A stretch of 61,116 nucleotides of DNA, taken from an uncultured Nitrospirota bacterium. GTDB taxonomy: Bacteria; Nitrospirota; Nitrospiria; Nitrospirales; UBA8639. Numbering within the stretch: position 1 is the stretch's first letter; each line of letters begins with the position of its first letter. Below are positions 1 to 61,116 of this stretch, piece after piece. Where the stretch lies: the NCBI GenBank assembly GCA_937139405.1, contig CAKZPV010000024.1, forward strand, positions 1 through 61,116, written 5' to 3'. The notes beneath the pieces are model-generated. The model did no database searches. It saw nothing but the letters and a program-made list of their open reading frames with translations, and was not told where the DNA came from. Both the position numbers and the translations under genes were made by a program.

Positions 1-1
1 C

Positions 2-481
2 CTTGCTGCCCTTCGGCTCGATCCGAGTGCAGAGGCCATTACGAAGCACAGACTTCATTTTTTGTCATCTTTCATTCTCGAATCCGCACTTAAGGCACCT
101 AATCGACTACAGCCTGTCACCATCGTTGGCTTTCCGCTTGGTCTTGGTACCGATGGAAATTTTTCCCCGATTTCCCAACAATCGAAAACTGTTAGTGGAC
201 TCTTAACCCTTCCTCGTTTGGATATAAAGCAGTCCCAGGTCTTTTTCTTGCTAGATAATCCAAGTATTGGCGGTTTTAGTGGTGCCCCAGTTCTTGAGCT
301 ACCGGGGGCGTATATTGCAAAGAATGAGATTCAACACAACCGTGACCTGACGTGGGTTGGCGTCGTACATGGCACAACAGGTGATAATACAGGAGGGAAA
401 TTGGCAGTCATCACTCCAGCCGCACTCGTCCTTGAATTGTTAGGTGCCGAAAAATCCGATAGCGCAACGGCGCCAGACTGA
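2..481 (+). CDS. Trypsin-like serine protease domain protein, 5' truncated
   Basis: The reading frame is open from the window edge, so the gene starts upstream and only its last 159 or so codons are here. The motif GGFSGAP has the GxSG form expected around the nucleophilic serine of trypsin-like (S1) peptidases, and the segment TIVGFPLGLG upstream and WVGVVHGT downstream look like the beta strands that flank it. The histidine and aspartate of a catalytic triad would lie outside the window, so activity cannot be judged. A TTG at 62 could be called as a start, but the in-frame residues before it look like continuous protein. The family call rests mainly on the serine motif. Confidence 0.6.
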   Translation, partial: LAALRLDPSAEAITKHRLHFLSSFILESALKAPNRLQPVTIVGFPLGLGTDGNFSPISQQSKTVSGLLTLPRLDIKQSQVFFLLDNPSIGGFSGAPVLELPGAYIAKNEIQHNRDLTWVGVVHGTTGDNTGGKLAVITPAALVLELLGAEKSDSATAPD

Positions 482-907
482 AAGCTGAAACAGATGTTCA
501 GTCCTTCCTCGCCCACCTCATTAAGGTTCGTTCGTCTTGGGGATCAGATCTTGCCATATAATATTTAAAAAATGAAAACAAGCTGCTTGACTCAGTGCTA
601 GACACCAAAACTTCTTTGGTGAATCCTCATGTGTTTTTTCCTCGGTATAAGGTTCTTTGAGATAAGGTGGTCTTCTCGTATTTCTAGGAATTGCAAGACG
701 ATAATTACGGTAAGCTTCGCCCAATATTGAATAAGGCTAAGAAAAACAAGTTAAAAAGAGGTTTTTCCCGAAGGGGGGCTGGCGTGGAGGATTTAGGAGA
801 TGAAGCTATTGAAAGAACTTTATGGGCATTCTACTTCCCTGATTTCTCTCTTTGAGAGAACTCCTGTCTGTGTCATAGGAGTATTGATATGTTATCCAAA
901 TCGAAGA
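482..907. other. Intergenic region, no gene recognised
   Basis: This 426-base stretch between the protease fragment and tRNA-Lys holds no convincing coding frame. A 67-codon minus-strand frame at 521-724 has only a TTG start, no ribosome binding site and no recognisable content. Its distal part, from about 823, is the first copy of a repeated tRNA 3' flank. Confidence 0.5.

Positions 908-910
<3 letters not shown>
823..910 (-). repeat. tRNA 3' trailer repeat, copy A
   Basis: On the minus strand this lies directly downstream of tRNA-Lys. It shares with copy B (1048-1154) the CCA/ATCTTCGA.TTGGATA start, a GACAGGA.TTCTCTC segment, a 7-bp hairpin (TTCTCTC/GAGAGAA) and the end ATCAGGGAAGTA...TGCCCA. 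Copy A is shorter in the middle. The two copies look like a duplicated transcript trailer, perhaps with a processing or weak termination hairpin. No U-tract follows. Confidence 0.65.
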
Positions 911-983
<73 letters not shown>

Positions 984-1047
984 CATCGAGATGCAGATTT
1001 TGATATCGCTTTGTCTTAAATATCCAATTTTAAATCTAAGAAATTGT

Positions 1048-1154
1048 TGGGCAGTGTACTTCCCTGATTTCTCTCCTTGAGAGAAATCCTGTCTTTGTTA
1101 CGAAGGCAGGGCATGCAACATCTCCCAAGTCTAAGATATCCAAGTCGAAGATGG
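1048..1154 (-). repeat. tRNA 3' trailer repeat, copy B
   Basis: This is the second copy of the repeat at 823-910, placed between tRNA-Arg and tRNA-Lys on the minus strand. It has an 8-bp hairpin (TTTCTCTC/GAGAGAAA) and an extra segment of about 20 bases relative to copy A. Conservation of the hairpin with a compensating end pair suggests that the structure is kept. Confidence 0.65.
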
Positions 1155-1227
1155 TGCGCCTGACAGGATTTGAACCTGTGGCCCCTTGCTCCGGAGGCAA
1201 GTGCTCTATCCACTGAGCTACAGGCGC
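1152..1227 (-). tRNA. tRNA-Arg (anticodon CCG)
   Basis: The minus strand forms a full cloverleaf with acceptor stem GCGCCTG/CAGGCGC, discriminator A and an encoded CCA (1154-1152). The anticodon arm is CTTGC-CTCCGGA-GCAAG, giving anticodon CCG for codon CGG. The T arm contains GGTTCAAATCC. It lies about 170 bases upstream of tRNA-Lys on the same strand. Confidence 0.96.
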
Positions 1228-1336
1228 ACATGTTCTCCGTGTTCTGGTTTTTTGCTGACTTTCCCCTCAATACGAGGAAAGATTTTGAAGCTAGCATGGT
1301 TGTTTGGGTGAAGTCTAGCCGATTTTGTCGACGAGT

Positions 1337-2236
1337 TCATTCGCAAGCAGGGGGTGGTTCTCGGTCTGTTTGATAGACTTCAAACACGCTTTTGGAAGCT
1401 TCAACAAGTTCGGCAGGTTCGTGTAACACTTTGGTGAGGAGGTGTTCAATATCTTGAGGCGTCAATCCATTCGAGGGGGCGATGAAGCGCTTACGCGCGA
1501 CTTTTCGTTCTTCAGGATCGTCTGGTTCATAGTAGCCGAGTAATTCACCTGATTCCACCGCTTTTTCTAATCGGTCGGTCCATTGCGCGATGAGGGCTGG
1601 TGTCCAGGTACTGTCGGACAGTTTCCCGTCAAAGAGTTCAAGTTTGGACCAGAGCACCCACCCAACAAACACAGCCCAGGTTTCATTCATGACTTCCCAG
1701 GAATCTTGATCGGATAGAAAGCGCAATTCCGTCGCACCTTTGAGCTGCCGTATGGGGTTAATGCGCACAAAGCGATAGTGGCAGGCCATTTGGCTATTAG
1801 CAAAATCGAGAACCTGTTTGTCTTCGGTGGTGAGCTGTTGGTCGGCGTAGAGATAATCCAAATAGGCATGCAGCAGTTCATGATAGAGCAGCGCGACGTC
1901 ATGGTGCGTCATCCGTGCCAAATCGGCCAAGGCCCCACCGGCCTCATTGAAGGAGAGTCGCATATTGAGAATCATACGATGATCTTCGGGATGATATTCC
2001 GCGGCATAGGTACGGAGGTCTTCGAAGGTGATGTTCACAAATGTGGGATCAATGTGTGTCAGAAATTCCGTGGGGAGCCCTAACGTTTCTGCTTGCTGTA
2101 CTAAGGCTGGCCAGGGATTTCTAGGATTCGGTTGATTAGTTGATGACGTGTCATTGGCCAAGGCCAATTTGTTAATGGCGATACTGATGACTGCGATCAA
2201 GATGATTCCGGCTATGGTTTGCTTCAATATTCTCAC
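1337..2236 (-). CDS. Exported protein with zinc-protease-type HExxH motif
   Basis: This is a 299-residue protein with an N-terminal hydrophobic segment (about residues 5-27, ending ALA-ND) that looks like a signal peptide or anchor. Residues 119-123 are HELLH, the HExxH pattern of gluzincin-like metallopeptidases. An NETWAVF segment around residue 184 could supply a third, glutamate ligand; this is inference from spacing. No named family is recognised. It ends just short of the tRNA cluster and starts 4 bases past the end of the upstream helicase gene, so the two are probably co-transcribed. It could equally be a structural protein that keeps the motif by chance. Confidence 0.6.
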   Translation of the reverse strand: MRILKQTIAGIILIAVISIAINKLALANDTSSTNQPNPRNPWPALVQQAETLGLPTEFLTHIDPTFVNITFEDLRTYAAEYHPEDHRMILNMRLSFNEAGGALADLARMTHHDVALLYHELLHAYLDYLYADQQLTTEDKQVLDFANSQMACHYRFVRINPIRQLKGATELRFLSDQDSWEVMNETWAVFVGWVLWSKLELFDGKLSDSTWTPALIAQWTDRLEKAVESGELLGYYEPDDPEERKVARKRFIAPSNGLTPQDIEHLLTKVLHEPAELVEASKSVFEVYQTDREPPPACE

Positions 2237-2240
2237 GCGA

Positions 2241-4253
2241 TTATCTCCAAGAGTAAGTCTGATCTTCTTCTACTAAATTCCAGGTTTCGAAATGTGAAGG
2301 GGGAATATGGTCAAAATACCGTGAAGGTTTCGAGAGGACCGCCCCTGTCATCTTATCGTACACATTTATAGGGTAGGTGAGGAAGAGGTGTTGCTTCGCT
2401 CGGGTGATGGCGACATATAATAGTCGGCGTTCTTCTTCCAGCCCATCGTCGTCTGAAAATGAGTAAGCAGAGGGAAATCGGCCATCGACTAACCAAATGA
2501 CAAAGACGCAGCGCCATTCCAGTCCTTTAGCTGAGTGAATAGTGGAGAGAATGAGCCGTTCATCGTCATTATCTGGGGCTTCGACATCTGAGACGCTTTC
2601 GTTGGGTGGTTCCAGGGTCAGATCAGCCAGAAATTGATTGAGGTCCTCATAGCGTTCTGCCATGACGGATAAATGTTCCAGGTCGCGTATTCGTTTGGGA
2701 TAATCGTCATATTGATCTTTGAGGAGCGGGAGATAATATTCCAGCATTTCTCCCAACAGCACAGCTGGGCTGAGTGGCTCTTCCGTGAGTTGCTCAAGCG
2801 TAGCTGCTAAATGACGTAAGCCCGGGGCAGAACGCCCTGTGCTGTGTTTGAGCCCTTCGTAGCTGCCGTGTGCTTGCAAGATGATAGCGATCAGATCTTT
2901 GGATTTTTTGGGGCCGACGCCTTCTAGGAGAAGGAGCAGACGGTTCCAACTTACGGTGTCTAATGGATTGTGAATGACACGCAAATGTGCGAGTAGATCT
3001 TTGACGTGAGCTGTTTCGATAAACTTAAACCCGCCTCGTTTAATAAACGGTAAATTCCGACGGGTGAGTTCGAGTTCTAGATCAAATGCATGAAAGCTGG
3101 ATCGGAACAACACGGCGATCTCATCTAAGGCGATGCCCTCTTCCCGGAGTTCTAAGATTTTTTGCGCAATGAACCGAGACTGGGCATTCTCGCCCATGGC
3201 CTGGACGAGGCTGGGCAACGGGCCCTCTTCTTTTCTCGTAAAGAGCGTTTTGCTGTATCGCTCCGGGGCGGCCGCAATGAGCTTGTTGGCGAGTTGAAGA
3301 ATGGGTTGCGTGCTGCGGTAGTTTTCTTCCAACTTATAGATCGTCGTGTCAGGAAACAAATCAGGAAATTCCATGATGTTGCGAAAGGTCGCACCGCGAA
3401 AGGCGTAAATGGATTGCGAGTCATCCCCGACTACCATCACGTTTTGATGCGTTGCGGCTAAGTTGCGTACTAGCGAGGCTTGAAGACGATTGGTGTCCTG
3501 ATATTCATCTACCAAAATGTACCGAAAGGCTTGGCTAATGGTTTGGCGTGAATAATCATCGACGACAAGGAGTTCCAATAACTTGACGAGCAGGTCATCA
3601 TAATCTACTAATTGTCGTTGCCGTTTGGCTAATTCATAGGCGGTTTGCAGTTTCGTGAGTTCATCTAAAAAGTTTCCGAAATGACTGTATTCATCAAGGA
3701 CAATGTCTTCTAAGCTTGCCAATGTATTGGCTGTTTTCCCAAACATTTCGGCGATAGTATGTTTCCTGGGAAAACGTTTGCCCATGTCATTTAGCCCTAT
3801 TTGGCCTCGCAAGAGACTCAATAAGTCCTCAGAATCGCCTCGATCTAAAATCGTAAACCCGGATTCCAAGCCGACGGGTTGACCATATCGGCGCAAGAGA
3901 AGATTGGCTGTGGAGTGAAACGTCCCTCCACTGACTTGTTGGCTGCGGAGTCCAATGAGGAGGCCCACACGTTCCAACATTTCCTGTGCGGCTTTTCGTG
4001 TAAAGGTCAGCAGGAGAATGGAGCTAGGAGGAATCCCCAAATCGATCAGTCGGGCCACTCGATATACCAATGTTCGAGTTTTTCCACTGCCGGCTCCGGC
4101 AATAACCAGGGCCGGCCCATCGATAGCCTCGACTGCAGCTAATTGTTGCGCATTCAGTTCTTCTGCGTAATTGCGAGACAGCGGAGGAGCCGTGGGTTCT
4201 TCCGGCAAGCGCTTGAGCACGTAGGGTTTGGAGTTGGCAGGTGTCGAATCCAT
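2241..4253 (-). CDS. UvrD/Rep/PcrA-type superfamily 1 DNA helicase
   Basis: This 670-residue ATP-dependent 3'-5' DNA helicase unwinds DNA in repair or replication restart. Visible motifs in order are: the Q-motif region LNAQQLAAV near residue 35; Walker A GAGSGKT at 53-59; the LLLTFTRKAA motif Ia; the DEYQDTN Walker B/motif II; VVGDDSQSIYAFRGA motif III; LEENYRS motif IV; STIHSAKGLEW motif V; and YVAITRAK motif VI. The set is complete. The length is slightly below the 700-750 residues typical of UvrD or PcrA, and the C-terminal tail is short. Which of the three subfamilies it belongs to cannot be settled by eye. The HExxH gene follows directly. Confidence 0.93.
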   Translation of the reverse strand: MDSTPANSKPYVLKRLPEEPTAPPLSRNYAEELNAQQLAAVEAIDGPALVIAGAGSGKTRTLVYRVARLIDLGIPPSSILLLTFTRKAAQEMLERVGLLIGLRSQQVSGGTFHSTANLLLRRYGQPVGLESGFTILDRGDSEDLLSLLRGQIGLNDMGKRFPRKHTIAEMFGKTANTLASLEDIVLDEYSHFGNFLDELTKLQTAYELAKRQRQLVDYDDLLVKLLELLVVDDYSRQTISQAFRYILVDEYQDTNRLQASLVRNLAATHQNVMVVGDDSQSIYAFRGATFRNIMEFPDLFPDTTIYKLEENYRSTQPILQLANKLIAAAPERYSKTLFTRKEEGPLPSLVQAMGENAQSRFIAQKILELREEGIALDEIAVLFRSSFHAFDLELELTRRNLPFIKRGGFKFIETAHVKDLLAHLRVIHNPLDTVSWNRLLLLLEGVGPKKSKDLIAIILQAHGSYEGLKHSTGRSAPGLRHLAATLEQLTEEPLSPAVLLGEMLEYYLPLLKDQYDDYPKRIRDLEHLSVMAERYEDLNQFLADLTLEPPNESVSDVEAPDNDDERLILSTIHSAKGLEWRCVFVIWLVDGRFPSAYSFSDDDGLEEERRLLYVAITRAKQHLFLTYPINVYDKMTGAVLSKPSRYFDHIPPSHFETWNLVEEDQTYSWR

Positions 4254-4422
4254 GAATTTCTAGGGAAAATGTTGTTTGGCAGTTTGTGGATCAGTCTTAT
4301 CCGATAGGGGTTGGCCGTGTATAGCATAGGCTGTAGTGGGTTGCAACGCGGGGAAATGACTCTTGGACAGGCCTCCAAATCCTCAGTTATAATTCGCCAC
4401 TATTCACCAAAGGAATCATGAC

Positions 4423-5319
4423 ATGGCAAACACTCCCGCAGACAATTATACCGGTATTTTGAAAGATTTGGCTCATACGATGATGAGCGTGTCCCGCGAA
4501 TCCGTCAACCTGATCAAACGATCCGATCAACAGCATGCCGTGAAGCTTGAGCGGAAGCAGGAATGGGATATCTATTTAGAATTCCTCCGTATGCTGTTTA
4601 ATTTGGTGGATCGGCTCTCGGCTTTTTATATTCCTATCCAGGCCCAGCGTGATTTCATGAATAGCCTGGAAGATTCTGTCTCGCATGAATTAAGAACTGT
4701 TTTGGCTCCTTCATTAAGCTCGACTGAAATCGACGACATGGAAGTGATGTTATCTGTTGGGCAAACGGTTTCCGAAAGTCGCGAAGTATATGAGCGGTTT
4801 AAATTTGTGGTCACCGATCAAACAAAAGAACGCGATCAATACTTTAAATTTTTCTCCGAACGAGTGGCTACGAAAGCGGGGGCAACAGGGAAGACGGAAA
4901 TTACTTCGGCGGCGTTTTTATGTGGATCTGCCGTTGTGCCAGCTCTCAAAAGTCTCTTCGAGGATGCGGGAAAACCGAAAGCTGACGTTTCCGAAGCAGT
5001 GGCTGCACCTGTTGACGAGACGTTCAAAGCCAAAGATGATCCACCACCGATTCAATCGAGTTCTGCGACCCCGCTGGGTGCTCCTGAAGGGGCTGGTGAA
5101 GCCTTGATCAAACTCATCAGTGTGGTTTCGCGTACTCAAGGCGAAGAAGTGGAGACATGGTGGGGTCTCCATCCAAAATTTCGCACTGACCTTCCACCAG
5201 ATGAAGCTAAGGAGTTAGCGAAGCACATGAATCGCGTGACGCGTATTGTGGGAGAACGATATGCTGTCGTGGTCTCACTTGCTCAGGCTGGAGTCAGTCG
5301 CCCCGTTGGGAATGCCTAA
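4423..5319 (+). CDS. Hypothetical protein, predominantly helical
   Basis: This is a 298-residue protein of unknown function. It lacks a signal peptide and membrane segments. The first 150 residues are amphipathic helical, with many charged residues. A more variable proline- and alanine-rich linker lies near residues 185-225, and a second helical part follows that includes a WWGLHPKF segment. No family is recognised. It is divergent from the helicase gene across about 170 bases and stands alone, followed by roughly 300 bases without a gene. Consistent codon use and a clean start support its being real. Confidence 0.6.
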   Translation: MANTPADNYTGILKDLAHTMMSVSRESVNLIKRSDQQHAVKLERKQEWDIYLEFLRMLFNLVDRLSAFYIPIQAQRDFMNSLEDSVSHELRTVLAPSLSSTEIDDMEVMLSVGQTVSESREVYERFKFVVTDQTKERDQYFKFFSERVATKAGATGKTEITSAAFLCGSAVVPALKSLFEDAGKPKADVSEAVAAPVDETFKAKDDPPPIQSSSATPLGAPEGAGEALIKLISVVSRTQGEEVETWWGLHPKFRTDLPPDEAKELAKHMNRVTRIVGERYAVVVSLAQAGVSRPVGNA

Positions 5320-5617
5320 CGGTCTGTTCGGGGATTGAGGGTTGGTTTTCCCTCATGCAGATAATTTTGAATTATTGCTCTTCTGATCTTTTTCTCGACG
5401 ATTCCCATCTCATTGTTTTTTGTGGTTCCTCACAGACCATACCCATTTGCTTGTGTGATAGAGAAGCGGGTGATACCATTGTTTGAAGTCGAGAATTTTC
5501 CTTCCTCGTCATTCTTATATCTTTACCATGCCTAATTTGTGCTCTAAGTTCTTCCCAATGAAAAAATCAGAACGTACATTTACAATATGAGTGTATGATG
5601 TGTAAGCGAGGAAGATT

Positions 5618-6046
5618 ATGATGAAAATACTTCGATGGTGTCTATTACTGGGCGTGGTCTTTGGGGCTGGTTATTATACAGGGCAACAGCCTGATGTGGT
5701 GAAGCAAACATTGAGGGATTTGTCAGGAGAGGTATTGGAAAATACGATTGGCTTTGATCAAACTGTCAAATTACAACGGCAAATGTTGGGAGCCAAGGAA
5801 GGACTGGTCGAGGGCCGGGCTTATTTGTTGGATCATGATTTCGAAGGGGCATCCGGAGAATTTGAACGCGCCCTACAACATTTAGATGAAGCGGTAGCTC
5901 TTGATCCAAAAGGCCCGATGGCCACGAAGATTGAAATTGTGAAAGCGAAATTCCGTGAAGCTCAAGCAAGTTTAGCTCAGGGCCGAAGTCTTCCGCCTCA
6001 TTTATTAGAGGATCTTCGTCAAGAATTACATGAAGTGCTGCCCTGA
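5618..6046 (+). CDS. Small membrane-anchored TPR-like protein
   Basis: This 142-residue protein has an N-terminal hydrophobic helix (about residues 5-20) and then a soluble helical region. The part from about residue 64 to 105 (GRAYLLDHDFEGASGEFERALQ then LDEAVALDP) resembles one or two tetratricopeptide repeats. The start is ATG-ATG at 5618, with GAGGAAG just upstream. It probably sits in the inner membrane facing the periplasm and binds a partner; the partner is unknown. It converges on the HEAT-repeat gene, and the two stop codons lie in one hairpin. Confidence 0.6.
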   Translation: MMKILRWCLLLGVVFGAGYYTGQQPDVVKQTLRDLSGEVLENTIGFDQTVKLQRQMLGAKEGLVEGRAYLLDHDFEGASGEFERALQHLDEAVALDPKGPMATKIEIVKAKFREAQASLAQGRSLPPHLLEDLRQELHEVLP

Positions 6047-6062
6047 GGGTGGAACCCTTAGG
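6042..6062. terminator. Shared hairpin spanning two convergent stop codons
   Basis: The sequence CCTGAGGGT-GGA-ACCCTTAGG forms a 9-bp stem with one G-T pair and a 3-base loop. It contains the TGA of the plus-strand gene and the end of the minus-strand gene. No U-tract follows on either side, so intrinsic termination is uncertain. Confidence 0.4.
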
Positions 6063-6927
6063 CGCTCACAGCCTCTTTCTTCCAAGCGGCTAACATCCGT
6101 TCGATCCGAAGTCTGACAACTAAATCTGGGTCTTTCATAAGTGGTTTAATGGCTTCTCGGCCTCGAGGATCCTTCATTTTTTCCAATGCCGATGCTGCCG
6201 AAAGTCTTGTAAACCAGTCGGGATCTTTTAAACTCTCAATTAATGCATCGACGCAACTATCATCCTTGATTTCTCCTAATGCCAGGATGGCTTGTTTCCT
6301 GGTGACTTCTTCAGGGTCCTTCAATAATTCCATCAATCGACCCACCGCGGGTTTCCCGAGCTCTGCCAAGGCCCACGTTGCATCATCTTTGAATTCATCA
6401 CTGCGCATAAACGTAATAAGAGGATCGAGAACCCGTTCGTCGTTAATTTTCCCCAAGGCTTTGATTGCTGGCTTTCTTGCATCATAGTCCCGAACGTAAC
6501 GAAGCAATATGTCAACGGCTGGAGAGCCGATCATGGCGATGGCTTCAATCGCGGCTTCTCGAACTTGCCAATCGCCATCTGGTAGACATCGCACAATGGG
6601 TTCGACGCAACGTTCATCACCCATTTCACCCAACGTAATGATCGCTTCGCGGCGGACCACCCATTCTGTATCGTTCAACAGATCAATTTGGATGTCGATC
6701 TCATCTTTGACTTGTTCTTCGACGAATTCTTCTTCTTGTTCGGCCACTTCTGTCTCGGCTTCAGCCGAAGCGACGACATCGGTCATTTCTTCGTCAGATT
6801 CCGCTGTAATGGCATCTGCGACTTCATCCACTAATTCGTCTTTGGGCATGGCCTCTTTGCCATCTAAGGAAACGAATTCTGTTTGATCAGAAAATTCATC
6901 ATCAATATTTTTTTGGTCGTCACGCAT
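6058..6927 (-). CDS. HEAT-repeat protein with acidic N-terminus
   Basis: This protein of about 289 residues has a strongly acidic N-terminal third (many Glu/Asp) followed by about six HEAT or PBS-lyase-like repeats of roughly 31 residues. Examples are segments built on DTEWVVRREAIITLGEMGD and DPDWFTRLSAASALEKMKD. Such repeats form a curved helical scaffold for protein binding. A longer frame begins at a TTG at 6942, but that codon lies within the GGAGG ribosome binding site of the ATG at 6927, so the ATG is the better start. It is probably cytoplasmic, and no partner is evident. A small basic protein is encoded just upstream. Confidence 0.8.
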   Translation of the reverse strand: MRDDQKNIDDEFSDQTEFVSLDGKEAMPKDELVDEVADAITAESDEEMTDVVASAEAETEVAEQEEEFVEEQVKDEIDIQIDLLNDTEWVVRREAIITLGEMGDERCVEPIVRCLPDGDWQVREAAIEAIAMIGSPAVDILLRYVRDYDARKPAIKALGKINDERVLDPLITFMRSDEFKDDATWALAELGKPAVGRLMELLKDPEEVTRKQAILALGEIKDDSCVDALIESLKDPDWFTRLSAASALEKMKDPRGREAIKPLMKDPDLVVRLRIERMLAAWKKEAVSA

Positions 6928-6970
6928 GCGGGTTTCCTCCAAAGTTCTGCTATATCAAGGCTTCTCGATC

Positions 6971-7174
6971 TTATTTCGCCGCTTCAGCTTTTTTTGCTGT
7001 GCGTGCGGCTTCCCGCTGGTTCGCCATTCGAACTTTTCGTTGGGTTCGCTTTAATCTCTTACGCAGGGATCGAATAATGGGACATCCTTCAGGGTTCTCA
7101 CTTTTTGCTGAGCCTTCTTTGACTTTTGCTTTAAGGGCAACCGTGTCTTCCTGAAGAGATCGTCGTTTAGCCAT
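6971..7174 (-). CDS. Small basic hypothetical protein
   Basis: This 67-residue, lysine- and arginine-rich protein has a central RSLRKRLKRTQRKVR helix and an alanine-lysine tail, which suggests nucleic-acid binding or ribosome association. The start has AGGAG about 11 bases upstream. The 5' leader contains a 7-bp hairpin (7212-7229). The gene lies between the cytochrome gene's terminator and the HEAT-repeat gene and may be co-transcribed with the latter. No known family is recognised. Confidence 0.55.
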   Translation of the reverse strand: MAKRRSLQEDTVALKAKVKEGSAKSENPEGCPIIRSLRKRLKRTQRKVRMANQREAARTAKKAEAAK

Positions 7175-7314
7175 GTGACAAGCATTCTCCTAAATAACAG
7201 ATTATTCCATTCCCCGCTGAACAGTGGGGATTTACCTGTGAGAGTCTAGTCAAGGGCCTTGAAAGGTGTCAATGATCGAAATGTTGAAAAAATCTGTTTG
7301 CGGCGTTTGCTCAT

Positions 7315-7350
7315 AAAAAAACCCCCGCTGGGCTAGCCCAGCGGGGGTTT
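7315..7350 (-). terminator. Strong intrinsic terminator of the cytochrome c gene
   Basis: A perfect 12-bp inverted repeat (CCCCCGCTGGGC and GCCCAGCGGGGG with a 3-base TAG-centred loop) is followed on the minus strand by seven T residues. It lies 20 bases past the cytochrome stop codon. An AAA/TTT edge also gives a short T run on the plus strand. Confidence 0.92.
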
Positions 7351-7370
7351 AACGATCAATAGCCGTTTGA

Positions 7371-7832
7371 TTATTTCTTACAGAAACTTCTTTCGTAGGC
7401 AATCACTTTCCAGCCTTCTTCTTCGCTGATGGTTGCTGGAATGAGCGGCACCATTCCGGTACCTGGGCTGCCGTTCTTGATGACCCACATCATTTCGCCC
7501 TCTTTCCGTTTCTTGTGAAATTTGCAATTGGTGAAATCTCTTGGACCTGGGTTGAGGACTTTTCCGGCAGGGCCTTGGCCATTACCTTCTTTTCCATGAC
7601 AGTTCACACAGGTGCCTTTTCCTTCAAAAATGGCCTTCCCTTCGGCAATAATTTCAGGAGTCGCATCTGCGGACTTTTTGCCATAAGGAGACTTGTTCTT
7701 TTTCGCAGCTGCTCGTTTATCAGCTGGAACGCGTGCTTTTAATGGGTCTTTTTCTGGGCCAGCAATGGCCAAGCCAGTGGTCAAGAACATGGCGGCTGTC
7801 GCCATCACAATCATTTTCATCGAAAACTTCAT
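7371..7832 (-). CDS. Periplasmic monohaem cytochrome c
   Basis: This 153-residue c-type cytochrome has an N-terminal signal peptide (about residues 1-24, ending AIA-G). A single CVNCH haem-binding motif lies at residues 75-79. A likely distal methionine is M127 in GTGMVPL. The region before the haem motif is lysine-rich. It should carry electrons in the periplasm; the partner is not shown. The frame can be extended to 7952, but the ATG at 7832 has a near-perfect AGGAGG and opens directly into the signal peptide. It is transcribed alone, ending at a strong terminator. Confidence 0.9.
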   Translation of the reverse strand: MKFSMKMIVMATAAMFLTTGLAIAGPEKDPLKARVPADKRAAAKKNKSPYGKKSADATPEIIAEGKAIFEGKGTCVNCHGKEGNGQGPAGKVLNPGPRDFTNCKFHKKRKEGEMMWVIKNGSPGTGMVPLIPATISEEEGWKVIAYERSFCKK

Positions 7833-8125
7833 GTAAGCCTCCTCGGTTAATCTCTGATAAGAACAAAAAAATAAATGAGGTGTTGTTGCCACCCCCTTAT
7901 CGCCATTTCTTTCTGGTTCGGGGTATTTGAGAGGGAAGGGATGATTAATCATCCCTCAGCCACCCAAACCTTTTAATCATATCAACGATTTTTTAAACCT
8001 GTCAAGAAATAAACATAGATTATGAATCATAGAGAAACGAGGCTTTTCTTGGTATTTCTAGGTTGATGCAGATGGAGGAGAGAAGATGAAAAAGGTTTGG
8101 GTGGAATCAATTATAGGAGGTTTTT

Positions 8126-8986
8126 TTAGGGGCGTAGACGGATATCGCGAACGACTTGCCCTGGTTTTCCAAACGGCCCTTGAGTTTGACCGTTGAGGCT
8201 TATCGCCACTCCTGCCGCGTTGCCAAGGGTAATCAGAAACTCTTTATCTGCTTTCCAGGTAATACGTTGTCCGGGTTGCAACAGTGCTTCATTTGAATCT
8301 TGCTCGTCTGATTTGACGACAACCCATGTTAACTGAGTAGCTTCGATCTCCAAGGTATGCGATTCGTCAGCGGGAACATTTTCCATTGGTTGCGTGGGAG
8401 GTGTTGGAGTGGGTGGGATAAGTGGAGGCTTCGGTTGCGCTGGAACAGAAATAGGCGGAGTGGGCAAAGGTTGAACAGTATCAATGCCAGTGTCATGAGG
8501 TGTCGGTGCGATGCTTTCCTCGGGTTCAGATGGCGTAGGAATAGGTTCTTCTATTGGTTCTATTTGAGAGGAAACTTCTTCCTCTGATAGGGCGATGGGC
8601 TTTTCCTGTTGTTTGGGAAGTCCGTACCAAACGGCTCCGGCGGCGATGATGACGAGGACTGCGACAACTAGATTCCAATTGATGCCTTGTCGTGAGGCTG
8701 CTTCAAGCCTGACTTGCGTATGAGGTTGTTCCGGCTGATTTTGTTCATAAAAGGTCCCGGATGCTTGAAGGAAAGATTGAATGGCTTCTTCTTCATCTAA
8801 CCCTAAGGCTTTGGCATACGACCGGACAAAACCTTTAGCGAAAACCTTTGCCGGCAGGTCGGCAAAGTCTTCTGATTCTAAAGCCTGCAGGTGATGCTCT
8901 TGAATCCGCGTTTGTGCTGCGATGTCTGTTAAGGAGAGCCCTTTTTTCTCCCGGGCCTGCTTGAGATAGTCTCCTAAGGGATCCAT
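8126..8986 (-). CDS. rodZ: RodZ-like protein: HTH, membrane helix, DUF4115-type domain
   Basis: This 286-residue protein has a cytoplasmic XRE-type helix-turn-helix at residues 5-65 (LSLTDIAAQTRI), one transmembrane helix near 105-123, a long proline-rich periplasmic linker and a C-terminal beta domain. That domain contains LTWVVVKSD and GNAAGVAISLNGQ, typical of RodZ/DUF4115. RodZ links MreB to the cell-wall elongation machinery. Here it closes a long minus-strand gene run, and mreB is not in the window. The architecture is clear; the role in shape is inferred from the family. Confidence 0.82.
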   Translation of the reverse strand: MDPLGDYLKQAREKKGLSLTDIAAQTRIQEHHLQALESEDFADLPAKVFAKGFVRSYAKALGLDEEEAIQSFLQASGTFYEQNQPEQPHTQVRLEAASRQGINWNLVVAVLVIIAAGAVWYGLPKQQEKPIALSEEEVSSQIEPIEEPIPTPSEPEESIAPTPHDTGIDTVQPLPTPPISVPAQPKPPLIPPTPTPPTQPMENVPADESHTLEIEATQLTWVVVKSDEQDSNEALLQPGQRITWKADKEFLITLGNAAGVAISLNGQTQGPFGKPGQVVRDIRLRP

Positions 8987-9019
8987 AAAGCTTCTAGAAT
9001 GTTGCGTTTCCTCGAAGAA

Positions 9020-9934
9020 CTAGGATAATGCTTCAAAATGTGTGAGTTGTTTAAATGAGTGATACCGGGAATCAATTTCTTCCCTCGTCAACCGTTTCAT
9101 GCGATCAAGACTGAATTCTTCGACGTTGAATGAAGCCATGACGCTGCCAAAAATGATGGCTTGCCGCAAGCCCGATTCGGAATAATTGCCAGATGCGGAG
9201 AGGTAGCCCATAAATCCTCCGGCAAAGGTATCGCCAGCTCCTGTAGGATCTTTCACCGTTTCTAAGGGAAAAGCTGGCGCTCCGAAAATTCCGTCTTGAT
9301 GAAACATCAAGACGCCATATTCACCCCGTTTAATGATCAAGGTCTTCGGGCCTCGAGATAATATCTTTTTAGCCACTTGTACGAGATTGGCATCTTCACC
9401 CAATGCTCTGGCTTCTCCATCGTTAATGACGAGGACATCGATAAATTCCAATACCTTCCATAAAGCATCTCGTTTGCTGTCAATCCAAAAGTTCATCGTG
9501 TCACAAGCCACAATTGAAGGCCGCCTGACTTTATTCAGTACATCAAGCTGTAATTCTGGATCGATATTCCCTAGAAATAATGCTGATGGCGTGGTGTAGT
9601 GATCGGGGATTTTCGGACGAAAGGTTTCTAAGACATTCAGATGAGTTTCCAGGGTTTGGGCTTCGTTCAGATGATGAGAATATTCTCCTCGCCAACGAAA
9701 TGTTTTCCCGGACCGATGTTCCAGCCCATCTAAATTAATTTGACGACTTTTCAAGAATTCAAGATGTTCTTGTGGAAAATCTTCTCCCACAACTGCAATC
9801 AAATTGACGTCAGTGAAGAAACTCGCTGACGTGGAAAAATAAGTGGCCGAGCCTCCCAAGACATTGGAGGCTTCACCGAATGGTGTTTTTACGGAATCAA
9901 AGGCTACGGAACCGACGACTAATAACTTTCCCAT
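9020..9934 (-). CDS. PfkB-family sugar/nucleoside kinase
   Basis: This ribokinase-fold kinase has 304 residues. The glycine-rich N-terminal signature is GGSATYFS near residue 28. The C-terminal PfkB signature DPTGAGDTFAGG is at 229-240, where D235 is the expected catalytic base. The substrate is not identifiable by eye. The neighbouring methylthioadenosine phosphorylase, whose stop is 5 bases upstream, suggests a nucleoside or a sugar released from purine salvage; this is inference. A frame runs up to 10066, but it would overlap mtnP by about 130 bases, and the ATG at 9934 opens directly into the first beta strand (MGKLLVVGS). Confidence 0.85.
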   Translation of the reverse strand: MGKLLVVGSVAFDSVKTPFGEASNVLGGSATYFSTSASFFTDVNLIAVVGEDFPQEHLEFLKSRQINLDGLEHRSGKTFRWRGEYSHHLNEAQTLETHLNVLETFRPKIPDHYTTPSALFLGNIDPELQLDVLNKVRRPSIVACDTMNFWIDSKRDALWKVLEFIDVLVINDGEARALGEDANLVQVAKKILSRGPKTLIIKRGEYGVLMFHQDGIFGAPAFPLETVKDPTGAGDTFAGGFMGYLSASGNYSESGLRQAIIFGSVMASFNVEEFSLDRMKRLTREEIDSRYHSFKQLTHFEALS

Positions 9935-9939
9935 AATGT

Positions 9940-10854
9940 TTACCTTTTCTTGGTTTGACGAGTGGTCGATAATTGGCGCTGTAAGAGAACTTGGTAATGT
10001 TTCTTGGTTGCTGGGCTGACCCGAGTTAAGGGCGTAATCACGGCATGTTCTAGTGCCGTCTGACATGTACAGGGTCCGAGATGTTTTGCCATGTTCAACG
10101 CATGACGCAGTACCTGCTTTGCCGTTTCGACGTTTTTGTGCATGATTGTCAAAATGGCGCCGACTGACACGGCTTCTTCCGTTTCATGCCAACAATCATA
10201 ATCTGTCACTAAAGCCAAAGTGGCATAACACAGTTCGGCCTCACGTGCGAGTTTGGCTTCAGTGATATTGGTCATCCCAATCACATCGACCCCCCATTTT
10301 CGATAGAGCAGGGACTCTGCCCGTGTGGAAAATTGCGGTCCTTCAATGCAGAGATATGTCCCAGGGCGATGGACTTTGACTGACACTTTCCGGCTTGATT
10401 TCCACAAGATTGAGGAGAGGGTGCTGCAAATGGGATCAGCAAAGGCCACATGAGCCACAATACCTTGATCAAAAAACGTCGCGAGACGTTGTGTGGTCCT
10501 ATCAATGAATTGATCGGGTAAGACAAAATCACCAGGTCGTATATTCTTCTTCATGCTTCCGACAGCACTGACAGAAAATACACGGGAAACCCCAAGGGAT
10601 TTCAGAGCATGGATATTGGCGCGATAATTAATGCTTGATGGGGGTATTTGGTGCCCTCGTCCATGGCGCGCCAAAAACGCGATGTGTATTCCTTCAAAAA
10701 ATCCCAGCATGATGGAATCTGAGGGTTTACCAAATGGAGTGGCGACCTTGATTTCCTTGATGTTGGTTAGGCCCTCCATATGATAGAGGCCACTTCCGCC
10801 AATGATGGCGACTTCAGCTTTGGGTTTGCGGACGTTGGTCGTGCGTGCGGACAT
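9940..10854 (-). CDS. mtnP: S-methyl-5'-thioadenosine phosphorylase
   Basis: This 304-residue phosphorylase is of the purine nucleoside phosphorylase class. It cleaves methylthioadenosine with phosphate to adenine and 5-methylthioribose 1-phosphate, recycling the by-product of polyamine synthesis. Features include GGSGLY near the N-terminus, a phosphate-binding RHGRGH segment, NYRANIHALK, SAVGSMKKNIRPGDFVLPDQ and IGMTNITEAKLAREAELCY. Family members are usually about 280-300 residues; the last 20 residues are a basic tail. It lies between miaA and the PfkB kinase in the same direction, with short gaps. A 5'-methylthioinosine or purine nucleoside phosphorylase remains possible. Confidence 0.88.
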   Translation of the reverse strand: MSARTTNVRKPKAEVAIIGGSGLYHMEGLTNIKEIKVATPFGKPSDSIMLGFFEGIHIAFLARHGRGHQIPPSSINYRANIHALKSLGVSRVFSVSAVGSMKKNIRPGDFVLPDQFIDRTTQRLATFFDQGIVAHVAFADPICSTLSSILWKSSRKVSVKVHRPGTYLCIEGPQFSTRAESLLYRKWGVDVIGMTNITEAKLAREAELCYATLALVTDYDCWHETEEAVSVGAILTIMHKNVETAKQVLRHALNMAKHLGPCTCQTALEHAVITPLTRVSPATKKHYQVLLQRQLSTTRQTKKR

Positions 10855-10887
10855 TCTGGCGCTTCCTTATCTTAAGGTATCAGGAAT

Positions 10888-11943
10888 TTATACTTGAGCG
10901 TTGTTTGCCTGGTCTGCTTCTTCAGAGACGTTTTTCCCTTGGTCTGCTTTAGTTCTGCCAGGCGTTGACTGGGATGTGCTGAATGCATTGAGAAAAACAT
11001 CAATCATTTTCAAAATCCGTTTTACAAGCTTTTCTTGGGGATCTGATTTTTCCACTGTGATCCATTGAATAGCGGGTTCTTTTCTAAACCACGTCATTTG
11101 CCGCTTGGCGAAGTGTCGGGTATCGCGTTTCAATAATCGTACGGCTTCTTCATAGGAATACTCCCCTGCGAGATATCCGGATATCTGTCGATAGCCTAAC
11201 CCTTTCATTGATCCAAGCTCTCTCGAATAGCCTTGCTGCATGAGCTGTTGAGTTTCTTGCACGAGACCTTTTTCGATTTCCCATTCCACTCGGGTTTCAA
11301 TGCGCTGGTAGAGGTCTTGGCGCTTCATGGACAAGCCAATCAGTAGGAAGGGGTGGGGTGCTTCTTGAAACTGATGCTCTTGCTGCACCGTTGAAAGAGG
11401 GATTCCAAGTGTGTGATACACTTCGAGTCCTCTGAGCACTTTGGGTTGATCGTTGGGATGCAAGCGGCGTGCAAGTTCTGGGTCCACTTGTTGTAATTTT
11501 TTATGCAAAAAAGGCCATCCTTGTTCTTGAGCCTCCTGCGTTAATGCCTGACGAATAGACCAATCGGCTGGCGGTCCTGGACATAATCCTCTTAGTAGAC
11601 CGCGGATGTAGAGGCCTGTTCCACCAACAACCAAGGGAAGAAGTCCTTGCCTGTGTAATCGAGCGATTTCCTGTAGCGCATGTCGACGAAAATCTCCGAC
11701 ATTGAAGGATTGGTCTGGGGCAATGAGATCGATTAACTGATGGGGAATGTCTTGGCGTTCTTGGATGGACGGTTTGTCAGTCCCAATGTCCATCCCTCGA
11801 TAGACTTGGCAGGAATCAGCAGTCAAAATCTCCGTCTGGAGATGTTTGGCAATTTCTATTCCGATTCGGCTTTTCCCAATAGCCGTTGGCCCAACAATGG
11901 CCACAAGAGGCTTGTGCGTCTGTATGAGATGTGACTGTTTCAT
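10888..11943 (-). CDS. miaA: tRNA dimethylallyltransferase
   Basis: This 351-residue enzyme transfers a dimethylallyl group to A37 of tRNAs that read codons starting with U. It has the P-loop GPTAIGKS at residues 18-25, then ADSCQVYRGMDIGTDKPS, GGTGLYIRGLLRG and the late MTWFRKE motif. All are hallmarks of MiaA. The C-terminal 40 residues are a polar extension beyond the usual 300-310. It follows mutL by 6 bases, the common mutL-miaA pairing, and precedes mtnP. Confidence 0.96.
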   Translation of the reverse strand: MKQSHLIQTHKPLVAIVGPTAIGKSRIGIEIAKHLQTEILTADSCQVYRGMDIGTDKPSIQERQDIPHQLIDLIAPDQSFNVGDFRRHALQEIARLHRQGLLPLVVGGTGLYIRGLLRGLCPGPPADWSIRQALTQEAQEQGWPFLHKKLQQVDPELARRLHPNDQPKVLRGLEVYHTLGIPLSTVQQEHQFQEAPHPFLLIGLSMKRQDLYQRIETRVEWEIEKGLVQETQQLMQQGYSRELGSMKGLGYRQISGYLAGEYSYEEAVRLLKRDTRHFAKRQMTWFRKEPAIQWITVEKSDPQEKLVKRILKMIDVFLNAFSTSQSTPGRTKADQGKNVSEEADQANNAQV

Positions 11944-11949
11944 CGGTCA

Positions 11950-13746
11950 TCAGGTCAATGGTTGCTTTTCTGAAGCTCGAGCAAACAGGGTATTCAATTC
12001 TTCTACTGAATGTCGAATTGCGACGCGCCTTCCATGTGGGCAGGTCATGGGAAATTTTTCTCGAGCCCAATCATGGAGCAATGTGGAGATTTCAGGCAGA
12101 GTCATGGTTCGCCCAGCTTGTACCGCACTTTGACAAGCCATTGTCGCAAGAATTGGCCTGATCAACGTGTCTAAAGAATCCGTGGTTTTCCATTCCGAAA
12201 GTTCTTCCAACAGTTCTAAAACCAAAGAGCTAATGGATGCTGCCCCTAAAACCGACGGGACGGATCGTACGATATACGATGTTGTTCCGAATCGGTCAAT
12301 CTCTATTCCAATTTGAGATAACACAGGCAACCATTCGTCAAGTAATGCTCCCTGGTGAGGAAGAAGCTCGATGGGTTCGGGAATGAGCAGAACTTGTTGC
12401 TTCATATCTTTCTTGGTCCAAGCCTGAAGCAGGCGTTCAAAAAGCACCCGCTCGTGGGCAGTGTGTTGATCAATAATATAAAGATCCTGATCGATGTGTC
12501 CTAAGAGATACGTATGATGAATTTGTCCAAGAGGGACAACTTGGAATTCTTGGTTTTGGATTATATAGGCGGATGATGGTTCCTGGGCAAAGAGAGATAA
12601 ATGATTGGTCTTGCCGCGTTTGATGTCAGGAGAAAATGGCATGGCCGATACAGGAGAAACTGCCAAGGTTTGTGCTTTAGGTTTGGCTTGTAGAGTTGAA
12701 CCGACTTCGAGATTTGTCCCCTGTGTATTCATGCCAAATGATGTGGTTGTCGCAAAGGTTTGTTTGACCGCATGAAATATTCCTGAGTGTAGTACTTCTG
12801 GATGTGAAAAACGCATTTCGCGCTTTGTGGGGTGCACATTGATATCGAGTGTTTGAGGGTTCAGTTGAATACAGACAATAAACTGAGGATGTTTTCCCTT
12901 TGGAAGAAATGACTTGTACCCTTCATAGATGGCGTGGGTAATGGTCGCATTTTTAATTGGGCGACCGTTGACGAATATTTCCTGAGGTGTTCGAGACGTT
13001 TTCGCATGATGTGGGCTGACCGCGAATCCCGTGAGCTGGAAGAGATCGGCCGTTTGCGTCAGAGGGAGAAAACGATCAAGGAAGGTTGGTCCATACATTT
13101 GGACTAAACGATCTTGAAATGTTGAGACAGCCGGGTAATCCAAAATTTTATGGTTATGATGGAACAGTCGAAAATGAATATGGGGACTGATGGTTGCGGC
13201 TTGTTGAACAGAATAAGAGATTTTAGAAAATTCTGTGGCAACAGTTTTTAAAAACTTGAGTCGTCCAGGAGTATTAAAAAAAAGATCTTGAACTTCCACT
13301 TGCGTGCCAGGTGAGCTTGCGTAATCTTGTGTGTTCCAGGTGGTGCCACCCTCCGAAGATGTTTCAGTTCCGATGGGCGACTCGGATGGAACAGTCCTCA
13401 GGCTCAATCGAGAAACTGAGGCGATGCTGGGTAGAGCTTCTCCTCGAAATCCTAAAGTCGTTAAGCTGAAGAGGTCGTGTTCTTCATGAAGTTTGCTCGT
13501 CGCAAATCGTTGGCAAGCCAGTTGGGCATCGTCCCGATTCATCCCTATTCCGTTATCAGTAATGCGGATAAGACGTCGACCCCCTTCCTCGATTTCAATG
13601 GTGATGAGTGAGCTGTTTGCGTCTAGGCTGTTGTCGATCAATTCTTTGACGACAGAAGCCGGGCGTTCGACGACTTCACCCGCTGCAATTCGACATGATA
13701 CATCATCTGGAAGAACATGAATTTTTCCCGTCACAAAGGGAGACAT
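11950..13746 (-). CDS. mutL: DNA mismatch repair protein MutL
   Basis: This 598-residue protein couples MutS mismatch recognition to strand incision. The N-terminal GHKL ATPase shows ELIDNSLDAN, DNGIGM and GFRGEALPSI. The C-terminal domain carries DQHTAHERVLFE, a match to the DQHA(x)2E(x)4E endonuclease motif with A replaced by T. It also has ACQSAVQAG and CPHGRR near the end. MutL is therefore probably a nicking MutL, as in bacteria lacking MutH. It lies downstream of cpoB and upstream of miaA in one direction. Confidence 0.96.
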   Translation of the reverse strand: MSPFVTGKIHVLPDDVSCRIAAGEVVERPASVVKELIDNSLDANSSLITIEIEEGGRRLIRITDNGIGMNRDDAQLACQRFATSKLHEEHDLFSLTTLGFRGEALPSIASVSRLSLRTVPSESPIGTETSSEGGTTWNTQDYASSPGTQVEVQDLFFNTPGRLKFLKTVATEFSKISYSVQQAATISPHIHFRLFHHNHKILDYPAVSTFQDRLVQMYGPTFLDRFLPLTQTADLFQLTGFAVSPHHAKTSRTPQEIFVNGRPIKNATITHAIYEGYKSFLPKGKHPQFIVCIQLNPQTLDINVHPTKREMRFSHPEVLHSGIFHAVKQTFATTTSFGMNTQGTNLEVGSTLQAKPKAQTLAVSPVSAMPFSPDIKRGKTNHLSLFAQEPSSAYIIQNQEFQVVPLGQIHHTYLLGHIDQDLYIIDQHTAHERVLFERLLQAWTKKDMKQQVLLIPEPIELLPHQGALLDEWLPVLSQIGIEIDRFGTTSYIVRSVPSVLGAASISSLVLELLEELSEWKTTDSLDTLIRPILATMACQSAVQAGRTMTLPEISTLLHDWAREKFPMTCPHGRRVAIRHSVEELNTLFARASEKQPLT

Positions 13747-13808
13747 GAAATGGCTTCAGAATGAAAGTGGTAGGATGGGCAAACAGCGTGCGGGCAACGA
13801 GACAACAA

Positions 13809-14741
13809 TCAAGACAGGCCGGCTTTTTTTAATTGGTCCTTTGCGTGAGTGGCGTCAGGCGAATTTGGGTAATCTTGAATGACTTTGTTCCAGAGTTCCT
13901 GGGCCTTGGATCGTTGGTCGGTTTCAATCATGATCTGGCCGAGCTTGTACAACGCTTGGCTGCGATATTTCGTGTTGGGATACTTCTTCACCAATTGTTG
14001 AAGGGCTTGCTGTGCTGGATCGTAATGTTTTTGCACATACAGTGATTGCCCGAGGTAGTAAAAGGCCTGGGGTGTTAAGGCTGTCGAAGGATAATGTTTG
14101 ACAAAACGCTGGAATTCGTTAGAGGCCCTGTCATAGTTGCCATTGAGGAAGACCTTGTAGGCTGAGCGAAATGCGGAGGCTTCATTTTCCACTCCTGAAT
14201 CCTTAGGGGCGGATTGGGTTTGAGTGGCTGGAGTCGATTTTTTTTCCTGTTGATTTGGAGCAGAAGTTGACGGTCCGGGCGTTTTGACTTGGGAGGCTCC
14301 GGAACGTGGCCGATGGACCATATTGTCGATGCGTGCTTCTATGGCTTTAACCCGAATCGATAAATCTTGATCTCGTCGTTTTGTGGATGATCTCGTTAAT
14401 TCAATCTGTTCTCTTAACATGGCACTTGTTCGTTCAAGCTTTTCTAGCAAATGGCGGGTGTCTAAATTGGCCTCTTCTTCAGTTTTGATGAGTTCTCCAA
14501 CCAAAAAATCGTGTTCATCAAGTTGAGATTCGATAGCCGATAGCCGATCACGAGTTTGTTTTTCTTGTTTCTGCCCAGCTTCTTGTTGCAGCGTGAGGGT
14601 TTGAACCTGTTTTTGCAAATCAGTCAGATTGGGTTCGGTCGCGCATCCTCCCAATATGATGGGGGTCAGTAAGGCAGATATCGTAAGAAGTTGGCGAATC
14701 ATGGTTCTATTGGGTTGTTTGAACAGTCTCTGATATTTCAT
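13809..14741 (-). CDS. cpoB: Tol-Pal system protein CpoB/YbgF-like lipoprotein
   Basis: This 310-residue exported protein has a signal sequence ending in a lipobox (ILGGC), so the mature protein should be lipidated; CpoB of enterics is usually soluble. A coiled coil fills about residues 40-120. A proline/serine linker follows, and three TPR repeats in the last 120 residues include YYLGQSLYVQKHYDPAQQALQQ. CpoB coordinates Tol-Pal with peptidoglycan synthesis at division. The start is uncertain: the ATG at 14741 or one 13 codons later at 14702, and neither has a clear ribosome binding site. It sits two genes after pal. Confidence 0.85.
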   Translation of the reverse strand: MKYQRLFKQPNRTMIRQLLTISALLTPIILGGCATEPNLTDLQKQVQTLTLQQEAGQKQEKQTRDRLSAIESQLDEHDFLVGELIKTEEEANLDTRHLLEKLERTSAMLREQIELTRSSTKRRDQDLSIRVKAIEARIDNMVHRPRSGASQVKTPGPSTSAPNQQEKKSTPATQTQSAPKDSGVENEASAFRSAYKVFLNGNYDRASNEFQRFVKHYPSTALTPQAFYYLGQSLYVQKHYDPAQQALQQLVKKYPNTKYRSQALYKLGQIMIETDQRSKAQELWNKVIQDYPNSPDATHAKDQLKKAGLS

Positions 14742-14822
14742 TCTACCAAGCGATGCCTTTTTAGAAAAGGCCTATTTGACGGGAAATTGTCTTTCCATGG
14801 AAACCCTTTAAGCTAAAAGCGG

Positions 14823-16610
14823 TCATTTTTTAGGCTTTTGTAGGCGATTAACGCGTTTGGCCAACTGGCCCAGGCGGTCTTCGTGCTCATCTACCCGTTC
14901 TCCTAATTTCGTTCCGATCGTGGTGATCACTTCCTGAAGTTTATTCATGGTTTCAGTCAAATCATTCAGGTGCTGAACATTGGTTTGCGAGATTTTAGCG
15001 TTTTCTGGTACGCGTTCAAAAGCTGTCACGGCACGGTTGAGTTTTTGCTCTTGATTGGTAATGCGTGTATTTAATTTTGCGCTAACATTTTCAAGAGCTT
15101 GTGCAACTGATTTGATTCCATTATTCACATCATGGAGATGCGTTGTTGTGGTCTGTGCGTCAGAGTCAAGTTTCCCAACAAGTTCCGATTGATGGATTTC
15201 CAGGCTCTGCATACGCTTGTTCATCTGCTCAACATTTTGACGGAGCTGATCTGATACTTGGCTGGCTGTTTGCATTTGCTGAATCTGTCCCTGTGTTTCA
15301 CTCTTTAATTGCTGAAATTCTTGTATCGCTTGATCCAGTCTTGCCATCGTCTGCTCTTGTTGGGCGAGTCGTTGTGACAGTGATTGTGTTGTTTGCTCAA
15401 GACTCTGAGAAAGAGAGGTAAGGCTTGAGTTGACCTTTGTTAAATGGCTTGATGTCTTTTGAGTATTGGATCGGAGTTGTTCTGCCAATGTACCTTGGTG
15501 AGTTTCCACAGTGTTCATCCGTTCCGATAGCTGTCCGGCTTGTTGGAGGATCTCATCCCCACGTTTTCCTAGCAGACTTCCCATGACATCTTGTGCTTCG
15601 CGAAGCTTGACGACTGATTGAGAGAGTTCCTGGACTTGTGTGGCATCAGCTTGGACATGGATCCCCAATGCCTCCAAGTCTGATTGTAGGGCATCAATTC
15701 GTTCAAGCGTAGGACGTTGCCGTGCATCTATATCACTGGCGAATTGATTCATGGATGTTTTCACGTCTTGTTCCAGGAAAGTTCGTAGTGCTTGGGTATC
15801 GGTGGTCAGTTTGTCCTGAAGATTGTTGACTTGTTGTTGAAGTTGGGTCAGTTGATCAGCATGTTGTTCGGTTTGGGTTCCTAATACGGTCCCAGATTGT
15901 TCTAAGGCCTGCTTGACCTGAGTCAGTGATTGTTCAAGGTTGTTTGATTGGTTTTGAACGGTACTCAGCTCTTGGGCTTGAGTTGCCGTATTAGTTTGCA
16001 GGCTAGTGATGTTGGTTCGAGCCTGAGCGATATCCTTGCCTAGACTGCCGAGCGTTTCTTTGTATTGGGCAAAGGCTGTCTGAAATTCTGTCATTTTTTC
16101 GGTGAGGGCTTGGTTCTTTTCGTCAATTTGTTGGGCTAGGGCATCCGCTTGTGCTTGAGTAAGCTGGAATCGTTCCCCCTGCGATTGAACGGTTGTCTGA
16201 AGACTGAGAATGTCTCCGTCAATTTTTTCCGTCTGACGGGTAAAGTCTTCTCGAAGATCAGAAATATTTTTTTCCGTCACTTCGTTTTGCCCATATATGC
16301 TGGTTAAATCCTGTTCACGTAAAAGTTTAATTTGTTGGTTTAATGGAGCCAGGTCACTTCGCATCTTATTCATGTCAGCTTTTTGAACAGCAATCAGATT
16401 TTGGGATTCCGCAATTGCCGAACGTGCCTCTTCAACTTGCTGTCCCAGTGCGATTTTCTCGGACTTGAGTTGCCCAATCTGTTGTTCCAGGTCTTTTTGT
16501 ATTCTGGCAACATCGGCTTGTTGTGCAACGCAGCCTATTTGGAATCCTCCGAATAGTCCGATCAAAATCATCCCCTTGAAAACTGACTTAGCGCATTCTT
16601 CAGGTGTCAC
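14823..16610 (-). CDS. Long coiled-coil lipoprotein in the Tol-Pal operon
   Basis: This is a 595-residue protein with a lipobox-like signal (GLFGGFQIGC-V). Almost all of the rest is predicted coiled coil: continuous glutamine- and leucine-rich heptads with no globular domain. The end is basic (RVNRLQKPKK). The GTG at 16610 has GGAGG about 12 bases upstream; an ATG 13 codons later is the alternative. It lies between pal and cpoB in the same direction, so it probably works with the Tol-Pal envelope complex, perhaps as a long periplasmic spacer. No named family is recognised. Confidence 0.75.
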   Translation of the reverse strand: MTPEECAKSVFKGMILIGLFGGFQIGCVAQQADVARIQKDLEQQIGQLKSEKIALGQQVEEARSAIAESQNLIAVQKADMNKMRSDLAPLNQQIKLLREQDLTSIYGQNEVTEKNISDLREDFTRQTEKIDGDILSLQTTVQSQGERFQLTQAQADALAQQIDEKNQALTEKMTEFQTAFAQYKETLGSLGKDIAQARTNITSLQTNTATQAQELSTVQNQSNNLEQSLTQVKQALEQSGTVLGTQTEQHADQLTQLQQQVNNLQDKLTTDTQALRTFLEQDVKTSMNQFASDIDARQRPTLERIDALQSDLEALGIHVQADATQVQELSQSVVKLREAQDVMGSLLGKRGDEILQQAGQLSERMNTVETHQGTLAEQLRSNTQKTSSHLTKVNSSLTSLSQSLEQTTQSLSQRLAQQEQTMARLDQAIQEFQQLKSETQGQIQQMQTASQVSDQLRQNVEQMNKRMQSLEIHQSELVGKLDSDAQTTTTHLHDVNNGIKSVAQALENVSAKLNTRITNQEQKLNRAVTAFERVPENAKISQTNVQHLNDLTETMNKLQEVITTIGTKLGERVDEHEDRLGQLAKRVNRLQKPKK

Positions 16611-16660
16611 TGTGTATTCAATCCTCCATGACTGATGGTGTTGAAGTCATTTGTCAAAGT

Positions 16661-17662
16661 CTACCGATTCGGGATAAGAAGGTGCCCTCGTCGGTTGAGT
16701 TGGTGGCAGACTTCTGTGGCATCTTGGCAGAATGGTTTGTCTTTCCCGTAGGAAATGACCGCAAGGCGGGAAGCCGTTACACCTGATTGTGAGAGATAAT
16801 CGTGCACCGCAACGGCCCGCTTTTTGGCCAAGACCATGTTGTATGCTTGAGTACCACGCTGATCGGCATGTCCCTCAATGATAAGATTCGAGGATGGATT
16901 TTGTTCGAACCACCCAAGAACACGTTGAAGCGATTGTTTCCCTTCTTGCGTAATCGTCCAGCTATCAAACTGAAAAAACACATCTTCCAGGCCTGCAGCA
17001 GCAGCTGAAAGTTCTTCTTGTTTAAGTCGATTCATTCGTTCTTGAAGGCCATCAGAAGGTTCAGCCTTTGCAATTTGGAATGTGTCAGGAATTGGCTCAA
17101 TGTCTTCTCCAGAAAGGGCATCAGCGAATCCGACTGAAGAATCCTTAGGAAGAGAGAGAGTACTTTGTGAATCGGATTCTCCAGCATTGCTTACAGTAGA
17201 CCTGCTCAATGGATTGTCTTTAGAGGAGCTGGATTGTGTGGAAAAATCTTGACCGTCGACTAAGGGATCGAAAGAACTTTCATGATCTGAAAGCCCGTTT
17301 CCCAAGCCTGAGTTTTGATTGCCGAAGGAGGAAGAGTCTGGAGAGACAACTTGTTTTGAAAGGTCCGTAGATTCATGAGCCATATTGATGGGTTCGTTGC
17401 CCATGTCAAGTTCTATTGGTTCTCCAGAAACGTTGCCATCATCAGAGAGCTGTGATGACAGATCCGATTCATTGACCAAGGCTTTGCTAAGACCAGCTGT
17501 TTGCGTTCCTGAAGTTTCATCCAATGGTTCCAGTGCTATTTCGTCGCCGGGGGCTCCAGAAGCTGTGGAGACATGAATTCGTTTTTCCCCGCACCCTGCA
17601 AGACTCATAAGCGTGAGGCTCAGTACTCCGAGTAGTGAAATGAGACGAAGGTCTGTGTACAT
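16661..17662 (-). CDS. pal: Peptidoglycan-associated lipoprotein Pal
   Basis: This 333-residue outer-membrane lipoprotein has a signal peptide ending in LAGC. A long serine-, aspartate- and asparagine-rich linker covers about residues 30-215, and a C-terminal OmpA-like domain follows. That domain shows VFFQFDSW, IIEGHADQRGT and LNRRGHLL, the diaminopimelate-binding surface of Pal. It anchors the outer membrane to peptidoglycan and binds TolB. The linker makes it about twice the length of enteric Pal (about 170). The ATG at 17662 has AAGGAG upstream; an extended frame to 17752 would overlap tolB. Confidence 0.92.
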   Translation of the reverse strand: MYTDLRLISLLGVLSLTLMSLAGCGEKRIHVSTASGAPGDEIALEPLDETSGTQTAGLSKALVNESDLSSQLSDDGNVSGEPIELDMGNEPINMAHESTDLSKQVVSPDSSSFGNQNSGLGNGLSDHESSFDPLVDGQDFSTQSSSSKDNPLSRSTVSNAGESDSQSTLSLPKDSSVGFADALSGEDIEPIPDTFQIAKAEPSDGLQERMNRLKQEELSAAAAGLEDVFFQFDSWTITQEGKQSLQRVLGWFEQNPSSNLIIEGHADQRGTQAYNMVLAKKRAVAVHDYLSQSGVTASRLAVISYGKDKPFCQDATEVCHQLNRRGHLLIPNR

Positions 17663-17705
17663 ACGGCGACTCCTTTGCTGAAATATCACAGGTATTTCCG
17701 TTAAA

Positions 17706-19067
17706 TTAGGGTTGAAACGGCGACCAAGACGGCGAACTGAGGTGAGCGCCAACCGATGAAATTTTTTCTAATCCTGCTCCCTCACTCGTAATGATATAGA
17801 TCTGACTTTCTCCTCTTCTAATGGAGCTGAACACTATGTGTCGACCATTTGGGGCCCATGATGGCGAATCGTCAATGCTATTGCCCTTGGTAATTTGGTT
17901 TCGCTGTTCCCCATCCGGACTGATTCTACATAACTTAAATCCTGACCCAGGAATTCGGCAGACATACACGATCCAGTCTCCTTTGGGAGACCATGCCGGA
18001 GCTGCGTTATAGTCTCCATCATACGTGAGACGCTTCACGTGGGAGCCGTCCGCATCCATAATGTAAATTTGGGGCCGGCCTCCACGGTCTGATGTGAAGG
18101 CCAAGTGTCGCCCGTCTGGAGACCATGACGGGGACAGATCTGCACTATGATGAGAGGTTAACTTCTTCGGACTTCCACTGTCCAATGCTATTTGATAGAT
18201 ATCAGAATTGCCTTCTTGGGCTGCTGCGTAGGTAATTGATTGGCCGTCTGGACTAAAGGTCGCGGTAATGTTAAGGCTAGCTGGTGATACCAAGACTTCC
18301 TCACGACCGCTTGCGAGCTCACGTCGCATGATTTGTTGTTTACGGTCTCGATAGGCAGTGTAAATGAGAAATTTACGATCAGGCGACCAGGTGGGCATGA
18401 GATTGAGATACCCGTCTGCGGTCACTCGTTGAGGATCATATCCATCGTAGTCCATCACGAATAGTTCGCGTCCATTTTCTTTTTCCCCAACAAAAGCAAT
18501 CTTCGTTCTAGCAATGCCTTGTTCTCCCGTATATCGATAGACCAGCTCGTCTGCCCATCGATGGGCCATTAAACGGATGAGAGCATCGTTGGTTTTCAGG
18601 GAAAAATAGCGTTTGCCGGTGAGGACATCTTGGTGTCCAGGATCAAAGGCGCAGGCATCAAAAATTAAGCCTTCTACTCCACTGGATGTGCCTCCTATTC
18701 CCAACCGTCCCCAAGTGGAGACCGTCACTTTTTGAAAGTGCGTTTCAAGCGTGGGGGCAAGACTGATGCATTTATTCTGGGAAAATGAGCCTTTTGTGGA
18801 GGGTAAATCCGCGACCGCAAAGACCTGTGATCGTGTGAGGTCTTTTTTAAGAATGGCTTGAGCTTGTGAATGAATTTGTTCTGTGATTTGATTGTCTTGT
18901 TGTACAGGAGAAAATCCCATAACCCAGATGGGGATTTTCTGAAACTCTGAGCGTGTCGCTTCCAGGGTGGCCTCTTCTCCAAACAGCAGAGATGGAGATA
19001 AGACACTCAGTAGACAAGGTATAGAAAGAACAAAGTAGAGGGTGCGGTGGATCACAGTCTTTATCAT
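17706..19067 (-). CDS. tolB: Tol-Pal system protein TolB
   Basis: This periplasmic protein of 453 residues has a signal peptide (about residues 1-30, ending LLFG-EE). The N-terminal domain precedes a six-bladed beta-propeller made of PD40/WD40-like repeats, recognisable by recurring SPDG and DIYQI or QIYIM elements. TolB shuttles between Pal and the inner-membrane Tol complex. The frame is open to 19220, but that would run through the end of tolA. The ATG at 19067, 16 bases past the tolA stop, leads straight into the signal peptide. No clear ribosome binding site is visible, suggesting coupling to tolA translation. Confidence 0.92.
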   Translation of the reverse strand: MIKTVIHRTLYFVLSIPCLLSVLSPSLLFGEEATLEATRSEFQKIPIWVMGFSPVQQDNQITEQIHSQAQAILKKDLTRSQVFAVADLPSTKGSFSQNKCISLAPTLETHFQKVTVSTWGRLGIGGTSSGVEGLIFDACAFDPGHQDVLTGKRYFSLKTNDALIRLMAHRWADELVYRYTGEQGIARTKIAFVGEKENGRELFVMDYDGYDPQRVTADGYLNLMPTWSPDRKFLIYTAYRDRKQQIMRRELASGREEVLVSPASLNITATFSPDGQSITYAAAQEGNSDIYQIALDSGSPKKLTSHHSADLSPSWSPDGRHLAFTSDRGGRPQIYIMDADGSHVKRLTYDGDYNAAPAWSPKGDWIVYVCRIPGSGFKLCRISPDGEQRNQITKGNSIDDSPSWAPNGRHIVFSSIRRGESQIYIITSEGAGLEKISSVGAHLSSPSWSPFQP

Positions 19068-19083
19068 AAGAGGCAAAGTCCTT

Positions 19084-20571
19084 TTAATCTTTAATAAATC
19101 GATAGGTGACGTCGAAGAATGAATCCGAAATATCAGATGGAAAGGAAGGAAGGGGATTGACCGATTGCACGGCACGTTGAGCTGAGGAATCGTAGTGAGC
19201 ATGTCCAGAGCTTTCAACAAGATGAATACGAGAAATTTCTCCTGATCGAGAAATGTGGAACTTTAGAACTACCACGGGATTACTCGCCAACAAGGGGGGA
19301 GCAACCCATTGGCGATCGATCCTATCTTCCACCATCGCTAAGTATCTGTTTTTTCCTGGGGAAGCCTTGGCGGTGGAACTTCCTGGGTTCCCGGCCGCTT
19401 CTACTTCAAGCAATTGCAGTCGTTGTTTAATTGATTCAACCGGTGTGACATTAGGAATAGAAAGTTTTGCGATACGTTCCCTGAGGACCGATGGAGTAGG
19501 CTTGATTGCCGGTGTTTTCGTTGGGGGTGGATTCGTGCGTTCCAGGGGAATATTTTTCGTTGTAGGTACGCGAGTTGTCGATTTCAGTCCTTCCATCAAC
19601 TTTTTGACGGTGTCTGACATTTTAGGCTGTGCTGGTATCGAAGTTTTTGGCTTTCGAGCCTTAGGAATTTCGGCTAATTGAGGAGCGGAGATCTGTGGTG
19701 CTGATGATTGTGGTTCAGGCCGAGTTGTTGTTCGTTTCCGAGATATCTTTGGGACTTTAGGAGTCAATACCGGTGTTTGAATGTCTGAGAGGTTGCGTTT
19801 CAACGATTCCTCAATCTTGGAGGGTTTCGGTACCTCGGTTGGACTCGTTGTTTGTTTAGGCTTATTAAATGGGATGACCTCGCTTAATGAGGGAATAGCC
19901 GGTGCGGGTTTAACCACAGGTCGAGGTTTTTCCTCTGGAGGAGTGGATGGTAGCTTTTGAGATTTCACAGGAGTGTGAGCTTTTTTCGGTGCTGGGATTG
20001 TCGGAGGTGGTGCTGATGAAGGAATGTCCAACGGTTTCGCCGGTTGTAGGCGTTTGGGTCGAGCAATCGTTGGGGGAGCAGTGGGCAATTGCAGATTGTC
20101 CAGTAATGGTGCTTGGTTTTCTGGTAGTTGACGCACTGGTTCTTGAGAGGGAGTAGGTGCTACCGTTGCTTCCCGTTTTTGCGGAACGACGATTGAGTTA
20201 ATGGCCCCACCTAGCGATTCCAACAATCGTTCGGAGGCCGTTTGCGTTGGCAGCGGAGGAAGGGTGTTTTCAGTTGGTGGTGCCGGAGCGACTTTTGGGG
20301 GTGGTTGAGGTGCCACAGATTTTTTTTGAACGACGGGAGCAGACTTTGAGGGCGTCGTCGTTGGCATGGTTGGCAATGAAATCAATGCCACGTCGATCGT
20401 CCGAAACGGCTGTTCGTTGTCCGTTTGAAACCGTACAAACATGGCCATCACAATAACAAGAGCGTGAAGAGCAATGGACGACGCGAGGCCCCAACGGAAA
20501 GGTGATCCTTCTGAAGAGGTGTTAGCCGTGAGCCCAAGAGAAATAAGGCTTGGGGATGCAGCATGTTCCAT
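19084..20571 (-). CDS. tolA: TolA/TonB-like energy transducer, proline-rich
   Basis: This 495-residue inner-membrane protein has one N-terminal transmembrane helix (about residues 27-46). A very long Pro/Lys/Thr/Ala linker covers about 55-390, and a C-terminal TonB-type domain (VVVLKFHISRSGEISRIHLVESSGH... then A.RAV....PLP.FP) follows. Its place between tolR and tolB makes TolA the natural name. However, the linker is TonB-like (proline-rich) where enteric TolA is an alanine-rich helix. It transmits proton-motive-force-driven movement from TolQR to the outer membrane. Confidence 0.82.
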   Translation of the reverse strand: MEHAASPSLISLGLTANTSSEGSPFRWGLASSIALHALVIVMAMFVRFQTDNEQPFRTIDVALISLPTMPTTTPSKSAPVVQKKSVAPQPPPKVAPAPPTENTLPPLPTQTASERLLESLGGAINSIVVPQKREATVAPTPSQEPVRQLPENQAPLLDNLQLPTAPPTIARPKRLQPAKPLDIPSSAPPPTIPAPKKAHTPVKSQKLPSTPPEEKPRPVVKPAPAIPSLSEVIPFNKPKQTTSPTEVPKPSKIEESLKRNLSDIQTPVLTPKVPKISRKRTTTRPEPQSSAPQISAPQLAEIPKARKPKTSIPAQPKMSDTVKKLMEGLKSTTRVPTTKNIPLERTNPPPTKTPAIKPTPSVLRERIAKLSIPNVTPVESIKQRLQLLEVEAAGNPGSSTAKASPGKNRYLAMVEDRIDRQWVAPPLLASNPVVVLKFHISRSGEISRIHLVESSGHAHYDSSAQRAVQSVNPLPSFPSDISDSFFDVTYRFIKD

Positions 20572-20582
20572 GAAACGGAAAT

Positions 20583-21020
20583 TTAGGGCGCAGCTCCAAT
20601 ATTGTCTGCTTTGATGGTTTCTATTTTTGGCCCAGTGACCATTCCAAGTCGTTCGATTTTGGCACCTTTCACTTCATCCATAATCTGAACGACGGTCCCA
20701 TAGGGCACGGTTTGGTCGGCGCGTAAATAGACCGAAACAAGCGGGTTGGAACTTCTCGCTTCCTGTAACTTTGTTCGTAGGTCAATCAGGCTAATTGGGT
20801 CGTTTGCCAAAGACAAGCTGTGGTCTTTTTGGATTGTGACGATCAACCGCTCCTCGGCTTTTATATTATTGGCGACGGATGTCGGTAGCTTGATATCCAG
20901 TCCTCGATGCAACATTGGGGCTGTGACCATGAAAATAACCAGCAAAACAAGAACGACATCTACCAGCGGAATCACATTGATTTCCGAAAGAAATTGACGT
21001 GGGCGGGAACCAGTGGTCAT
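20583..21020 (-). CDS. tolR: Biopolymer transport protein TolR/ExbD
   Basis: This 145-residue ExbD/TolR family protein has one transmembrane helix at about residues 15-37 ([20 protein letters not shown]), whose aspartate is the conserved proton-pathway residue. A periplasmic domain follows. Its ATG overlaps the tolQ stop by 4 bases (ATGA), indicating translational coupling. It acts with TolQ as the proton-driven motor of the Tol-Pal system. Confidence 0.93.
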
Positions 21021-21748
21021 TGGGCAACTTCCACTTCATAGGCCTTTTCGGAATAGGCCTTTTCGGATTCCTCAAGGGTATTGAGAAATTCAATCGTAAA
21101 AGCTTCAACGCGAAACGTCATTTTCCGAATTTTGGAAAGAAAGAAGTTATAGGCCATAACAGCAGGGATGGCTGCGAAAAGCCCAGCCGCAGTGGCCACT
21201 AACGCTTCTGACACACCAGGTGCGACGGCAGCAATGCTGGCAGACCCTTGCACTCCAATTTCTCCAAAAGCATTGATTATCCCTAAAACCGTTCCTAAGA
21301 GACCAATAAATGGAGTCAAGTTGCCTGTGGTCGCTAGAAATGGAAGATAGGCCTCTTGGTTGCTAATCTGAGTTTGAATGATATGTTGTGCAACTTTTTC
21401 TAAGTATTGGCGGTTAGGAAATGGGACAGCATTATTTCCATTCATTTTCTGTTGAGAATTAAATAGGTCCGAGGCAGAGGGTATTCGCTCGACGACTCCA
21501 AGATAGACCATTGAGCTTGGGCTCAGCACATAATTTTGAGCTTGATTTTTCAAAGGTTCCTGGTTCACAGGATTGACCTCATACAACTGTAGGAATTGGG
21601 CCTCTTCTTTATTGATTTGCCGAAATTGTCGAAATTTATTGATGATAATTCCCCAGGATATGACTGAAAAGATAGAGAGAATCATCAAAATGACTATGGA
21701 CAATAATCCGAGAGAACCCAGGAGCTCAGAAGGATTGGCGAAGGGCAT
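21017..21748 (-). CDS. tolQ: Proton channel protein TolQ/ExbB
   Basis: This 243-residue MotA/TolQ/ExbB family protein has three transmembrane helices, near residues 10-32, about 138-165 and 175-205. The conserved [22 protein letters not shown] segment and [26 protein letters not shown] are both present. It forms the inner-membrane channel with TolR. It is the first gene of the tolQRAB-pal run, with tRNA-Asp immediately upstream on the same strand. Confidence 0.94.
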
Positions 21749-21830
21749 AGTATATTTTAGACCTCCATTAGGCTATTTGGAAGTGACGCGGGGGATGGCG
21801 AATACAGGACCAATTCAATGTGAGATGGAG

Positions 21831-21908
21831 TGGCGGGGCCGACGGGATTTGAACCCGCGACTTCCAGATTGACAATCTGGCGTCCTAACCTGGCTGAACG
21901 ACGGCCCC
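21831..21908 (-). tRNA. tRNA-Asp (anticodon GTC)
   Basis: The minus strand gives a complete cloverleaf with acceptor GGGGCCG/CGGCCCC, discriminator G and an encoded CCA at 21833-21831. The anticodon arm CCAGA-TTGTCAA-TCTGG gives anticodon GTC. The T arm contains GGTTCAAATCC. It lies about 80 bases upstream of tolQ and downstream of tRNA-Val. Confidence 0.96.
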
Positions 21909-22021
21909 GAAATAATCTGTTTCTAGGCAAACAGCCCACGAAGATCTTCCACAAGGGAAGTTGAATTTGATGTAGGCTGGTCAATATATCAGATTGAGCC
22001 GACCTTATGCCAAACATTATT

Positions 22022-22097
22022 TGGTAGGCGGAACAGGGATCGAACCTGCGACATCTGCCGTGTAAAGGCAGTGCTCTGCCAACTGAGCTATCCGCCC
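22022..22097 (-). tRNA. tRNA-Val (anticodon TAC)
   Basis: The minus strand folds with acceptor GGGCGGA/TCCGCCT (a G-T first pair), discriminator A and an encoded CCA at 22024-22022. The anticodon arm CTGCC-TTTACAC-GGCAG gives anticodon TAC. The T arm contains GGTTCGATCC. It probably shares a transcript with tRNA-Asp. Confidence 0.96.
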
Positions 22098-22290
22098 AAA
22101 TAGTTGAATGAAAATAATAATTTCCTCATTATAACAGGGAGTTAGACCTTGTCAACTTGATATAAATAGTGGGGAGTATTGTTTGACATGACTTTGAGAC
22201 GTGGGTATAAGGCAACACAGATTATTTTGAGGCAGACAAGAAAATAGGATAAATTTAGTCATCTAGAGTCGTTGAGAGGAAGTCCAGACG

Positions 22291-23121
22291 ATGGGATATA
22301 AAATCAAAGACCACTCCGATAAAACGGCAGGACTTGAACCGGTCGTGGCTTTGTCCAGCAAGGAACAGTTTTTGTTTTTTGTCGAAGAACATCGAGGGTT
22401 GGTGTGGGGCGGTATCCTTTTAGTCATAGTCCTCATAGGTGGGCTTATTGCGCTTAATTGGCTTTCTCAACAGGAAGAGGAGGAGGCATGGGCGTTACAA
22501 GGCCAAGCCCAACAGAGATATTTGGATCGACCATTGGACGATGTTGAGAAGGGAAAAAATAATATTCAGGAAGCATCAGGAATGTTTCAAAATATTCTTG
22601 AGCAATATCCTGCTACGCCGAGCGCAAAAGTTTCCTCCTTTTTGTTAGGTAATAGTATGATGGAGACCGAAAATTATCAAGGTGCAATTGATGCCTATAC
22701 GTCATTCATTCAAGACCATACGCAAGACCATATTTTGGTGGCATTAGTGCAGCAACGTTTAGGATTAGCGCAATTGCTGAATGGCGATCGAGAAGCAGCT
22801 GTGACTGTTTTTGACGCTGTGCTGGGAAATCCCCACGCACTGAATAAAGATCAGGTAATTTTTGAACTGGCTAAATTAGCAGAATCTGAAGAGAAAACTG
22901 ATGATGCAGTCAAACGTTATAAGCAGCTTATTCAAGAATTTCCTCTTTCTCCTTTTTCAACAGAAGCTAACCTTCGTGTTAAAGTCTTGGCTCCTGAAGA
23001 AGAGCAGGCATCGACAGAATCAGAGTCCGATGTCGGTAGTGATGTAGGTCAGCAGACACCAGAAACTCAAGAAGAATCAAACGGAGAAGGTGAAAAAGAT
23101 CAAGAGGAAGGGGAGCCGTAA
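22291..23121 (+). CDS. YfgM-like membrane-anchored TPR protein
   Basis: This 276-residue protein has a short cytoplasmic N-terminus, one transmembrane helix near residues 36-58 (GLVWGGILLVIVLIGGLIAL) and periplasmic tetratricopeptide repeats. Segments include AKVSSFLLGNSMMETENYQGAIDAY and EKTDDAVKRYKQLIQEFPLS. A low-complexity Glu/Ser-rich tail ends the protein. The layout matches YfgM/Tol-Pal-associated TPR proteins that work with periplasmic chaperones at the translocon. It is divergent from the tRNAs and converges on mltD. Confidence 0.72.
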   Translation: MGYKIKDHSDKTAGLEPVVALSSKEQFLFFVEEHRGLVWGGILLVIVLIGGLIALNWLSQQEEEEAWALQGQAQQRYLDRPLDDVEKGKNNIQEASGMFQNILEQYPATPSAKVSSFLLGNSMMETENYQGAIDAYTSFIQDHTQDHILVALVQQRLGLAQLLNGDREAAVTVFDAVLGNPHALNKDQVIFELAKLAESEEKTDDAVKRYKQLIQEFPLSPFSTEANLRVKVLAPEEEQASTESESDVGSDVGQQTPETQEESNGEGEKDQEEGEP

Positions 23122-23141
23122 GAAGTCAATGTGGCGAAGAG

Positions 23142-25142
23142 TTAGTGGCTGACCACCAACATATGTCCAGCTCGAATAATACTGGAAGATAAATTGTTTA
23201 ATGTCCGTAAGTCCCGCACGCTCACTCGGAACTGCTGAGCGATACTCCACAAGCTATCACCGCGCTGCACGCGATACCATTTAGAGTCTTTGGTTGAAGA
23301 CTTCTTTGGTGATGGTGATCCTTTCACACGCAACCGATCTCCTGGGAAAATTAAATGAGTCGAGAGTTTGTTGAGTTTTTTAATTTGTCTGACTGAAGTG
23401 CCGAAGCGACCGGCAATTTTCCCCAAGGAATCTCCATAACGAACGCGGTACCAGATGATTTGATCATCTGCATAATCTTCGTCCCCACCCCGTACCCGGA
23501 GTCGGGCTCCTACGCGAATGAGATTGCTTGATAAATTATTCATGTCTTTGAGTTGGCGCACTTTCATTCGAAAGCGACGAGCAACGACAGATAGGCTGTC
23601 TCCTCGGCGTACTCGGTACCATTGAGTTGGAGGTGGAGGCGGTTGGGTCCAGACTGGAAATCTTGTCTGGTTCGCAGCGACTAACGAAGCCATTCCCACT
23701 GGAACTTTGAGATGATATCCGGGACCTTTTGACCGTGGAACAATATTACGTCTAAGTTCGGGATTCAACCGTTTTAGTTCTTTAAGTGAGACACCGGTTT
23801 GTTTGGAAATGGCTGCAAGTTGAACGGGTTTCGAAAACAGGACTTCTTCGAATTGATGCCGATCACCTTCAGGCGGGAGAAACCCATATGCGGTTGGATT
23901 TTTGGCAATAAGTGTGGCCGCAATAAAACGTGGAACATAGTCTTTGGTTTCTCGTCTGAGGTACCAGGTTCGACGAATTTTCCAAAAATCTCGAGACCCA
24001 GTTTTTCGAATGGCTCGGGACACTTTCCCGCTTCCGGCATTGTACGCGGCTAAGGCAAGAGGCCACGAGCCAAAGCGGTCATAGAGATCTCGAAGATGAT
24101 GGGCCGCTGCCACAGTAGACTTTATGGGATCCCGGCGTTCATCCACGTACCAGGTCACATTGAGTTTATACATACGGCCCGTCGCTTTCATAAATTGCCA
24201 CGGTCCAGAAGCTCGAGCGCGTGAAAACGCCTTCGGGTTGAAGCCGGATTCAACAAGAGACAGGTACATCAATTCGGTGGGAATTCCAAATTCCATAAAA
24301 ATGGGCTCGACAATTTCTTTGTAGTGATGGAACCGGTCTAAATAGGATTGAAATCGATCGGTAATGCCCTTCTGAAAATATCGTAGGTTTTTGTCTACGG
24401 CATCATTGATAACGAGGGGAATCGTGCCATATACCGAGAAGGTCTCTGGATCTACAGGTTCCCACTCGGATTTCAAGACATCAACAAAACGAGCCAGGTA
24501 TGTGTTGGACTTTGAATGTTCAGAAACTCTGATTTCTGCGTCCCGTAGAGAAACCTCTGTAGAGACATTCGAAAATTTTTGCTGTTGCTCGTATTCTATC
24601 AGCGGCCAATCAAAGCGTGAAAAAGAAGGAAAGCGATCTCGTTGAAAGATGCGTACTGCGGTTTGACGTACAGGAGTATGAGGAGTCTTTTTTTGAGAAT
24701 CGTGAAATGTTTGGTTTTCGGTTTGTTGTTCACCAGAAGGAAGAGACGTTGGATTTATGACCTTTTGCAAGGTTACCTCATGATGGAGTACAACAGGTTC
24801 GTGAATGATGTATGAAGGAACCTGTTCGTCAGCAACAATGGAAAAGGCTTGTGCCGGTTCCGCCTCTACTTGGTGTTTTTCCATGCTAGAGGTTTGGGTA
24901 TTTAGCCTTTTTGGAAAAATCCTTAAAGTATGTGCTGAAACGTTAGGCCTTTGTAGAGAGCTGTGTCTCTTAGATGGCCCATTCGCGTGTGTACCATCAA
25001 TCGCCAAGGAATAATTAAAAGTGAGGGGTTCTAAGGAAATTTCGGGAGAAGGAGTAGAAACTTCCGCTAATCCTTTAATGGGAATGAGCGCAATGATCGC
25101 TAAGAGGCTTACGATTAAAACAGTATGAGAACGGATTTTCAT
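23142..25142 (-). CDS. mltD: Membrane-bound lytic murein transglycosylase D with three LysM domains
   Basis: This 666-residue exported enzyme cleaves the glycan strands of peptidoglycan. It has an N-terminal signal sequence (residues 1-27) and a long variable region. The family-1 lytic transglycosylase domain near residue 280-420 contains YLSLVESGFNPKAFS, where the glutamate is the expected catalytic residue, then GPWQFM and AYNAGSGKV. Three LysM repeats near the C-terminus each begin WYRVxxGDSL and bind N-acetylglucosamine. Known MltD proteins have two or so LysM units; the 230-residue spacer before the catalytic domain is unusual. Confidence 0.93.
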   Translation of the reverse strand: MKIRSHTVLIVSLLAIIALIPIKGLAEVSTPSPEISLEPLTFNYSLAIDGTHANGPSKRHSSLQRPNVSAHTLRIFPKRLNTQTSSMEKHQVEAEPAQAFSIVADEQVPSYIIHEPVVLHHEVTLQKVINPTSLPSGEQQTENQTFHDSQKKTPHTPVRQTAVRIFQRDRFPSFSRFDWPLIEYEQQQKFSNVSTEVSLRDAEIRVSEHSKSNTYLARFVDVLKSEWEPVDPETFSVYGTIPLVINDAVDKNLRYFQKGITDRFQSYLDRFHHYKEIVEPIFMEFGIPTELMYLSLVESGFNPKAFSRARASGPWQFMKATGRMYKLNVTWYVDERRDPIKSTVAAAHHLRDLYDRFGSWPLALAAYNAGSGKVSRAIRKTGSRDFWKIRRTWYLRRETKDYVPRFIAATLIAKNPTAYGFLPPEGDRHQFEEVLFSKPVQLAAISKQTGVSLKELKRLNPELRRNIVPRSKGPGYHLKVPVGMASLVAANQTRFPVWTQPPPPPTQWYRVRRGDSLSVVARRFRMKVRQLKDMNNLSSNLIRVGARLRVRGGDEDYADDQIIWYRVRYGDSLGKIAGRFGTSVRQIKKLNKLSTHLIFPGDRLRVKGSPSPKKSSTKDSKWYRVQRGDSLWSIAQQFRVSVRDLRTLNNLSSSIIRAGHMLVVSH

Positions 25143-25397
25143 GAGTTAGAAAGAGGGGCGGCCAACAGATTCCGGTGAAGTTTCTCGTAGGTAGAGCATA
25201 TTCTATGACTTTTCGGCAGTTACTTCAGATATCTTGATAGGCTACCCCTCGACCCATGGGATGTCAATCGAGGCTGAGAAAAATTCAGCTTTTAGGTCTG
25301 TGTTCATGATGATTTGGCGAAACGTGCATCCTACTGTCGTGGACTGTTAGGAGGCCAAGAGGTTGAGAATTTTGGGCCGAAGTTTGGCGCTCTGTCT

Positions 25398-27344
25398 TTA
25401 ACGGTGGGGATTGACAGGTAGGGCTAAAGTGAAATATCGACCCCTTTCTTCGTAAAGTAAGCGTTTCTCGAGGAGGGTGGCTAAAAGATCTGCCAATGGC
25501 TGTATCTCTTTATCTGATCCGGAATAAGGCTGATCTTGTAGACCTTTTCGAATTTGCTCAAAGGACTTGGGTTGGTCGTTGCAAAACTCCAAGATAAAGG
25601 CATAAGGCTGGTCAAATCGTTCACTGGTCGGATTGGCCCCTCGACCATCATAGATCGTGAGGTAACTGAGGGCCTTGGAAAAAAAGAGGAAAGGTCCACT
25701 GGGGGAATGGTATCGTTCTTTCCATTCTTGTACGAGGTGGACAAATTCATCATATGTTTGAGGGTCAACTTTCCAGTCGATGTCATACTCAAAGTCATAG
25801 GCAATTTTATTCAAATCAACCTTCCGTGCATCGTACACATACTCATAGGCCAAGCCAGGTCCTGTCAGACGAATCCCATACCGTTCTGGCCATTTATAAT
25901 AAGGGCTGAATCGCTCCAGCCATAATTTTGAGGTGGATTCGGGAGGTTGAAGATGTAGTAAAGAAGGAATCAAATCTATTTGTCGTTGATAATCAGCATT
26001 CGTCTCTCCAGGAAACCCCAACAAAATATTCCAGGACAAATCAATATGATAATACCGGCTCCACTTCAGACATTGAATGTTTTGTAGAGGACTGACGCCC
26101 TTATCCATTTCCTTGAGTTGGGCTTGGCTGAGGCTTTCGATGCCCGGCTGCATGCATTTGACTCCGCCGTGGGCCAAGGTTTGAATTTGGCGTTTATTGA
26201 GATTGCTCTTGGTTTCCATAAATACATCGAGGTCTACATGTCGTTGGGCTAGTTGACCAAACAAGCCGTCCACATACTTCATGTCGATAATATTGTCGAC
26301 CAATCGGAATCGGCTGGTGTCGTACCGACTTGAAAGATATTCCAACTCCGTGGCAACCTGAGCGGGAGACTTAGCCCGAAAATCCATGGCCTGCGCGTTG
26401 AGTCCGCAAAATGTGCAATGATGTTTCTCGCCCCACCAACAGCCTCGTGAGCCTTCATACAGCAAAATACGATTGAGACCTGTCGACCCCTGACGGTCTA
26501 GCTCGTCTAATTCCGCAAAGTAGTCGTCGTAATCAGGCGGAGGGGCTTGGTCAAATCTTGTCACCAACTGTTCGTTGGGAGTAAAGCAAACCTCACCGCC
26601 TTTTCGATGAGCAATGCCCGGTGGAATATCGTCTTCTTGCTTCAATAGGATTCGTTGGACTAACGGTGGAAAGGAATGTTCACCTTCGCCACTGACTACG
26701 TAATCAATCCAGGTAAAAGCTCGAAACTGTTCCAAGCCCATTTCTCCGTCAAAGTTAGCTCCGCCAAAGACGATTTGCACATCGGGATATATATCTTTGA
26801 TCAATTTCGCTAAAGACAGGCTTGCGACATTTTGGTCAAAAGTTGAGGTAAAACCTACAACGTCATATTGATCCCAATCCACCGTAGTCAGGGCCCAGGT
26901 TAAAAATTGTGGCGCAATGGTTTGAGCGATCTCTTCTAAGTGGCCAATCGAACAACCGGCTTCTCTAGCCGTATCTTCAAAGACGGGCTTGAAAACCTGA
27001 GGATATTGAGCATGTTTCGGATTGTCTCGAAAGAGAAGAGCCGAAAACAGCCATTCGCCAAAAAGTCCCCGTTTTTCGCATAAAATTTCATAGAGCGGCA
27101 CGCCAATTTTATGGGCGAATTGCAAATTGAAATGATACGTTTTGGTGTCGATGTTTTGAGATTTCAAGAGGGCTGATAATGTACCCAATTGAATAGAAGG
27201 AAACTTTGAATACGAAAACGGCATCGTGACCAGCGCAACTCGAGTTCCCAAAGAGCGGAAATCTGTGGTGAGTTGAGATGTGGCAGGATCAACCTGTTTC
27301 GCTCCGGAGGGCGCGGGCTGAATAAGAGTAGTGCTGGTTACCAT
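25398..27344 (-). CDS. RiPP-maturation-type B12-binding radical SAM C-methyltransferase
   Basis: This 648-residue protein has an N-terminal cobalamin-binding-like region (about residues 35-230). The radical SAM motif is GCWWGEKHHCTFCG, i.e. Cx7Cx2C, the unusual spacing typical of RiPP maturation radical SAM C-methyltransferases (the TIGR03975 type). The flanking GSRG and FRAKSP segments also fit. Such enzymes methylate unactivated carbons in peptide precursors. It follows a pterin carbinolamine dehydratase gene by 6 bases and is certainly co-transcribed with it. No precursor peptide, protease or exporter is recognised beside it, so its substrate is unknown. Confidence 0.85.
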   Translation of the reverse strand: MVTSTTLIQPAPSGAKQVDPATSQLTTDFRSLGTRVALVTMPFSYSKFPSIQLGTLSALLKSQNIDTKTYHFNLQFAHKIGVPLYEILCEKRGLFGEWLFSALLFRDNPKHAQYPQVFKPVFEDTAREAGCSIGHLEEIAQTIAPQFLTWALTTVDWDQYDVVGFTSTFDQNVASLSLAKLIKDIYPDVQIVFGGANFDGEMGLEQFRAFTWIDYVVSGEGEHSFPPLVQRILLKQEDDIPPGIAHRKGGEVCFTPNEQLVTRFDQAPPPDYDDYFAELDELDRQGSTGLNRILLYEGSRGCWWGEKHHCTFCGLNAQAMDFRAKSPAQVATELEYLSSRYDTSRFRLVDNIIDMKYVDGLFGQLAQRHVDLDVFMETKSNLNKRQIQTLAHGGVKCMQPGIESLSQAQLKEMDKGVSPLQNIQCLKWSRYYHIDLSWNILLGFPGETNADYQRQIDLIPSLLHLQPPESTSKLWLERFSPYYKWPERYGIRLTGPGLAYEYVYDARKVDLNKIAYDFEYDIDWKVDPQTYDEFVHLVQEWKERYHSPSGPFLFFSKALSYLTIYDGRGANPTSERFDQPYAFILEFCNDQPKSFEQIRKGLQDQPYSGSDKEIQPLADLLATLLEKRLLYEERGRYFTLALPVNPHR

Positions 27345-27350
27345 GAGTAG

Positions 27351-27698
27351 TTAAGTGTTTAGGGGGGGAAGGGCGAACGCTCGATCCGCCTTAGCGGCAA
27401 GAAAAAAATCACTTTCGGTTAATCCCTGAATTTTATGTGTCCAAATTTCCACCTTGCATTTTCCCCAGGCTAAATACAGATCGGGATGATGTCCTTCAAT
27501 TTCTGCCACATTTCCCACTCGATTCGTAAAGGCTAAGGCGTCGGCAAAATTAGGAAAATCATATATCCGTTCGATATGGCCTTGGTCGTTCAATGCCCAC
27601 CCCGATTCTAATTGACCAAGTAATTCTTGGATTTTTTCAGACTCCAATGAGGGAACCCCTCCACGACATGGCACACAGGTCTTATCTGCCAAGCTCAT
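27351..27698 (-). CDS. Pterin-4a-carbinolamine dehydratase
   Basis: This 115-residue enzyme dehydrates 4a-hydroxytetrahydropterin. The family motif EGHHPDLYLAWGKCKVEIWTH is split by the two catalytic histidines, and LTESDFFLAAKAD closes the domain. The length and fold match the PhhB/DCoH family. The start has a strong AAGGAGG. No aromatic amino acid hydroxylase is in the window, so the usual partner is absent. Its tight coupling to the radical SAM gene is notable. Confidence 0.92.
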   Translation of the reverse strand: MSLADKTCVPCRGGVPSLESEKIQELLGQLESGWALNDQGHIERIYDFPNFADALAFTNRVGNVAEIEGHHPDLYLAWGKCKVEIWTHKIQGLTESDFFLAAKADRAFALPPLNT

Positions 27699-28052
27699 AT
27701 AAAATCCTCCTTATGATTCATGAAGAAAACGAATAGTTTGTAATTTCATAGGCTCCACGATCAGAGCAATTATAGTCATCATCTAGTTACCTAGACAATT
27801 AAACAATGGGTAGTGTCCAGATACCCCCTGAACCGGACTTTTTAAACAGCGCTCATTTGTAAATAGAGAAAATTCTGTATTAGGGGGAAATTCAATGCTA
27901 AGTTTTTATATCTAAGTATTAATGCATGCATGCATGCGTCTGTGTGAAAAGATGGAGATTTGACATTCAATTAATTAAATATCATTTTAATAGCATGTAA
28001 TTGACATTTGATGTCTGGCATTGTCAATTTAAATAAACCGCGGAAAAAATTT
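27699..28052. other. Intergenic region with a short leader-like ORF and (ATGC)n repeat
   Basis: A divergent promoter region between the dehydratase and the Fic gene. On the minus strand, codons 27782-27711 encode 23 residues (MMTIIALIVEPMKL...), ending inside the ribosome binding site of the dehydratase; it has no ribosome binding site of its own. An (ATGC)4 palindromic simple repeat lies at about 27922-27937. The rest is AT-rich with nothing recognised. Confidence 0.35.
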
Positions 28053-29204
28053 ATGAATATCAGTGAGTTTAAGGCAGGAAGGTATGAAAAGCATCTACAA
28101 TACCAGAGTTTTTTGCCATCAACTATAAATACACAATGGATGGTGTCTCATCCTCCAACCATAACGTTAATCGAAGAAGCGACTCATTTATTGGGTGAGC
28201 TTAATGCATTTTCCCAATTAATCCCTGATGTGGACTTTTTTATTCGTATGCATATCACAAAGGAAGCCACAACATCGAGCCGTATTGAAGGCACCCAGAC
28301 CAATATGGAAGAGGCTTTAGTTGATGAACGAGATATCAACCCTGAAAAGCGAGACGACTGGCAAGAAGTACAAAACTATATTCAAGCTATCAACTTTGCC
28401 ATCGAGAAATTACCGACCTTTCCGCTCTCTAACCGATTGCTCCAGAACACACATGCAGTGTTATTGCAAGGAGTGCGGGGGAGGCAAAAACAACCTGGGG
28501 AATTCCGTATAAGCCAAAATTGGATAGGTGTAAATTTGAAACACGCAACATTTATCCCTCCTCATTTTGAGCATGTATCTGAACTCATGAATGATCTGGA
28601 AAAATTTATGCATAATGATCATATTCATGTCCCACACGTCATTAGGGCAGCTCTCGTTCATTACCAATTTGAAACCATTCATCCATTTTTGGATGGTAAT
28701 GGAAGATTGGGGCGCTTACTCATTGTGCTCTATCTAGTCAAGTTTGGCATTCTTCATAAACCAGCATTGTATCTCTCAGATTTTTTCGAACGTCATAAGG
28801 GGGAATATTATGATCAACTCATGGCTGTGCGGAGGACGAATAAGCTGGAGCCTTGGCTACAATTCTTCATGCTGGGTCTTAGGGAAACCGCTCAGCATTG
28901 CATTCAAGTTTTCAAGGATATATTAAAACTCAAAGAGCAAATCGAAAGTGAAGTGCTCATGACGTTCAATACCAAACGGCGAAGCAATGCACATGTGCTT
29001 ATCCGACATCTCTATGGCTCTCCAGTGGTCACTATTAAAGCTGTAAAGCAACTGCTTCAAGTGCAAACCAATACTGCGGCTGCTCTGATCCGAGATCTTG
29101 TAAATCTGGGAATCTTACGAGAACGCACGGGACTCAAAAAAAATCGCTTGTTTATTTTTGAGCCCTATGTCCGGTTGTTTAGAAGGAATGTGGAAGAAGA
29201 GTAA
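28053..29204 (+). CDS. Fic family protein (class II, with inhibitory motif)
   Basis: A Fic-domain protein of 383 residues (398 if begun at TTG 28008, 397 at ATG 28011). Fic proteins usually transfer AMP from ATP to a hydroxyl group of a target protein. The active-site motif HPFLDGNGRLGR is intact, with the catalytic histidine. An N-terminal SSRIEG matches the [S/T]xxxE[G/N] inhibitory helix of self-restrained (class II) Fic proteins. The C-terminal 100 residues resemble a winged helix. The ATG at 28053 is preferred because homologous proteins begin with a similar FKAGRY...QSFLPS segment. No antitoxin is needed or seen. Confidence 0.9.
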   Translation: MNISEFKAGRYEKHLQYQSFLPSTINTQWMVSHPPTITLIEEATHLLGELNAFSQLIPDVDFFIRMHITKEATTSSRIEGTQTNMEEALVDERDINPEKRDDWQEVQNYIQAINFAIEKLPTFPLSNRLLQNTHAVLLQGVRGRQKQPGEFRISQNWIGVNLKHATFIPPHFEHVSELMNDLEKFMHNDHIHVPHVIRAALVHYQFETIHPFLDGNGRLGRLLIVLYLVKFGILHKPALYLSDFFERHKGEYYDQLMAVRRTNKLEPWLQFFMLGLRETAQHCIQVFKDILKLKEQIESEVLMTFNTKRRSNAHVLIRHLYGSPVVTIKAVKQLLQVQTNTAAALIRDLVNLGILRERTGLKKNRLFIFEPYVRLFRRNVEEE

Positions 29205-29471
29205 CCTGTAAAAATGATCGTGGAAAAATTTTGGCTAACTTTCCTTATCGGTCCAAAAGAGAATTTTTAATAGACTCGGATGATGAAGATCCTCAAAACA
29301 TTGAGGATTGTGCCGAATCGAAAGAACAACATTACCAAAAGATCAATTGACAAGCTGATTCTTGAGCAGGTAGATATTCCGTCGTCTCTCTACCATTCCA
29401 TGAAGACTAGCTCTGCGTAGAAACGTAGCAGAGAGTATGACATTAAAGGTGTTTTTTCAAGGAATTGTTGT

Positions 29472-30032
29472 ATGCCAGTGAATATGCTTCGAAAAAAAGG
29501 GGCCAGAATGAGTCTTCAAGAGGCTCTGGATCGTGTGGGTAAACTCGAACGTCTTTCTCACAGCAGCAACCAACATGAAGCTGCCTTAGCTGCAATGCGA
29601 CTGAAAAGCTTTGACGTTGAGATTGCTCGTGCCCCACGAGTGGAGCCGGCGGTCGCTGACACGTCTATCAGGGGTGATAATCTCAACGCCGATAAACATA
29701 TCGAGATCCTTGAGGAGGCGCCCATAATCCCCTATGAAACAATGGATGAGATTGAAGTGCACCAATCCGAAGAAAAATCAAAAGTGAATTGGGATGAGCT
29801 TCATTTTGAGTTGATTAAGAAAGCTCAAATGATGGGAGCCGATGCCTTACTTCATATTCAAATGAAAGGGACGGCGAGCCAGAAAACCTTAGGGGCTAAA
29901 GCATTAAAGTATTTGACACCCGTAGAAATTATGGAGATTGAGCAAAGCCAGTTTCTGGAAAAGGATGAAAAGGCCTATGAGGAATCACTGAAAGAACGAC
30001 GTGATCAGGATACGGCACCTGGAATTGGTTGA
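29472..30032 (+). CDS. Hypothetical protein with DUF2786-like N-terminus
   Basis: This 186-residue protein is of unknown function. The N-terminal segment KLERLSHSSNQHEAALAAMRL resembles the short helical DUF2786 repeat (pattern K..LA.S.N.HEA..A). The segment ELIKKAQMMGADALLHIQMKG resembles an ELxxxAxxxGADAV motif of small YbjQ-like domains. The rest is charged and helical. Both matches are by eye and weak. It is preceded by about 270 bases without a gene. No signal peptide or membrane helix is seen. Confidence 0.5.
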   Translation: MPVNMLRKKGARMSLQEALDRVGKLERLSHSSNQHEAALAAMRLKSFDVEIARAPRVEPAVADTSIRGDNLNADKHIEILEEAPIIPYETMDEIEVHQSEEKSKVNWDELHFELIKKAQMMGADALLHIQMKGTASQKTLGAKALKYLTPVEIMEIEQSQFLEKDEKAYEESLKERRDQDTAPGIG

Positions 30033-30376
30033 TAACCCATCTGCATGGTTTCTGCTCAGTGCTATCTGTTCCTTGGTGATCGGCTGGAAAAACGGCGAGT
30101 TTTCTTGCTTGGAATGATTTGTGTGGTACCGTAATCGAGTGCGATCAACACATGATGGGAGGTTTGATTCATTGTTTTAGCTTATGATGCATAAAGGACT
30201 AAACGAGATGATTCCCTCATTCGTATCTCGTTTTCCCCATTGGTTCAATCCCCTCTTTCCATGATTCCCCAAAATGTTTATCAACCTATTGGCGCATTCA
30301 CATGCGCTTGGTTGGAAAACTGAAATTCTATTTAACGACTAGAACTGGAAGAAGTGTTTTTTACAAAGGGTTATCT
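30033..30376. other. Intergenic region, nothing recognised
   Basis: The gap lies between the DUF2786-like gene and the lipid A deacylase-like gene. Apart from a possible in-frame extension of the latter from 30302, which would place 25 residues before a clear signal peptide, no gene, repeat or RNA structure is recognised. Confidence 0.4.
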
Positions 30377-30949
30377 ATGTCTATTCTCCAAAAGATTGTT
30401 GCTACTGTTACATTGGGATTATTGATTTTTTCCCCAAGTGTGAGTTTCAGCCAAGAACCTAAAAAATTCGAGATAATATCGGTTGGGATCCGAGGAGGTC
30501 TTAATTTAGATCCTGGAGGGATTCCTCCCGGTGAAAAAGAAGATTTTCAACAATATGATGTCCTCGGAATTCTCGGTTTCCCAGGAAGTTGGGAATGGCC
30601 AAGAGGCTGGGAAGGTCGATATCAGTGGTATGCCTCTGCTGGAGTCATAAAAGCTGCTGGCGATAAAGGTTTTATCTCTACGTTTGGACCAGGTGTGGCG
30701 TTTACCAAGTGGGACTGGAACCTTACGTTGGAGTTTGGGACAGGTGTGGTGTATGCGGCTGATGAAACGTTTGGGGAGCAAGATTTTGGTGGTCCCGTAC
30801 AAATTCTTGGCCATGGTGGTATTAGTTATCATCTTCCTGCTCATGTGACTCTAGGCTGGAGGTTCCAGCATTTTTCCGATGCAACGATATATGGCACTGA
30901 TAATCGTGGAGTCGATTTTCACTTTCTTGAACTCCGGTATCGCTTCTGA
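30377..30949 (+). CDS. Outer-membrane lipid A deacylase (PagL)-like protein
   Basis: This 190-residue exported protein has a signal peptide (residues 1-26, ending VSFS-QE). Alternating beta strands follow, and it ends in an aromatic outer-membrane signature (LELRYRF). The segment RFQHFSDATIYGTDNRG fits the PagL active-site region with an HxS pair; an acidic residue follows within 15-20 positions. PagL removes the 3-O acyl chain of lipid A. The ATG at 30377 has AAGGG upstream and opens into the signal peptide. The acidic catalytic residue cannot be assigned with certainty. Confidence 0.72.
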   Translation: MSILQKIVATVTLGLLIFSPSVSFSQEPKKFEIISVGIRGGLNLDPGGIPPGEKEDFQQYDVLGILGFPGSWEWPRGWEGRYQWYASAGVIKAAGDKGFISTFGPGVAFTKWDWNLTLEFGTGVVYAADETFGEQDFGGPVQILGHGGISYHLPAHVTLGWRFQHFSDATIYGTDNRGVDFHFLELRYRF

Positions 30950-31138
30950 TTCTTCGTCTTTCTATTCCAACGTTCCATTTTTGATGTTTCTTCTCTCGAC
31001 TTCTTCGAGTACTTTCTTCTGTATCTGAGTCAAAATGTAACGTAAGCCTAGAAGGGTTAATTATTCTTTGCCAGAGGAATCCCAAAGAACTATCGCCCAT
31101 CACAGGAGAGCGCGGATGGCCTCTTCAGAACTTCGCTT

Positions 31139-32533
31139 TTACTTTTTTCGTTGCTTAGCGATGTCGAGGGCGGCGACGCGGTAGGCTTCTGCGAGTGTAG
31201 GGAAATTGAAAATGTTTTCGATAAAGCGATCGATATCAATGTGATGCAGTAGCCCCATCTGTCCAATATGAATCAATTCGGTGGCACCTTCCCCGACAAT
31301 ATGGACGCCAAGAAGTTTTTCTCCTTCGGCATCGGCCACGAGTTTCAAAAGGCCATTGGTCATGCCGGAAATCTGCCCGCGAGCAATTTCATGAAAGCGA
31401 GCCCGGCCAACGAGTGCGCCACCACATTTATCTATGGCTTCCTGCTCGTTGAGCCCAACGCTCGACATTTCTGGAATGGTGTAAATGCCCATCGGAATAT
31501 GTTCTGGGGCATCGCCTGAATCTAGTCCTAATGCATGACAAACGGCTCGCCGGCCCTGTTCCATGGAACATGATGCAAGTGACGGTGGTCCAATCACATC
31601 TCCCACCGCGTAGATATGAGGCACGGTTGTTTGGCATTGTTCATTCACCGAAATGAGGCCCCGAGGAGTTGGTTCCAGCCCTGCAGCTTGAATCGCCAGA
31701 TGCTCAATATTAGCGACCCGCCCCAGTGCCACCAACATTTTTTCACTTTCGAAGATTTCTCCATTTTCTAAATGAGTAGTGACTTTTGAAAAACCGTCCC
31801 ATTGAGCTGATTGGATTTGTTGTTGTCCGTGATAATGCCCTCCAGTTTTCTCAAACGCTCCACAAAACTGGTCGGTGAGTTCTTGGTCCAGAAATTTGAG
31901 AGGGCGATCAGCTGTGTCGATCATGGTGACCTGAACACCGAGAAGAGCAAAGATCGATGCATATTCACAAGCAATGACGCCTCCGCCAAGGACCGTCAGC
32001 GATTTAGGTAAGTAGATCAAGGACAATATTGAGTCACTATCTAAGATATGTTCATGGTCTATGGGAATATGAGCGGGTACGCGTGGGCGAGATCCGGTCG
32101 CAATGACAATATGATTTCCCCTAATGCTTCTTGTGACCCCATCGAGACCTTTTACCTGTACCTCTCGATCAGAAACAAACTGCGCACGTCCATGATATCG
32201 TTCGATGCCGTTGCGAGCCACTTGCTCCGTCATGAACGCTCCATGCGCGCGAACGACTTTATCTAAACGAGTCATGAGGGTGGAGATTTTGACATCGTCT
32301 CGCATACGAAATTCAAACACATCGGTAGCTTGAAGGAACTGCACCATTTGTAACGCACTCTCACGCAACGTTTTGCTCGGAATGGTGCCTTGATATACGC
32401 AGGCTCCGCCGACTTCTCGATTTTGTTCGATGAGGGCCACGCGTTTACCTGACTTGGCTCCTTGGATAGCAGACTTCTGCCCAGCCGGGCCGCTGCCAAT
32501 CACAATGAGATCATAGGGAGATGAGGTATTCAT
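31139..32533 (-). CDS. sthA: Soluble pyridine nucleotide transhydrogenase (SthA-like)
   Basis: This 464-residue FAD flavoprotein equilibrates NADH and NADPH. It has the dinucleotide-binding GSGPAGQKSA near residue 14. The site GGACVYQGTIPSK has only one cysteine where disulfide reductases have CxxxxC; this is the hallmark separating SthA from lipoamide dehydrogenase. A second NAD-binding GGGVIACEYAS and the C-terminal dimer domain are present. Its ATG overlaps the stop of the upstream HDOD gene by 4 bases, so the two are coupled. Confidence 0.92.
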   Translation of the reverse strand: MNTSSPYDLIVIGSGPAGQKSAIQGAKSGKRVALIEQNREVGGACVYQGTIPSKTLRESALQMVQFLQATDVFEFRMRDDVKISTLMTRLDKVVRAHGAFMTEQVARNGIERYHGRAQFVSDREVQVKGLDGVTRSIRGNHIVIATGSRPRVPAHIPIDHEHILDSDSILSLIYLPKSLTVLGGGVIACEYASIFALLGVQVTMIDTADRPLKFLDQELTDQFCGAFEKTGGHYHGQQQIQSAQWDGFSKVTTHLENGEIFESEKMLVALGRVANIEHLAIQAAGLEPTPRGLISVNEQCQTTVPHIYAVGDVIGPPSLASCSMEQGRRAVCHALGLDSGDAPEHIPMGIYTIPEMSSVGLNEQEAIDKCGGALVGRARFHEIARGQISGMTNGLLKLVADAEGEKLLGVHIVGEGATELIHIGQMGLLHHIDIDRFIENIFNFPTLAEAYRVAALDIAKQRKK

Positions 32534-33405
32534 ACCAGGAAGGCTTCGACGCTTTGTTGAATGCCTTCGCGCAGCTCAAAGAGGGCATCCATATCATCAG
32601 GGTAAAAATTTAAATCTTGTATAACGGGCAAAGCGCGAAGGGTTTCTTCATCTAGGTAAGATGAATCGAAGACATGGGATGCTAAGTGATCAGCGAGACA
32701 CGTGATGATGGCCCCCTTCGTTGGAGACGTTGCCTGAAGGTAGACTTGATCGGGATACAGACGGATGGCTTCTTGAACCGGGTCGGGTAACTTCCAAACT
32801 TCCGCCAACTTGCTCCCTGCTGGAATGTGATATTCCTGAATAACCGGTTCGAGATCCGTCCAGGTCGGAAGGTTTTCTTGGTTTGTCTGAGAGGTCAGGA
32901 CCAGGTGCAAGATGACGGGTTTGCCAATAGTATGGAGTAAGCCACAGAGAAAGGCGTTTTCGACATTATGTCTCATACGGCGAGCAATCTCTTTTCCAAA
33001 CAAGCCTGTCGCTAAGGCATGACTCCACAAGTGACGGACTTCTTTTTCATAACCTTTGGTTGAAAAAATCCCACTTTGAACGGACACGGAAAAAGCCAGG
33101 CCGGCGAGCATATTCATTCCTAGCCAGGCAATGGCCTGTTGTAGTGAGACAATAGGCGAGCGCGGGAGATATGCCGGCGAATTGGCAATGCGCAAAATTT
33201 GTCCGGCTAGGGCTTGATCTTGTTGAATTAAGGCCGCCAGCTTGGTGGCGTCAGCATTGGGGTCGCCAGAGACCTGAAGGACTTGATTGGCAACGACCGG
33301 GAGCAACGGGAGATCTAATGTTCCCTGTTCTAACTGTGTCGTGATATGTGCACGGAGGACCGCATTCTCTTCTTGTTCTGTTGGAGCGGTGGAAGCAATC
33401 GTCAT
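32530..33405 (-). CDS. HDOD-domain protein
   Basis: This 291-residue protein is mostly a single HDOD domain (about residues 30-230), related to HD hydrolases but without a usable metal-binding HD pair. Segments LPLLPVVANQVLQVSGDPNADATKLAALIQQDQAL and QQAIAWLGMNML are typical. HDOD proteins act in signalling, usually as scaffolds. It is translationally coupled to sthA. A second HDOD protein, fused to GGDEF, lies at 56647-58167. Confidence 0.88.
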   Translation of the reverse strand: MTIASTAPTEQEENAVLRAHITTQLEQGTLDLPLLPVVANQVLQVSGDPNADATKLAALIQQDQALAGQILRIANSPAYLPRSPIVSLQQAIAWLGMNMLAGLAFSVSVQSGIFSTKGYEKEVRHLWSHALATGLFGKEIARRMRHNVENAFLCGLLHTIGKPVILHLVLTSQTNQENLPTWTDLEPVIQEYHIPAGSKLAEVWKLPDPVQEAIRLYPDQVYLQATSPTKGAIITCLADHLASHVFDSSYLDEETLRALPVIQDLNFYPDDMDALFELREGIQQSVEAFLV

Positions 33406-33714
33406 AGTGATATCTTCTCGGTTTCTAAGTGATAACCTTTAGAGTGATGGACAGGGTTGGATCGGTGTTGTGCATTGCATAGGAACAACAAGGGGCGATC
33501 GTTGAATGCGTTTTTACAGGCTGTTGTTAGCCAAAAAGCTTGCTAGAGTATATGGATGAGGCCACATTCCCATGTGAGCGAGTTGCACTTGTCGGATTCA
33601 TAATCAGTGGATGCCTGGAAGGAGTTCTGTTAACTGGGGATTCAGTTTGCTACGAAGAGAGACGAACCAAGTGTCTCAGGTCTTGTCGCTTACTGACTGA
33701 TAAGGAGAAATCAC
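33406..33714. other. Divergent intergenic region
   Basis: This is a 309-base gap between the divergent HDOD and CBS genes. A 73-codon frame at 33540-33761 overlaps the CBS gene out of frame and has no supporting content. Promoters for both flanking genes must lie here but none is clear. Confidence 0.4.
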
Positions 33715-34113
33715 ATGAAAACATTAGCCAATGCCATGACGACTGCCTTACAAAAAATTGAGGCTCAAGCCACTATTATCGTGGCCTCACAGAAGATGCG
33801 CGATAAGAAGGTCGGGTCCCTCGTAATCGTTCGTCATGGAGCGCTAATGCGAGACCAGGAGGAAGAAATTATAGGATTAATTACCGAAACCGACATTATT
33901 CGTAAAGCTGTGGCTCAAGAACATGACCTGACAATCACGACTGTTGATATGGTTATGACGAGCCCCATGGTGACGGTTGAAGCCTCTTGGCCACTCGAAG
34001 ATGCGTTCAACATGATGAAAGATAGTAGTGTTCGTCATCTCCTTGTCACACAAAATCATGTTGTGGTGGGTTTAGTTTCTCTTCGGGATCTGTTGGCCAA
34101 TCTTCAAGAATAG
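33715..34113 (+). CDS. CBS domain-pair protein
   Basis: This 132-residue protein consists of one pair of CBS domains, which bind adenine nucleotides. The two halves are recognisable by IVASQKMRDKKVGSLVIV with GLITETDIIRKAV, and by VTVEASWPLEDAFNMMKDSSVRHLLV with GLVSLRDLL. AAGGAGA sits just before the ATG. Stand-alone CBS pairs are usually regulators, and the target is unknown here. An SDR gene follows in the same direction 70 bases later. Confidence 0.92.
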   Translation: MKTLANAMTTALQKIEAQATIIVASQKMRDKKVGSLVIVRHGALMRDQEEEIIGLITETDIIRKAVAQEHDLTITTVDMVMTSPMVTVEASWPLEDAFNMMKDSSVRHLLVTQNHVVVGLVSLRDLLANLQE

Positions 34114-34183
34114 TAAACCAACAGAGAGGCTGGTCTTATAGGTTTTTTGGCAAAGCCTGTAATAGGTAGAGTTGAATACACGC

Positions 34184-34903
34184 ATGAAACGTTTAGAAGG
34201 AAAAGTTGCTATTGTCACAGGGAGCAGTAGCGGCATTGGGAAAGCCATCGCTCTGCGTTTCGGAGACGAAGGGGCTAAGGTGGTGTTGGCAGCCAGACGC
34301 CTTCATTTGTGCGAACAGACCGCCACGCGTATTCGGGACAACGGTGGCGAGGCCTGTGCAATTCAAACAGATATATCAGATGAGCATCAAGTGAACGCTC
34401 TGGTTCAGCAAACTGTCATGCGATACGGACGGGTAGATATTCTGGTCAACAATGCAGGAGTTTTTGGTGGAGGGCATTTGGCCGATACCGACACTCAAAC
34501 GTTTGATAAGGTTATCGCTACGAATCTACGAGGAACTTTTTTCTGTTCTCGAGCTGGGTTTCAACAAATGAAACTGCAGAAGGGTGGGCTGATCATTAAT
34601 ATGTCGAGTGTAGCTGGGGTTCAAGCGTGGAGCGGAACGGGAACGTATAGTGCCTCCAAACATGGAGTGATGGCCTTAACCAAATCACTAGCTGATGAAG
34701 GCCGAGCGTTTAATATTAAAGTCAGTGCGATTTGTCCGGCAGGGGTGGCGGATGAACTGGTCAATGCGTCTTCCGAAGACATGCTCCGTAGCGAAAAAAT
34801 CAATCCCTTTGATATTGCTGAAACGGCACTTTATTTGGCTGGGCTAGGCCCTCATGCTGTCGTGCATCAGATCATTGTTGATCGATTAACCGCGGATTGG
34901 TAA
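34184..34903 (+). CDS. Short-chain dehydrogenase/reductase
   Basis: This 239-residue NAD(P)-dependent oxidoreductase of the classical SDR family has the cofactor motif TGSSSGIG near residue 13 and the NNAG motif. The catalytic serine is in NMSSV, and YSASK carries the catalytic Tyr and Lys. The substrate is not deducible. A TTG at 34172 would add 4 residues; the ATG at 34184 matches family starts (MKRLEGKVAIVTG). It ends close to a convergent small secreted protein gene. Confidence 0.93.
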   Translation: MKRLEGKVAIVTGSSSGIGKAIALRFGDEGAKVVLAARRLHLCEQTATRIRDNGGEACAIQTDISDEHQVNALVQQTVMRYGRVDILVNNAGVFGGGHLADTDTQTFDKVIATNLRGTFFCSRAGFQQMKLQKGGLIINMSSVAGVQAWSGTGTYSASKHGVMALTKSLADEGRAFNIKVSAICPAGVADELVNASSEDMLRSEKINPFDIAETALYLAGLGPHAVVHQIIVDRLTADW

Positions 34904-34940
34904 AGACAAAATAAGAGAGCGGATAAAAAAGATTCATCTG

Positions 34941-34994
34941 AAGAAAGAACACAGCCCCTGGAGAATCTTCATTTGATGAATTTCCCCAAGGGCT
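34941..34994 (-). terminator. Probable terminator between convergent genes
   Basis: On the minus strand, AGCCCTTGG and CCAGGGGCT pair as a 9-bp stem with one G-T pair around a 24-base loop. A U-rich stretch (GTGTTCTTTCTTC) follows. It lies 40 bases after the stop of the small secreted protein gene. The long loop reduces certainty. Confidence 0.45.
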
Positions 34995-35034
34995 GCTCTT
35001 GTTTCCGACAAGAGAAAAGTTCAAAAAGCGAATA

Positions 35035-35238
35035 TTACTTTTTGTCTTTTTCGTCTTCCTTGTCTTTGTCACCATCCATTTTTGGAGCGTCTTTTTCGTC
35101 TTCTTTGTCTTTGTCACCACCTTGAGGAGCTTGGATGGTGAGTTGATCACTCGAGGCGCCTAACGACTTGGCGAAAGTCATACCGCTGAAGCTTAAGCCA
35201 ATTAATAAGGCCAAGAGAAGTGTGAAAGCTTTAACCAT
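35035..35238 (-). CDS. Small secreted acidic/basic repeat protein
   Basis: This 67-residue protein has a signal peptide (residues 1-23, ending TFA-K). The mature part carries a perfect 10-residue repeat GDKDKEDEKD at residues 41-50 and 56-65. The repeat is also near-perfect in the DNA (35040-35122 region), so it arose by a recent duplication. A TAAGGAGG ribosome binding site precedes the ATG. The mature peptide is almost entirely charged and probably disordered. It may bind metal ions or other charged surfaces; that is inference. No family is recognised. Confidence 0.65.
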   Translation of the reverse strand: MVKAFTLLLALLIGLSFSGMTFAKSLGASSDQLTIQAPQGGDKDKEDEKDAPKMDGDKDKEDEKDKK

Positions 35239-36106
35239 GGTGCTGCCCTCCTTAAATAATGAAATTGAATATTGTAGACCGTCCGAGGATTATCTCCGCG
35301 GGGGTAAAGCATTGATATCAGCAAAACCTATTCCAATTTTCATGACCTCAAAACCACAAAATTTATCTCTTTGATTTTAAGATGATTTTTATAATTCTCG
35401 GTTATAAGAAAATAATCACATATATACTATATCTTAAGTATTATAATTTAACTCATTGTATGAAAACGCATGCAGTGAAGCGCAGGGAATAACATGCACT
35501 ACATGCGAAACAACGATTTCAAGCTGAAAGTTGGTGAGAGGGATTTTTGGAAAAATTTAAATAATACTACTGAAGTTTTCAGTTTTGAAGGACAGGCCCT
35601 TAGATATTCATAGGTATTATTCCATCCCCTATCAATTACTATAAAATGGAACCTATATCTTTGGAATCTGGAAGTTTATTGAATGTGCAGATTTTGGTAT
35701 AGGAATAGTCACAGAGAACAACCCCATCACACGCCACACAGTTGCCCACGGAATTCAACCAATTGTCCCTCTCCATTTTTTAAAGCTAATAAAACAAAAA
35801 AATCCTTTATTCGCGCTGGCATTATGAAGGTATGGAATTTAAACGGACTATAAATTGGTGGGGTGAGGACTATCAAAAAGGCTGAGGAAATATATGGAAA
35901 TGAAAAGATATTTTTAATTGACAGTGTAACTGTCATTCTTCAGGAAATGCTTCAAGAATCGCCACGTGATGGTGCGTCGGATGTGTCATCACACTGGCTC
36001 AGTCATACCCCGGCATCATCTCTCATTAATCATCACACCACTGGAAAAATTCAAATAACCAATCTGACATTCTGACTAATGTGACCCAACTGGAGTTCGA
36101 TCCCTC
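35239..36106. other. Long AT-rich intergenic region
   Basis: This 868-base stretch lies between the small secreted protein and the GH94-like gene. Two short frames (35727-35936 minus, 35863-36075 plus) overlap each other and show no protein signature. Base composition is clearly more AT-rich than in the next gene. Nothing else is recognised. Confidence 0.45.
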
Positions 36107-39100
36107 ATGACAACATTTCAATCACGCGACGAGATTGAGACGATTGAGTTAGCCAACTCAAGCGGCCTTGTTTTTACGTTTTTTCAGAATGGCGGTGTAT
36201 CCCGGGTGATGTGTCATGATGTGATGATTAATCAGATACTTGGCAACCCGCTTGAAGGGTCATTGAACAATGTGTATTTACGCCTCCGCACGGCTGCTTC
36301 CATTACGTTTGTCCCGCTGATCGGACCCTCATCACCCAGTACCTTCGCGCACGCACAACATCAAGCCAGATGGCAAGGGCACTGGCAAGATCTGTCTTAT
36401 ACGTGTTCACTGACGCTGCATCCAGAGGCAACGTTGTGGTTTTGGACCATCGATATTCACAACACCGCCTCGACGGATCATCTCTGCGATGTGATCTATA
36501 CCCAAGATATTGGCCTAGCCCACGAAGGGGCAGTCCGAAACAATGAAGCCTATTGCAGTCACTACATTGATCATGATGTGCTGCCCAACGACTCATACGG
36601 ACCCGTCGTGTGTTCACGCCAGAATCAAGCATACGGCGATCAACATCCCTGGTTAATGCAGGGGAGTACCACTCACACCAGGGGCTTCGTGACCGATGGT
36701 TTGCCATTTTATGGCTTGGCGTATAAACACACCAATATCCCAGTTGGACTCACCCAAGATTGCCTCGCGAATGTCAAACAGCAATACGAAATGGCATTCT
36801 GCGGTCTGCAATCCGACATCCTACAGATTGCTCCCGGCGAGTCCCAATCGGTCACGTTTTACGCTGAATATGTGCCGCACCATCCAGATCCCACACAAGC
36901 CGCTGATGCCGACCGTATCCATCCCGCAGTCAACCGTATCGAAAGATTACAAGCTCAACCACCCAATCGTGTGTTCACGACGCAACCAGTCGCCAACACG
37001 ATCTTCCACAAACTTCAGATGCTGACCGGACACGATGTAACCGACGACGATGTTCAAGACCTATACCCAGCTCGGCGACGCCATGACGAAGTCCACGACG
37101 GAAGATTGTTGTCGTTTTTCTATGCGGATGCCACTCACGTCGTGTTCAAAGCCAAAGAGCAGCTCGTCGAACGCCCCCACGGCCATATTTTGCGCAGCGG
37201 TAGCGCTCGGATTCCGCATGACGATGGGCTAAGTTCAACCACGCATATGACCGGCGTTTTTCACTCCCATCTCAGTATTGGCAACACATCGTTCAACAAA
37301 CTGTTATCCATGACGAGAACCTCCTTCAACATCTTCAAAACGAGCGGCCTGCGCATTTTAATCAAGCAAGGCACAACGTATCATCTTCTCGGGATGCCGT
37401 CGTGTTATGAAATCGGCTTGCACAGCTGCCGATGGCGGTACAAGACCGATCAGGGATGGATTGTGGTCAATGCCTGGGTCAGCCCCGAAGATGCCGCCGC
37501 GTTTCTGAGTATTGTGTCCGATCATACCAACACCTTTGTCATACTCAACAATCTGGTGCTGGGTAACCATGAACTGGATCATCAAGGCCATATTGATATT
37601 GATATCCAGACAGCAACCGCCACCTTGAGACCGCATGACAGCACGGATATGACTCAACGATATCCGGATACCATGTTCTCTATCACGACGTCGGAACCAG
37701 ACAAGGTCGAGTTCATTGGGACAGATGAGGGATTATTTACCGATCGACAGTCCCGTGGACTCCCCTATCTCACATTTCAGACCAAACCCGTGCAGACGTT
37801 TTCTTTAGCGATCACGGGTTCAATCATCAACGCGGATCACGCCAAGATCTTATGCGAAAAATATCAAGCTCAGCCGGTTAATCTGAAGCAAGACCAACAG
37901 GCCAGTTGGTCATTTTGGCAATCACTAGGAAGACAATTTCACATATCACTCACCAAGACGAATCCGCTTTGCGACAAACTCAACGACATATTTTACTGGT
38001 ACGTGCACAATGCCATGGTGCACTTCACGACGCCCCATGGTCTCGAACAATATTCCGGTGCAGCATGGGGTGTACGCGATGTCTGCCAAGGCCCGCTCGA
38101 ACTCCTTTTGGCCACCCAACACTACAATGAAGTGAAAACCATCTTGTTAACGGTCTTTGCCCAACAATATGAGGAGACGGCCGATTGGCCACAGTGGTTT
38201 ATGTTTGATCGGTTCGCCAACATCCAGCATCCGGAGAGCCATGGCGACGTCATCATTTGGCCCTTAAAGGCGCTGGCGATGTACCTCGAAGCCAGTAACG
38301 ATTTTAGTATCTTAGATATTGAGCTACCCTACACCGAGATGAAAAATTTTGGCTTCACCTCCACCAAATCCACTGTACTGCAGCATGTTCAGCGCGCTAT
38401 TGACGCCATAGAATCCCGCTTTATCCCGGGTACGGCGTTGTCAGGCTACGGCAATGGGGATTGGAACGATACCCTTCAACCGGCTCAATCCGACATGCGG
38501 GAGGATATGGTAAGCACCTGGACGGTCGCGTTAACCTACCAAGTGTTCCAACAATTGGCCACCGCCTTTAAGCAGGCTGGGCTCAATGCCGATGAACAAC
38601 GACTGCTGCAGTTAGCTCAACGCATCAAAGCAGATTTCAACCAGCATCTCATCCCGGATAAGGTGGTGAGCGGATTTGGCTATCGGCACACGGATGGGCG
38701 GGTGGAACCTATCATTCACCCAAGCGATACGCGAACGAAGATTCACTATCGGCTGCTGCCGATGACCCGCAGCATGATTGGCGAGTTATTCACCCCTAAA
38801 CAAGTGGAGGATCACCTGCGGCTCATCGAGTCCCATTTAAGTTTTCCGGACGGTGTCCGCCTCATGAACAAACCCGTGTCGTATCAAGGCGGCGTGCGAG
38901 TGTTATTCCGCCGGGCCGAAGAGTCGGCCCATTTCGGGCGTGAGATCGGCTTGCAATATGTGCACGCCCACATCCGCTATATCGAAGCGATGTGCAAAAT
39001 CGGCCAAGCCCAGAAAGCCTACGACGCGATCTTGCAGATTATACCGATCACTATTCAGGATCAGGTACGCAATGCGGTCACACGGCAGAGCAATGCCTAC

Positions 39101-39538
39101 TTCAGTAGCTCAGATGCGGATGTGCGGGATCGTCATGAAGCCGAACGGCTATTCGATGCGCTGCGGGTGGGTCACGTTCGGGTGAAAGGAGGTTGGCGAA
39201 TATACTCCAGCGGGCCCGGCATCTTGATCAATCAAATCGTCAGCCATTTTTTGGGCTTACGACTGTCTTATGACGATTTCGTCATCGATCCCATCTTGCC
39301 AAAACAACTTGATGGACTACAATTTGCCTTTGCCATCGATGAAAAACCAATCACTGTAATCTTCTCAATTGCCAGTGATGCACCAGCGAAGGTGCAATCC
39401 GTAACCATCAATGGAATCGAAACAGAATTTAGACGCGATCACAATCCCTACCGCACAGGTGGGGTTCGGATACCACGCGCAGACTTTTACTCCCCACTGA
39501 GTGACGACACCAATCGCATTCTCATCAGCTCAGCCTAA
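36107..39538 (+). CDS. GH94-like glycoside phosphorylase, possibly 1,2-beta-oligoglucan phosphorylase
   Basis: This is a 1143-residue carbohydrate-active enzyme. The C-terminal half has (alpha/alpha)6-barrel signatures of GH94 phosphorylases: EQYSGAAWGVRDVCQGP near residue 650, SGYGNGDWNDTLQP near 780 (its aspartate is the likely general acid), NAYFSSSDA and GGWRIYSSGPGI. The N-terminal half is beta-sandwich-like. GH94 enzymes cleave beta-glucosidic bonds with phosphate. The length of about 1100 fits 1,2-beta-oligoglucan phosphorylases, whereas cellobiose phosphorylases have about 800 residues. No sugar transporter or partner gene is adjacent. Codons end in C or G more often than in the neighbours, so transfer is possible. 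There is no signal peptide, so it is probably cytoplasmic. Confidence 0.72.
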   Translation: MTTFQSRDEIETIELANSSGLVFTFFQNGGVSRVMCHDVMINQILGNPLEGSLNNVYLRLRTAASITFVPLIGPSSPSTFAHAQHQARWQGHWQDLSYTCSLTLHPEATLWFWTIDIHNTASTDHLCDVIYTQDIGLAHEGAVRNNEAYCSHYIDHDVLPNDSYGPVVCSRQNQAYGDQHPWLMQGSTTHTRGFVTDGLPFYGLAYKHTNIPVGLTQDCLANVKQQYEMAFCGLQSDILQIAPGESQSVTFYAEYVPHHPDPTQAADADRIHPAVNRIERLQAQPPNRVFTTQPVANTIFHKLQMLTGHDVTDDDVQDLYPARRRHDEVHDGRLLSFFYADATHVVFKAKEQLVERPHGHILRSGSARIPHDDGLSSTTHMTGVFHSHLSIGNTSFNKLLSMTRTSFNIFKTSGLRILIKQGTTYHLLGMPSCYEIGLHSCRWRYKTDQGWIVVNAWVSPEDAAAFLSIVSDHTNTFVILNNLVLGNHELDHQGHIDIDIQTATATLRPHDSTDMTQRYPDTMFSITTSEPDKVEFIGTDEGLFTDRQSRGLPYLTFQTKPVQTFSLAITGSIINADHAKILCEKYQAQPVNLKQDQQASWSFWQSLGRQFHISLTKTNPLCDKLNDIFYWYVHNAMVHFTTPHGLEQYSGAAWGVRDVCQGPLELLLATQHYNEVKTILLTVFAQQYEETADWPQWFMFDRFANIQHPESHGDVIIWPLKALAMYLEASNDFSILDIELPYTEMKNFGFTSTKSTVLQHVQRAIDAIESRFIPGTALSGYGNGDWNDTLQPAQSDMREDMVSTWTVALTYQVFQQLATAFKQAGLNADEQRLLQLAQRIKADFNQHLIPDKVVSGFGYRHTDGRVEPIIHPSDTRTKIHYRLLPMTRSMIGELFTPKQVEDHLRLIESHLSFPDGVRLMNKPVSYQGGVRVLFRRAEESAHFGREIGLQYVHAHIRYIEAMCKIGQAQKAYDAILQIIPITIQDQVRNAVTRQSNAYFSSSDADVRDRHEAERLFDALRVGHVRVKGGWRIYSSGPGILINQIVSHFLGLRLSYDDFVIDPILPKQLDGLQFAFAIDEKPITVIFSIASDAPAKVQSVTINGIETEFRRDHNPYRTGGVRIPRADFYSPLSDDTNRILISSA

Positions 39539-39698
39539 AGCGATTTCCCGCGAAGACTGGCGGTGGCGAAGGCCTCTTCCGCCGCCCCCAAGTCAGACTC
39601 ATCTATTTTGCCAGGCGTATACCGAGTGCGCTAAGAAGTTGCTGGAATTTAAGGGTAATTGGCGGTAGCATGCGGGACGAGAGTGTCTTCGGTGTAGG

Positions 39699-41000
39699 TC
39701 AATTGTTTTCGCCTCTTTTGTTCATTTTACTTTGCCAGGCCAGTACCAATGCCTTATTGCCTTTGGCGACCTGAGAGATAATGGTCCCAAGAGCTTTGGT
39801 TTCGGCACGGTGAGTTCCGACATAACCGGAACGTATCAGGCTTATTATGTCGGCTTCGCGCAAATAGGTTCCGTCCAATGTGCTATAGCTCAGGCGCACG
39901 CCGCCTTTCGACCCCTTGGCTTCAGGCGATGTGAGGATTTCTTTGAGGTGTTCGAGCGAAACCAGAAAAGACTGATGAGAGCTATTGACAATCCTCCGCT
40001 TCACAAACTTGAAGAAGAAAGGGCTTCGGCTCAGTCGATAATCCGTCAACTTTTCGCAACAAGTCGGGAGCTGCATTCGTTTAATCTCATCACGCAACTG
40101 TTTGTTCGGTCTAAATTGCCAGTCGAGGCCTCCGCCCTCCTGCTTCGATTTCTCCAGCATTTTGTACTGGACCATAACAATATTTCCACGAGTCTCGTTG
40201 ATATAGATCAGATCAACGCCAAGCATCTTTTCCAGGGGAAGCTTGTTGGCGGTGTAAAGCACCAGGCGTTCATCATGTTTTTCAAAAACAGCCCTTCCTG
40301 TGACATCGGGGGCTATAGCATCGAATCCCGCTAATTGGGAGGCGTCAGCATGAACGACATTGTCTTCATACAGGTAAGATCCGATCAGTCCAAGGCCCGA
40401 AGAAGTATTGCGTTTTAAGGCGACTTGAACTGGTACTGCGTTGGCCCGGATATCGAACGCTGCTATGGCTGTCTGGATTGCATCTTCCTGTGCCCAATTG
40501 CTATGAGGGGTGCGTCGCAATTGGGGCAGCAAGGACAGCGCGGTATCCAGTGCAGAATGGTTTTCCGAGTTGCCCCCCAGCACCTTAATAAGGTGAGCGC
40601 TGAGTAAGGGCGAAAGCCTTGAGAAATTTCCTTTTGCCGGCAATCGGTCCTTGAGTAAACGCTTCATCCGCGCCAAGATGACTTTTCCCTCTATCATGTG
40701 AAACGAAGACGGTTTCACCGCGCGTAGCTTCTTGATGGTCAAGCGCGAGTCAAATGTGCTGGCAGTGGTTTTACGGGATGCAGTGCCCAAGTAACACTTG
40801 GTCCCACCATGCTCCTGAATTTCCAATAAACAGACCGTCGGCACATTAAAGTCTTCGAAAACTGAGTGTGGCTTTGCAATCGTGAAGTGTTCGAACCCTT
40901 GCTGAGAATTTAGTAGGGATTCGGAAAATGCCTCGTCGAAGCGAATCAAGATCATGGGTTTCTTCTGAACCCACTTGGCGAGGTTAGAGGCTGCGCTCAC
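39699..41000 (-). CDS. Predicted PD-(D/E)XK (QxK-type) nuclease, restriction-associated
   Basis: This is a 433-residue protein of no named family. The segment LGVDLIYINETRGNIVMVQYK (split at 262-280) has an aspartate, D263, followed after a hydrophobic strand by Q278-x-K280. This is the D...QxK variant of the PD-(D/E)XK nuclease core, as in Mrr-like restriction enzymes. Glutamates at 240 and 244 could complete the site. Its GTG start overlaps the stop of an HsdS-like fragment by 4 bases (GTGA), so it is a translationally coupled partner of a type I restriction operon. It may be an accessory anti-phage nuclease; no experiment supports this. Confidence 0.55.
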   Translation of the reverse strand: MSAASNLAKWVQKKPMILIRFDEAFSESLLNSQQGFEHFTIAKPHSVFEDFNVPTVCLLEIQEHGGTKCYLGTASRKTTASTFDSRLTIKKLRAVKPSSFHMIEGKVILARMKRLLKDRLPAKGNFSRLSPLLSAHLIKVLGGNSENHSALDTALSLLPQLRRTPHSNWAQEDAIQTAIAAFDIRANAVPVQVALKRNTSSGLGLIGSYLYEDNVVHADASQLAGFDAIAPDVTGRAVFEKHDERLVLYTANKLPLEKMLGVDLIYINETRGNIVMVQYKMLEKSKQEGGGLDWQFRPNKQLRDEIKRMQLPTCCEKLTDYRLSRSPFFFKFVKRRIVNSSHQSFLVSLEHLKEILTSPEAKGSKGGVRLSYSTLDGTYLREADIISLIRSGYVGTHRAETKALGTIISQVAKGNKALVLAWQSKMNKRGENN

Positions 41001-41209
41001 ATCGCCACCTCCCCACTCATCAGGCGAGGCAGGAGTATATCGCGAGCCGCGGCAAGTTTTCGATTCTTTAGACTAAGAGCTTTGAATTGCTGGATGATTG
41101 GCTTGATAACGCTATTGAAGATCATTAAAAGACTATCGGATGGTAATAGCACGATGTATTGCTGCATTTGCTTCCAACCTGCTCGAAAAGGGGCCAGACC
41201 TTTTGTTGC
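40997..41209 (-). pseudogene. hsdS: C-terminal fragment of a type I restriction specificity subunit (HsdS)
   Basis: The minus-strand frame ending at 40997 encodes about 60 residues. The last 50 include IVLLPSDSLLMIFNSVIKPI, then NRKLAAARDILLPRLMSGEV, the typical HsdS C-terminus (a coiled-coil region then LLPRLMSGE). The DNA-recognition domains and the rest of the gene are absent. The frame closes at a TAG at 41212-41210, inside an inverted repeat. The fragment cannot provide specificity; hsdM and hsdR are not in the window. Its stop overlaps the start of the predicted nuclease gene. Confidence 0.8.
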
Positions 41210-41382
41210 CTAATTAATGTCTCCACCTGTCAGGATAGACCGCACCCGAATACGCTAGGCGCAGGAAGTCCTGTCATGCGAACAACTGGGCTGGCGCCGA
41301 CGTAACTCTCAACCAAAGACTTTCCCCCTTTACTTTTTCAGAATGAAGCGCCTACTACAACAAACAACAAAAGATCTGACCC
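41190..41382. repeat. Short element bounded by imperfect 18-bp inverted repeats
   Basis: GGGCCAGACCTTTTGTTG (41191-41208) recurs inverted as GGGTCAGATCTTTTGTTG (minus strand, 41382-41365), identical at 16 of 18 positions. The 156-base core has no coding potential. One end lies at the break in hsdS and the other about 5 bases from the brnA stop codon. It looks like a miniature or decayed mobile element, or a deletion scar. Confidence 0.55.
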
Positions 41383-41387
41383 GTTCT

Positions 41388-41639
41388 CTACTGCGAGGCC
41401 AGAGATTCCTCAACAGCCTTACGGATATATTTCTGGTAGGAAATGCCTTCCTGCTCTGCCTTCTGCCGAACTGCAGAAAGCAGTTGCTCTGAAAACCGCA
41501 GATTGACCTGCTTGTCTTTGGGGAGCATCTCAAAGTTGACCGACGTAAAGTTCTTCAGATTGATGTAATCCGTCAAATCTTGGTCTAGGAATTTTTCCGC
41601 TTCTTTATCACTTTTCAATTTTGGCATTTTCTTCTTCAT
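41388..41639 (-). CDS. brnA: BrnA-type antitoxin (ribbon-helix-helix)
   Basis: This is an antitoxin of 83 residues. The N-terminal KMPKLKSDKEAEKFLDQDLTDYINL segment fits BrnA/CopG-type proteins. The C-terminal VNLRFSEQLLSAVRQKAEQEGISYQKYIRKAVEESL is a ribbon-helix-helix DNA-binding domain. It neutralises BrnT and represses the operon. A longer frame starts at 41660, but the ATG at 41639 has AGAGG at good spacing. It overlaps brnT by about 30 bases, the usual toxin-first BrnT-BrnA order. Confidence 0.85.
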   Translation of the reverse strand: MKKKMPKLKSDKEAEKFLDQDLTDYINLKNFTSVNFEMLPKDKQVNLRFSEQLLSAVRQKAEQEGISYQKYIRKAVEESLASQ

Positions 41640-41925
41640 ATCTTTTTGCCTCTTTCTCATGCATATAACGAGCGCTGATGGGTCGAATTAATCTCTCTCC
41701 ATTCACATCCCGCAGGGTAAACACAACAAACATCGGTTTTTGCCTTTGAGAGCGTCCAATCGCCAGATAGCGCTCCTCATCATCGGAATGTTTGGGATCG
41801 GGGGTAACCAATACCTCCTTTTGTTGAAAGAAATACTCAATTTCTTTCTGAGACAGCCCATGCTTTTGGCACTTTTCCCGGTTTCCCTTATTCCAATCAA
41901 AGGCGTTAACCTGCATTTTTATCAT
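41608..41925 (-). CDS. brnT: BrnT-type toxin (RelE-fold ribonuclease)
   Basis: This is a toxin of about 105 residues. The N-terminal FDWNKGNREKCQKHGLSQKEIEYFF, EERYLAIGRS, FVVFTLRDVNGERLIRPISARYMHEKEAKRYE sequence matches the BrnT family closely, including the conserved RxISAR segment of the active site. BrnT cleaves RNA and stops growth until BrnA binds. The frame opens at 41970, but the promoter lies inside that extension; translation therefore begins at the ATG at 41925 or 41916, close to the predicted transcript start. Confidence 0.9.
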   Translation of the reverse strand: MIKMQVNAFDWNKGNREKCQKHGLSQKEIEYFFQQKEVLVTPDPKHSDDEERYLAIGRSQRQKPMFVVFTLRDVNGERLIRPISARYMHEKEAKRYEEENAKIEK

Positions 41926-41931
41926 ATCATG

Positions 41932-41961
41932 AAGATATGCGTTTGTATATACAATTGTCAA
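41932..41961 (-). promoter_or_regulatory. brnTA promoter with palindromic operator
   Basis: On the minus strand a perfect -35 TTGACA (41961-41956) precedes TATCTT (41937-41932) as the -10, with 18 bases between. A perfect 12-bp palindrome TTGTATATACAA occupies 41954-41943, within the spacer. This is where a ribbon-helix-helix antitoxin such as BrnA could block RNA polymerase. The transcript would begin at or next to the brnT ATG, giving little or no leader. Confidence 0.6.
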
Positions 41962-42024
41962 TGCATACATTCACGATTTGGCAGGACATGAAATCTCTCA
42001 TGGAAAGCTTAGTGTGTTCTAAGC

Positions 42025-42060
42025 AAAAAAATGGCCCCTGGATTTTTTGATCCAGGAGCC
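42025..42060 (-). terminator. Intrinsic terminator of ssrA
   Basis: On the minus strand GGCTCCTGGAT and ATCCAGGGGCC pair as a long stem with a 5-base A-rich loop. A run of seven T residues follows. It lies directly downstream of the tmRNA 3' end. Confidence 0.9.
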
Positions 42061-42064
42061 GTAT

Positions 42065-42415
42065 TGGTGGAGGTGAGGGGAATCGAACCCCTGTCCGAGA
42101 ACATTCAGCACAACAGCCCTACGTGTGTAGCCGATGATTTAAGATTCGCAGTTGCCCACGCCCACCGACCGGCTTAGAGCGCCCGCTAGCCCAGAAAGTT
42201 CTCATCCGCCGCCTCTGAGCATCAGCATTGGACCAGCCTGCAAAGTGTCGCCTCTTCCCCTCCCGCAGACAAAGAGAGGAGAGACGTCGCAGTCAATTAA
42301 GCTGCGAGAGCCAAAGGTTCGTTGGCAATTAATGTTTTCCCGAAGGTTTTACGAGACTCCGAGAGCTCGACACGCTCTGTTGACCTCTTGATTCCCGTCG
42401 AAGCCAGTCACCCCC
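42065..42415 (-). ncRNA. ssrA: Transfer-messenger RNA (tmRNA)
   Basis: A 351-nt tmRNA rescues ribosomes stalled on broken messages. The 5' end GGGGGTGACTGGCTTCGACGG pairs (GGGGGTG/CACCTCC) with the 3' end, which has a T arm (GGTTCGATTCC), discriminator A and CCA at 42067-42065. The tag reading frame at 42326-42297 encodes ANEPLALAA plus the resume alanine codon context, then TAA; the ALAA end is the protease-recognition tail. Stem-loops and pseudoknot-like pairs lie between. The 3' end faces the accessory region to the left, a common integration site for mobile elements. Confidence 0.96.
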
Positions 42416-42668
42416 ATATTGAATGTGTGTCATGTTCCCTCTAGAGAGGGATCCTTCTTTCAGTGTATCTCAAAACTGCTACCCTTTCTAGTTGAGATAA
42501 CCATGATACGGAAGAAATCAAGACTGTTGTTTCCTTTCAGGAAGAGATTTGGAAGATGCTTGGCCTCCATAATCTCTTGTTCTTAACTACGTATGGTATA
42601 CAGTGAACGTATCCAAGTTGGACCTAGCATTGAGTATGGTCTCTTATTAGATAGAGGAGAAGGATGAT

Positions 42669-42989
42669 ATGGCATGGACGTTGTTGTTTGTCGCAGGGTT
42701 TTTTGAAATAGTTTGGGCAATGCTATTGAAATTCACGGATGGGTTTACGAAGGTGTGGCCCAGTGTAGGGACCGTGGTCGCCATGGGCATTAGCATGGTC
42801 TGTATGTCGTTCGCGCTTCGCGAGATCCCGATGGGAACGGCTTATGTCGTTTGGACGGGCATTGGCGCCGTCGGCACGGTTATCCTGGGAATCGTGTTTT
42901 TTGGTGAGCCCAAGAACGCTATTCGTCTAGTGTGTGTTGGGTTAATTATTGCGGGGATTGCGGGGTTGAAGTTGTCTTCATCTTCTTGA
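42669..42989 (+). CDS. SMR-family exporter, SugE/Gdx-like
   Basis: This 106-residue membrane protein has four transmembrane helices. The first helix contains the membrane glutamate (AGFFEIVWAMLLK), the proton- and substrate-coupling residue of the small multidrug resistance family. The AMGISMVCMSFALREIPMGTAYVVWTGIGAVGT segment places it near SugE/Gdx (guanidinium and quaternary ammonium exporters). A GAGGAGAAGG ribosome binding site precedes the ATG. An extended -10-like TGGTATACA lies at 42594-42602 upstream. No guanidine riboswitch is recognised in the 250-base leader. Confidence 0.9.
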   Translation: MAWTLLFVAGFFEIVWAMLLKFTDGFTKVWPSVGTVVAMGISMVCMSFALREIPMGTAYVVWTGIGAVGTVILGIVFFGEPKNAIRLVCVGLIIAGIAGLKLSSSS

Positions 42990-43070
42990 GGGGAAAGATC
43001 AAGGGAAAAAGTGAGGTGGGGGAAAATCGAGCCATAGTGTATCGAATACCTTTCGTCCCCCTTCCAATTC

Positions 43071-43652
43071 TTAAAAAGCCCAACTCACAAATGTATAACG
43101 CTCGCCTTTGGTGAGTTCTTTGACGGCATGCGGATACATGAAGTTTGAGGGGAACACCATGATGTCCCCGGCTTTCAACGGCACTTCATGTTGGCCAAAG
43201 AATACAAACTCTCCCCCTTCATAGCCTTCGTTCAGTACTCCTAAAATGCTGAGGATGGGAATACCTTTTCGTTCTCCATCAAAGAGAGAATGGATATGGT
43301 CGAAATGCTCGCGCATCATGGTGCCCGCCGTATAGCGGTTAAAGCGTATGGGGGTAAATGTTCTGACAAAACTTTTGATTCGGTCATCCTCTTGAGGATT
43401 GTGTTTGACCATATACTCCTGAAGAGCGTTAAAAATAAATTGGCCGAGCCCATCTTGTAATTCTTGAGTCGTATTCAAGACATCGAGTTCTTTTTCAGGT
43501 TTTGACTCATAATCATTAGCCGCATAGCTGTACCAGGAGTGTTTGGCCCATTCTTTAGGTCGAATCTCATTTATTACCGCCTCACAAACATGGGGAGGAA
43601 TAACGTTCGTGACATGAATATAGTCAGTTATTTTATTCATTGATTCGGTCAT
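43071..43652 (-). CDS. 2-oxoglutarate/Fe(II)-dependent oxygenase, prolyl 4-hydroxylase-like
   Basis: This 193-residue enzyme has the iron-binding HxD in MREHFDHIH and a distal histidine in MYPHAVKEL. A likely 2-oxoglutarate-binding arginine is in GERYTFVSW. The flanking ILGVLNEGYEGGEFVFFG is typical of P4Hc/PKHD-type oxygenases. It hydroxylates an unknown substrate. It stands alone, converging on the SMR gene and 120 bases downstream of the sulfate cluster. Confidence 0.88.
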   Translation of the reverse strand: MTESMNKITDYIHVTNVIPPHVCEAVINEIRPKEWAKHSWYSYAANDYESKPEKELDVLNTTQELQDGLGQFIFNALQEYMVKHNPQEDDRIKSFVRTFTPIRFNRYTAGTMMREHFDHIHSLFDGERKGIPILSILGVLNEGYEGGEFVFFGQHEVPLKAGDIMVFPSNFMYPHAVKELTKGERYTFVSWAF

Positions 43653-43773
43653 TTTGGGCTCAGGGCCATTTCGTTAGGCCTCAATTGTTGAGGAAATTTT
43701 TTTAATATTCTAAAACGAACAAGCAAACCGTTCAATTTTTTCAGGTTTTTACATACCGGTGAGAAAGACACTA

Positions 43774-45606
43774 TTAGATCGAAAATTGAACAGCAGCCTG
43801 AGACCCCTGGGGTTCGGCAAGAATACCTTTTTTCTTTAAGGTTTCAAGGATTTGGTGAGTACAGACCTCGAAATCTTCAGGTCCAGCGAAGATGAGATCC
43901 CTATCGGGTTGAGGGCCATCCTGATTTTTAGCCATGTGCACGGTGATCACAGGAATGGGGTTGGCCAAGGTCTGTACAGTTTTGACAATACCCTTAGTCG
44001 CCTGCGGGAACGCATTCGTTGTGGTAATCACCAGTGAGCCAGTATCAGTCAATAAACGGACGACTTCTCCAAACCGGCGAACCATTTCCTCAGGCTTGAG
44101 ATCATGCAAATCGGCATCCAAGCCTCTATGTAAATTCTCAGCAGCTAGGAGATACGCATGTCGACCTTCTGCAACCAACACCGTTTCTAGCTTCCTGGCC
44201 AGAAAACTCTTTGCGGTGATATCTGGTCCCGTCAACAACACCACAGCTGCCCGGTGTCCATAGTGAAGACTTCGATCTTCGGCTCCGACATCGCCTTTGA
44301 CCCAGGCAGAATCTCGCTCCCGGGCTTCCGTGCGGAAATCTTCTTGTTCGTCAGCAACCAATTCTGTAATGATGCCGCCGCCTGCGACATCATAGTTATC
44401 AACCAGGACGAAACGCCCTGTGGTTTCAAAATTGGCATAGAGGTCGAAGGCCAAAGGGGATTTGGTTCGCAAGGTAATATCAGCGACTTCGTTGCGTTGC
44501 ACCATGGATTGTGTGTGACGATCGTCCAGATTATTCGCATCCACGATGCGATGAATCGCCGCAATTTCGCAGGGCGCTTCACGAGTGGCCAGCCGTAAAG
44601 TATAGGTTCGTCCGATTTCTAGTGGCTGATTCCCTAACCAAAACAGATTCGCACGAATTTGGGTGGAGACCAACGGGCGGGTCTCTTCATGCGTGGCGAT
44701 GTGACCACGTTCCACAAAAATTTGTTCATCCAACGTGATGCCGACTGATTGACCGGCCATGGCTTGCGTCGGCGGTGGATCGACATTAAAGGCTTCAATC
44801 GATTGAACGCTCGCCGATTTATTCGTTGGTGAGAAGACTAAACGATCACCGATCTTTAACTTCCCAGCCGTCAGACGACCGACCAAGATACGTCGGGCAT
44901 CAAACTTATACACATCTTGAAGCGGGAACCGTAGAGCTTGCTCACTTTCGGCTGTCTCCAAGTGGAAATGGGCTAACGAGTCCAACACGGATGGCCCGGT
45001 ATACCACGGGGTTTCCGGGCTGACCTGCGTAATATTGATGCCTTGTTTTGCACTGGCTGGGATAATGTATTGAGGAACGACATTTAATTGAGTCAGGAAT
45101 TCACGATATTCTTTTTCAATGGCTTGAAATGTATCTTCCCGGTAATTGACCAGATCCATTTTGTTCACGACGACGGTGACTTGTTTTACTCCCAACATTG
45201 AGAGTAATAGGCCATGACGTTTAGATTGATCGCGTACCCCTTCCAGAGCATCAATGATCAGCAACGCCGCTTCAGCACGTGCGGCACCTGACACCATATT
45301 TTTCAAAAACTCTTTATGCCCAGGTGCATCTATGATGATGTATTGTCGGTCGCCCCAGGTGAAGAACGTTCGAGCCGTGTCAATTGTAATGCCTTGTTGC
45401 TGCTCTTCTAAAAAAGCATCGAACAGAAACGCATACTCAAACTCCTTGCCTTGCTGACGGCAAATGGCTTGAATCTTTTCAATTTTGCCTTCGGGTAATG
45501 TCCCCGTGTCGGCGTACAAACGGCCCAACAGGGTGGACTTGCCATGATCGACGTGGCCCACGATCACGATATTCATGCGTTCTTGAATGGCGGTGTCGAT
45601 GGCCAT
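43774..45606 (-). CDS. cysN: Sulfate adenylyltransferase subunit 1 with degenerate APS-kinase-like C-terminus
   Basis: This 610-residue GTPase subunit of ATP sulfurylase makes APS from ATP and sulfate. The elongation-factor-like part has GHVDHGKST (G1), DAPGHKEF (G3) and NKMD (G4). The last 163 residues align in length and order with an APS kinase, as in CysNC/NodQ. However, the P-loop reads TGPDITAKS, where GLSGSGKST is usual, and the substrate-binding motifs are altered. Kinase activity is therefore doubtful. The ATG at 45606 overlaps the cysD stop (TGATG), so translation is coupled; a GTG one codon upstream is an alternative. Confidence 0.9.
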
Positions 45607-46406
45607 CACATATATCCATCTTTGCGTAACTGTTCCATGCCCCGGCCTTCGTCTTGGGCACGTCCGGCTCGTTCGGCCACTTTGCTGTTTCGCAGTTCAA
45701 TGATGACCTCATCCACATTTTTCGAGGTGGATTTGATGGGAGATGTACAGGGAGCACATCCTAGGCTACGGTAGCGCTGGCCTGTGCCCTGATCCAAATA
45801 CAAATGATCGAGAAAAGGAATATTTTCTAATTTGATGTATTCCCAGATATTGATCTCTGTCCAATCTAACAGGGGATGAATGCGAATATGGGTCCCAGGG
45901 GGAAAGGAAATTTTATATTGGTCCCAGAGTTCAGGGGGCTGGTCGCGGAAATCCCAATCGTTGTTTTTATCGCGAGGCGAAAAATAGCGTTCTTTGGCAC
46001 GGGTGGCATCTTCATCGGATCGCACGCCTAAAATAATCCCGGTATAGCCTTTTTCCTCCAACAACAGTTTTAAGCCTTCGGTTTTTAATGCCGTGCAGCA
46101 GGCAATCCGACCCTTTTCATGGTTCATTCCTTCGGCGAGAGCTTTTTTATTTTGACCAACAACCAGGTTTAAGCGCCATTCGCGAGCGAGGCGATCGCGA
46201 TATTCGATCATCTCGGGGATTTTGTAACTGGTGTCAACATGTAACAAAGGAAAGGGGACATGACCAAAGAATGCTTTACGTGCTAACCACAACAATACCG
46301 TAGAGTCTTTGCCCATGGACCACAGCATGCCCAGGTTGTCGAAATTTTTATAGGCTTCGCGAAGGATATAGATGCTCTGGTCTTCTAATTGACGAATATG
46401 TTTCAT
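45606..46406 (-). CDS. cysD: Sulfate adenylyltransferase subunit 2
   Basis: This 266-residue catalytic subunit of ATP sulfurylase belongs to the PP-loop family. The nucleotide-binding motif is [12 protein letters not shown] near residue 30, a Met variant of [24 protein letters not shown] and LGVRSDE follow, and the C-terminal basic/polar region with [10 protein letters not shown] completes the typical CysD pattern. Its ATG overlaps the trpD-like stop by 4 bases, and its own stop overlaps cysN. Confidence 0.96.
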
Positions 46407-47524
46407 GCCGTTACCAATGGAGAAGGATGGGAATCAGGGTTGGAAGATGTACGAGTGTGATTCTTTGCAAGGCTTTGATAGAAGCGGAGAGCCTTTCCAG
46501 ATTCGAGGGCGTCATTGGCTAGAGGCGTGGCTTGCGCCAAGGAGGGGGCCAAACCTGCTGCGTAGATGTATAACGCAGCATTGAGAATGACCCATGCGCG
46601 TTGATCTCCACGTTGACTATTGCCTAGTATTTTCAAGATCACTTGGGCTTCGTGTGCAGGGCTTGCTGAAGAGGCCGTGTCTTCTTGAGGGCTTACCTTG
46701 GCACTCATGGCTTGGAAAGGGCCAAATCGAAAGCCTGCATCTTCCGGGCGGAACGTTAGCGGCGAAATATGGCCATTTCGCAGTTCCTGCGCCGATGACG
46801 GTCCAGAAATTGAGAGTTCGGGGAACCCTTCAACCCCTTGAATAATGAGCGCACGTGGGGTCCGCAGCATATCCAGCGCTTCTGCCATTTTATTCAGATA
46901 GGGCGGATGGGCAATGCCAATGATTTGTGAAGGAAGCTGAGCCGGGTTGAGCAGTCTGGAAATTTGATGTGACAAATTTTGTAGGCCAAATTCCTGGCGC
47001 AAATCGAGCAGCTTGGTCAACGGAGCGTGATAGCCAGCCAAGTCCATATACACCCATGCATGTTGCGAGGCCTGTTCGGTTGCTTTCAGCGCTGAATCAG
47101 CGATGGGAAGTTTCAGTTGTTGAAGGACGTGAGTGAGGTCATAGTCGAGACAAGGATTCTCAATCCCATGGAGAAACATTCGGGCGCCAGTTGCACCTGC
47201 GACGAGCGATGCTGCAACGACAATATGAATCGTGTGATGTTTTTCGCCATACAGCGGCAGATCGACCATTTGGGAGGAGTCCGGCAACTGAATGGATGAA
47301 ACGTGTTTGCGGGCGGTTGCGGTAAAGGCGGCCAATTCCCCGATCGATTCGGTTTTTATTCGCATGGCCATCAGGAATGCGCCAACTTGGCCTTCAGTCG
47401 CTTGTCCCTCAATAATGGCATTCAGGGCGAATTTTGCTTCCTCCCAGGTTAAGTCCTTTGCGCCTTTCAGGCCTTTGCCAATTTTGCCAATGGCATGGTC
47501 CATGGAAAAAGAATGAGTAGGCAT
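46403..47524 (-). CDS. Anthranilate phosphoribosyltransferase-like protein (TrpD2/YbiB type)
   Basis: This 373-residue protein has the nucleoside phosphorylase/phosphoribosyltransferase class fold. The N-terminal [34 protein letters not shown] is the classic TrpD helical domain. The middle and C-terminal parts lack the usual TrpD catalytic motif GTGGD and anthranilate contacts (the segment reads [10 protein letters not shown]). This fits the TrpD2/YbiB group, which does not make tryptophan and whose members bind nucleic acid. It overlaps the DsrE-like gene (TGATG) and cysD (ATGA), so it is translated with sulfate assimilation. Confidence 0.82.
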
Positions 47525-47805
47525 CAAAACGTAACCACCTGGTCAGCTGAGAGAACAACTTCTTTCCAAAATGCCTCGGCTGTTTGTCCTTCGACAAATT
47601 CTGGAATCAAATCTTCCGACATCAGGTCAAAATAGCGAAGAGAGTCTTTACAGGCAGACAGTTTCACGTTGTCGCTTTCTTTCGCTTTCAGGCGTAATTT
47701 CGACAGATTAGCTTTATGTTCTTGTCGCAATAGGTCTCGAACGACAGCCTCGCATTCTCCGTAGGCAGAAGACATTGTCATCTCTTTGATCTTTGTTGTA
47801 CTCAT
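47524..47805 (-). CDS. DsrE-family protein, C-terminal part of a frame-split gene
   Basis: This 93-residue frame's latter half (VKLSACKDSLRYFDLMSEDLIPEFVEG, then AFWKEVVLSADQVVTF) matches the C-terminal pattern of DsrE/DsrF-like sulfur-relay proteins (gV.l.aC..s....g...edli.....a..f..e...ad.v..f). The missing N-terminal strands are encoded in the overlapping upstream frame (47802-47936). The cysteine in SACKDS may be the sulfur-carrying residue. It overlaps the TrpD-like start. Translation could restart at the ATG at 47805, which overlaps the upstream stop as ATGA. Confidence 0.72.
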   Translation of the reverse strand: MSTTKIKEMTMSSAYGECEAVVRDLLRQEHKANLSKLRLKAKESDNVKLSACKDSLRYFDLMSEDLIPEFVEGQTAEAFWKEVVLSADQVVTF

Positions 47806-47936
47806 GGGGCCTGCCGTTTCATCTCGAAAAATCCATTCACTTTCATTCCGCTAGCTGCGGCGAGGGTTAGCCATTCGGATGCTTGGAGAATGTTGTTGAG
47901 TCCTGCACGAGTAATAATGAGCTCTAATTTTTTCAC
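47802..47936 (-). CDS. DsrE-family protein, N-terminal part of a frame-split gene
   Basis: A 44-codon frame starts at a GTG (47936) with GAGGAAA just upstream. It encodes VKKLELIITRAGLNNILQ then AAASGMKVNGFFEMKRQAP, the first beta-strand and AxAxGxxVxxFF elements of a DsrE domain. It stops at TGA just after a run of four C residues (GGCCCCATGA). One extra C there would join it in frame to the 93-residue frame that follows and give a full-length protein of about 138 residues. Confidence 0.7.
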   Translation of the reverse strand: MKKLELIITRAGLNNILQASEWLTLAAASGMKVNGFFEMKRQAP

Positions 47937-48092
47937 TATTTTCCTCTAACGTTTATGCTGTTTGTGTGGTAACTGATGGCGCTTGCTAAAAGAAGTGAAA
48001 AGTAAGGATCAAGAAGCAATGGAGGGAAAAACGGTGAATTCCTTCTTTTTTCTTATTCTCTAGTTTTCTCATTTTTCTTCTACCTTCTCGTT

Positions 48093-48812
48093 TCACTTTT
48101 GGTGGAGTCCGCATTCTGTCTTCGATGAACTTTGCCATCGTCCAGATCGTGGATCATCACCGGGCATCACAGGAGCCGTGCAGTGGGTACAACCAATACT
48201 CGGGAAATGTTGATCATGAAGTTCATTGTACGGCACCTTTTGGGTACGAATGTATTCCCAAACCTGTTCCCATGACCAAGTGGCAAGCGGATTGAATTTT
48301 ACCAAACCGAATTTGGCGTCCCACTCGACAAGTTTAGCATGCGCACGCGTGAGAGATTGATCACGCCGAATTCCTGTAATCCAAGCCGCATATGTATTCA
48401 GAACACGCGTGAGTGGTTCGATTTTGCGGAGTTCGCAACATTGATCAGAATTCTGTAGCCACAAGCCTTCGCCATGCCGTGTAGCTTGTTCTTCTGGATT
48501 CAGCATCGACTTCATTTGGATGACTTGTTCGTTTTGTAATTGATAATGCTTGATGATTCGATCACGAACGGTGTAGGTCTCTGGAAATAAAAAATCGGTG
48601 TCCAAATAAAAAAGCACGGCGCGTGGATTGATGCGAAGCATCATATCCACTAGCACAACATCTTCAGCCCCGAAACTGCAGGCTAATATGATGCGAGATT
48701 CATATTGTCTCAACGCTGTTTCAAGAATCTTCTGCGGAACCTGACCCTCAAGAGTTTGGTTTAACGCGTCCAATTCATCTGGCGAGGGTTGGGTCTTGAC
48801 GGATTTTGACAT
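48093..48812 (-). CDS. cysH: Assimilatory APS reductase ([4Fe-4S] type)
   Basis: This 239-residue reductase converts adenylylsulfate to sulfite and AMP. The PP-loop-like SFGAEDVVLVDM region is near residue 46. The four iron-sulfur ligands are CC at 125-126 and CxxC at 208-211 (GCTHC). ECGLH at 233-237 carries the catalytic Cys234. The presence of the cluster cysteines marks it as an APS reductase rather than a PAPS reductase. The frame is open to 48950, overlapping the sulfite reductase; the ATG at 48812, 10 bases past that gene's stop, is the better start. Confidence 0.95.
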   Translation of the reverse strand: MSKSVKTQPSPDELDALNQTLEGQVPQKILETALRQYESRIILACSFGAEDVVLVDMMLRINPRAVLFYLDTDFLFPETYTVRDRIIKHYQLQNEQVIQMKSMLNPEEQATRHGEGLWLQNSDQCCELRKIEPLTRVLNTYAAWITGIRRDQSLTRAHAKLVEWDAKFGLVKFNPLATWSWEQVWEYIRTQKVPYNELHDQHFPSIGCTHCTAPVMPGDDPRSGRWQSSSKTECGLHQK

Positions 48813-48822
48813 CGGTACGAAG

Positions 48823-51336
48823 TTATCCTTCAACCTTTTCCACGAGCACCTTGAAATGCTGCTCGCCAGTATCCATGGCTTCTTGTTGAAGGACCTTATG
48901 TCCATCATTTCGCAAACTAGCTGGGACGTTACGAATCGGATCGCCAGCATCTAGCCAGACTTCGAGTTGGTCGCCTTCATCCATCATTTCTAATTTCAAC
49001 TTGGTTTTGACATAATTCATTGGACATGCCACGCCTCGTAAGTCATACACCTCAGCATCTCCAACCGTCGTCGCTTGTGGTTCGGGCTGAGACGTCGTGG
49101 TGGTTGAGGGCGCGGTACCGTCTGCACCCACTTCCGCTGGGGTAAGCTTGAGGTCCTGCCCAATCCGTTCCGTGACCGTTCGGCACACGTCGACAAACCC
49201 TTTGGCAAAGGAGAGCTTACTTTGGGTGAATTCTGTTGAGGCATCCTTAGTCCCAAGGTCTCCAAATTTTTCGGCAACATTATGATATTCCGCCGACAGG
49301 AATCCTTTGGTGCGAATCAGGTCATCAAATTCCTTTAACGTATCCGCATCGGTGTTAGGATCAATACCCTCAGTAACGAGAATAGCTTTGGCACCAGCCA
49401 CTACCGCACGGTACGCTTTATTGATGGCCATCGCATATTGGTGTTTTTCTACCAGTAACCGGGCTTGATACAATTCTTGCTCGGCTTCCAGGATTCGATT
49501 GTCGATCATCTCTAACGCGCCACCAGCACATTCACCTGGCCCTAAATCCTCAACAGAAAATTCCTCATCCCCTTCCCAATCGAAATAAAATTCTTTGTCA
49601 TCTTGGAAGGAGGGAAGAATCGTATACGGAATCAGTTCGTCTTTGAGTTGGACCTTGCCCGTACGATTTATAAAGGCCGGGAGGGATTCTCCGTCCTTTC
49701 GTGTTCGCCGATACAAATCTAAGAGATGCTGGACCGCAGCGGGCACATTTTTCGCGGGGACCTTCACAATTAATTGTGCAATCTTTGGTGTGCCGTCGAC
49801 TTGGCCACCTAAATGCAATTCATAGACGGGTGCAATATGATCGCCGATCCGTTTCCCCACTCCATGCAGGCCGATGGTCGCGATATGGTGTTGCGCACAA
49901 GAATTGTGGCAACCACTGATTTTAACATCGACGCCCTTAAGATCATCGGGTGATTTGCCAGCTGGAAACACCTCAGCTAATGCGCGGGCGAGCCCTTTTG
50001 AAGACGTGATACCCAATCCACACGTGTCGGTTCCTGGGCAGGCCACAATGTCTTCGACCCCTTCGGCTCCAGGATCGCCTAACCCATGGGCCAGCAGTTC
50101 TTCAAAAAAGTGAGCCAGTTGGTTATCGGGAATCCATCGAACCATCATATTTTGGTTAATGGTAGTTCGAATATTTCCGTTAGCATAACGCTCGGCAAGA
50201 TCTGCTAACACGAACATTTGTTCGGTTGTCAGGTCACCGGAACGGAGTCGAACGGCCGCCGCTTTAAATCCAGGCTGTCGTTGGGAAATGACATTCGTGG
50301 CACACCAGGCCGTAAAAGCATCCGATGAAGTCGCGTCTCCATTCTGGGAAGAACCGTTTGATGCGCTCTGTCCGTTGCTCTGAGCCGATGCACCATTGCC
50401 ATTTTTGGCAGGCATGATTAGGGGTGGATCATCAGGATACACGCCAGGGATTAACCCCAGTTTCGTGGACCCAGATTGGATCATGCTGTCATAGGTTTCT
50501 TTCCACCGTTTCGAAAACTCTTCAAAGCCTAATTTGTCGAGGACAAACTTCATACGGGCTTTACTGCGATTTTTGCGATTGCCCAAATTATCAAATACTT
50601 TCAACATGGCTTCAATGGATGGAATCAGTTCTTCCATTGGGACGAATTCTCGTAGCGTTTTCGCCAAACGTGGAGTGGCCCCTAACCCACCACCCACGAC
50701 CATTTTGAAACCAATAGCGCCTTCGGCATTCCGGGCGGCCAGGAGACCGACATCGTGAATGGGCGTCAACGCACAATCCTGTTTACAGCCCGAGAAGGCG
50801 ATCTTAAATTTCCGTGGAAGACTTTGATTCAGTGGATTTCGCAAAAGATGATACGCCACGGTCTTGGCATAGGGCGTCACATCAAACACTTCGCCCGGGC
50901 ACACACCGGCAAGCGCACAGGCGGTGACATTCCGCACGGTATTGGCGCAGGCTTCCCGAGTGGTCAAATCAACTTCTGCTAATTTCCGCATAATGGTGCC
51001 AACATGAGGAAGCGGTACAAAATGTAATTGGATATCTTGTCGAGTCGTCACATGCCCGACACCAGTGGCATATGTATCAGTGATCTCGGCGACTTGCCGT
51101 AATTGGTTGGCATTCATCCCGCCAAAAGGAATTTTGATGCGAATCATTTGGACATCGGGTTGGCGTTGTCCGTAAATGCCGTATTGCAAACGGAATGGCT
51201 TAAAGATATCCATTGGAGTATCGCCGGATTGGAGCCGAGCAACCTCATCTTCGAACGTTTCAATTTCCTCAATAATTTCTTGAGGAATCGGGATTGTCTG
51301 AATGGGCGGCCTTGTCGTAGTTGGTGACGTGCTCAT
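48823..51336 (-). CDS. Sulfite reductase-HEPN-TusA fusion protein
   Basis: This is an 837-residue protein. Residues 1 to about 550 form a ferredoxin-type nitrite/sulfite reductase with two related halves: GVCPGEVFDVTPYA and SGCKQDCALTP, then CPGTDTCGLGI and SGCHNSCAQHHIATIG. The second pair supplies the four cysteines for siroheme-[4Fe-4S]. About 580-720 is a helical HEPN-like domain (QYAMAINKAYRAVVAGAKAIL). The last 75 residues are a TusA sulfurtransferase domain, with DLRGVACPM and Cys771. It reduces sulfite to sulfide, and the TusA domain may pass sulfur on. It has GGAGA upstream of the ATG and heads the cluster. Confidence 0.92.
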   Translation of the reverse strand: MSTSPTTTRPPIQTIPIPQEIIEEIETFEDEVARLQSGDTPMDIFKPFRLQYGIYGQRQPDVQMIRIKIPFGGMNANQLRQVAEITDTYATGVGHVTTRQDIQLHFVPLPHVGTIMRKLAEVDLTTREACANTVRNVTACALAGVCPGEVFDVTPYAKTVAYHLLRNPLNQSLPRKFKIAFSGCKQDCALTPIHDVGLLAARNAEGAIGFKMVVGGGLGATPRLAKTLREFVPMEELIPSIEAMLKVFDNLGNRKNRSKARMKFVLDKLGFEEFSKRWKETYDSMIQSGSTKLGLIPGVYPDDPPLIMPAKNGNGASAQSNGQSASNGSSQNGDATSSDAFTAWCATNVISQRQPGFKAAAVRLRSGDLTTEQMFVLADLAERYANGNIRTTINQNMMVRWIPDNQLAHFFEELLAHGLGDPGAEGVEDIVACPGTDTCGLGITSSKGLARALAEVFPAGKSPDDLKGVDVKISGCHNSCAQHHIATIGLHGVGKRIGDHIAPVYELHLGGQVDGTPKIAQLIVKVPAKNVPAAVQHLLDLYRRTRKDGESLPAFINRTGKVQLKDELIPYTILPSFQDDKEFYFDWEGDEEFSVEDLGPGECAGGALEMIDNRILEAEQELYQARLLVEKHQYAMAINKAYRAVVAGAKAILVTEGIDPNTDADTLKEFDDLIRTKGFLSAEYHNVAEKFGDLGTKDASTEFTQSKLSFAKGFVDVCRTVTERIGQDLKLTPAEVGADGTAPSTTTTSQPEPQATTVGDAEVYDLRGVACPMNYVKTKLKLEMMDEGDQLEVWLDAGDPIRNVPASLRNDGHKVLQQEAMDTGEQHFKVLVEKVEG

Positions 51337-51442
51337 GGTCTTTCTCCAAATGGCAGGTAAAAGTCAAAATTTCCTATTTTTTTGTGTCTCATTATTTATG
51401 AACATTCAGGGACATTCGTAACCCCTTTTATCAATAGCGGAA

Positions 51443-51898
51443 CTAAATATGATACATCAAGCTGCGCTGGGATTCGAGTTTGTGATGTTGCTCCACCAAG
51501 GATTCAAGTGAAATCACTCGAAGGACGGCTTGCTCCGCTTCCTGAACCTGTGCCCAGATAGCTGAAAGTATCGCGTTAGATGCCCCTCGTGCTTCGTTTC
51601 GGCCAGTGGAGCCATTAGTATGGAACAATGCGGGATCCTTCCCATTCATCGAATTCACCAATTCCGCCAAGGTAATTTTATTAGGGTCTTTGGCCAGGGT
51701 ATATCCCCCTTGAGCGCCACGGAGACTTCGTACAATCCCAGCCTGCTTCAGCCCCTGAAGAATTTGCTCAATAAATCGAGAAGGTATGCCTTGCCTCGCC
51801 GCAATGGTCTTGGCCTGAAGGGGGATTGACCGATCGTTCCTAGCTAATTCAATGGTAGCCATGATTCCGTAGTTAACTTTAATGGGTAATCGGTTCAT
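51443..51898 (-). CDS. Rrf2-family transcriptional regulator, cysteine-free
   Basis: This 151-residue regulator has an N-terminal winged helix: YGIMATIELARNDRSIPLQAKTIAARQGIPSRF then EQILQGLKQAGIVRSLRGAQGGYTLAKDP. Rrf2 proteins such as IscR and NsrR bind an Fe-S cluster through three cysteines after residue 90. Here that stretch (KDPALFHTNGSTGRNEARG) has none. It is thus closer in type to CymR, which represses cysteine synthesis. It lies directly upstream of the sulfite reductase and is the obvious regulator of the cluster. Confidence 0.88.
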   Translation of the reverse strand: MNRLPIKVNYGIMATIELARNDRSIPLQAKTIAARQGIPSRFIEQILQGLKQAGIVRSLRGAQGGYTLAKDPNKITLAELVNSMNGKDPALFHTNGSTGRNEARGASNAILSAIWAQVQEAEQAVLRVISLESLVEQHHKLESQRSLMYHI

Positions 51899-52143
51899 TG
51901 TTTAATTCATACTAAATCGATAGGAATAATGTATTTATACCATCTAACTAAAAAATGTCAAGAATTGGAGGCAAGAGGGGGAGGTGGAATGCACGGGAGG
52001 TGTGGCCAATAGGTGAGCTGAAAAAAGCTGCTTTTGAGTACAGCAGTATTTGGGGAGTCTACCCCTTTAATTTTGAGGGATAACTCTCTGATTTCGAAAC
52101 GAGGGAACAGTGAACGTCCACTAAATAAATTGAAAATCGACCA

Positions 52144-52467
52144 ATGCCAGAATATAAAGATCGGATCTCCTATATGAAGTACTGGCAATTGTTTACACAA
52201 TTACGGGGCGAGAATCCTGATGTACAGGATCGAGTAAATGGGCTTGAGTTGCAAATGTCTTTGGTAAAGGAAGAAAAAATCAAAGAGGTGCAGAAATCAC
52301 ATGATAGTCAAGCGGAGTTGGTCAAAGAGTTGCCGGAAACGAAATTTCGACTGTCTTGTAAGTTACAAGATACACAGCATAGGCTTGATCGGTTTCACCA
52401 AGAAATGCAGAGTCTTCAGGATGAACTCCAGAATGCAGGAAATTTTATTAGAGATAGAAATGTCTAA
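52144..52467 (+). CDS. Small coiled-coil hypothetical protein
   Basis: This is a 107-residue possible protein. After 30 residues it is almost entirely heptad-like (RVNGLELQMSLVKEEKIKEVQ and DTQHRLDRFHQEMQSLQDEL), so a coiled coil is likely. No ribosome binding site is clear before the ATG at 52144 or the one at 52174. No family is recognised. The gene is isolated, with sequence without features on both sides. It may be a real ORF or a decayed one. Confidence 0.35.
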   Translation: MPEYKDRISYMKYWQLFTQLRGENPDVQDRVNGLELQMSLVKEEKIKEVQKSHDSQAELVKELPETKFRLSCKLQDTQHRLDRFHQEMQSLQDELQNAGNFIRDRNV

Positions 52468-52819
52468 TAAGAATGGAGAAATTCAAATTCTAGAAGGTCG
52501 TTTTCAAGCCTTTACTTCTCTTGCCTTAGCTTCATTGCCCGTTGCTGAACCAACCGCATTATCTTTTCCTCATTTCCTGTATTAAGCTGGCGAAAAAGGC
52601 ACCATCTATATTCTTAGTGCTCCATTAAAGGGACGGAACCGTTAGAATCGATGAATTCACCGGAACTGCTCTATGTCTTTTGTTAACTTTCTTATAAGAA
52701 ATTGCACGATTCGATAAAATTCAAAGTACCAGATGCCCTCGAAAGGCCATCGGTCGCGACCAAAAATACTCTAGTCAACAACGTCTGTCTTTGTCTTGCC
52801 TTGGACTTTCCCTTAGTCC
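52468..52819. other. Intergenic region, nothing recognised
   Basis: This is a 352-base stretch between the coiled-coil ORF and the convergent beta-helix gene. No supported coding frame, repeat or RNA structure is seen. Confidence 0.4.
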
Positions 52820-54646
52820 TCAGTTGCCAATATTCATCGTAAAGGTATGGAACTGCGAAAACCACTCGCCGCTACTGTTTTTGGTATACCAGCGGACGTG
52901 AATGGTGCCACTCGTAGGGAGGCCGGACACGGTGCGGCTATGGCCGGTGCCCATAGAGCCACTGTCGTGGAGGTTGTTGCCGCCCACGCTGGTGCCGACA
53001 TAGAGCCAATGTTCGGCATCCTGACTGGTATGCCCGCCGGTAAAGGCGACGGTGGTGTTGGTTAAGGTAGAGCCCGGGGCCGGGGTAGCCATGGGGGGCG
53101 AGGTCGTGCTTCCACCACCACCACCACCACTGCCGCCACCCGAGGAATAACTGGAAGGGAATGTACAGCCGTTGGTATTCACATTCAATCGTTGGTGCAC
53201 ATTCATACAGGAATTCCCTGCAAGATCATTGACGCCAGTAATGACGGCGCCACAGGTGAATGCCCCTGATTGTGCCCAAAGGGGGGAATTCGTCAATGTT
53301 CCGCTCTGATAGCGATGCAGCACAGTTGCGCCGATATCAGCACCATTTGTGCCGGCTCCCTTCATCACCGAGTTGTCGGGGATAAACACTTTACAGGAGC
53401 CCAGGCCGGGATCAAGGCTTGATATATTCGAATAGCCTTGATGCGTGCTTGGCCAAACATCATACGATTGCCCAAAGGTATTAGAATGGGTAACGCTCAA
53501 ATCAGATAGACCGTCAAATAAAAGGCCATACACACCGTTGTCGACGGCTAACGAATGGTGAAAAAAAGCTGTGGATTGCCCATCGCCTGAGGGGGACCCC
53601 AAATCAGCGGCAAGTCCGGCTGATTGGTTATGATGCGCCATACAATTTACACATTGGGTGTTTTTTGCTCCACGAAAATAAACCCCGTGATAAAGGGAAT
53701 TCATTGAAATATGGTTTTCAAGGTAAGTGTCACGCGGCATTTGATTCAGGGTGTTTCCTCGTGCATGAAGAACGAGGCCAAAGTTAGTATTAAGAGTGAT
53801 ATTCCCAAGAAAATGGTTATTAATCGCCGTTCCGTAATCTGCTTCAATGCCCAAAGCAGTACCCGTATTCTCAACAATATTATTTTCCACGATATTGTTG
53901 TTGCCAGGATAAATCGTAATCCCTCCATCCCCCGTATTGATGGGATCAGAAACATAGCCACCAGAAATGTCCACGCGATTACGAGAGTTTGCATAATTTC
54001 GTCGAAAAATATTCCCATTTCCGCCTGTAGTTAAAACTCCATGACGATGGAAAGAATAAAATTCGCTTTCTTCTACCAAGCTGTTATGGGTTCGGTTCAA
54101 TAGTAATAATGATGAATTTTTGTAACGATTATTATTACTTAATAATAATCGACGAAAGGTTAGATAGGCAGAGTCTATAGTCTGGACAATCGTACCATCC
54201 GAGTATTGACTAGTCGCATCTGCGCTGGTCATCCGCAAACCGTGGAAATTCCAATAGAGGCAATTTTGGACAAACAATACATTTTGATGTCCCGTTCCAT
54301 TGAGGAAGGCTTGCCTCTCATTTGCTGCTTTCACGGTAATGGGTTGTGCTGCCGTGCCGGTCCTGGCATTGGTCCCACATCTAACGTCCGGGTATCCAGA
54401 ATTGCTCCCATTATATGTGCCGTTGGCCAGGATGAGGGTATCACCGGGAAATAGGCTTTGGATGGCAAAGGGAAATGTTTGCCAAGGAGAACTAGAGGAA
54501 TTCCCAGCATTTGCATCTGAACCAGTAGGTGACAAATACCATGTAGTCCCATGAGCATTTGTGCTGAGGATCATCCCGAAAAGAACTAAAGTTGCTGCCA
54601 GACTACAGAGGAAAATCTTCAGCCTATTTTGAAAATGAGATACCAT
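52820..54646 (-). CDS. Secreted right-handed parallel beta-helix protein
   Basis: This 608-residue exported protein has a signal peptide (about residues 1-33). A DUF1565-like start (TTWYLSPTGSDANAGNSSSSP) and a long run of beta-helix coils follow, rich in Asn (NNNIVENNIVENTGTALG). A flexible Gly/Ser linker (GGGSGGGGGGS) near residue 505 leads to a C-terminal beta-sandwich domain with WLYVGTSVGGNNLHDSGSMG. The fold is typical of pectate lyase-like proteins and polysaccharide lyases or epimerases; no catalytic residues are identifiable. Function at the cell surface or outside is inferred. Confidence 0.82.
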   Translation of the reverse strand: MVSHFQNRLKIFLCSLAATLVLFGMILSTNAHGTTWYLSPTGSDANAGNSSSSPWQTFPFAIQSLFPGDTLILANGTYNGSNSGYPDVRCGTNARTGTAAQPITVKAANERQAFLNGTGHQNVLFVQNCLYWNFHGLRMTSADATSQYSDGTIVQTIDSAYLTFRRLLLSNNNRYKNSSLLLLNRTHNSLVEESEFYSFHRHGVLTTGGNGNIFRRNYANSRNRVDISGGYVSDPINTGDGGITIYPGNNNIVENNIVENTGTALGIEADYGTAINNHFLGNITLNTNFGLVLHARGNTLNQMPRDTYLENHISMNSLYHGVYFRGAKNTQCVNCMAHHNQSAGLAADLGSPSGDGQSTAFFHHSLAVDNGVYGLLFDGLSDLSVTHSNTFGQSYDVWPSTHQGYSNISSLDPGLGSCKVFIPDNSVMKGAGTNGADIGATVLHRYQSGTLTNSPLWAQSGAFTCGAVITGVNDLAGNSCMNVHQRLNVNTNGCTFPSSYSSGGGSGGGGGGSTTSPPMATPAPGSTLTNTTVAFTGGHTSQDAEHWLYVGTSVGGNNLHDSGSMGTGHSRTVSGLPTSGTIHVRWYTKNSSGEWFSQFHTFTMNIGN

Positions 54647-55343
54647 CTATCCGCACCCCCTTAAAATAGTTTTCTAATATTTTTCGAACCGGATGTTACT
54701 ATGCAATGTGAGAGCCAATAAAAAAATCTGAATTATTACTTAAAAAACAATAATTTTTGGAAATAGGGAATAAATCGAATATGATCAAACTTCATGAAAT
54801 TGGATGGATTTGCCTACATCAGGGCAATCTGAGATAAGTCTGTCTTTCAGTATTGTAGATTCTGAGTTCGTGAATGAAACGTACTTGCTGTATTGTTATA
54901 TAGGGTCAGACTCTAATTATATTTTACTCTGTGCAACAGAGCTTCTCTTGCTTGCTAGATGAGATGGCGAACGAATTGGCTTCAATTTGATTCCAAGAAC
55001 TATTAATACAGAAACCTAGAGACTTCAGACTATCAATCTAATAAACCCATATTCTTCTTTGGAATCTCAATTAATGACTTATGTATTTTGCCTATCTTTG
55101 CGAAACAATATACGTGGGTTATCGTAGAAACCAATAATATCCAAGCTTCCGCTCTCATTTAAGAGCGATCTTTACTTTGTTCTTTGGAGACTATTGATGT
55201 GGGGAAGGACTGAATCTATCAGACTATTCTACAATGACCAATCCAAACCATGAGTGAAATACGGTATGGGCAAAGATGTCATAAAGAATTCATAGTCGTT
55301 CCGACTTTCAATTATTGTGAACGTTCATAAAAAGGAGGAGTTT
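54647..55343. other. Long AT-rich intergenic region
   Basis: A divergent region of about 700 bases between the beta-helix and the peroxiredoxin genes. It is AT-rich and rich in short T/A runs, with no open frame of note. An 8-base GGGTCAGA near 54903 is shared with the inverted repeats at 41190-41382 but is too short to link them. Confidence 0.45.
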
Positions 55344-55967
55344 ATGTCATCAACGAATCAATCGAGCAAGGTGAAAAAATCTGCTTCAAGTTTTTCAAAA
55401 TCACCATCGAAGAAAAAAATGGCACCGAAAAAAGCTAGCGAAAAAAAAGCGGAATCGTCTTTGATTAAAAAGGGCACCTCAATTTTTCCGAAGGGAAAGG
55501 CTGTGGCGAGTGTGCTCAGGATTGGTAGTCGAGCGCCAGCTTTTTCTTTGCCAAACGAAAAGGGGCAAGTGGTGAAGCTGTCTGAGTTGAAAGGGAAAAA
55601 GGTTGTGTTGTTCTTTTATCCGAAAGATGATACCTCGGGTTGTACCAAAGAGGCCTGCTCATTCAGAGACGGTCTGCAGGCTATTCGAAAAAAAGGAGCT
55701 GTCGTATTAGGGGTGAGTGCTGATTCTGTAGACTCCCATCGAAAGTTTTCCAAAAAATATGAATTTAATTTCCCATTATTGAGTGATGAATCCAAAGCCA
55801 TGATTCAGGCGTACGGCGTTTGGAAAGAAAAATCGATGTATGGCCGAAAGTACATGGGGATTGAGCGCACGACCGTGTTGATAGCCAAAGATGGAACCAT
55901 TAGTCATGTCTTTCCCAAAGTAAAAGTCGATGGCCATTATGAAGAAGTGTTAGAAGCGTTAGGCTGA
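55344..55967 (+). CDS. bcp: Bcp-type peroxiredoxin with lysine-rich N-terminal tail
   Basis: This 207-residue thiol peroxidase reduces peroxides. The first 55 residues are lysine/serine/alanine-rich (KKMAPKKASEKK) and resemble a histone-like or nucleic-acid-binding tail. The peroxiredoxin domain from about 59 on has APAFSLPNEKGQ, the peroxidatic Cys100 in DDTSGCTKEAC and a second cysteine at 105, the usual atypical two-cysteine Bcp arrangement. AAGGAGGAG just upstream selects the ATG at 55344 over one 9 codons earlier. Standard Bcp proteins are about 150 residues, so the tail is an addition. Confidence 0.9.
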   Translation: MSSTNQSSKVKKSASSFSKSPSKKKMAPKKASEKKAESSLIKKGTSIFPKGKAVASVLRIGSRAPAFSLPNEKGQVVKLSELKGKKVVLFFYPKDDTSGCTKEACSFRDGLQAIRKKGAVVLGVSADSVDSHRKFSKKYEFNFPLLSDESKAMIQAYGVWKEKSMYGRKYMGIERTTVLIAKDGTISHVFPKVKVDGHYEEVLEALG

Positions 55968-56006
55968 CAGAACCAATAGGGGGAGGATTAGCCTGTAGAT
56001 AATTGT

Positions 56007-56459
56007 CTACGTTTTGGGTGTTCCGCGTTCGTGTGTATCACCAATCTGGCAAAAGCTCTGTTCTCCAAAGATAGCAGTGGCATTGAGGTAATACTTGAAT
56101 TCCAAGAGGTTGTTGGAGGGATCTTTGAGGAAAAAAGAGAGGTGCTCGATGGGTTTACCAGAGAACCGGCGTTGAGGCTCACGAAAAAAATCCAATTGAT
56201 TCTTCTGGGCTCGATCTCTCACATGAGTCCATTCTTCTTCCGTTTGGCATACGATCCCAAAGTGCCGAGGGTAAATTTGCTTTTGGGGTGGTCCTAAGTC
56301 CTCGGTGACCTGAGCTACGAGTTGGTGGCCGTGAAAATCAAGCATGATGGCGACAGCTGATTGCCGACCAATTCGACATCCTAAACTTTCAACATAAAAT
56401 TCTTTGGTCGATTCGATATCGCGAACAGGAAAGGAAAGATGAAAAATTGAAGTATGCAT
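56007..56459 (-). CDS. VOC (glyoxalase/bleomycin resistance) family protein
   Basis: A protein of 150 residues with the paired beta-alpha-beta-beta-beta repeats of vicinal oxygen chelate enzymes: FHLSFPVRDIESTKEFYVESLGC, then HFGIVCQ and the C-terminal LSFFLKDPSNNLLEFKYY. The usual metal ligands (His, Glu) fit H8 and the terminal E. The reaction is unknown. The ATG at 56459 has GGGGAAG upstream; a start at 56477 would use that same sequence. It is transcribed toward the peroxiredoxin. Confidence 0.85.
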   Translation of the reverse strand: MHTSIFHLSFPVRDIESTKEFYVESLGCRIGRQSAVAIMLDFHGHQLVAQVTEDLGPPQKQIYPRHFGIVCQTEEEWTHVRDRAQKNQLDFFREPQRRFSGKPIEHLSFFLKDPSNNLLEFKYYLNATAIFGEQSFCQIGDTHERGTPKT

Positions 56460-56646
56460 AGTCAAAATCTTCCCCATATTTCTAGCGTAATTTCTATGTT
56501 AGAGCAAGCCTGAATTGCCGCGAGGAAGATATGGAGAGCGCCCAACTAGCTTAGGTTGAAAAATAGATGGAACATGCTAAAAAAAGTACTGTTTGCGAAG
56601 TCAGAAAAAAGACAAGGGAAGAAGAATGGAAGCTACACGCTCATTG

Positions 56647-58167
56647 TTATGCCAGTTGATTGGTCTGTATGGTGTGATAGAAGGTGTTTTGATTACCGCC
56701 ATGGGTCTTCGAGTAATACACGGCTTCGTCAGCATGGTGGAGGAGATCGGCAACATTGGAATAGGGCTTTTCGGGTGAATGGGTTGCAGTACCTAACGAG
56801 ATAGTTACAGTAATGCTTTCCGCTAGTGGAATTTCATGTCTGATTTCACGAAACGCATCCAGGATTCGGTTGCAGACCATTTCTGCGACTTGTTCTTGTG
56901 CTTTCGGCAAGATCAGGACAAATTCTTCTCCGCCGTATCGTCCGACGACATCCGTTCCACGGAGTTTTAATTGAAGAAGTTGGACGGCAGATTGTAAGAC
57001 GAGATCCCCTGCCTGATGACCATATGTGTCATTCACAGATTTGAATTTGTCCAAATCTCCAAATACCAAGGTTAATGGTTCCTGATTCTCGACCGCTAGT
57101 TCAAAGGCAGTGACCAGACATGCATCCAAGTGAGCTCTGGTTAAGGCACCCGTGAGGCTATCGTGGCGATGGTTTTCTTCTAAATGTTCAAATTGGTCAG
57201 CCATTGTTGCCTGGGAAATTTGAAGTTCTTCGACCTGTTTAATAGCCTGAAGGCTGCGGACGAGCAGAGATTCACGAGCTTGTTCCAAAATTGCTTGAGG
57301 GTCAGTCCAGGCTTGGAGCTTCGTGTCAAGAAGATGTTCTATCTCAGGAAGTTGAGCATGTATGTTTTCTATGGCCTCCATTAAGGATTCTGGAGAGAGG
57401 CCTAGGAGCGATTTCGCCTGAGTCTTGAGGGTGAGCATAGAGTCGTCGGAAGTTTCACGGAGAAAAATTTCTGCAATGCCTCCGGATAAAGAAACGCACC
57501 AAGCAAAGATGGCCCGCTCATCATGTGTTGGAATGCGGGATGGGTCGTCACTTCCAGCGACAGCTAATCGGAGCCGGTCAGGGAAGTTCCACTTGGTTAA
57601 CAGCCAACTTCCTACGGCTCCGTGTGTGATCTCTAAAACATGATTTTCATAAGAGAGGAGACTTGCGTGATCTGTTTGTGGAGCGTTGTGAGCGACGTAT
57701 AAATCAGGAAATACGAGATCCAGTGCGAGCATGCCGAGGTCTTGTAACAGACCTGCCAAATACAATTCTTCGATTTCTGCCACATTGCAGATTTTCCCTA
57801 ATGCTCGAGAGGCAGTTCCAGCGATTAATGCGCGCTTCCAATATAGCGAGTAATCCAATCCGCTCCCTTTGGTAGTCTGAAGAGACGTAATAAGAGAGAA
57901 CGACAAGGCAAGAGATATGGTGGCATTTAACCCGAGGATCATAAGAGCCTGATGAAGAGATTCGATTTTCTTGGAATACGGATATAACGGAGAATTGGCA
58001 ACCCGCAAGATTTTGGAAGATAAGGCTGGATCGCAGCTCAGGAGATGAATGATGCGGTCTAAGTCAACTTCCGGTTCATTTGCCAGTTGGATAATTTGTA
58101 TTGCGATGGCTGGAGGGCTCGGGAGATTGGGACACGATTGGAGTTTTTCTTGGAGTTCTGGGGTCAT
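56647..58167 (-). CDS. HDOD-GGDEF diguanylate cyclase
   Basis: This is a 506-residue signalling protein. Residues 10-220 form an HDOD domain (LPSPPAIAIQIIQLANEPEVDLDRIIHLLSCDPALSSKI). The C-terminal 165 residues form a GGDEF domain with DSLTGALTR, GDLDKFKSVNDTYGHQAGD and an active-site GGEEF. An RxxD (RGTD) five residues before GGEEF matches the allosteric I-site. It therefore should make c-di-GMP with product inhibition. No membrane segment is seen. The related HDOD protein at 32530-33405 lacks GGDEF. Confidence 0.93.
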   Translation of the reverse strand: MTPELQEKLQSCPNLPSPPAIAIQIIQLANEPEVDLDRIIHLLSCDPALSSKILRVANSPLYPYSKKIESLHQALMILGLNATISLALSFSLITSLQTTKGSGLDYSLYWKRALIAGTASRALGKICNVAEIEELYLAGLLQDLGMLALDLVFPDLYVAHNAPQTDHASLLSYENHVLEITHGAVGSWLLTKWNFPDRLRLAVAGSDDPSRIPTHDERAIFAWCVSLSGGIAEIFLRETSDDSMLTLKTQAKSLLGLSPESLMEAIENIHAQLPEIEHLLDTKLQAWTDPQAILEQARESLLVRSLQAIKQVEELQISQATMADQFEHLEENHRHDSLTGALTRAHLDACLVTAFELAVENQEPLTLVFGDLDKFKSVNDTYGHQAGDLVLQSAVQLLQLKLRGTDVVGRYGGEEFVLILPKAQEQVAEMVCNRILDAFREIRHEIPLAESITVTISLGTATHSPEKPYSNVADLLHHADEAVYYSKTHGGNQNTFYHTIQTNQLA

Positions 58168-58446
58168 ACGAATAACCGTCGTAAGCTGAAGCCTTGTGCA
58201 GGTAATCCTGTAAGGTAATTTCCCCGGTAGTTGTTACCCTCCTCGTACCTTGGGGGAGGGCAAACGAGGATGTCTCGTGTGTTTCCTTCTAAGTTATTTC
58301 GGCATATTCTTTCTTATTCTGAAGTCATATGGATGAAAACCAGTATATTTTTTGATGGTTTTCAGCAAGATTTTAGCTATTAGGGATTTTTGTCTTAGTT
58401 GTTGGGTAGGTCGGTTGAACGCTCAAGGTCAACTATCCCTAGGTTC

Positions 58447-59010
58447 TCAATGGTAGAGAATGTTGTTGGTTTGCTTGGGAGGAGATTCTTGAAAGCGGTC
58501 AAGATCTAACCGGACAAAACCCAGACCAGCAACGCACAATTCAAAATTCGTCGATAAGGTTTGAAATAACGAGGGTGGGTTTTTGTCTTGTGGGTCTTGG
58601 TGAGTCGCCACAATACCGTACGATCGTTTGCCAGCTTTCACATAATCAACTAAGAAATCTTTGTGATGGATTAATCCTGAGCATTTGATTCGACTGCAGT
58701 ACTCCGGAAAAATACCGGCCAGAAACAACGTCAAATCGCCAATGTGCCGGTGAATATCACATTCTTTTTCCGCGGACGTCTGTTGGCTGTGGGTTTCAGC
58801 TTCATATAACAGTTCGACAACCGTTTCGACGGGTTCACCCTCGTGATTGGCAATACGGGAGAGTTGGTCGGTATGGATGAATTCGAGAAGAAGGTTGGCC
58901 ACATAGTTGGTGACTTGAAAGTCAGGCCAACCCAGCGCTTCGGAAAAATTTCGTTCGGTCAATCGACCAAATAACTGCTTCAGCGGATGTTGATCAGGGA
59001 TTGGCGTCAT
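58447..59010 (-). CDS. Hypothetical protein
   Basis: A 187-residue protein of unknown function. It is largely helical and acidic, with several His and Cys residues (GIFPEYCSRIKCSGLIHH), and lacks a signal peptide and membrane helices. The segment VTNYVANLLLEFIHTDQL is the most regular. No family is recognised. It lies about 280 bases from the HDOD-GGDEF gene and 185 from murJ, in the same direction as both, so it may be transcribed alone. The C-terminal LDRFQESPPKQTNN looks disordered. Confidence 0.6.
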   Translation of the reverse strand: MTPIPDQHPLKQLFGRLTERNFSEALGWPDFQVTNYVANLLLEFIHTDQLSRIANHEGEPVETVVELLYEAETHSQQTSAEKECDIHRHIGDLTLFLAGIFPEYCSRIKCSGLIHHKDFLVDYVKAGKRSYGIVATHQDPQDKNPPSLFQTLSTNFELCVAGLGFVRLDLDRFQESPPKQTNNILYH

Positions 59011-59194
59011 CAGGCTCCTCCCTCTCCTTCTCCGGTTCAGGGGTTTCTATCCGTTATCCCATTGAATAGTCCTATCGGCCTAAGGCGTAGCGCTCTTAAC
59101 TTTTTTTCCCTTTCCTTACCCTGAGCTCTTCACAAAGGGTAGCTGGTCACGTCATTTTAGGAGAACATATTTTTTAACATGCTCTGCTGAGATA

Positions 59195-60823
59195 TCATTC
59201 TTGAGGAGACTTCTTTGGAAGTCTTCGCCTCACCATGAGTTTCATATGCGTGAGTTCATCGGAATGCAAGAGTTGATGGACGCTAAAGTAGCCGATGCCA
59301 CTGCCACCAATTGCGAGAAGCAACCACGCCATTTTTTGAGGACCCTGTCCGACTTCCTGCCATATGGGCAGCGAAGTCATCAAGGTGCAGAGTCCTATGA
59401 TTGGAAGCAGCGCAATTCCCGTTCGAATAAGGGAGGAGCCTAATGTCTGCCACAGCAATCCCTGAAGCCGCCGACCTAAGATCGTTGCAAGGATTAGGGC
59501 GTGGCCGATAGCGGCTATCCCGGCGGCCAGCGCTAATCCTGTATGCGCAAGTGGACCCATGAGCCATAAAGATAATCCAATGTTGATGCCGACGGAGACA
59601 ATAGCTACGGTGGCTGGAGTGCGCGTGTCTTGTATTGAATAAAATGCCATGGCTAATATCCGGTAACTGGCAAAGGCCCATAGCCCCACGGAGAATCCCA
59701 ACAACGCTGAAGCGGTGCCGATGGTATCCAGGGCTGAAAATGCACCATGTTCAAAGAAGAGATGAATGATGGGTGTTCTTAAAAGCATGAGTCCGACCAT
59801 CGAGGGCAAAATGATGAAAAACACCATTCGTAAACCAAAGTTCACCGTTGACCGCAGTTCGTCATGTGCGCCCTTTGCGGCATGTGTGGATAAGCTTGGC
59901 AATATGGCGGTGGCCATTGCAACACCGAAAATTCCTAATGGGAATTGGATGAGTCGCATGGCATAAAACAAGTAGGTCGGGCCTCCTTCAAAATACGAGG
60001 CTAAGATTGTGCTAATAGTTAGGTTGATTTGAGTCACGGCTAAGCCTAGAAGTGTGGGAATGAGTAGGACGCCCATTCTCTTGACACCTGGGTGCGTAGG
60101 ATGGAACTTCCACGAAAGTAAAAATCCTTTTTTGTGCAATCCCGGCAATTGCATGAGCAATTGCGCCAGCCCACCCACAACGATTCCAAGGGCTACTGCG
60201 ATAATCGGTTGTTCAAGCAACGGGGAAATGGCCAGGGCAAAGACGATGACACAGATATTGAAGAAAACTGGAGCCAAGGCTGGAATAGCAAATGAACGCA
60301 GCGCATTGAGAATCCCCATAACCAGAGCTGCCAAACTCACAAAAAGTAAGTACGGAAACATGATTTGAGTCAGAAGTGTCGTGGTGGCTAATTGAGCGGC
60401 GTCATCATGAAGGCCAGGAGCTAACATCCAGACAAGACTGGGTGCCGCTAGGATACCAAGGAGTGTGACGACAGTGACAAGGGTCAGGAGCGTAGTAAAT
60501 GCAGCACTGGCGAGCTCCCAGGCTTCTTGTTTGGACTTTGTGGAATGATATTCGGTGAAGACTGGGATAAAGGCTGCGGACATGGAGCCTTCCGCAAACA
60601 GTTCCCGTAACAAGTTGGGGATGCGATAGGCGATATAGAAAGCATCAGCGGCGGCATTGGCTCCAAACAAGTTGGCTAGGATGATGTCGCGAATAAAGCC
60701 CAGAATGCGGCTACAAAATGTGGCGGCTCCTATCAAGCCTGCTGCTCGACTAATCTGGTGAGTTTCTCCTTGCGGACGTTGAGGAGATGAAGAGTGTGAT
60801 TGGGGTGAAGGGGTTTGGGTCAT
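59195..60823 (-). CDS. murJ: Lipid II flippase MurJ
   Basis: This 542-residue polytopic membrane protein moves the peptidoglycan precursor lipid II across the inner membrane. It has about 14 predicted transmembrane helices. The N-terminal AAGLIGAATFCSRILGFIRDIILANLFGA and RIPNLLRELFAEGSMSAAFIPVF are diagnostic of MurJ/MviN. The first 25 residues are a Ser/Pro/Gln-rich cytoplasmic tail. It is divergent from the partial gene at the window's right end. Confidence 0.96.
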   Translation of the reverse strand: MTQTPSPQSHSSSPQRPQGETHQISRAAGLIGAATFCSRILGFIRDIILANLFGANAAADAFYIAYRIPNLLRELFAEGSMSAAFIPVFTEYHSTKSKQEAWELASAAFTTLLTLVTVVTLLGILAAPSLVWMLAPGLHDDAAQLATTTLLTQIMFPYLLFVSLAALVMGILNALRSFAIPALAPVFFNICVIVFALAISPLLEQPIIAVALGIVVGGLAQLLMQLPGLHKKGFLLSWKFHPTHPGVKRMGVLLIPTLLGLAVTQINLTISTILASYFEGGPTYLFYAMRLIQFPLGIFGVAMATAILPSLSTHAAKGAHDELRSTVNFGLRMVFFIILPSMVGLMLLRTPIIHLFFEHGAFSALDTIGTASALLGFSVGLWAFASYRILAMAFYSIQDTRTPATVAIVSVGINIGLSLWLMGPLAHTGLALAAGIAAIGHALILATILGRRLQGLLWQTLGSSLIRTGIALLPIIGLCTLMTSLPIWQEVGQGPQKMAWLLLAIGGSGIGYFSVHQLLHSDELTHMKLMVRRRLPKKSPQE

Positions 60824-61006
60824 TCGACGGAAGATGTTACCGAATTATGAGAATTAGTTCCATCTTGATTGGCTTTGAAGTTTTTAGCGATTCAGAGAAT
60901 TGAAAAGCATGAATCACTTGGCCCAAACATAGTTCTCTGGTGAATTGACACCCTGAAGATCATGCTTTAGCATCATTTCCCTTTTGCCCATGGCCTCTAT
61001 TGTCGT

Positions 61007-61116
61007 ATGACACCATTGCCTCAGTCACAAACTTCTCACCCTATTAGCCTACCACGATGGTGGTGTTTTGCGACGGCCTTTACCACAGGAGCTGTTGTGA
61101 TGGGCTTAGAAATTGT
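61007..61116 (+). CDS. Partial N-terminus, probable spermidine-synthase-like membrane protein
   Basis: A plus-strand frame opens at ATG 61007 and runs off the window after 36 codons. After a polar start, the residues WWCFATAFTTGAVVMGLEIV resemble the first membrane helix of fused MFS/spermidine-synthase-like proteins (pattern ..F.SGA..L..EI). The match is short and no other part is available. It is divergent from murJ. Confidence 0.4.
   Translation, partial: MTPLPQSQTSHPISLPRWWCFATAFTTGAVVMGLEI

Follow-up and report, generated by a model that had tools for sequence, protein, structure and literature searches.

The window, the whole stretch of 61,116 nucleotides from an uncultured Nitrospirota bacterium that was analysed here, carries on its minus strand a gene for a protein of 433 aa with a GTG start (39699-41000, -), referred to below as X. 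From the reading frame and its homologues, X is predicted to join a PUA-like sensor to a PD-(D/E)XK nuclease. The frame had been called before with the same length, and its strand could now be assigned. Immediately upstream lies a remnant of about 50 codons from the C-terminus of an hsdS gene (40997-41152, -). The hsdS frame stops at 40997, ending in ...LLPRLMSGEVAM (also given as ...RDILLPRLMSGEVAM), and the four bases GTGA (41000-40997) are common to its end and the start of X. By tblastn, 49 aa of this tail (41152-41006) matched the C-terminus of the HsdS of locus L003 (43%, E 9e-7) and that of L006 (35%, E 7e-4), with E values that refer to a search space of the size of the window. Both matched HsdS proteins themselves precede X in their loci. 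Only a C-terminal scrap is left: similarity starts at 41152, and the frame is closed by a stop at about 41212. The HsdS identity of the upstream C-terminus and the GTGA overlap, both part of the original prediction, were thus found in the sequence. Six relatives from several phyla carry the same 4-base overlap with an upstream hsdS or pglX, and therefore the arrangement is more than chance. A GGGGAGG motif within the hsdS tail (41008-41014, -), 7 nt 5' of the GTG, serves as ribosome binding site of X. A promoter-like site assignable to X above chance was not found.

The window genome (4.46 Mb, 98% complete) was searched for the remaining parts of a type I system. Neither a Methylase_S (PF01420) nor an N6_Mtase (PF02384) gene was detected, meaning no HsdM and no other HsdS. 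As a control, the same models were run on 14 genomes, where Methylase_S was found in 9 and N6_Mtase in 13. Judged from these hsdM and hsdS models, the genome lacks a complete type I restriction-modification system, as the suggestion of a broken HsdS and a lost system had implied. X is an intact orphan that persists after its restriction system. The 240 bp 5' of the hsdS tail have no second copy in the genome, and therefore no insertion sequence was found to account for the deletion. In the window and in L002, L003, L006 and L007, a GGAGG lies about 7 nt before the start of X, inside the upstream gene. Carriage of the ribosome binding site of X can thus be a simple reason why hsdS and pglX tails persist before it. 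Comparison of X between the window and L002 gave a dN/dS of 0.13-0.19; most of the time behind this value may predate the loss of hsdS.

The C-terminal part of X (residues 164-433; 39702-40511, -) is predicted to form a PD-(D/E)XK domain. Modelled alone with AlphaFold, it reached a pTM of 0.74. Structural comparison with VIA-align gave RecU (Z 9.0), Hjc (8.0) and I-Ssp6803I (7.9), followed by PvuII, HinP1I, BsoBI, SwaI and EcoRV, so that nearly all matches were nucleases of the PD-(D/E)XK fold. The first three were also retrieved with residues 166-398 of the full-length model (Z about 6), and Foldseek alone gave an E of 0.025 for the domain. The predicted active site (40161-40367, -) consists of E212 (40365-40367), D263 (40212-40214), Q278 (40167-40169) and K280 (40161-40163). 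In the model, the helix preceding the sheet carries E212, one core strand carries D263, and the next strand carries Q278 and K280. The domain model thus shows the core alpha-beta fold and the D...(D/E/Q)xK site of the superfamily, and X would probably cleave DNA. The PD-(D/E)XK reading and the positions of D263, Q278 and K280, which the original prediction had taken from motif shape, agree with these data. All four residues are invariant in an alignment of 26 relatives (A1). Because IVMVQYKM had served as a search pattern, the invariance seen for VMVQYKM in A1 is in part due to how the sequences were selected, and it was re-tested with plasmid homologues from tblastn. The four residues were also invariant in homologues found without motif patterns, down to 22% identity. 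Of the 45 invariant residues in A1, 44 fall within the nuclease domain and a single one within the sensor, as expected if the cutter is fixed and the sensor changes. The likeness to Mrr-like enzymes that had been proposed was not supported beyond the QxK motif: Pfam gave no Mrr match at E values up to 1, and membership of X in that family was rejected. X was likewise rejected as an HsdR, in line with the earlier view; with 433 aa and no HSDR_N or helicase match in Pfam, it lacks both the HSDR_N nuclease and the DEAD-type motor.

The N-terminal domain (residues 1-149; 40554-41000, -) had gone unnoticed in the original prediction. In the full-length AlphaFold model (mean pLDDT 77.5) it was predicted with confidence. 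VIA-align with residues 1-148 gave EVE (Z 8.6), THYN1 with 5mC DNA (8.4), ASCH and YTHDC1 (7.8) and the N-terminal domain of McrB (6.8). The top block of EVE, THYN1, ASCH and YTH (Z 8.6-7.6) represents moderate scores, at which the model shows a PUA-type beta-barrel of the EVE/ASCH/YTH kind, domains known to read modified bases. In Foldseek, the domain matched an ASCH domain with a probability of 0.99. Several phage proteins were matched at 0.96-0.99, including one annotated as activating-signal-cointegrator (ASCH-type). Foldseek alone gave no match below E 0.001 for either domain of the X model, and the fold calls depend mainly on VIA-align. By sequence, hhalign against 25 EVE proteins returned a probability of 0.3%, and there was no PF01878 match in Pfam; therefore the domain was not filed as an EVE protein. 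ASCH was too rare among the relatives of X for a profile. Since a sequence relation to EVE is missing, reading of a modified base is a role deduced from the fold, which the domain may well have.

Scans with X alone gave no match in Pfam, NCBIfam, PADLOC, PHROGs or PDB sequences. X belongs to an apparently undescribed family, a predicted nuclease family unmatched by current defence databases. The portions of the literature searched, exclusive of supplements, held no description of a family with such an architecture behind hsdS. Among 84,980 species genomes, 28 relatives with 32-75% identity were found. Further relatives were present in 9 plasmid records and 2 viral contigs, and none in phage records. 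Of 98 related genomes, two carry X, namely that of the window and another of the same order, so the distribution is patchy; among 21 genomes of the genus it is restricted to the window genome. The window clade comprises 10 sequences, 62-74% identical to the X of the window (support 98/99).

The closest relatives stand directly behind hsdS (three loci) or behind pglX of BREX systems (four loci). X follows hsdS in L002 (hsdM-hsdS-X), L003 and L006. In L004, L005 and L010 it follows pglX with BREX genes on both sides; the order is brxC, pglX, X, a DUF3644 gene, pglZ, brxL in L004 and L010, and brxC, pglX, X, pglZ in L005. In L007 it lies behind a broken pglX tail and in L009 behind a C5-methyltransferase, and nothing recognisable precedes it in L008. 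Members linked to S and members linked to BREX intermingle on the tree, so X swaps partners. Beyond the window clade, Gabija genes flank X or lie near it in L013, L014, L015, L016, L021 and L025 and on the plasmids L101 (GajA only) and L102. Other distant members have a Septu-like ATPase pair, a SIR2 gene or an Avs-like gene as neighbours, or stand alone, some of them solitary on plasmids. A survey of homologue neighbourhoods had been proposed for the window gene, and the expected repeated position behind hsdS was found. The type I context was only part of the picture, with an equally close tie to BREX pglX and a wider one to Gabija, and X is therefore not specific to type I systems. One accessory gene moves among the three kinds of system and keeps the 4-base coupling in the first two.

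Several neighbours were observed in addition. A Schlafen AlbA_2 protein is encoded between brxC and pglX (L004 4823-6538, L010 4718-6439), and the DUF3644 gene between X and pglZ corresponds to PADLOC PDC-S19 (L004 11293-12273, L010 11254-12264). In Thiobacillus and relatives (L017, L018, L019, L024: 8666-9961), a conserved 431-aa protein without Pfam or PADLOC match ends 3 nt before the X frame. A DSR2-type SIR2 defence gene directly follows hsdM-hsdS-X in L002 (11364-15092). In L014, L015, L021, L025 and L102, gajA/gajB directly adjoin X and share its orientation, which suggests a three-gene Gabija variant.

A second orphan, also new with respect to the original prediction, was found in Alcanivorax (L007). 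Of its PglX only residues 951-1119 are left, with a frame change, before an intact X. After X come a DUF3644 gene with 82% identity and a PglZ scrap. No PglZ domain was detected in the L007 genome with a model that was positive in only 2 of 14 control genomes. L007 independently repeats the state of the window, with the tail of the partner broken and X intact.

Taking these data together, we assign a probability of roughly 0.55 to X being a modification-dependent restriction enzyme of a type-IV-like kind, an add-on that backs up defence by methylation and can persist without its partner. The two folds, the motif and its conservation, the linkage, the orphan state and the intactness of X were computed, and we infer from them its nuclease activity, modified-base reading, dimerisation and autonomy. 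X would act as a single-chain endonuclease. Its N-terminal PUA-superfamily domain would flip out and read a modified base of the invading DNA; the C-terminal domain, probably as a dimer, would cut the DNA with Mg2+ at D263, Q278 and K280, E212 assisting. Operons that use m6A methylation to protect the host (type I restriction-modification, BREX) would place X right behind the target-recognition gene, where 4-base coupling would ensure its translation. There it could step in when a phage carries modified DNA that recognition by methylation state misses, with a division of labour as between BREX and BrxU. As X adjoins m6A methyltransferases and in one locus a C5-methyltransferase, a hypermodified base (such as hydroxymethyl- or glucosyl-hydroxymethylcytosine) is a likelier target than simple m6A or m5C. 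In the window genome the type I system is gone; the last hsdS codons, which hold the ribosome binding site of X, remain, and the intact X might work alone. Autonomy is argued from members without an S or PglX partner and from the intact X genes left behind tails in the window and in L007. Against this reading stand the sensor without a sequence relation to EVE, Z scores of about 8 that are only moderate, and the fact that PUA-type domains can bind RNA too.

The proposed function was compared with known systems. Passages of Bell et al. 2020 (PMC7641849) predict EVE-PD-(D/E)XK fusions to be type IV enzymes, and PUA-sensor plus nuclease chains appear as typical modification-dependent enzymes in parts of PMC7897488. 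Models of X suggest the same design, a sensor and a nuclease domain in one chain, with an N-terminal PUA fold, a C-terminal nuclease and a place in defence islands. In contrast to EVE-PD-(D/E)XK fusions, the N-terminal domain of X is not detectable as EVE by sequence, and whereas VcaM4I has an HNH nuclease (as described in parts of PMC7897488), X has a predicted PD-(D/E)XK domain. The fixed place behind hsdS or pglX is a feature of X that the relevant parts of these two papers do not describe for EVE-PD-(D/E)XK or VcaM4I. BREX protects against unmodified phage DNA and the type IV enzyme BrxU against modified phage DNA, so that both are complementary (PMC8565348). Like BrxU, a member of the GmrSD family (PMC8565348), X is accessory in type I BREX operons and a proposed backup against modified phage DNA. 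Unlike BrxU, which has DUF262/DUF1524 domains and needs NTPs, X matched neither domain in Pfam, so it was rejected as a BrxU/GmrSD protein; it also joins type I restriction-modification and Gabija. By analogy, X might fit the role of BrxU with unrelated domains. PD-(D/E)XK effectors in BREX have been reported as a class, and like these standalone effectors X is a nuclease gene embedded in a BREX operon; the main text of the report, in its accessible part, names the class and leaves the X family unnamed (PMC12839542). The closest solved folds of the nuclease domain are the Holliday-junction resolvases RecU and Hjc, and I-Ssp6803I. X resembles these enzymes in fold only; no sequence relation to them was found, and X has no junction-resolving context.

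Coupling to hsdS or pglX could also reflect physical cooperation instead of backup. X would then be an effector recruited by HsdM2S or PglX that replaces or supplements HsdR at unmethylated sites, and in the window a stranded subunit. The constant position with 4-base coupling fits this. So does the L002 contig with hsdM-hsdS-X (C13), which holds no HSDR_N gene; matches to PF04313, the one model used for HsdR there, with other HsdR types outside its reach, lie on C8, C14, C35, C40 and C70. For L003 and L006, the contigs do not reach far enough to tell whether hsdR is absent. Many members, however, lack S or PglX and stand beside Gabija or alone, and in both the window and L007 the loss of the partner left X intact; we consider the recruitment of X unlikely. 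The more specific version, in which hsdM-hsdS-X is an HsdR-less restriction system with X recruited as cutter by the methyltransferase-specificity complex, and X an interchangeable effector of type I, PglX/BREX and Gabija systems, appears quite unlikely. A role as abortive-infection nuclease, in which X upon infection would sense RNA or host nucleic acid through its PUA-like domain and cut it, would suit the frequent RNA binding of PUA, ASCH and YTH domains and the Gabija, Septu-like, SIR2 and Avs-like genes next to the family. We regard it as very improbable, given that the nuclease domain is nearest to DNA enzymes (RecU, Hjc, restriction enzymes) and the closest relatives belong to DNA-modification operons. 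With the modification-dependent enzyme as the preferred reading, X would be a type-IV-like backup that survives the loss of its host system, and one that is open to test. More such orphans could be found by searching neighbourhoods for hsdS or pglX tails that are followed by an intact gene.

The chromosomal site was compared across the genus. The region from 34.9 kb to the tmRNA (42.0 kb) is variable, and in several species about 1.5 to 6.4 kb separate the SDR gene from the tmRNA. The sister species G005 keeps 35.9-39.6 kb at 89% identity and carries 1.9 kb of other sequence at the position of X. The lost partner, the restriction to one genus genome, the replaced segment in the sister species and the lack of a promoter-like site above chance might imply that X is a passenger in decay, left on a degraded island without present function. 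This seems very unlikely in view of the full-length frame, the complete set of invariant residues, the low dN/dS, the retained ribosome binding site and an upstream brnTA pair in the same direction. The segment in G005 (L060 4202-6080) encodes a 375-aa ORF with a SEC-C-like motif in place of X. The variable site (window 35270-42000) adjoins the tmRNA (42065-42415) on its 3' side. A possible integration there found no support: the window has no second copy of the tmRNA 3' end, and so no att pair is shown. Between the tmRNA and the hsdS tail, the window encodes a BrnT toxin and a BrnA-type (CopG) antitoxin (41388-41970, -), and a BrnA/BrnT pair was also observed near X on a Novosphingobium plasmid (L063).
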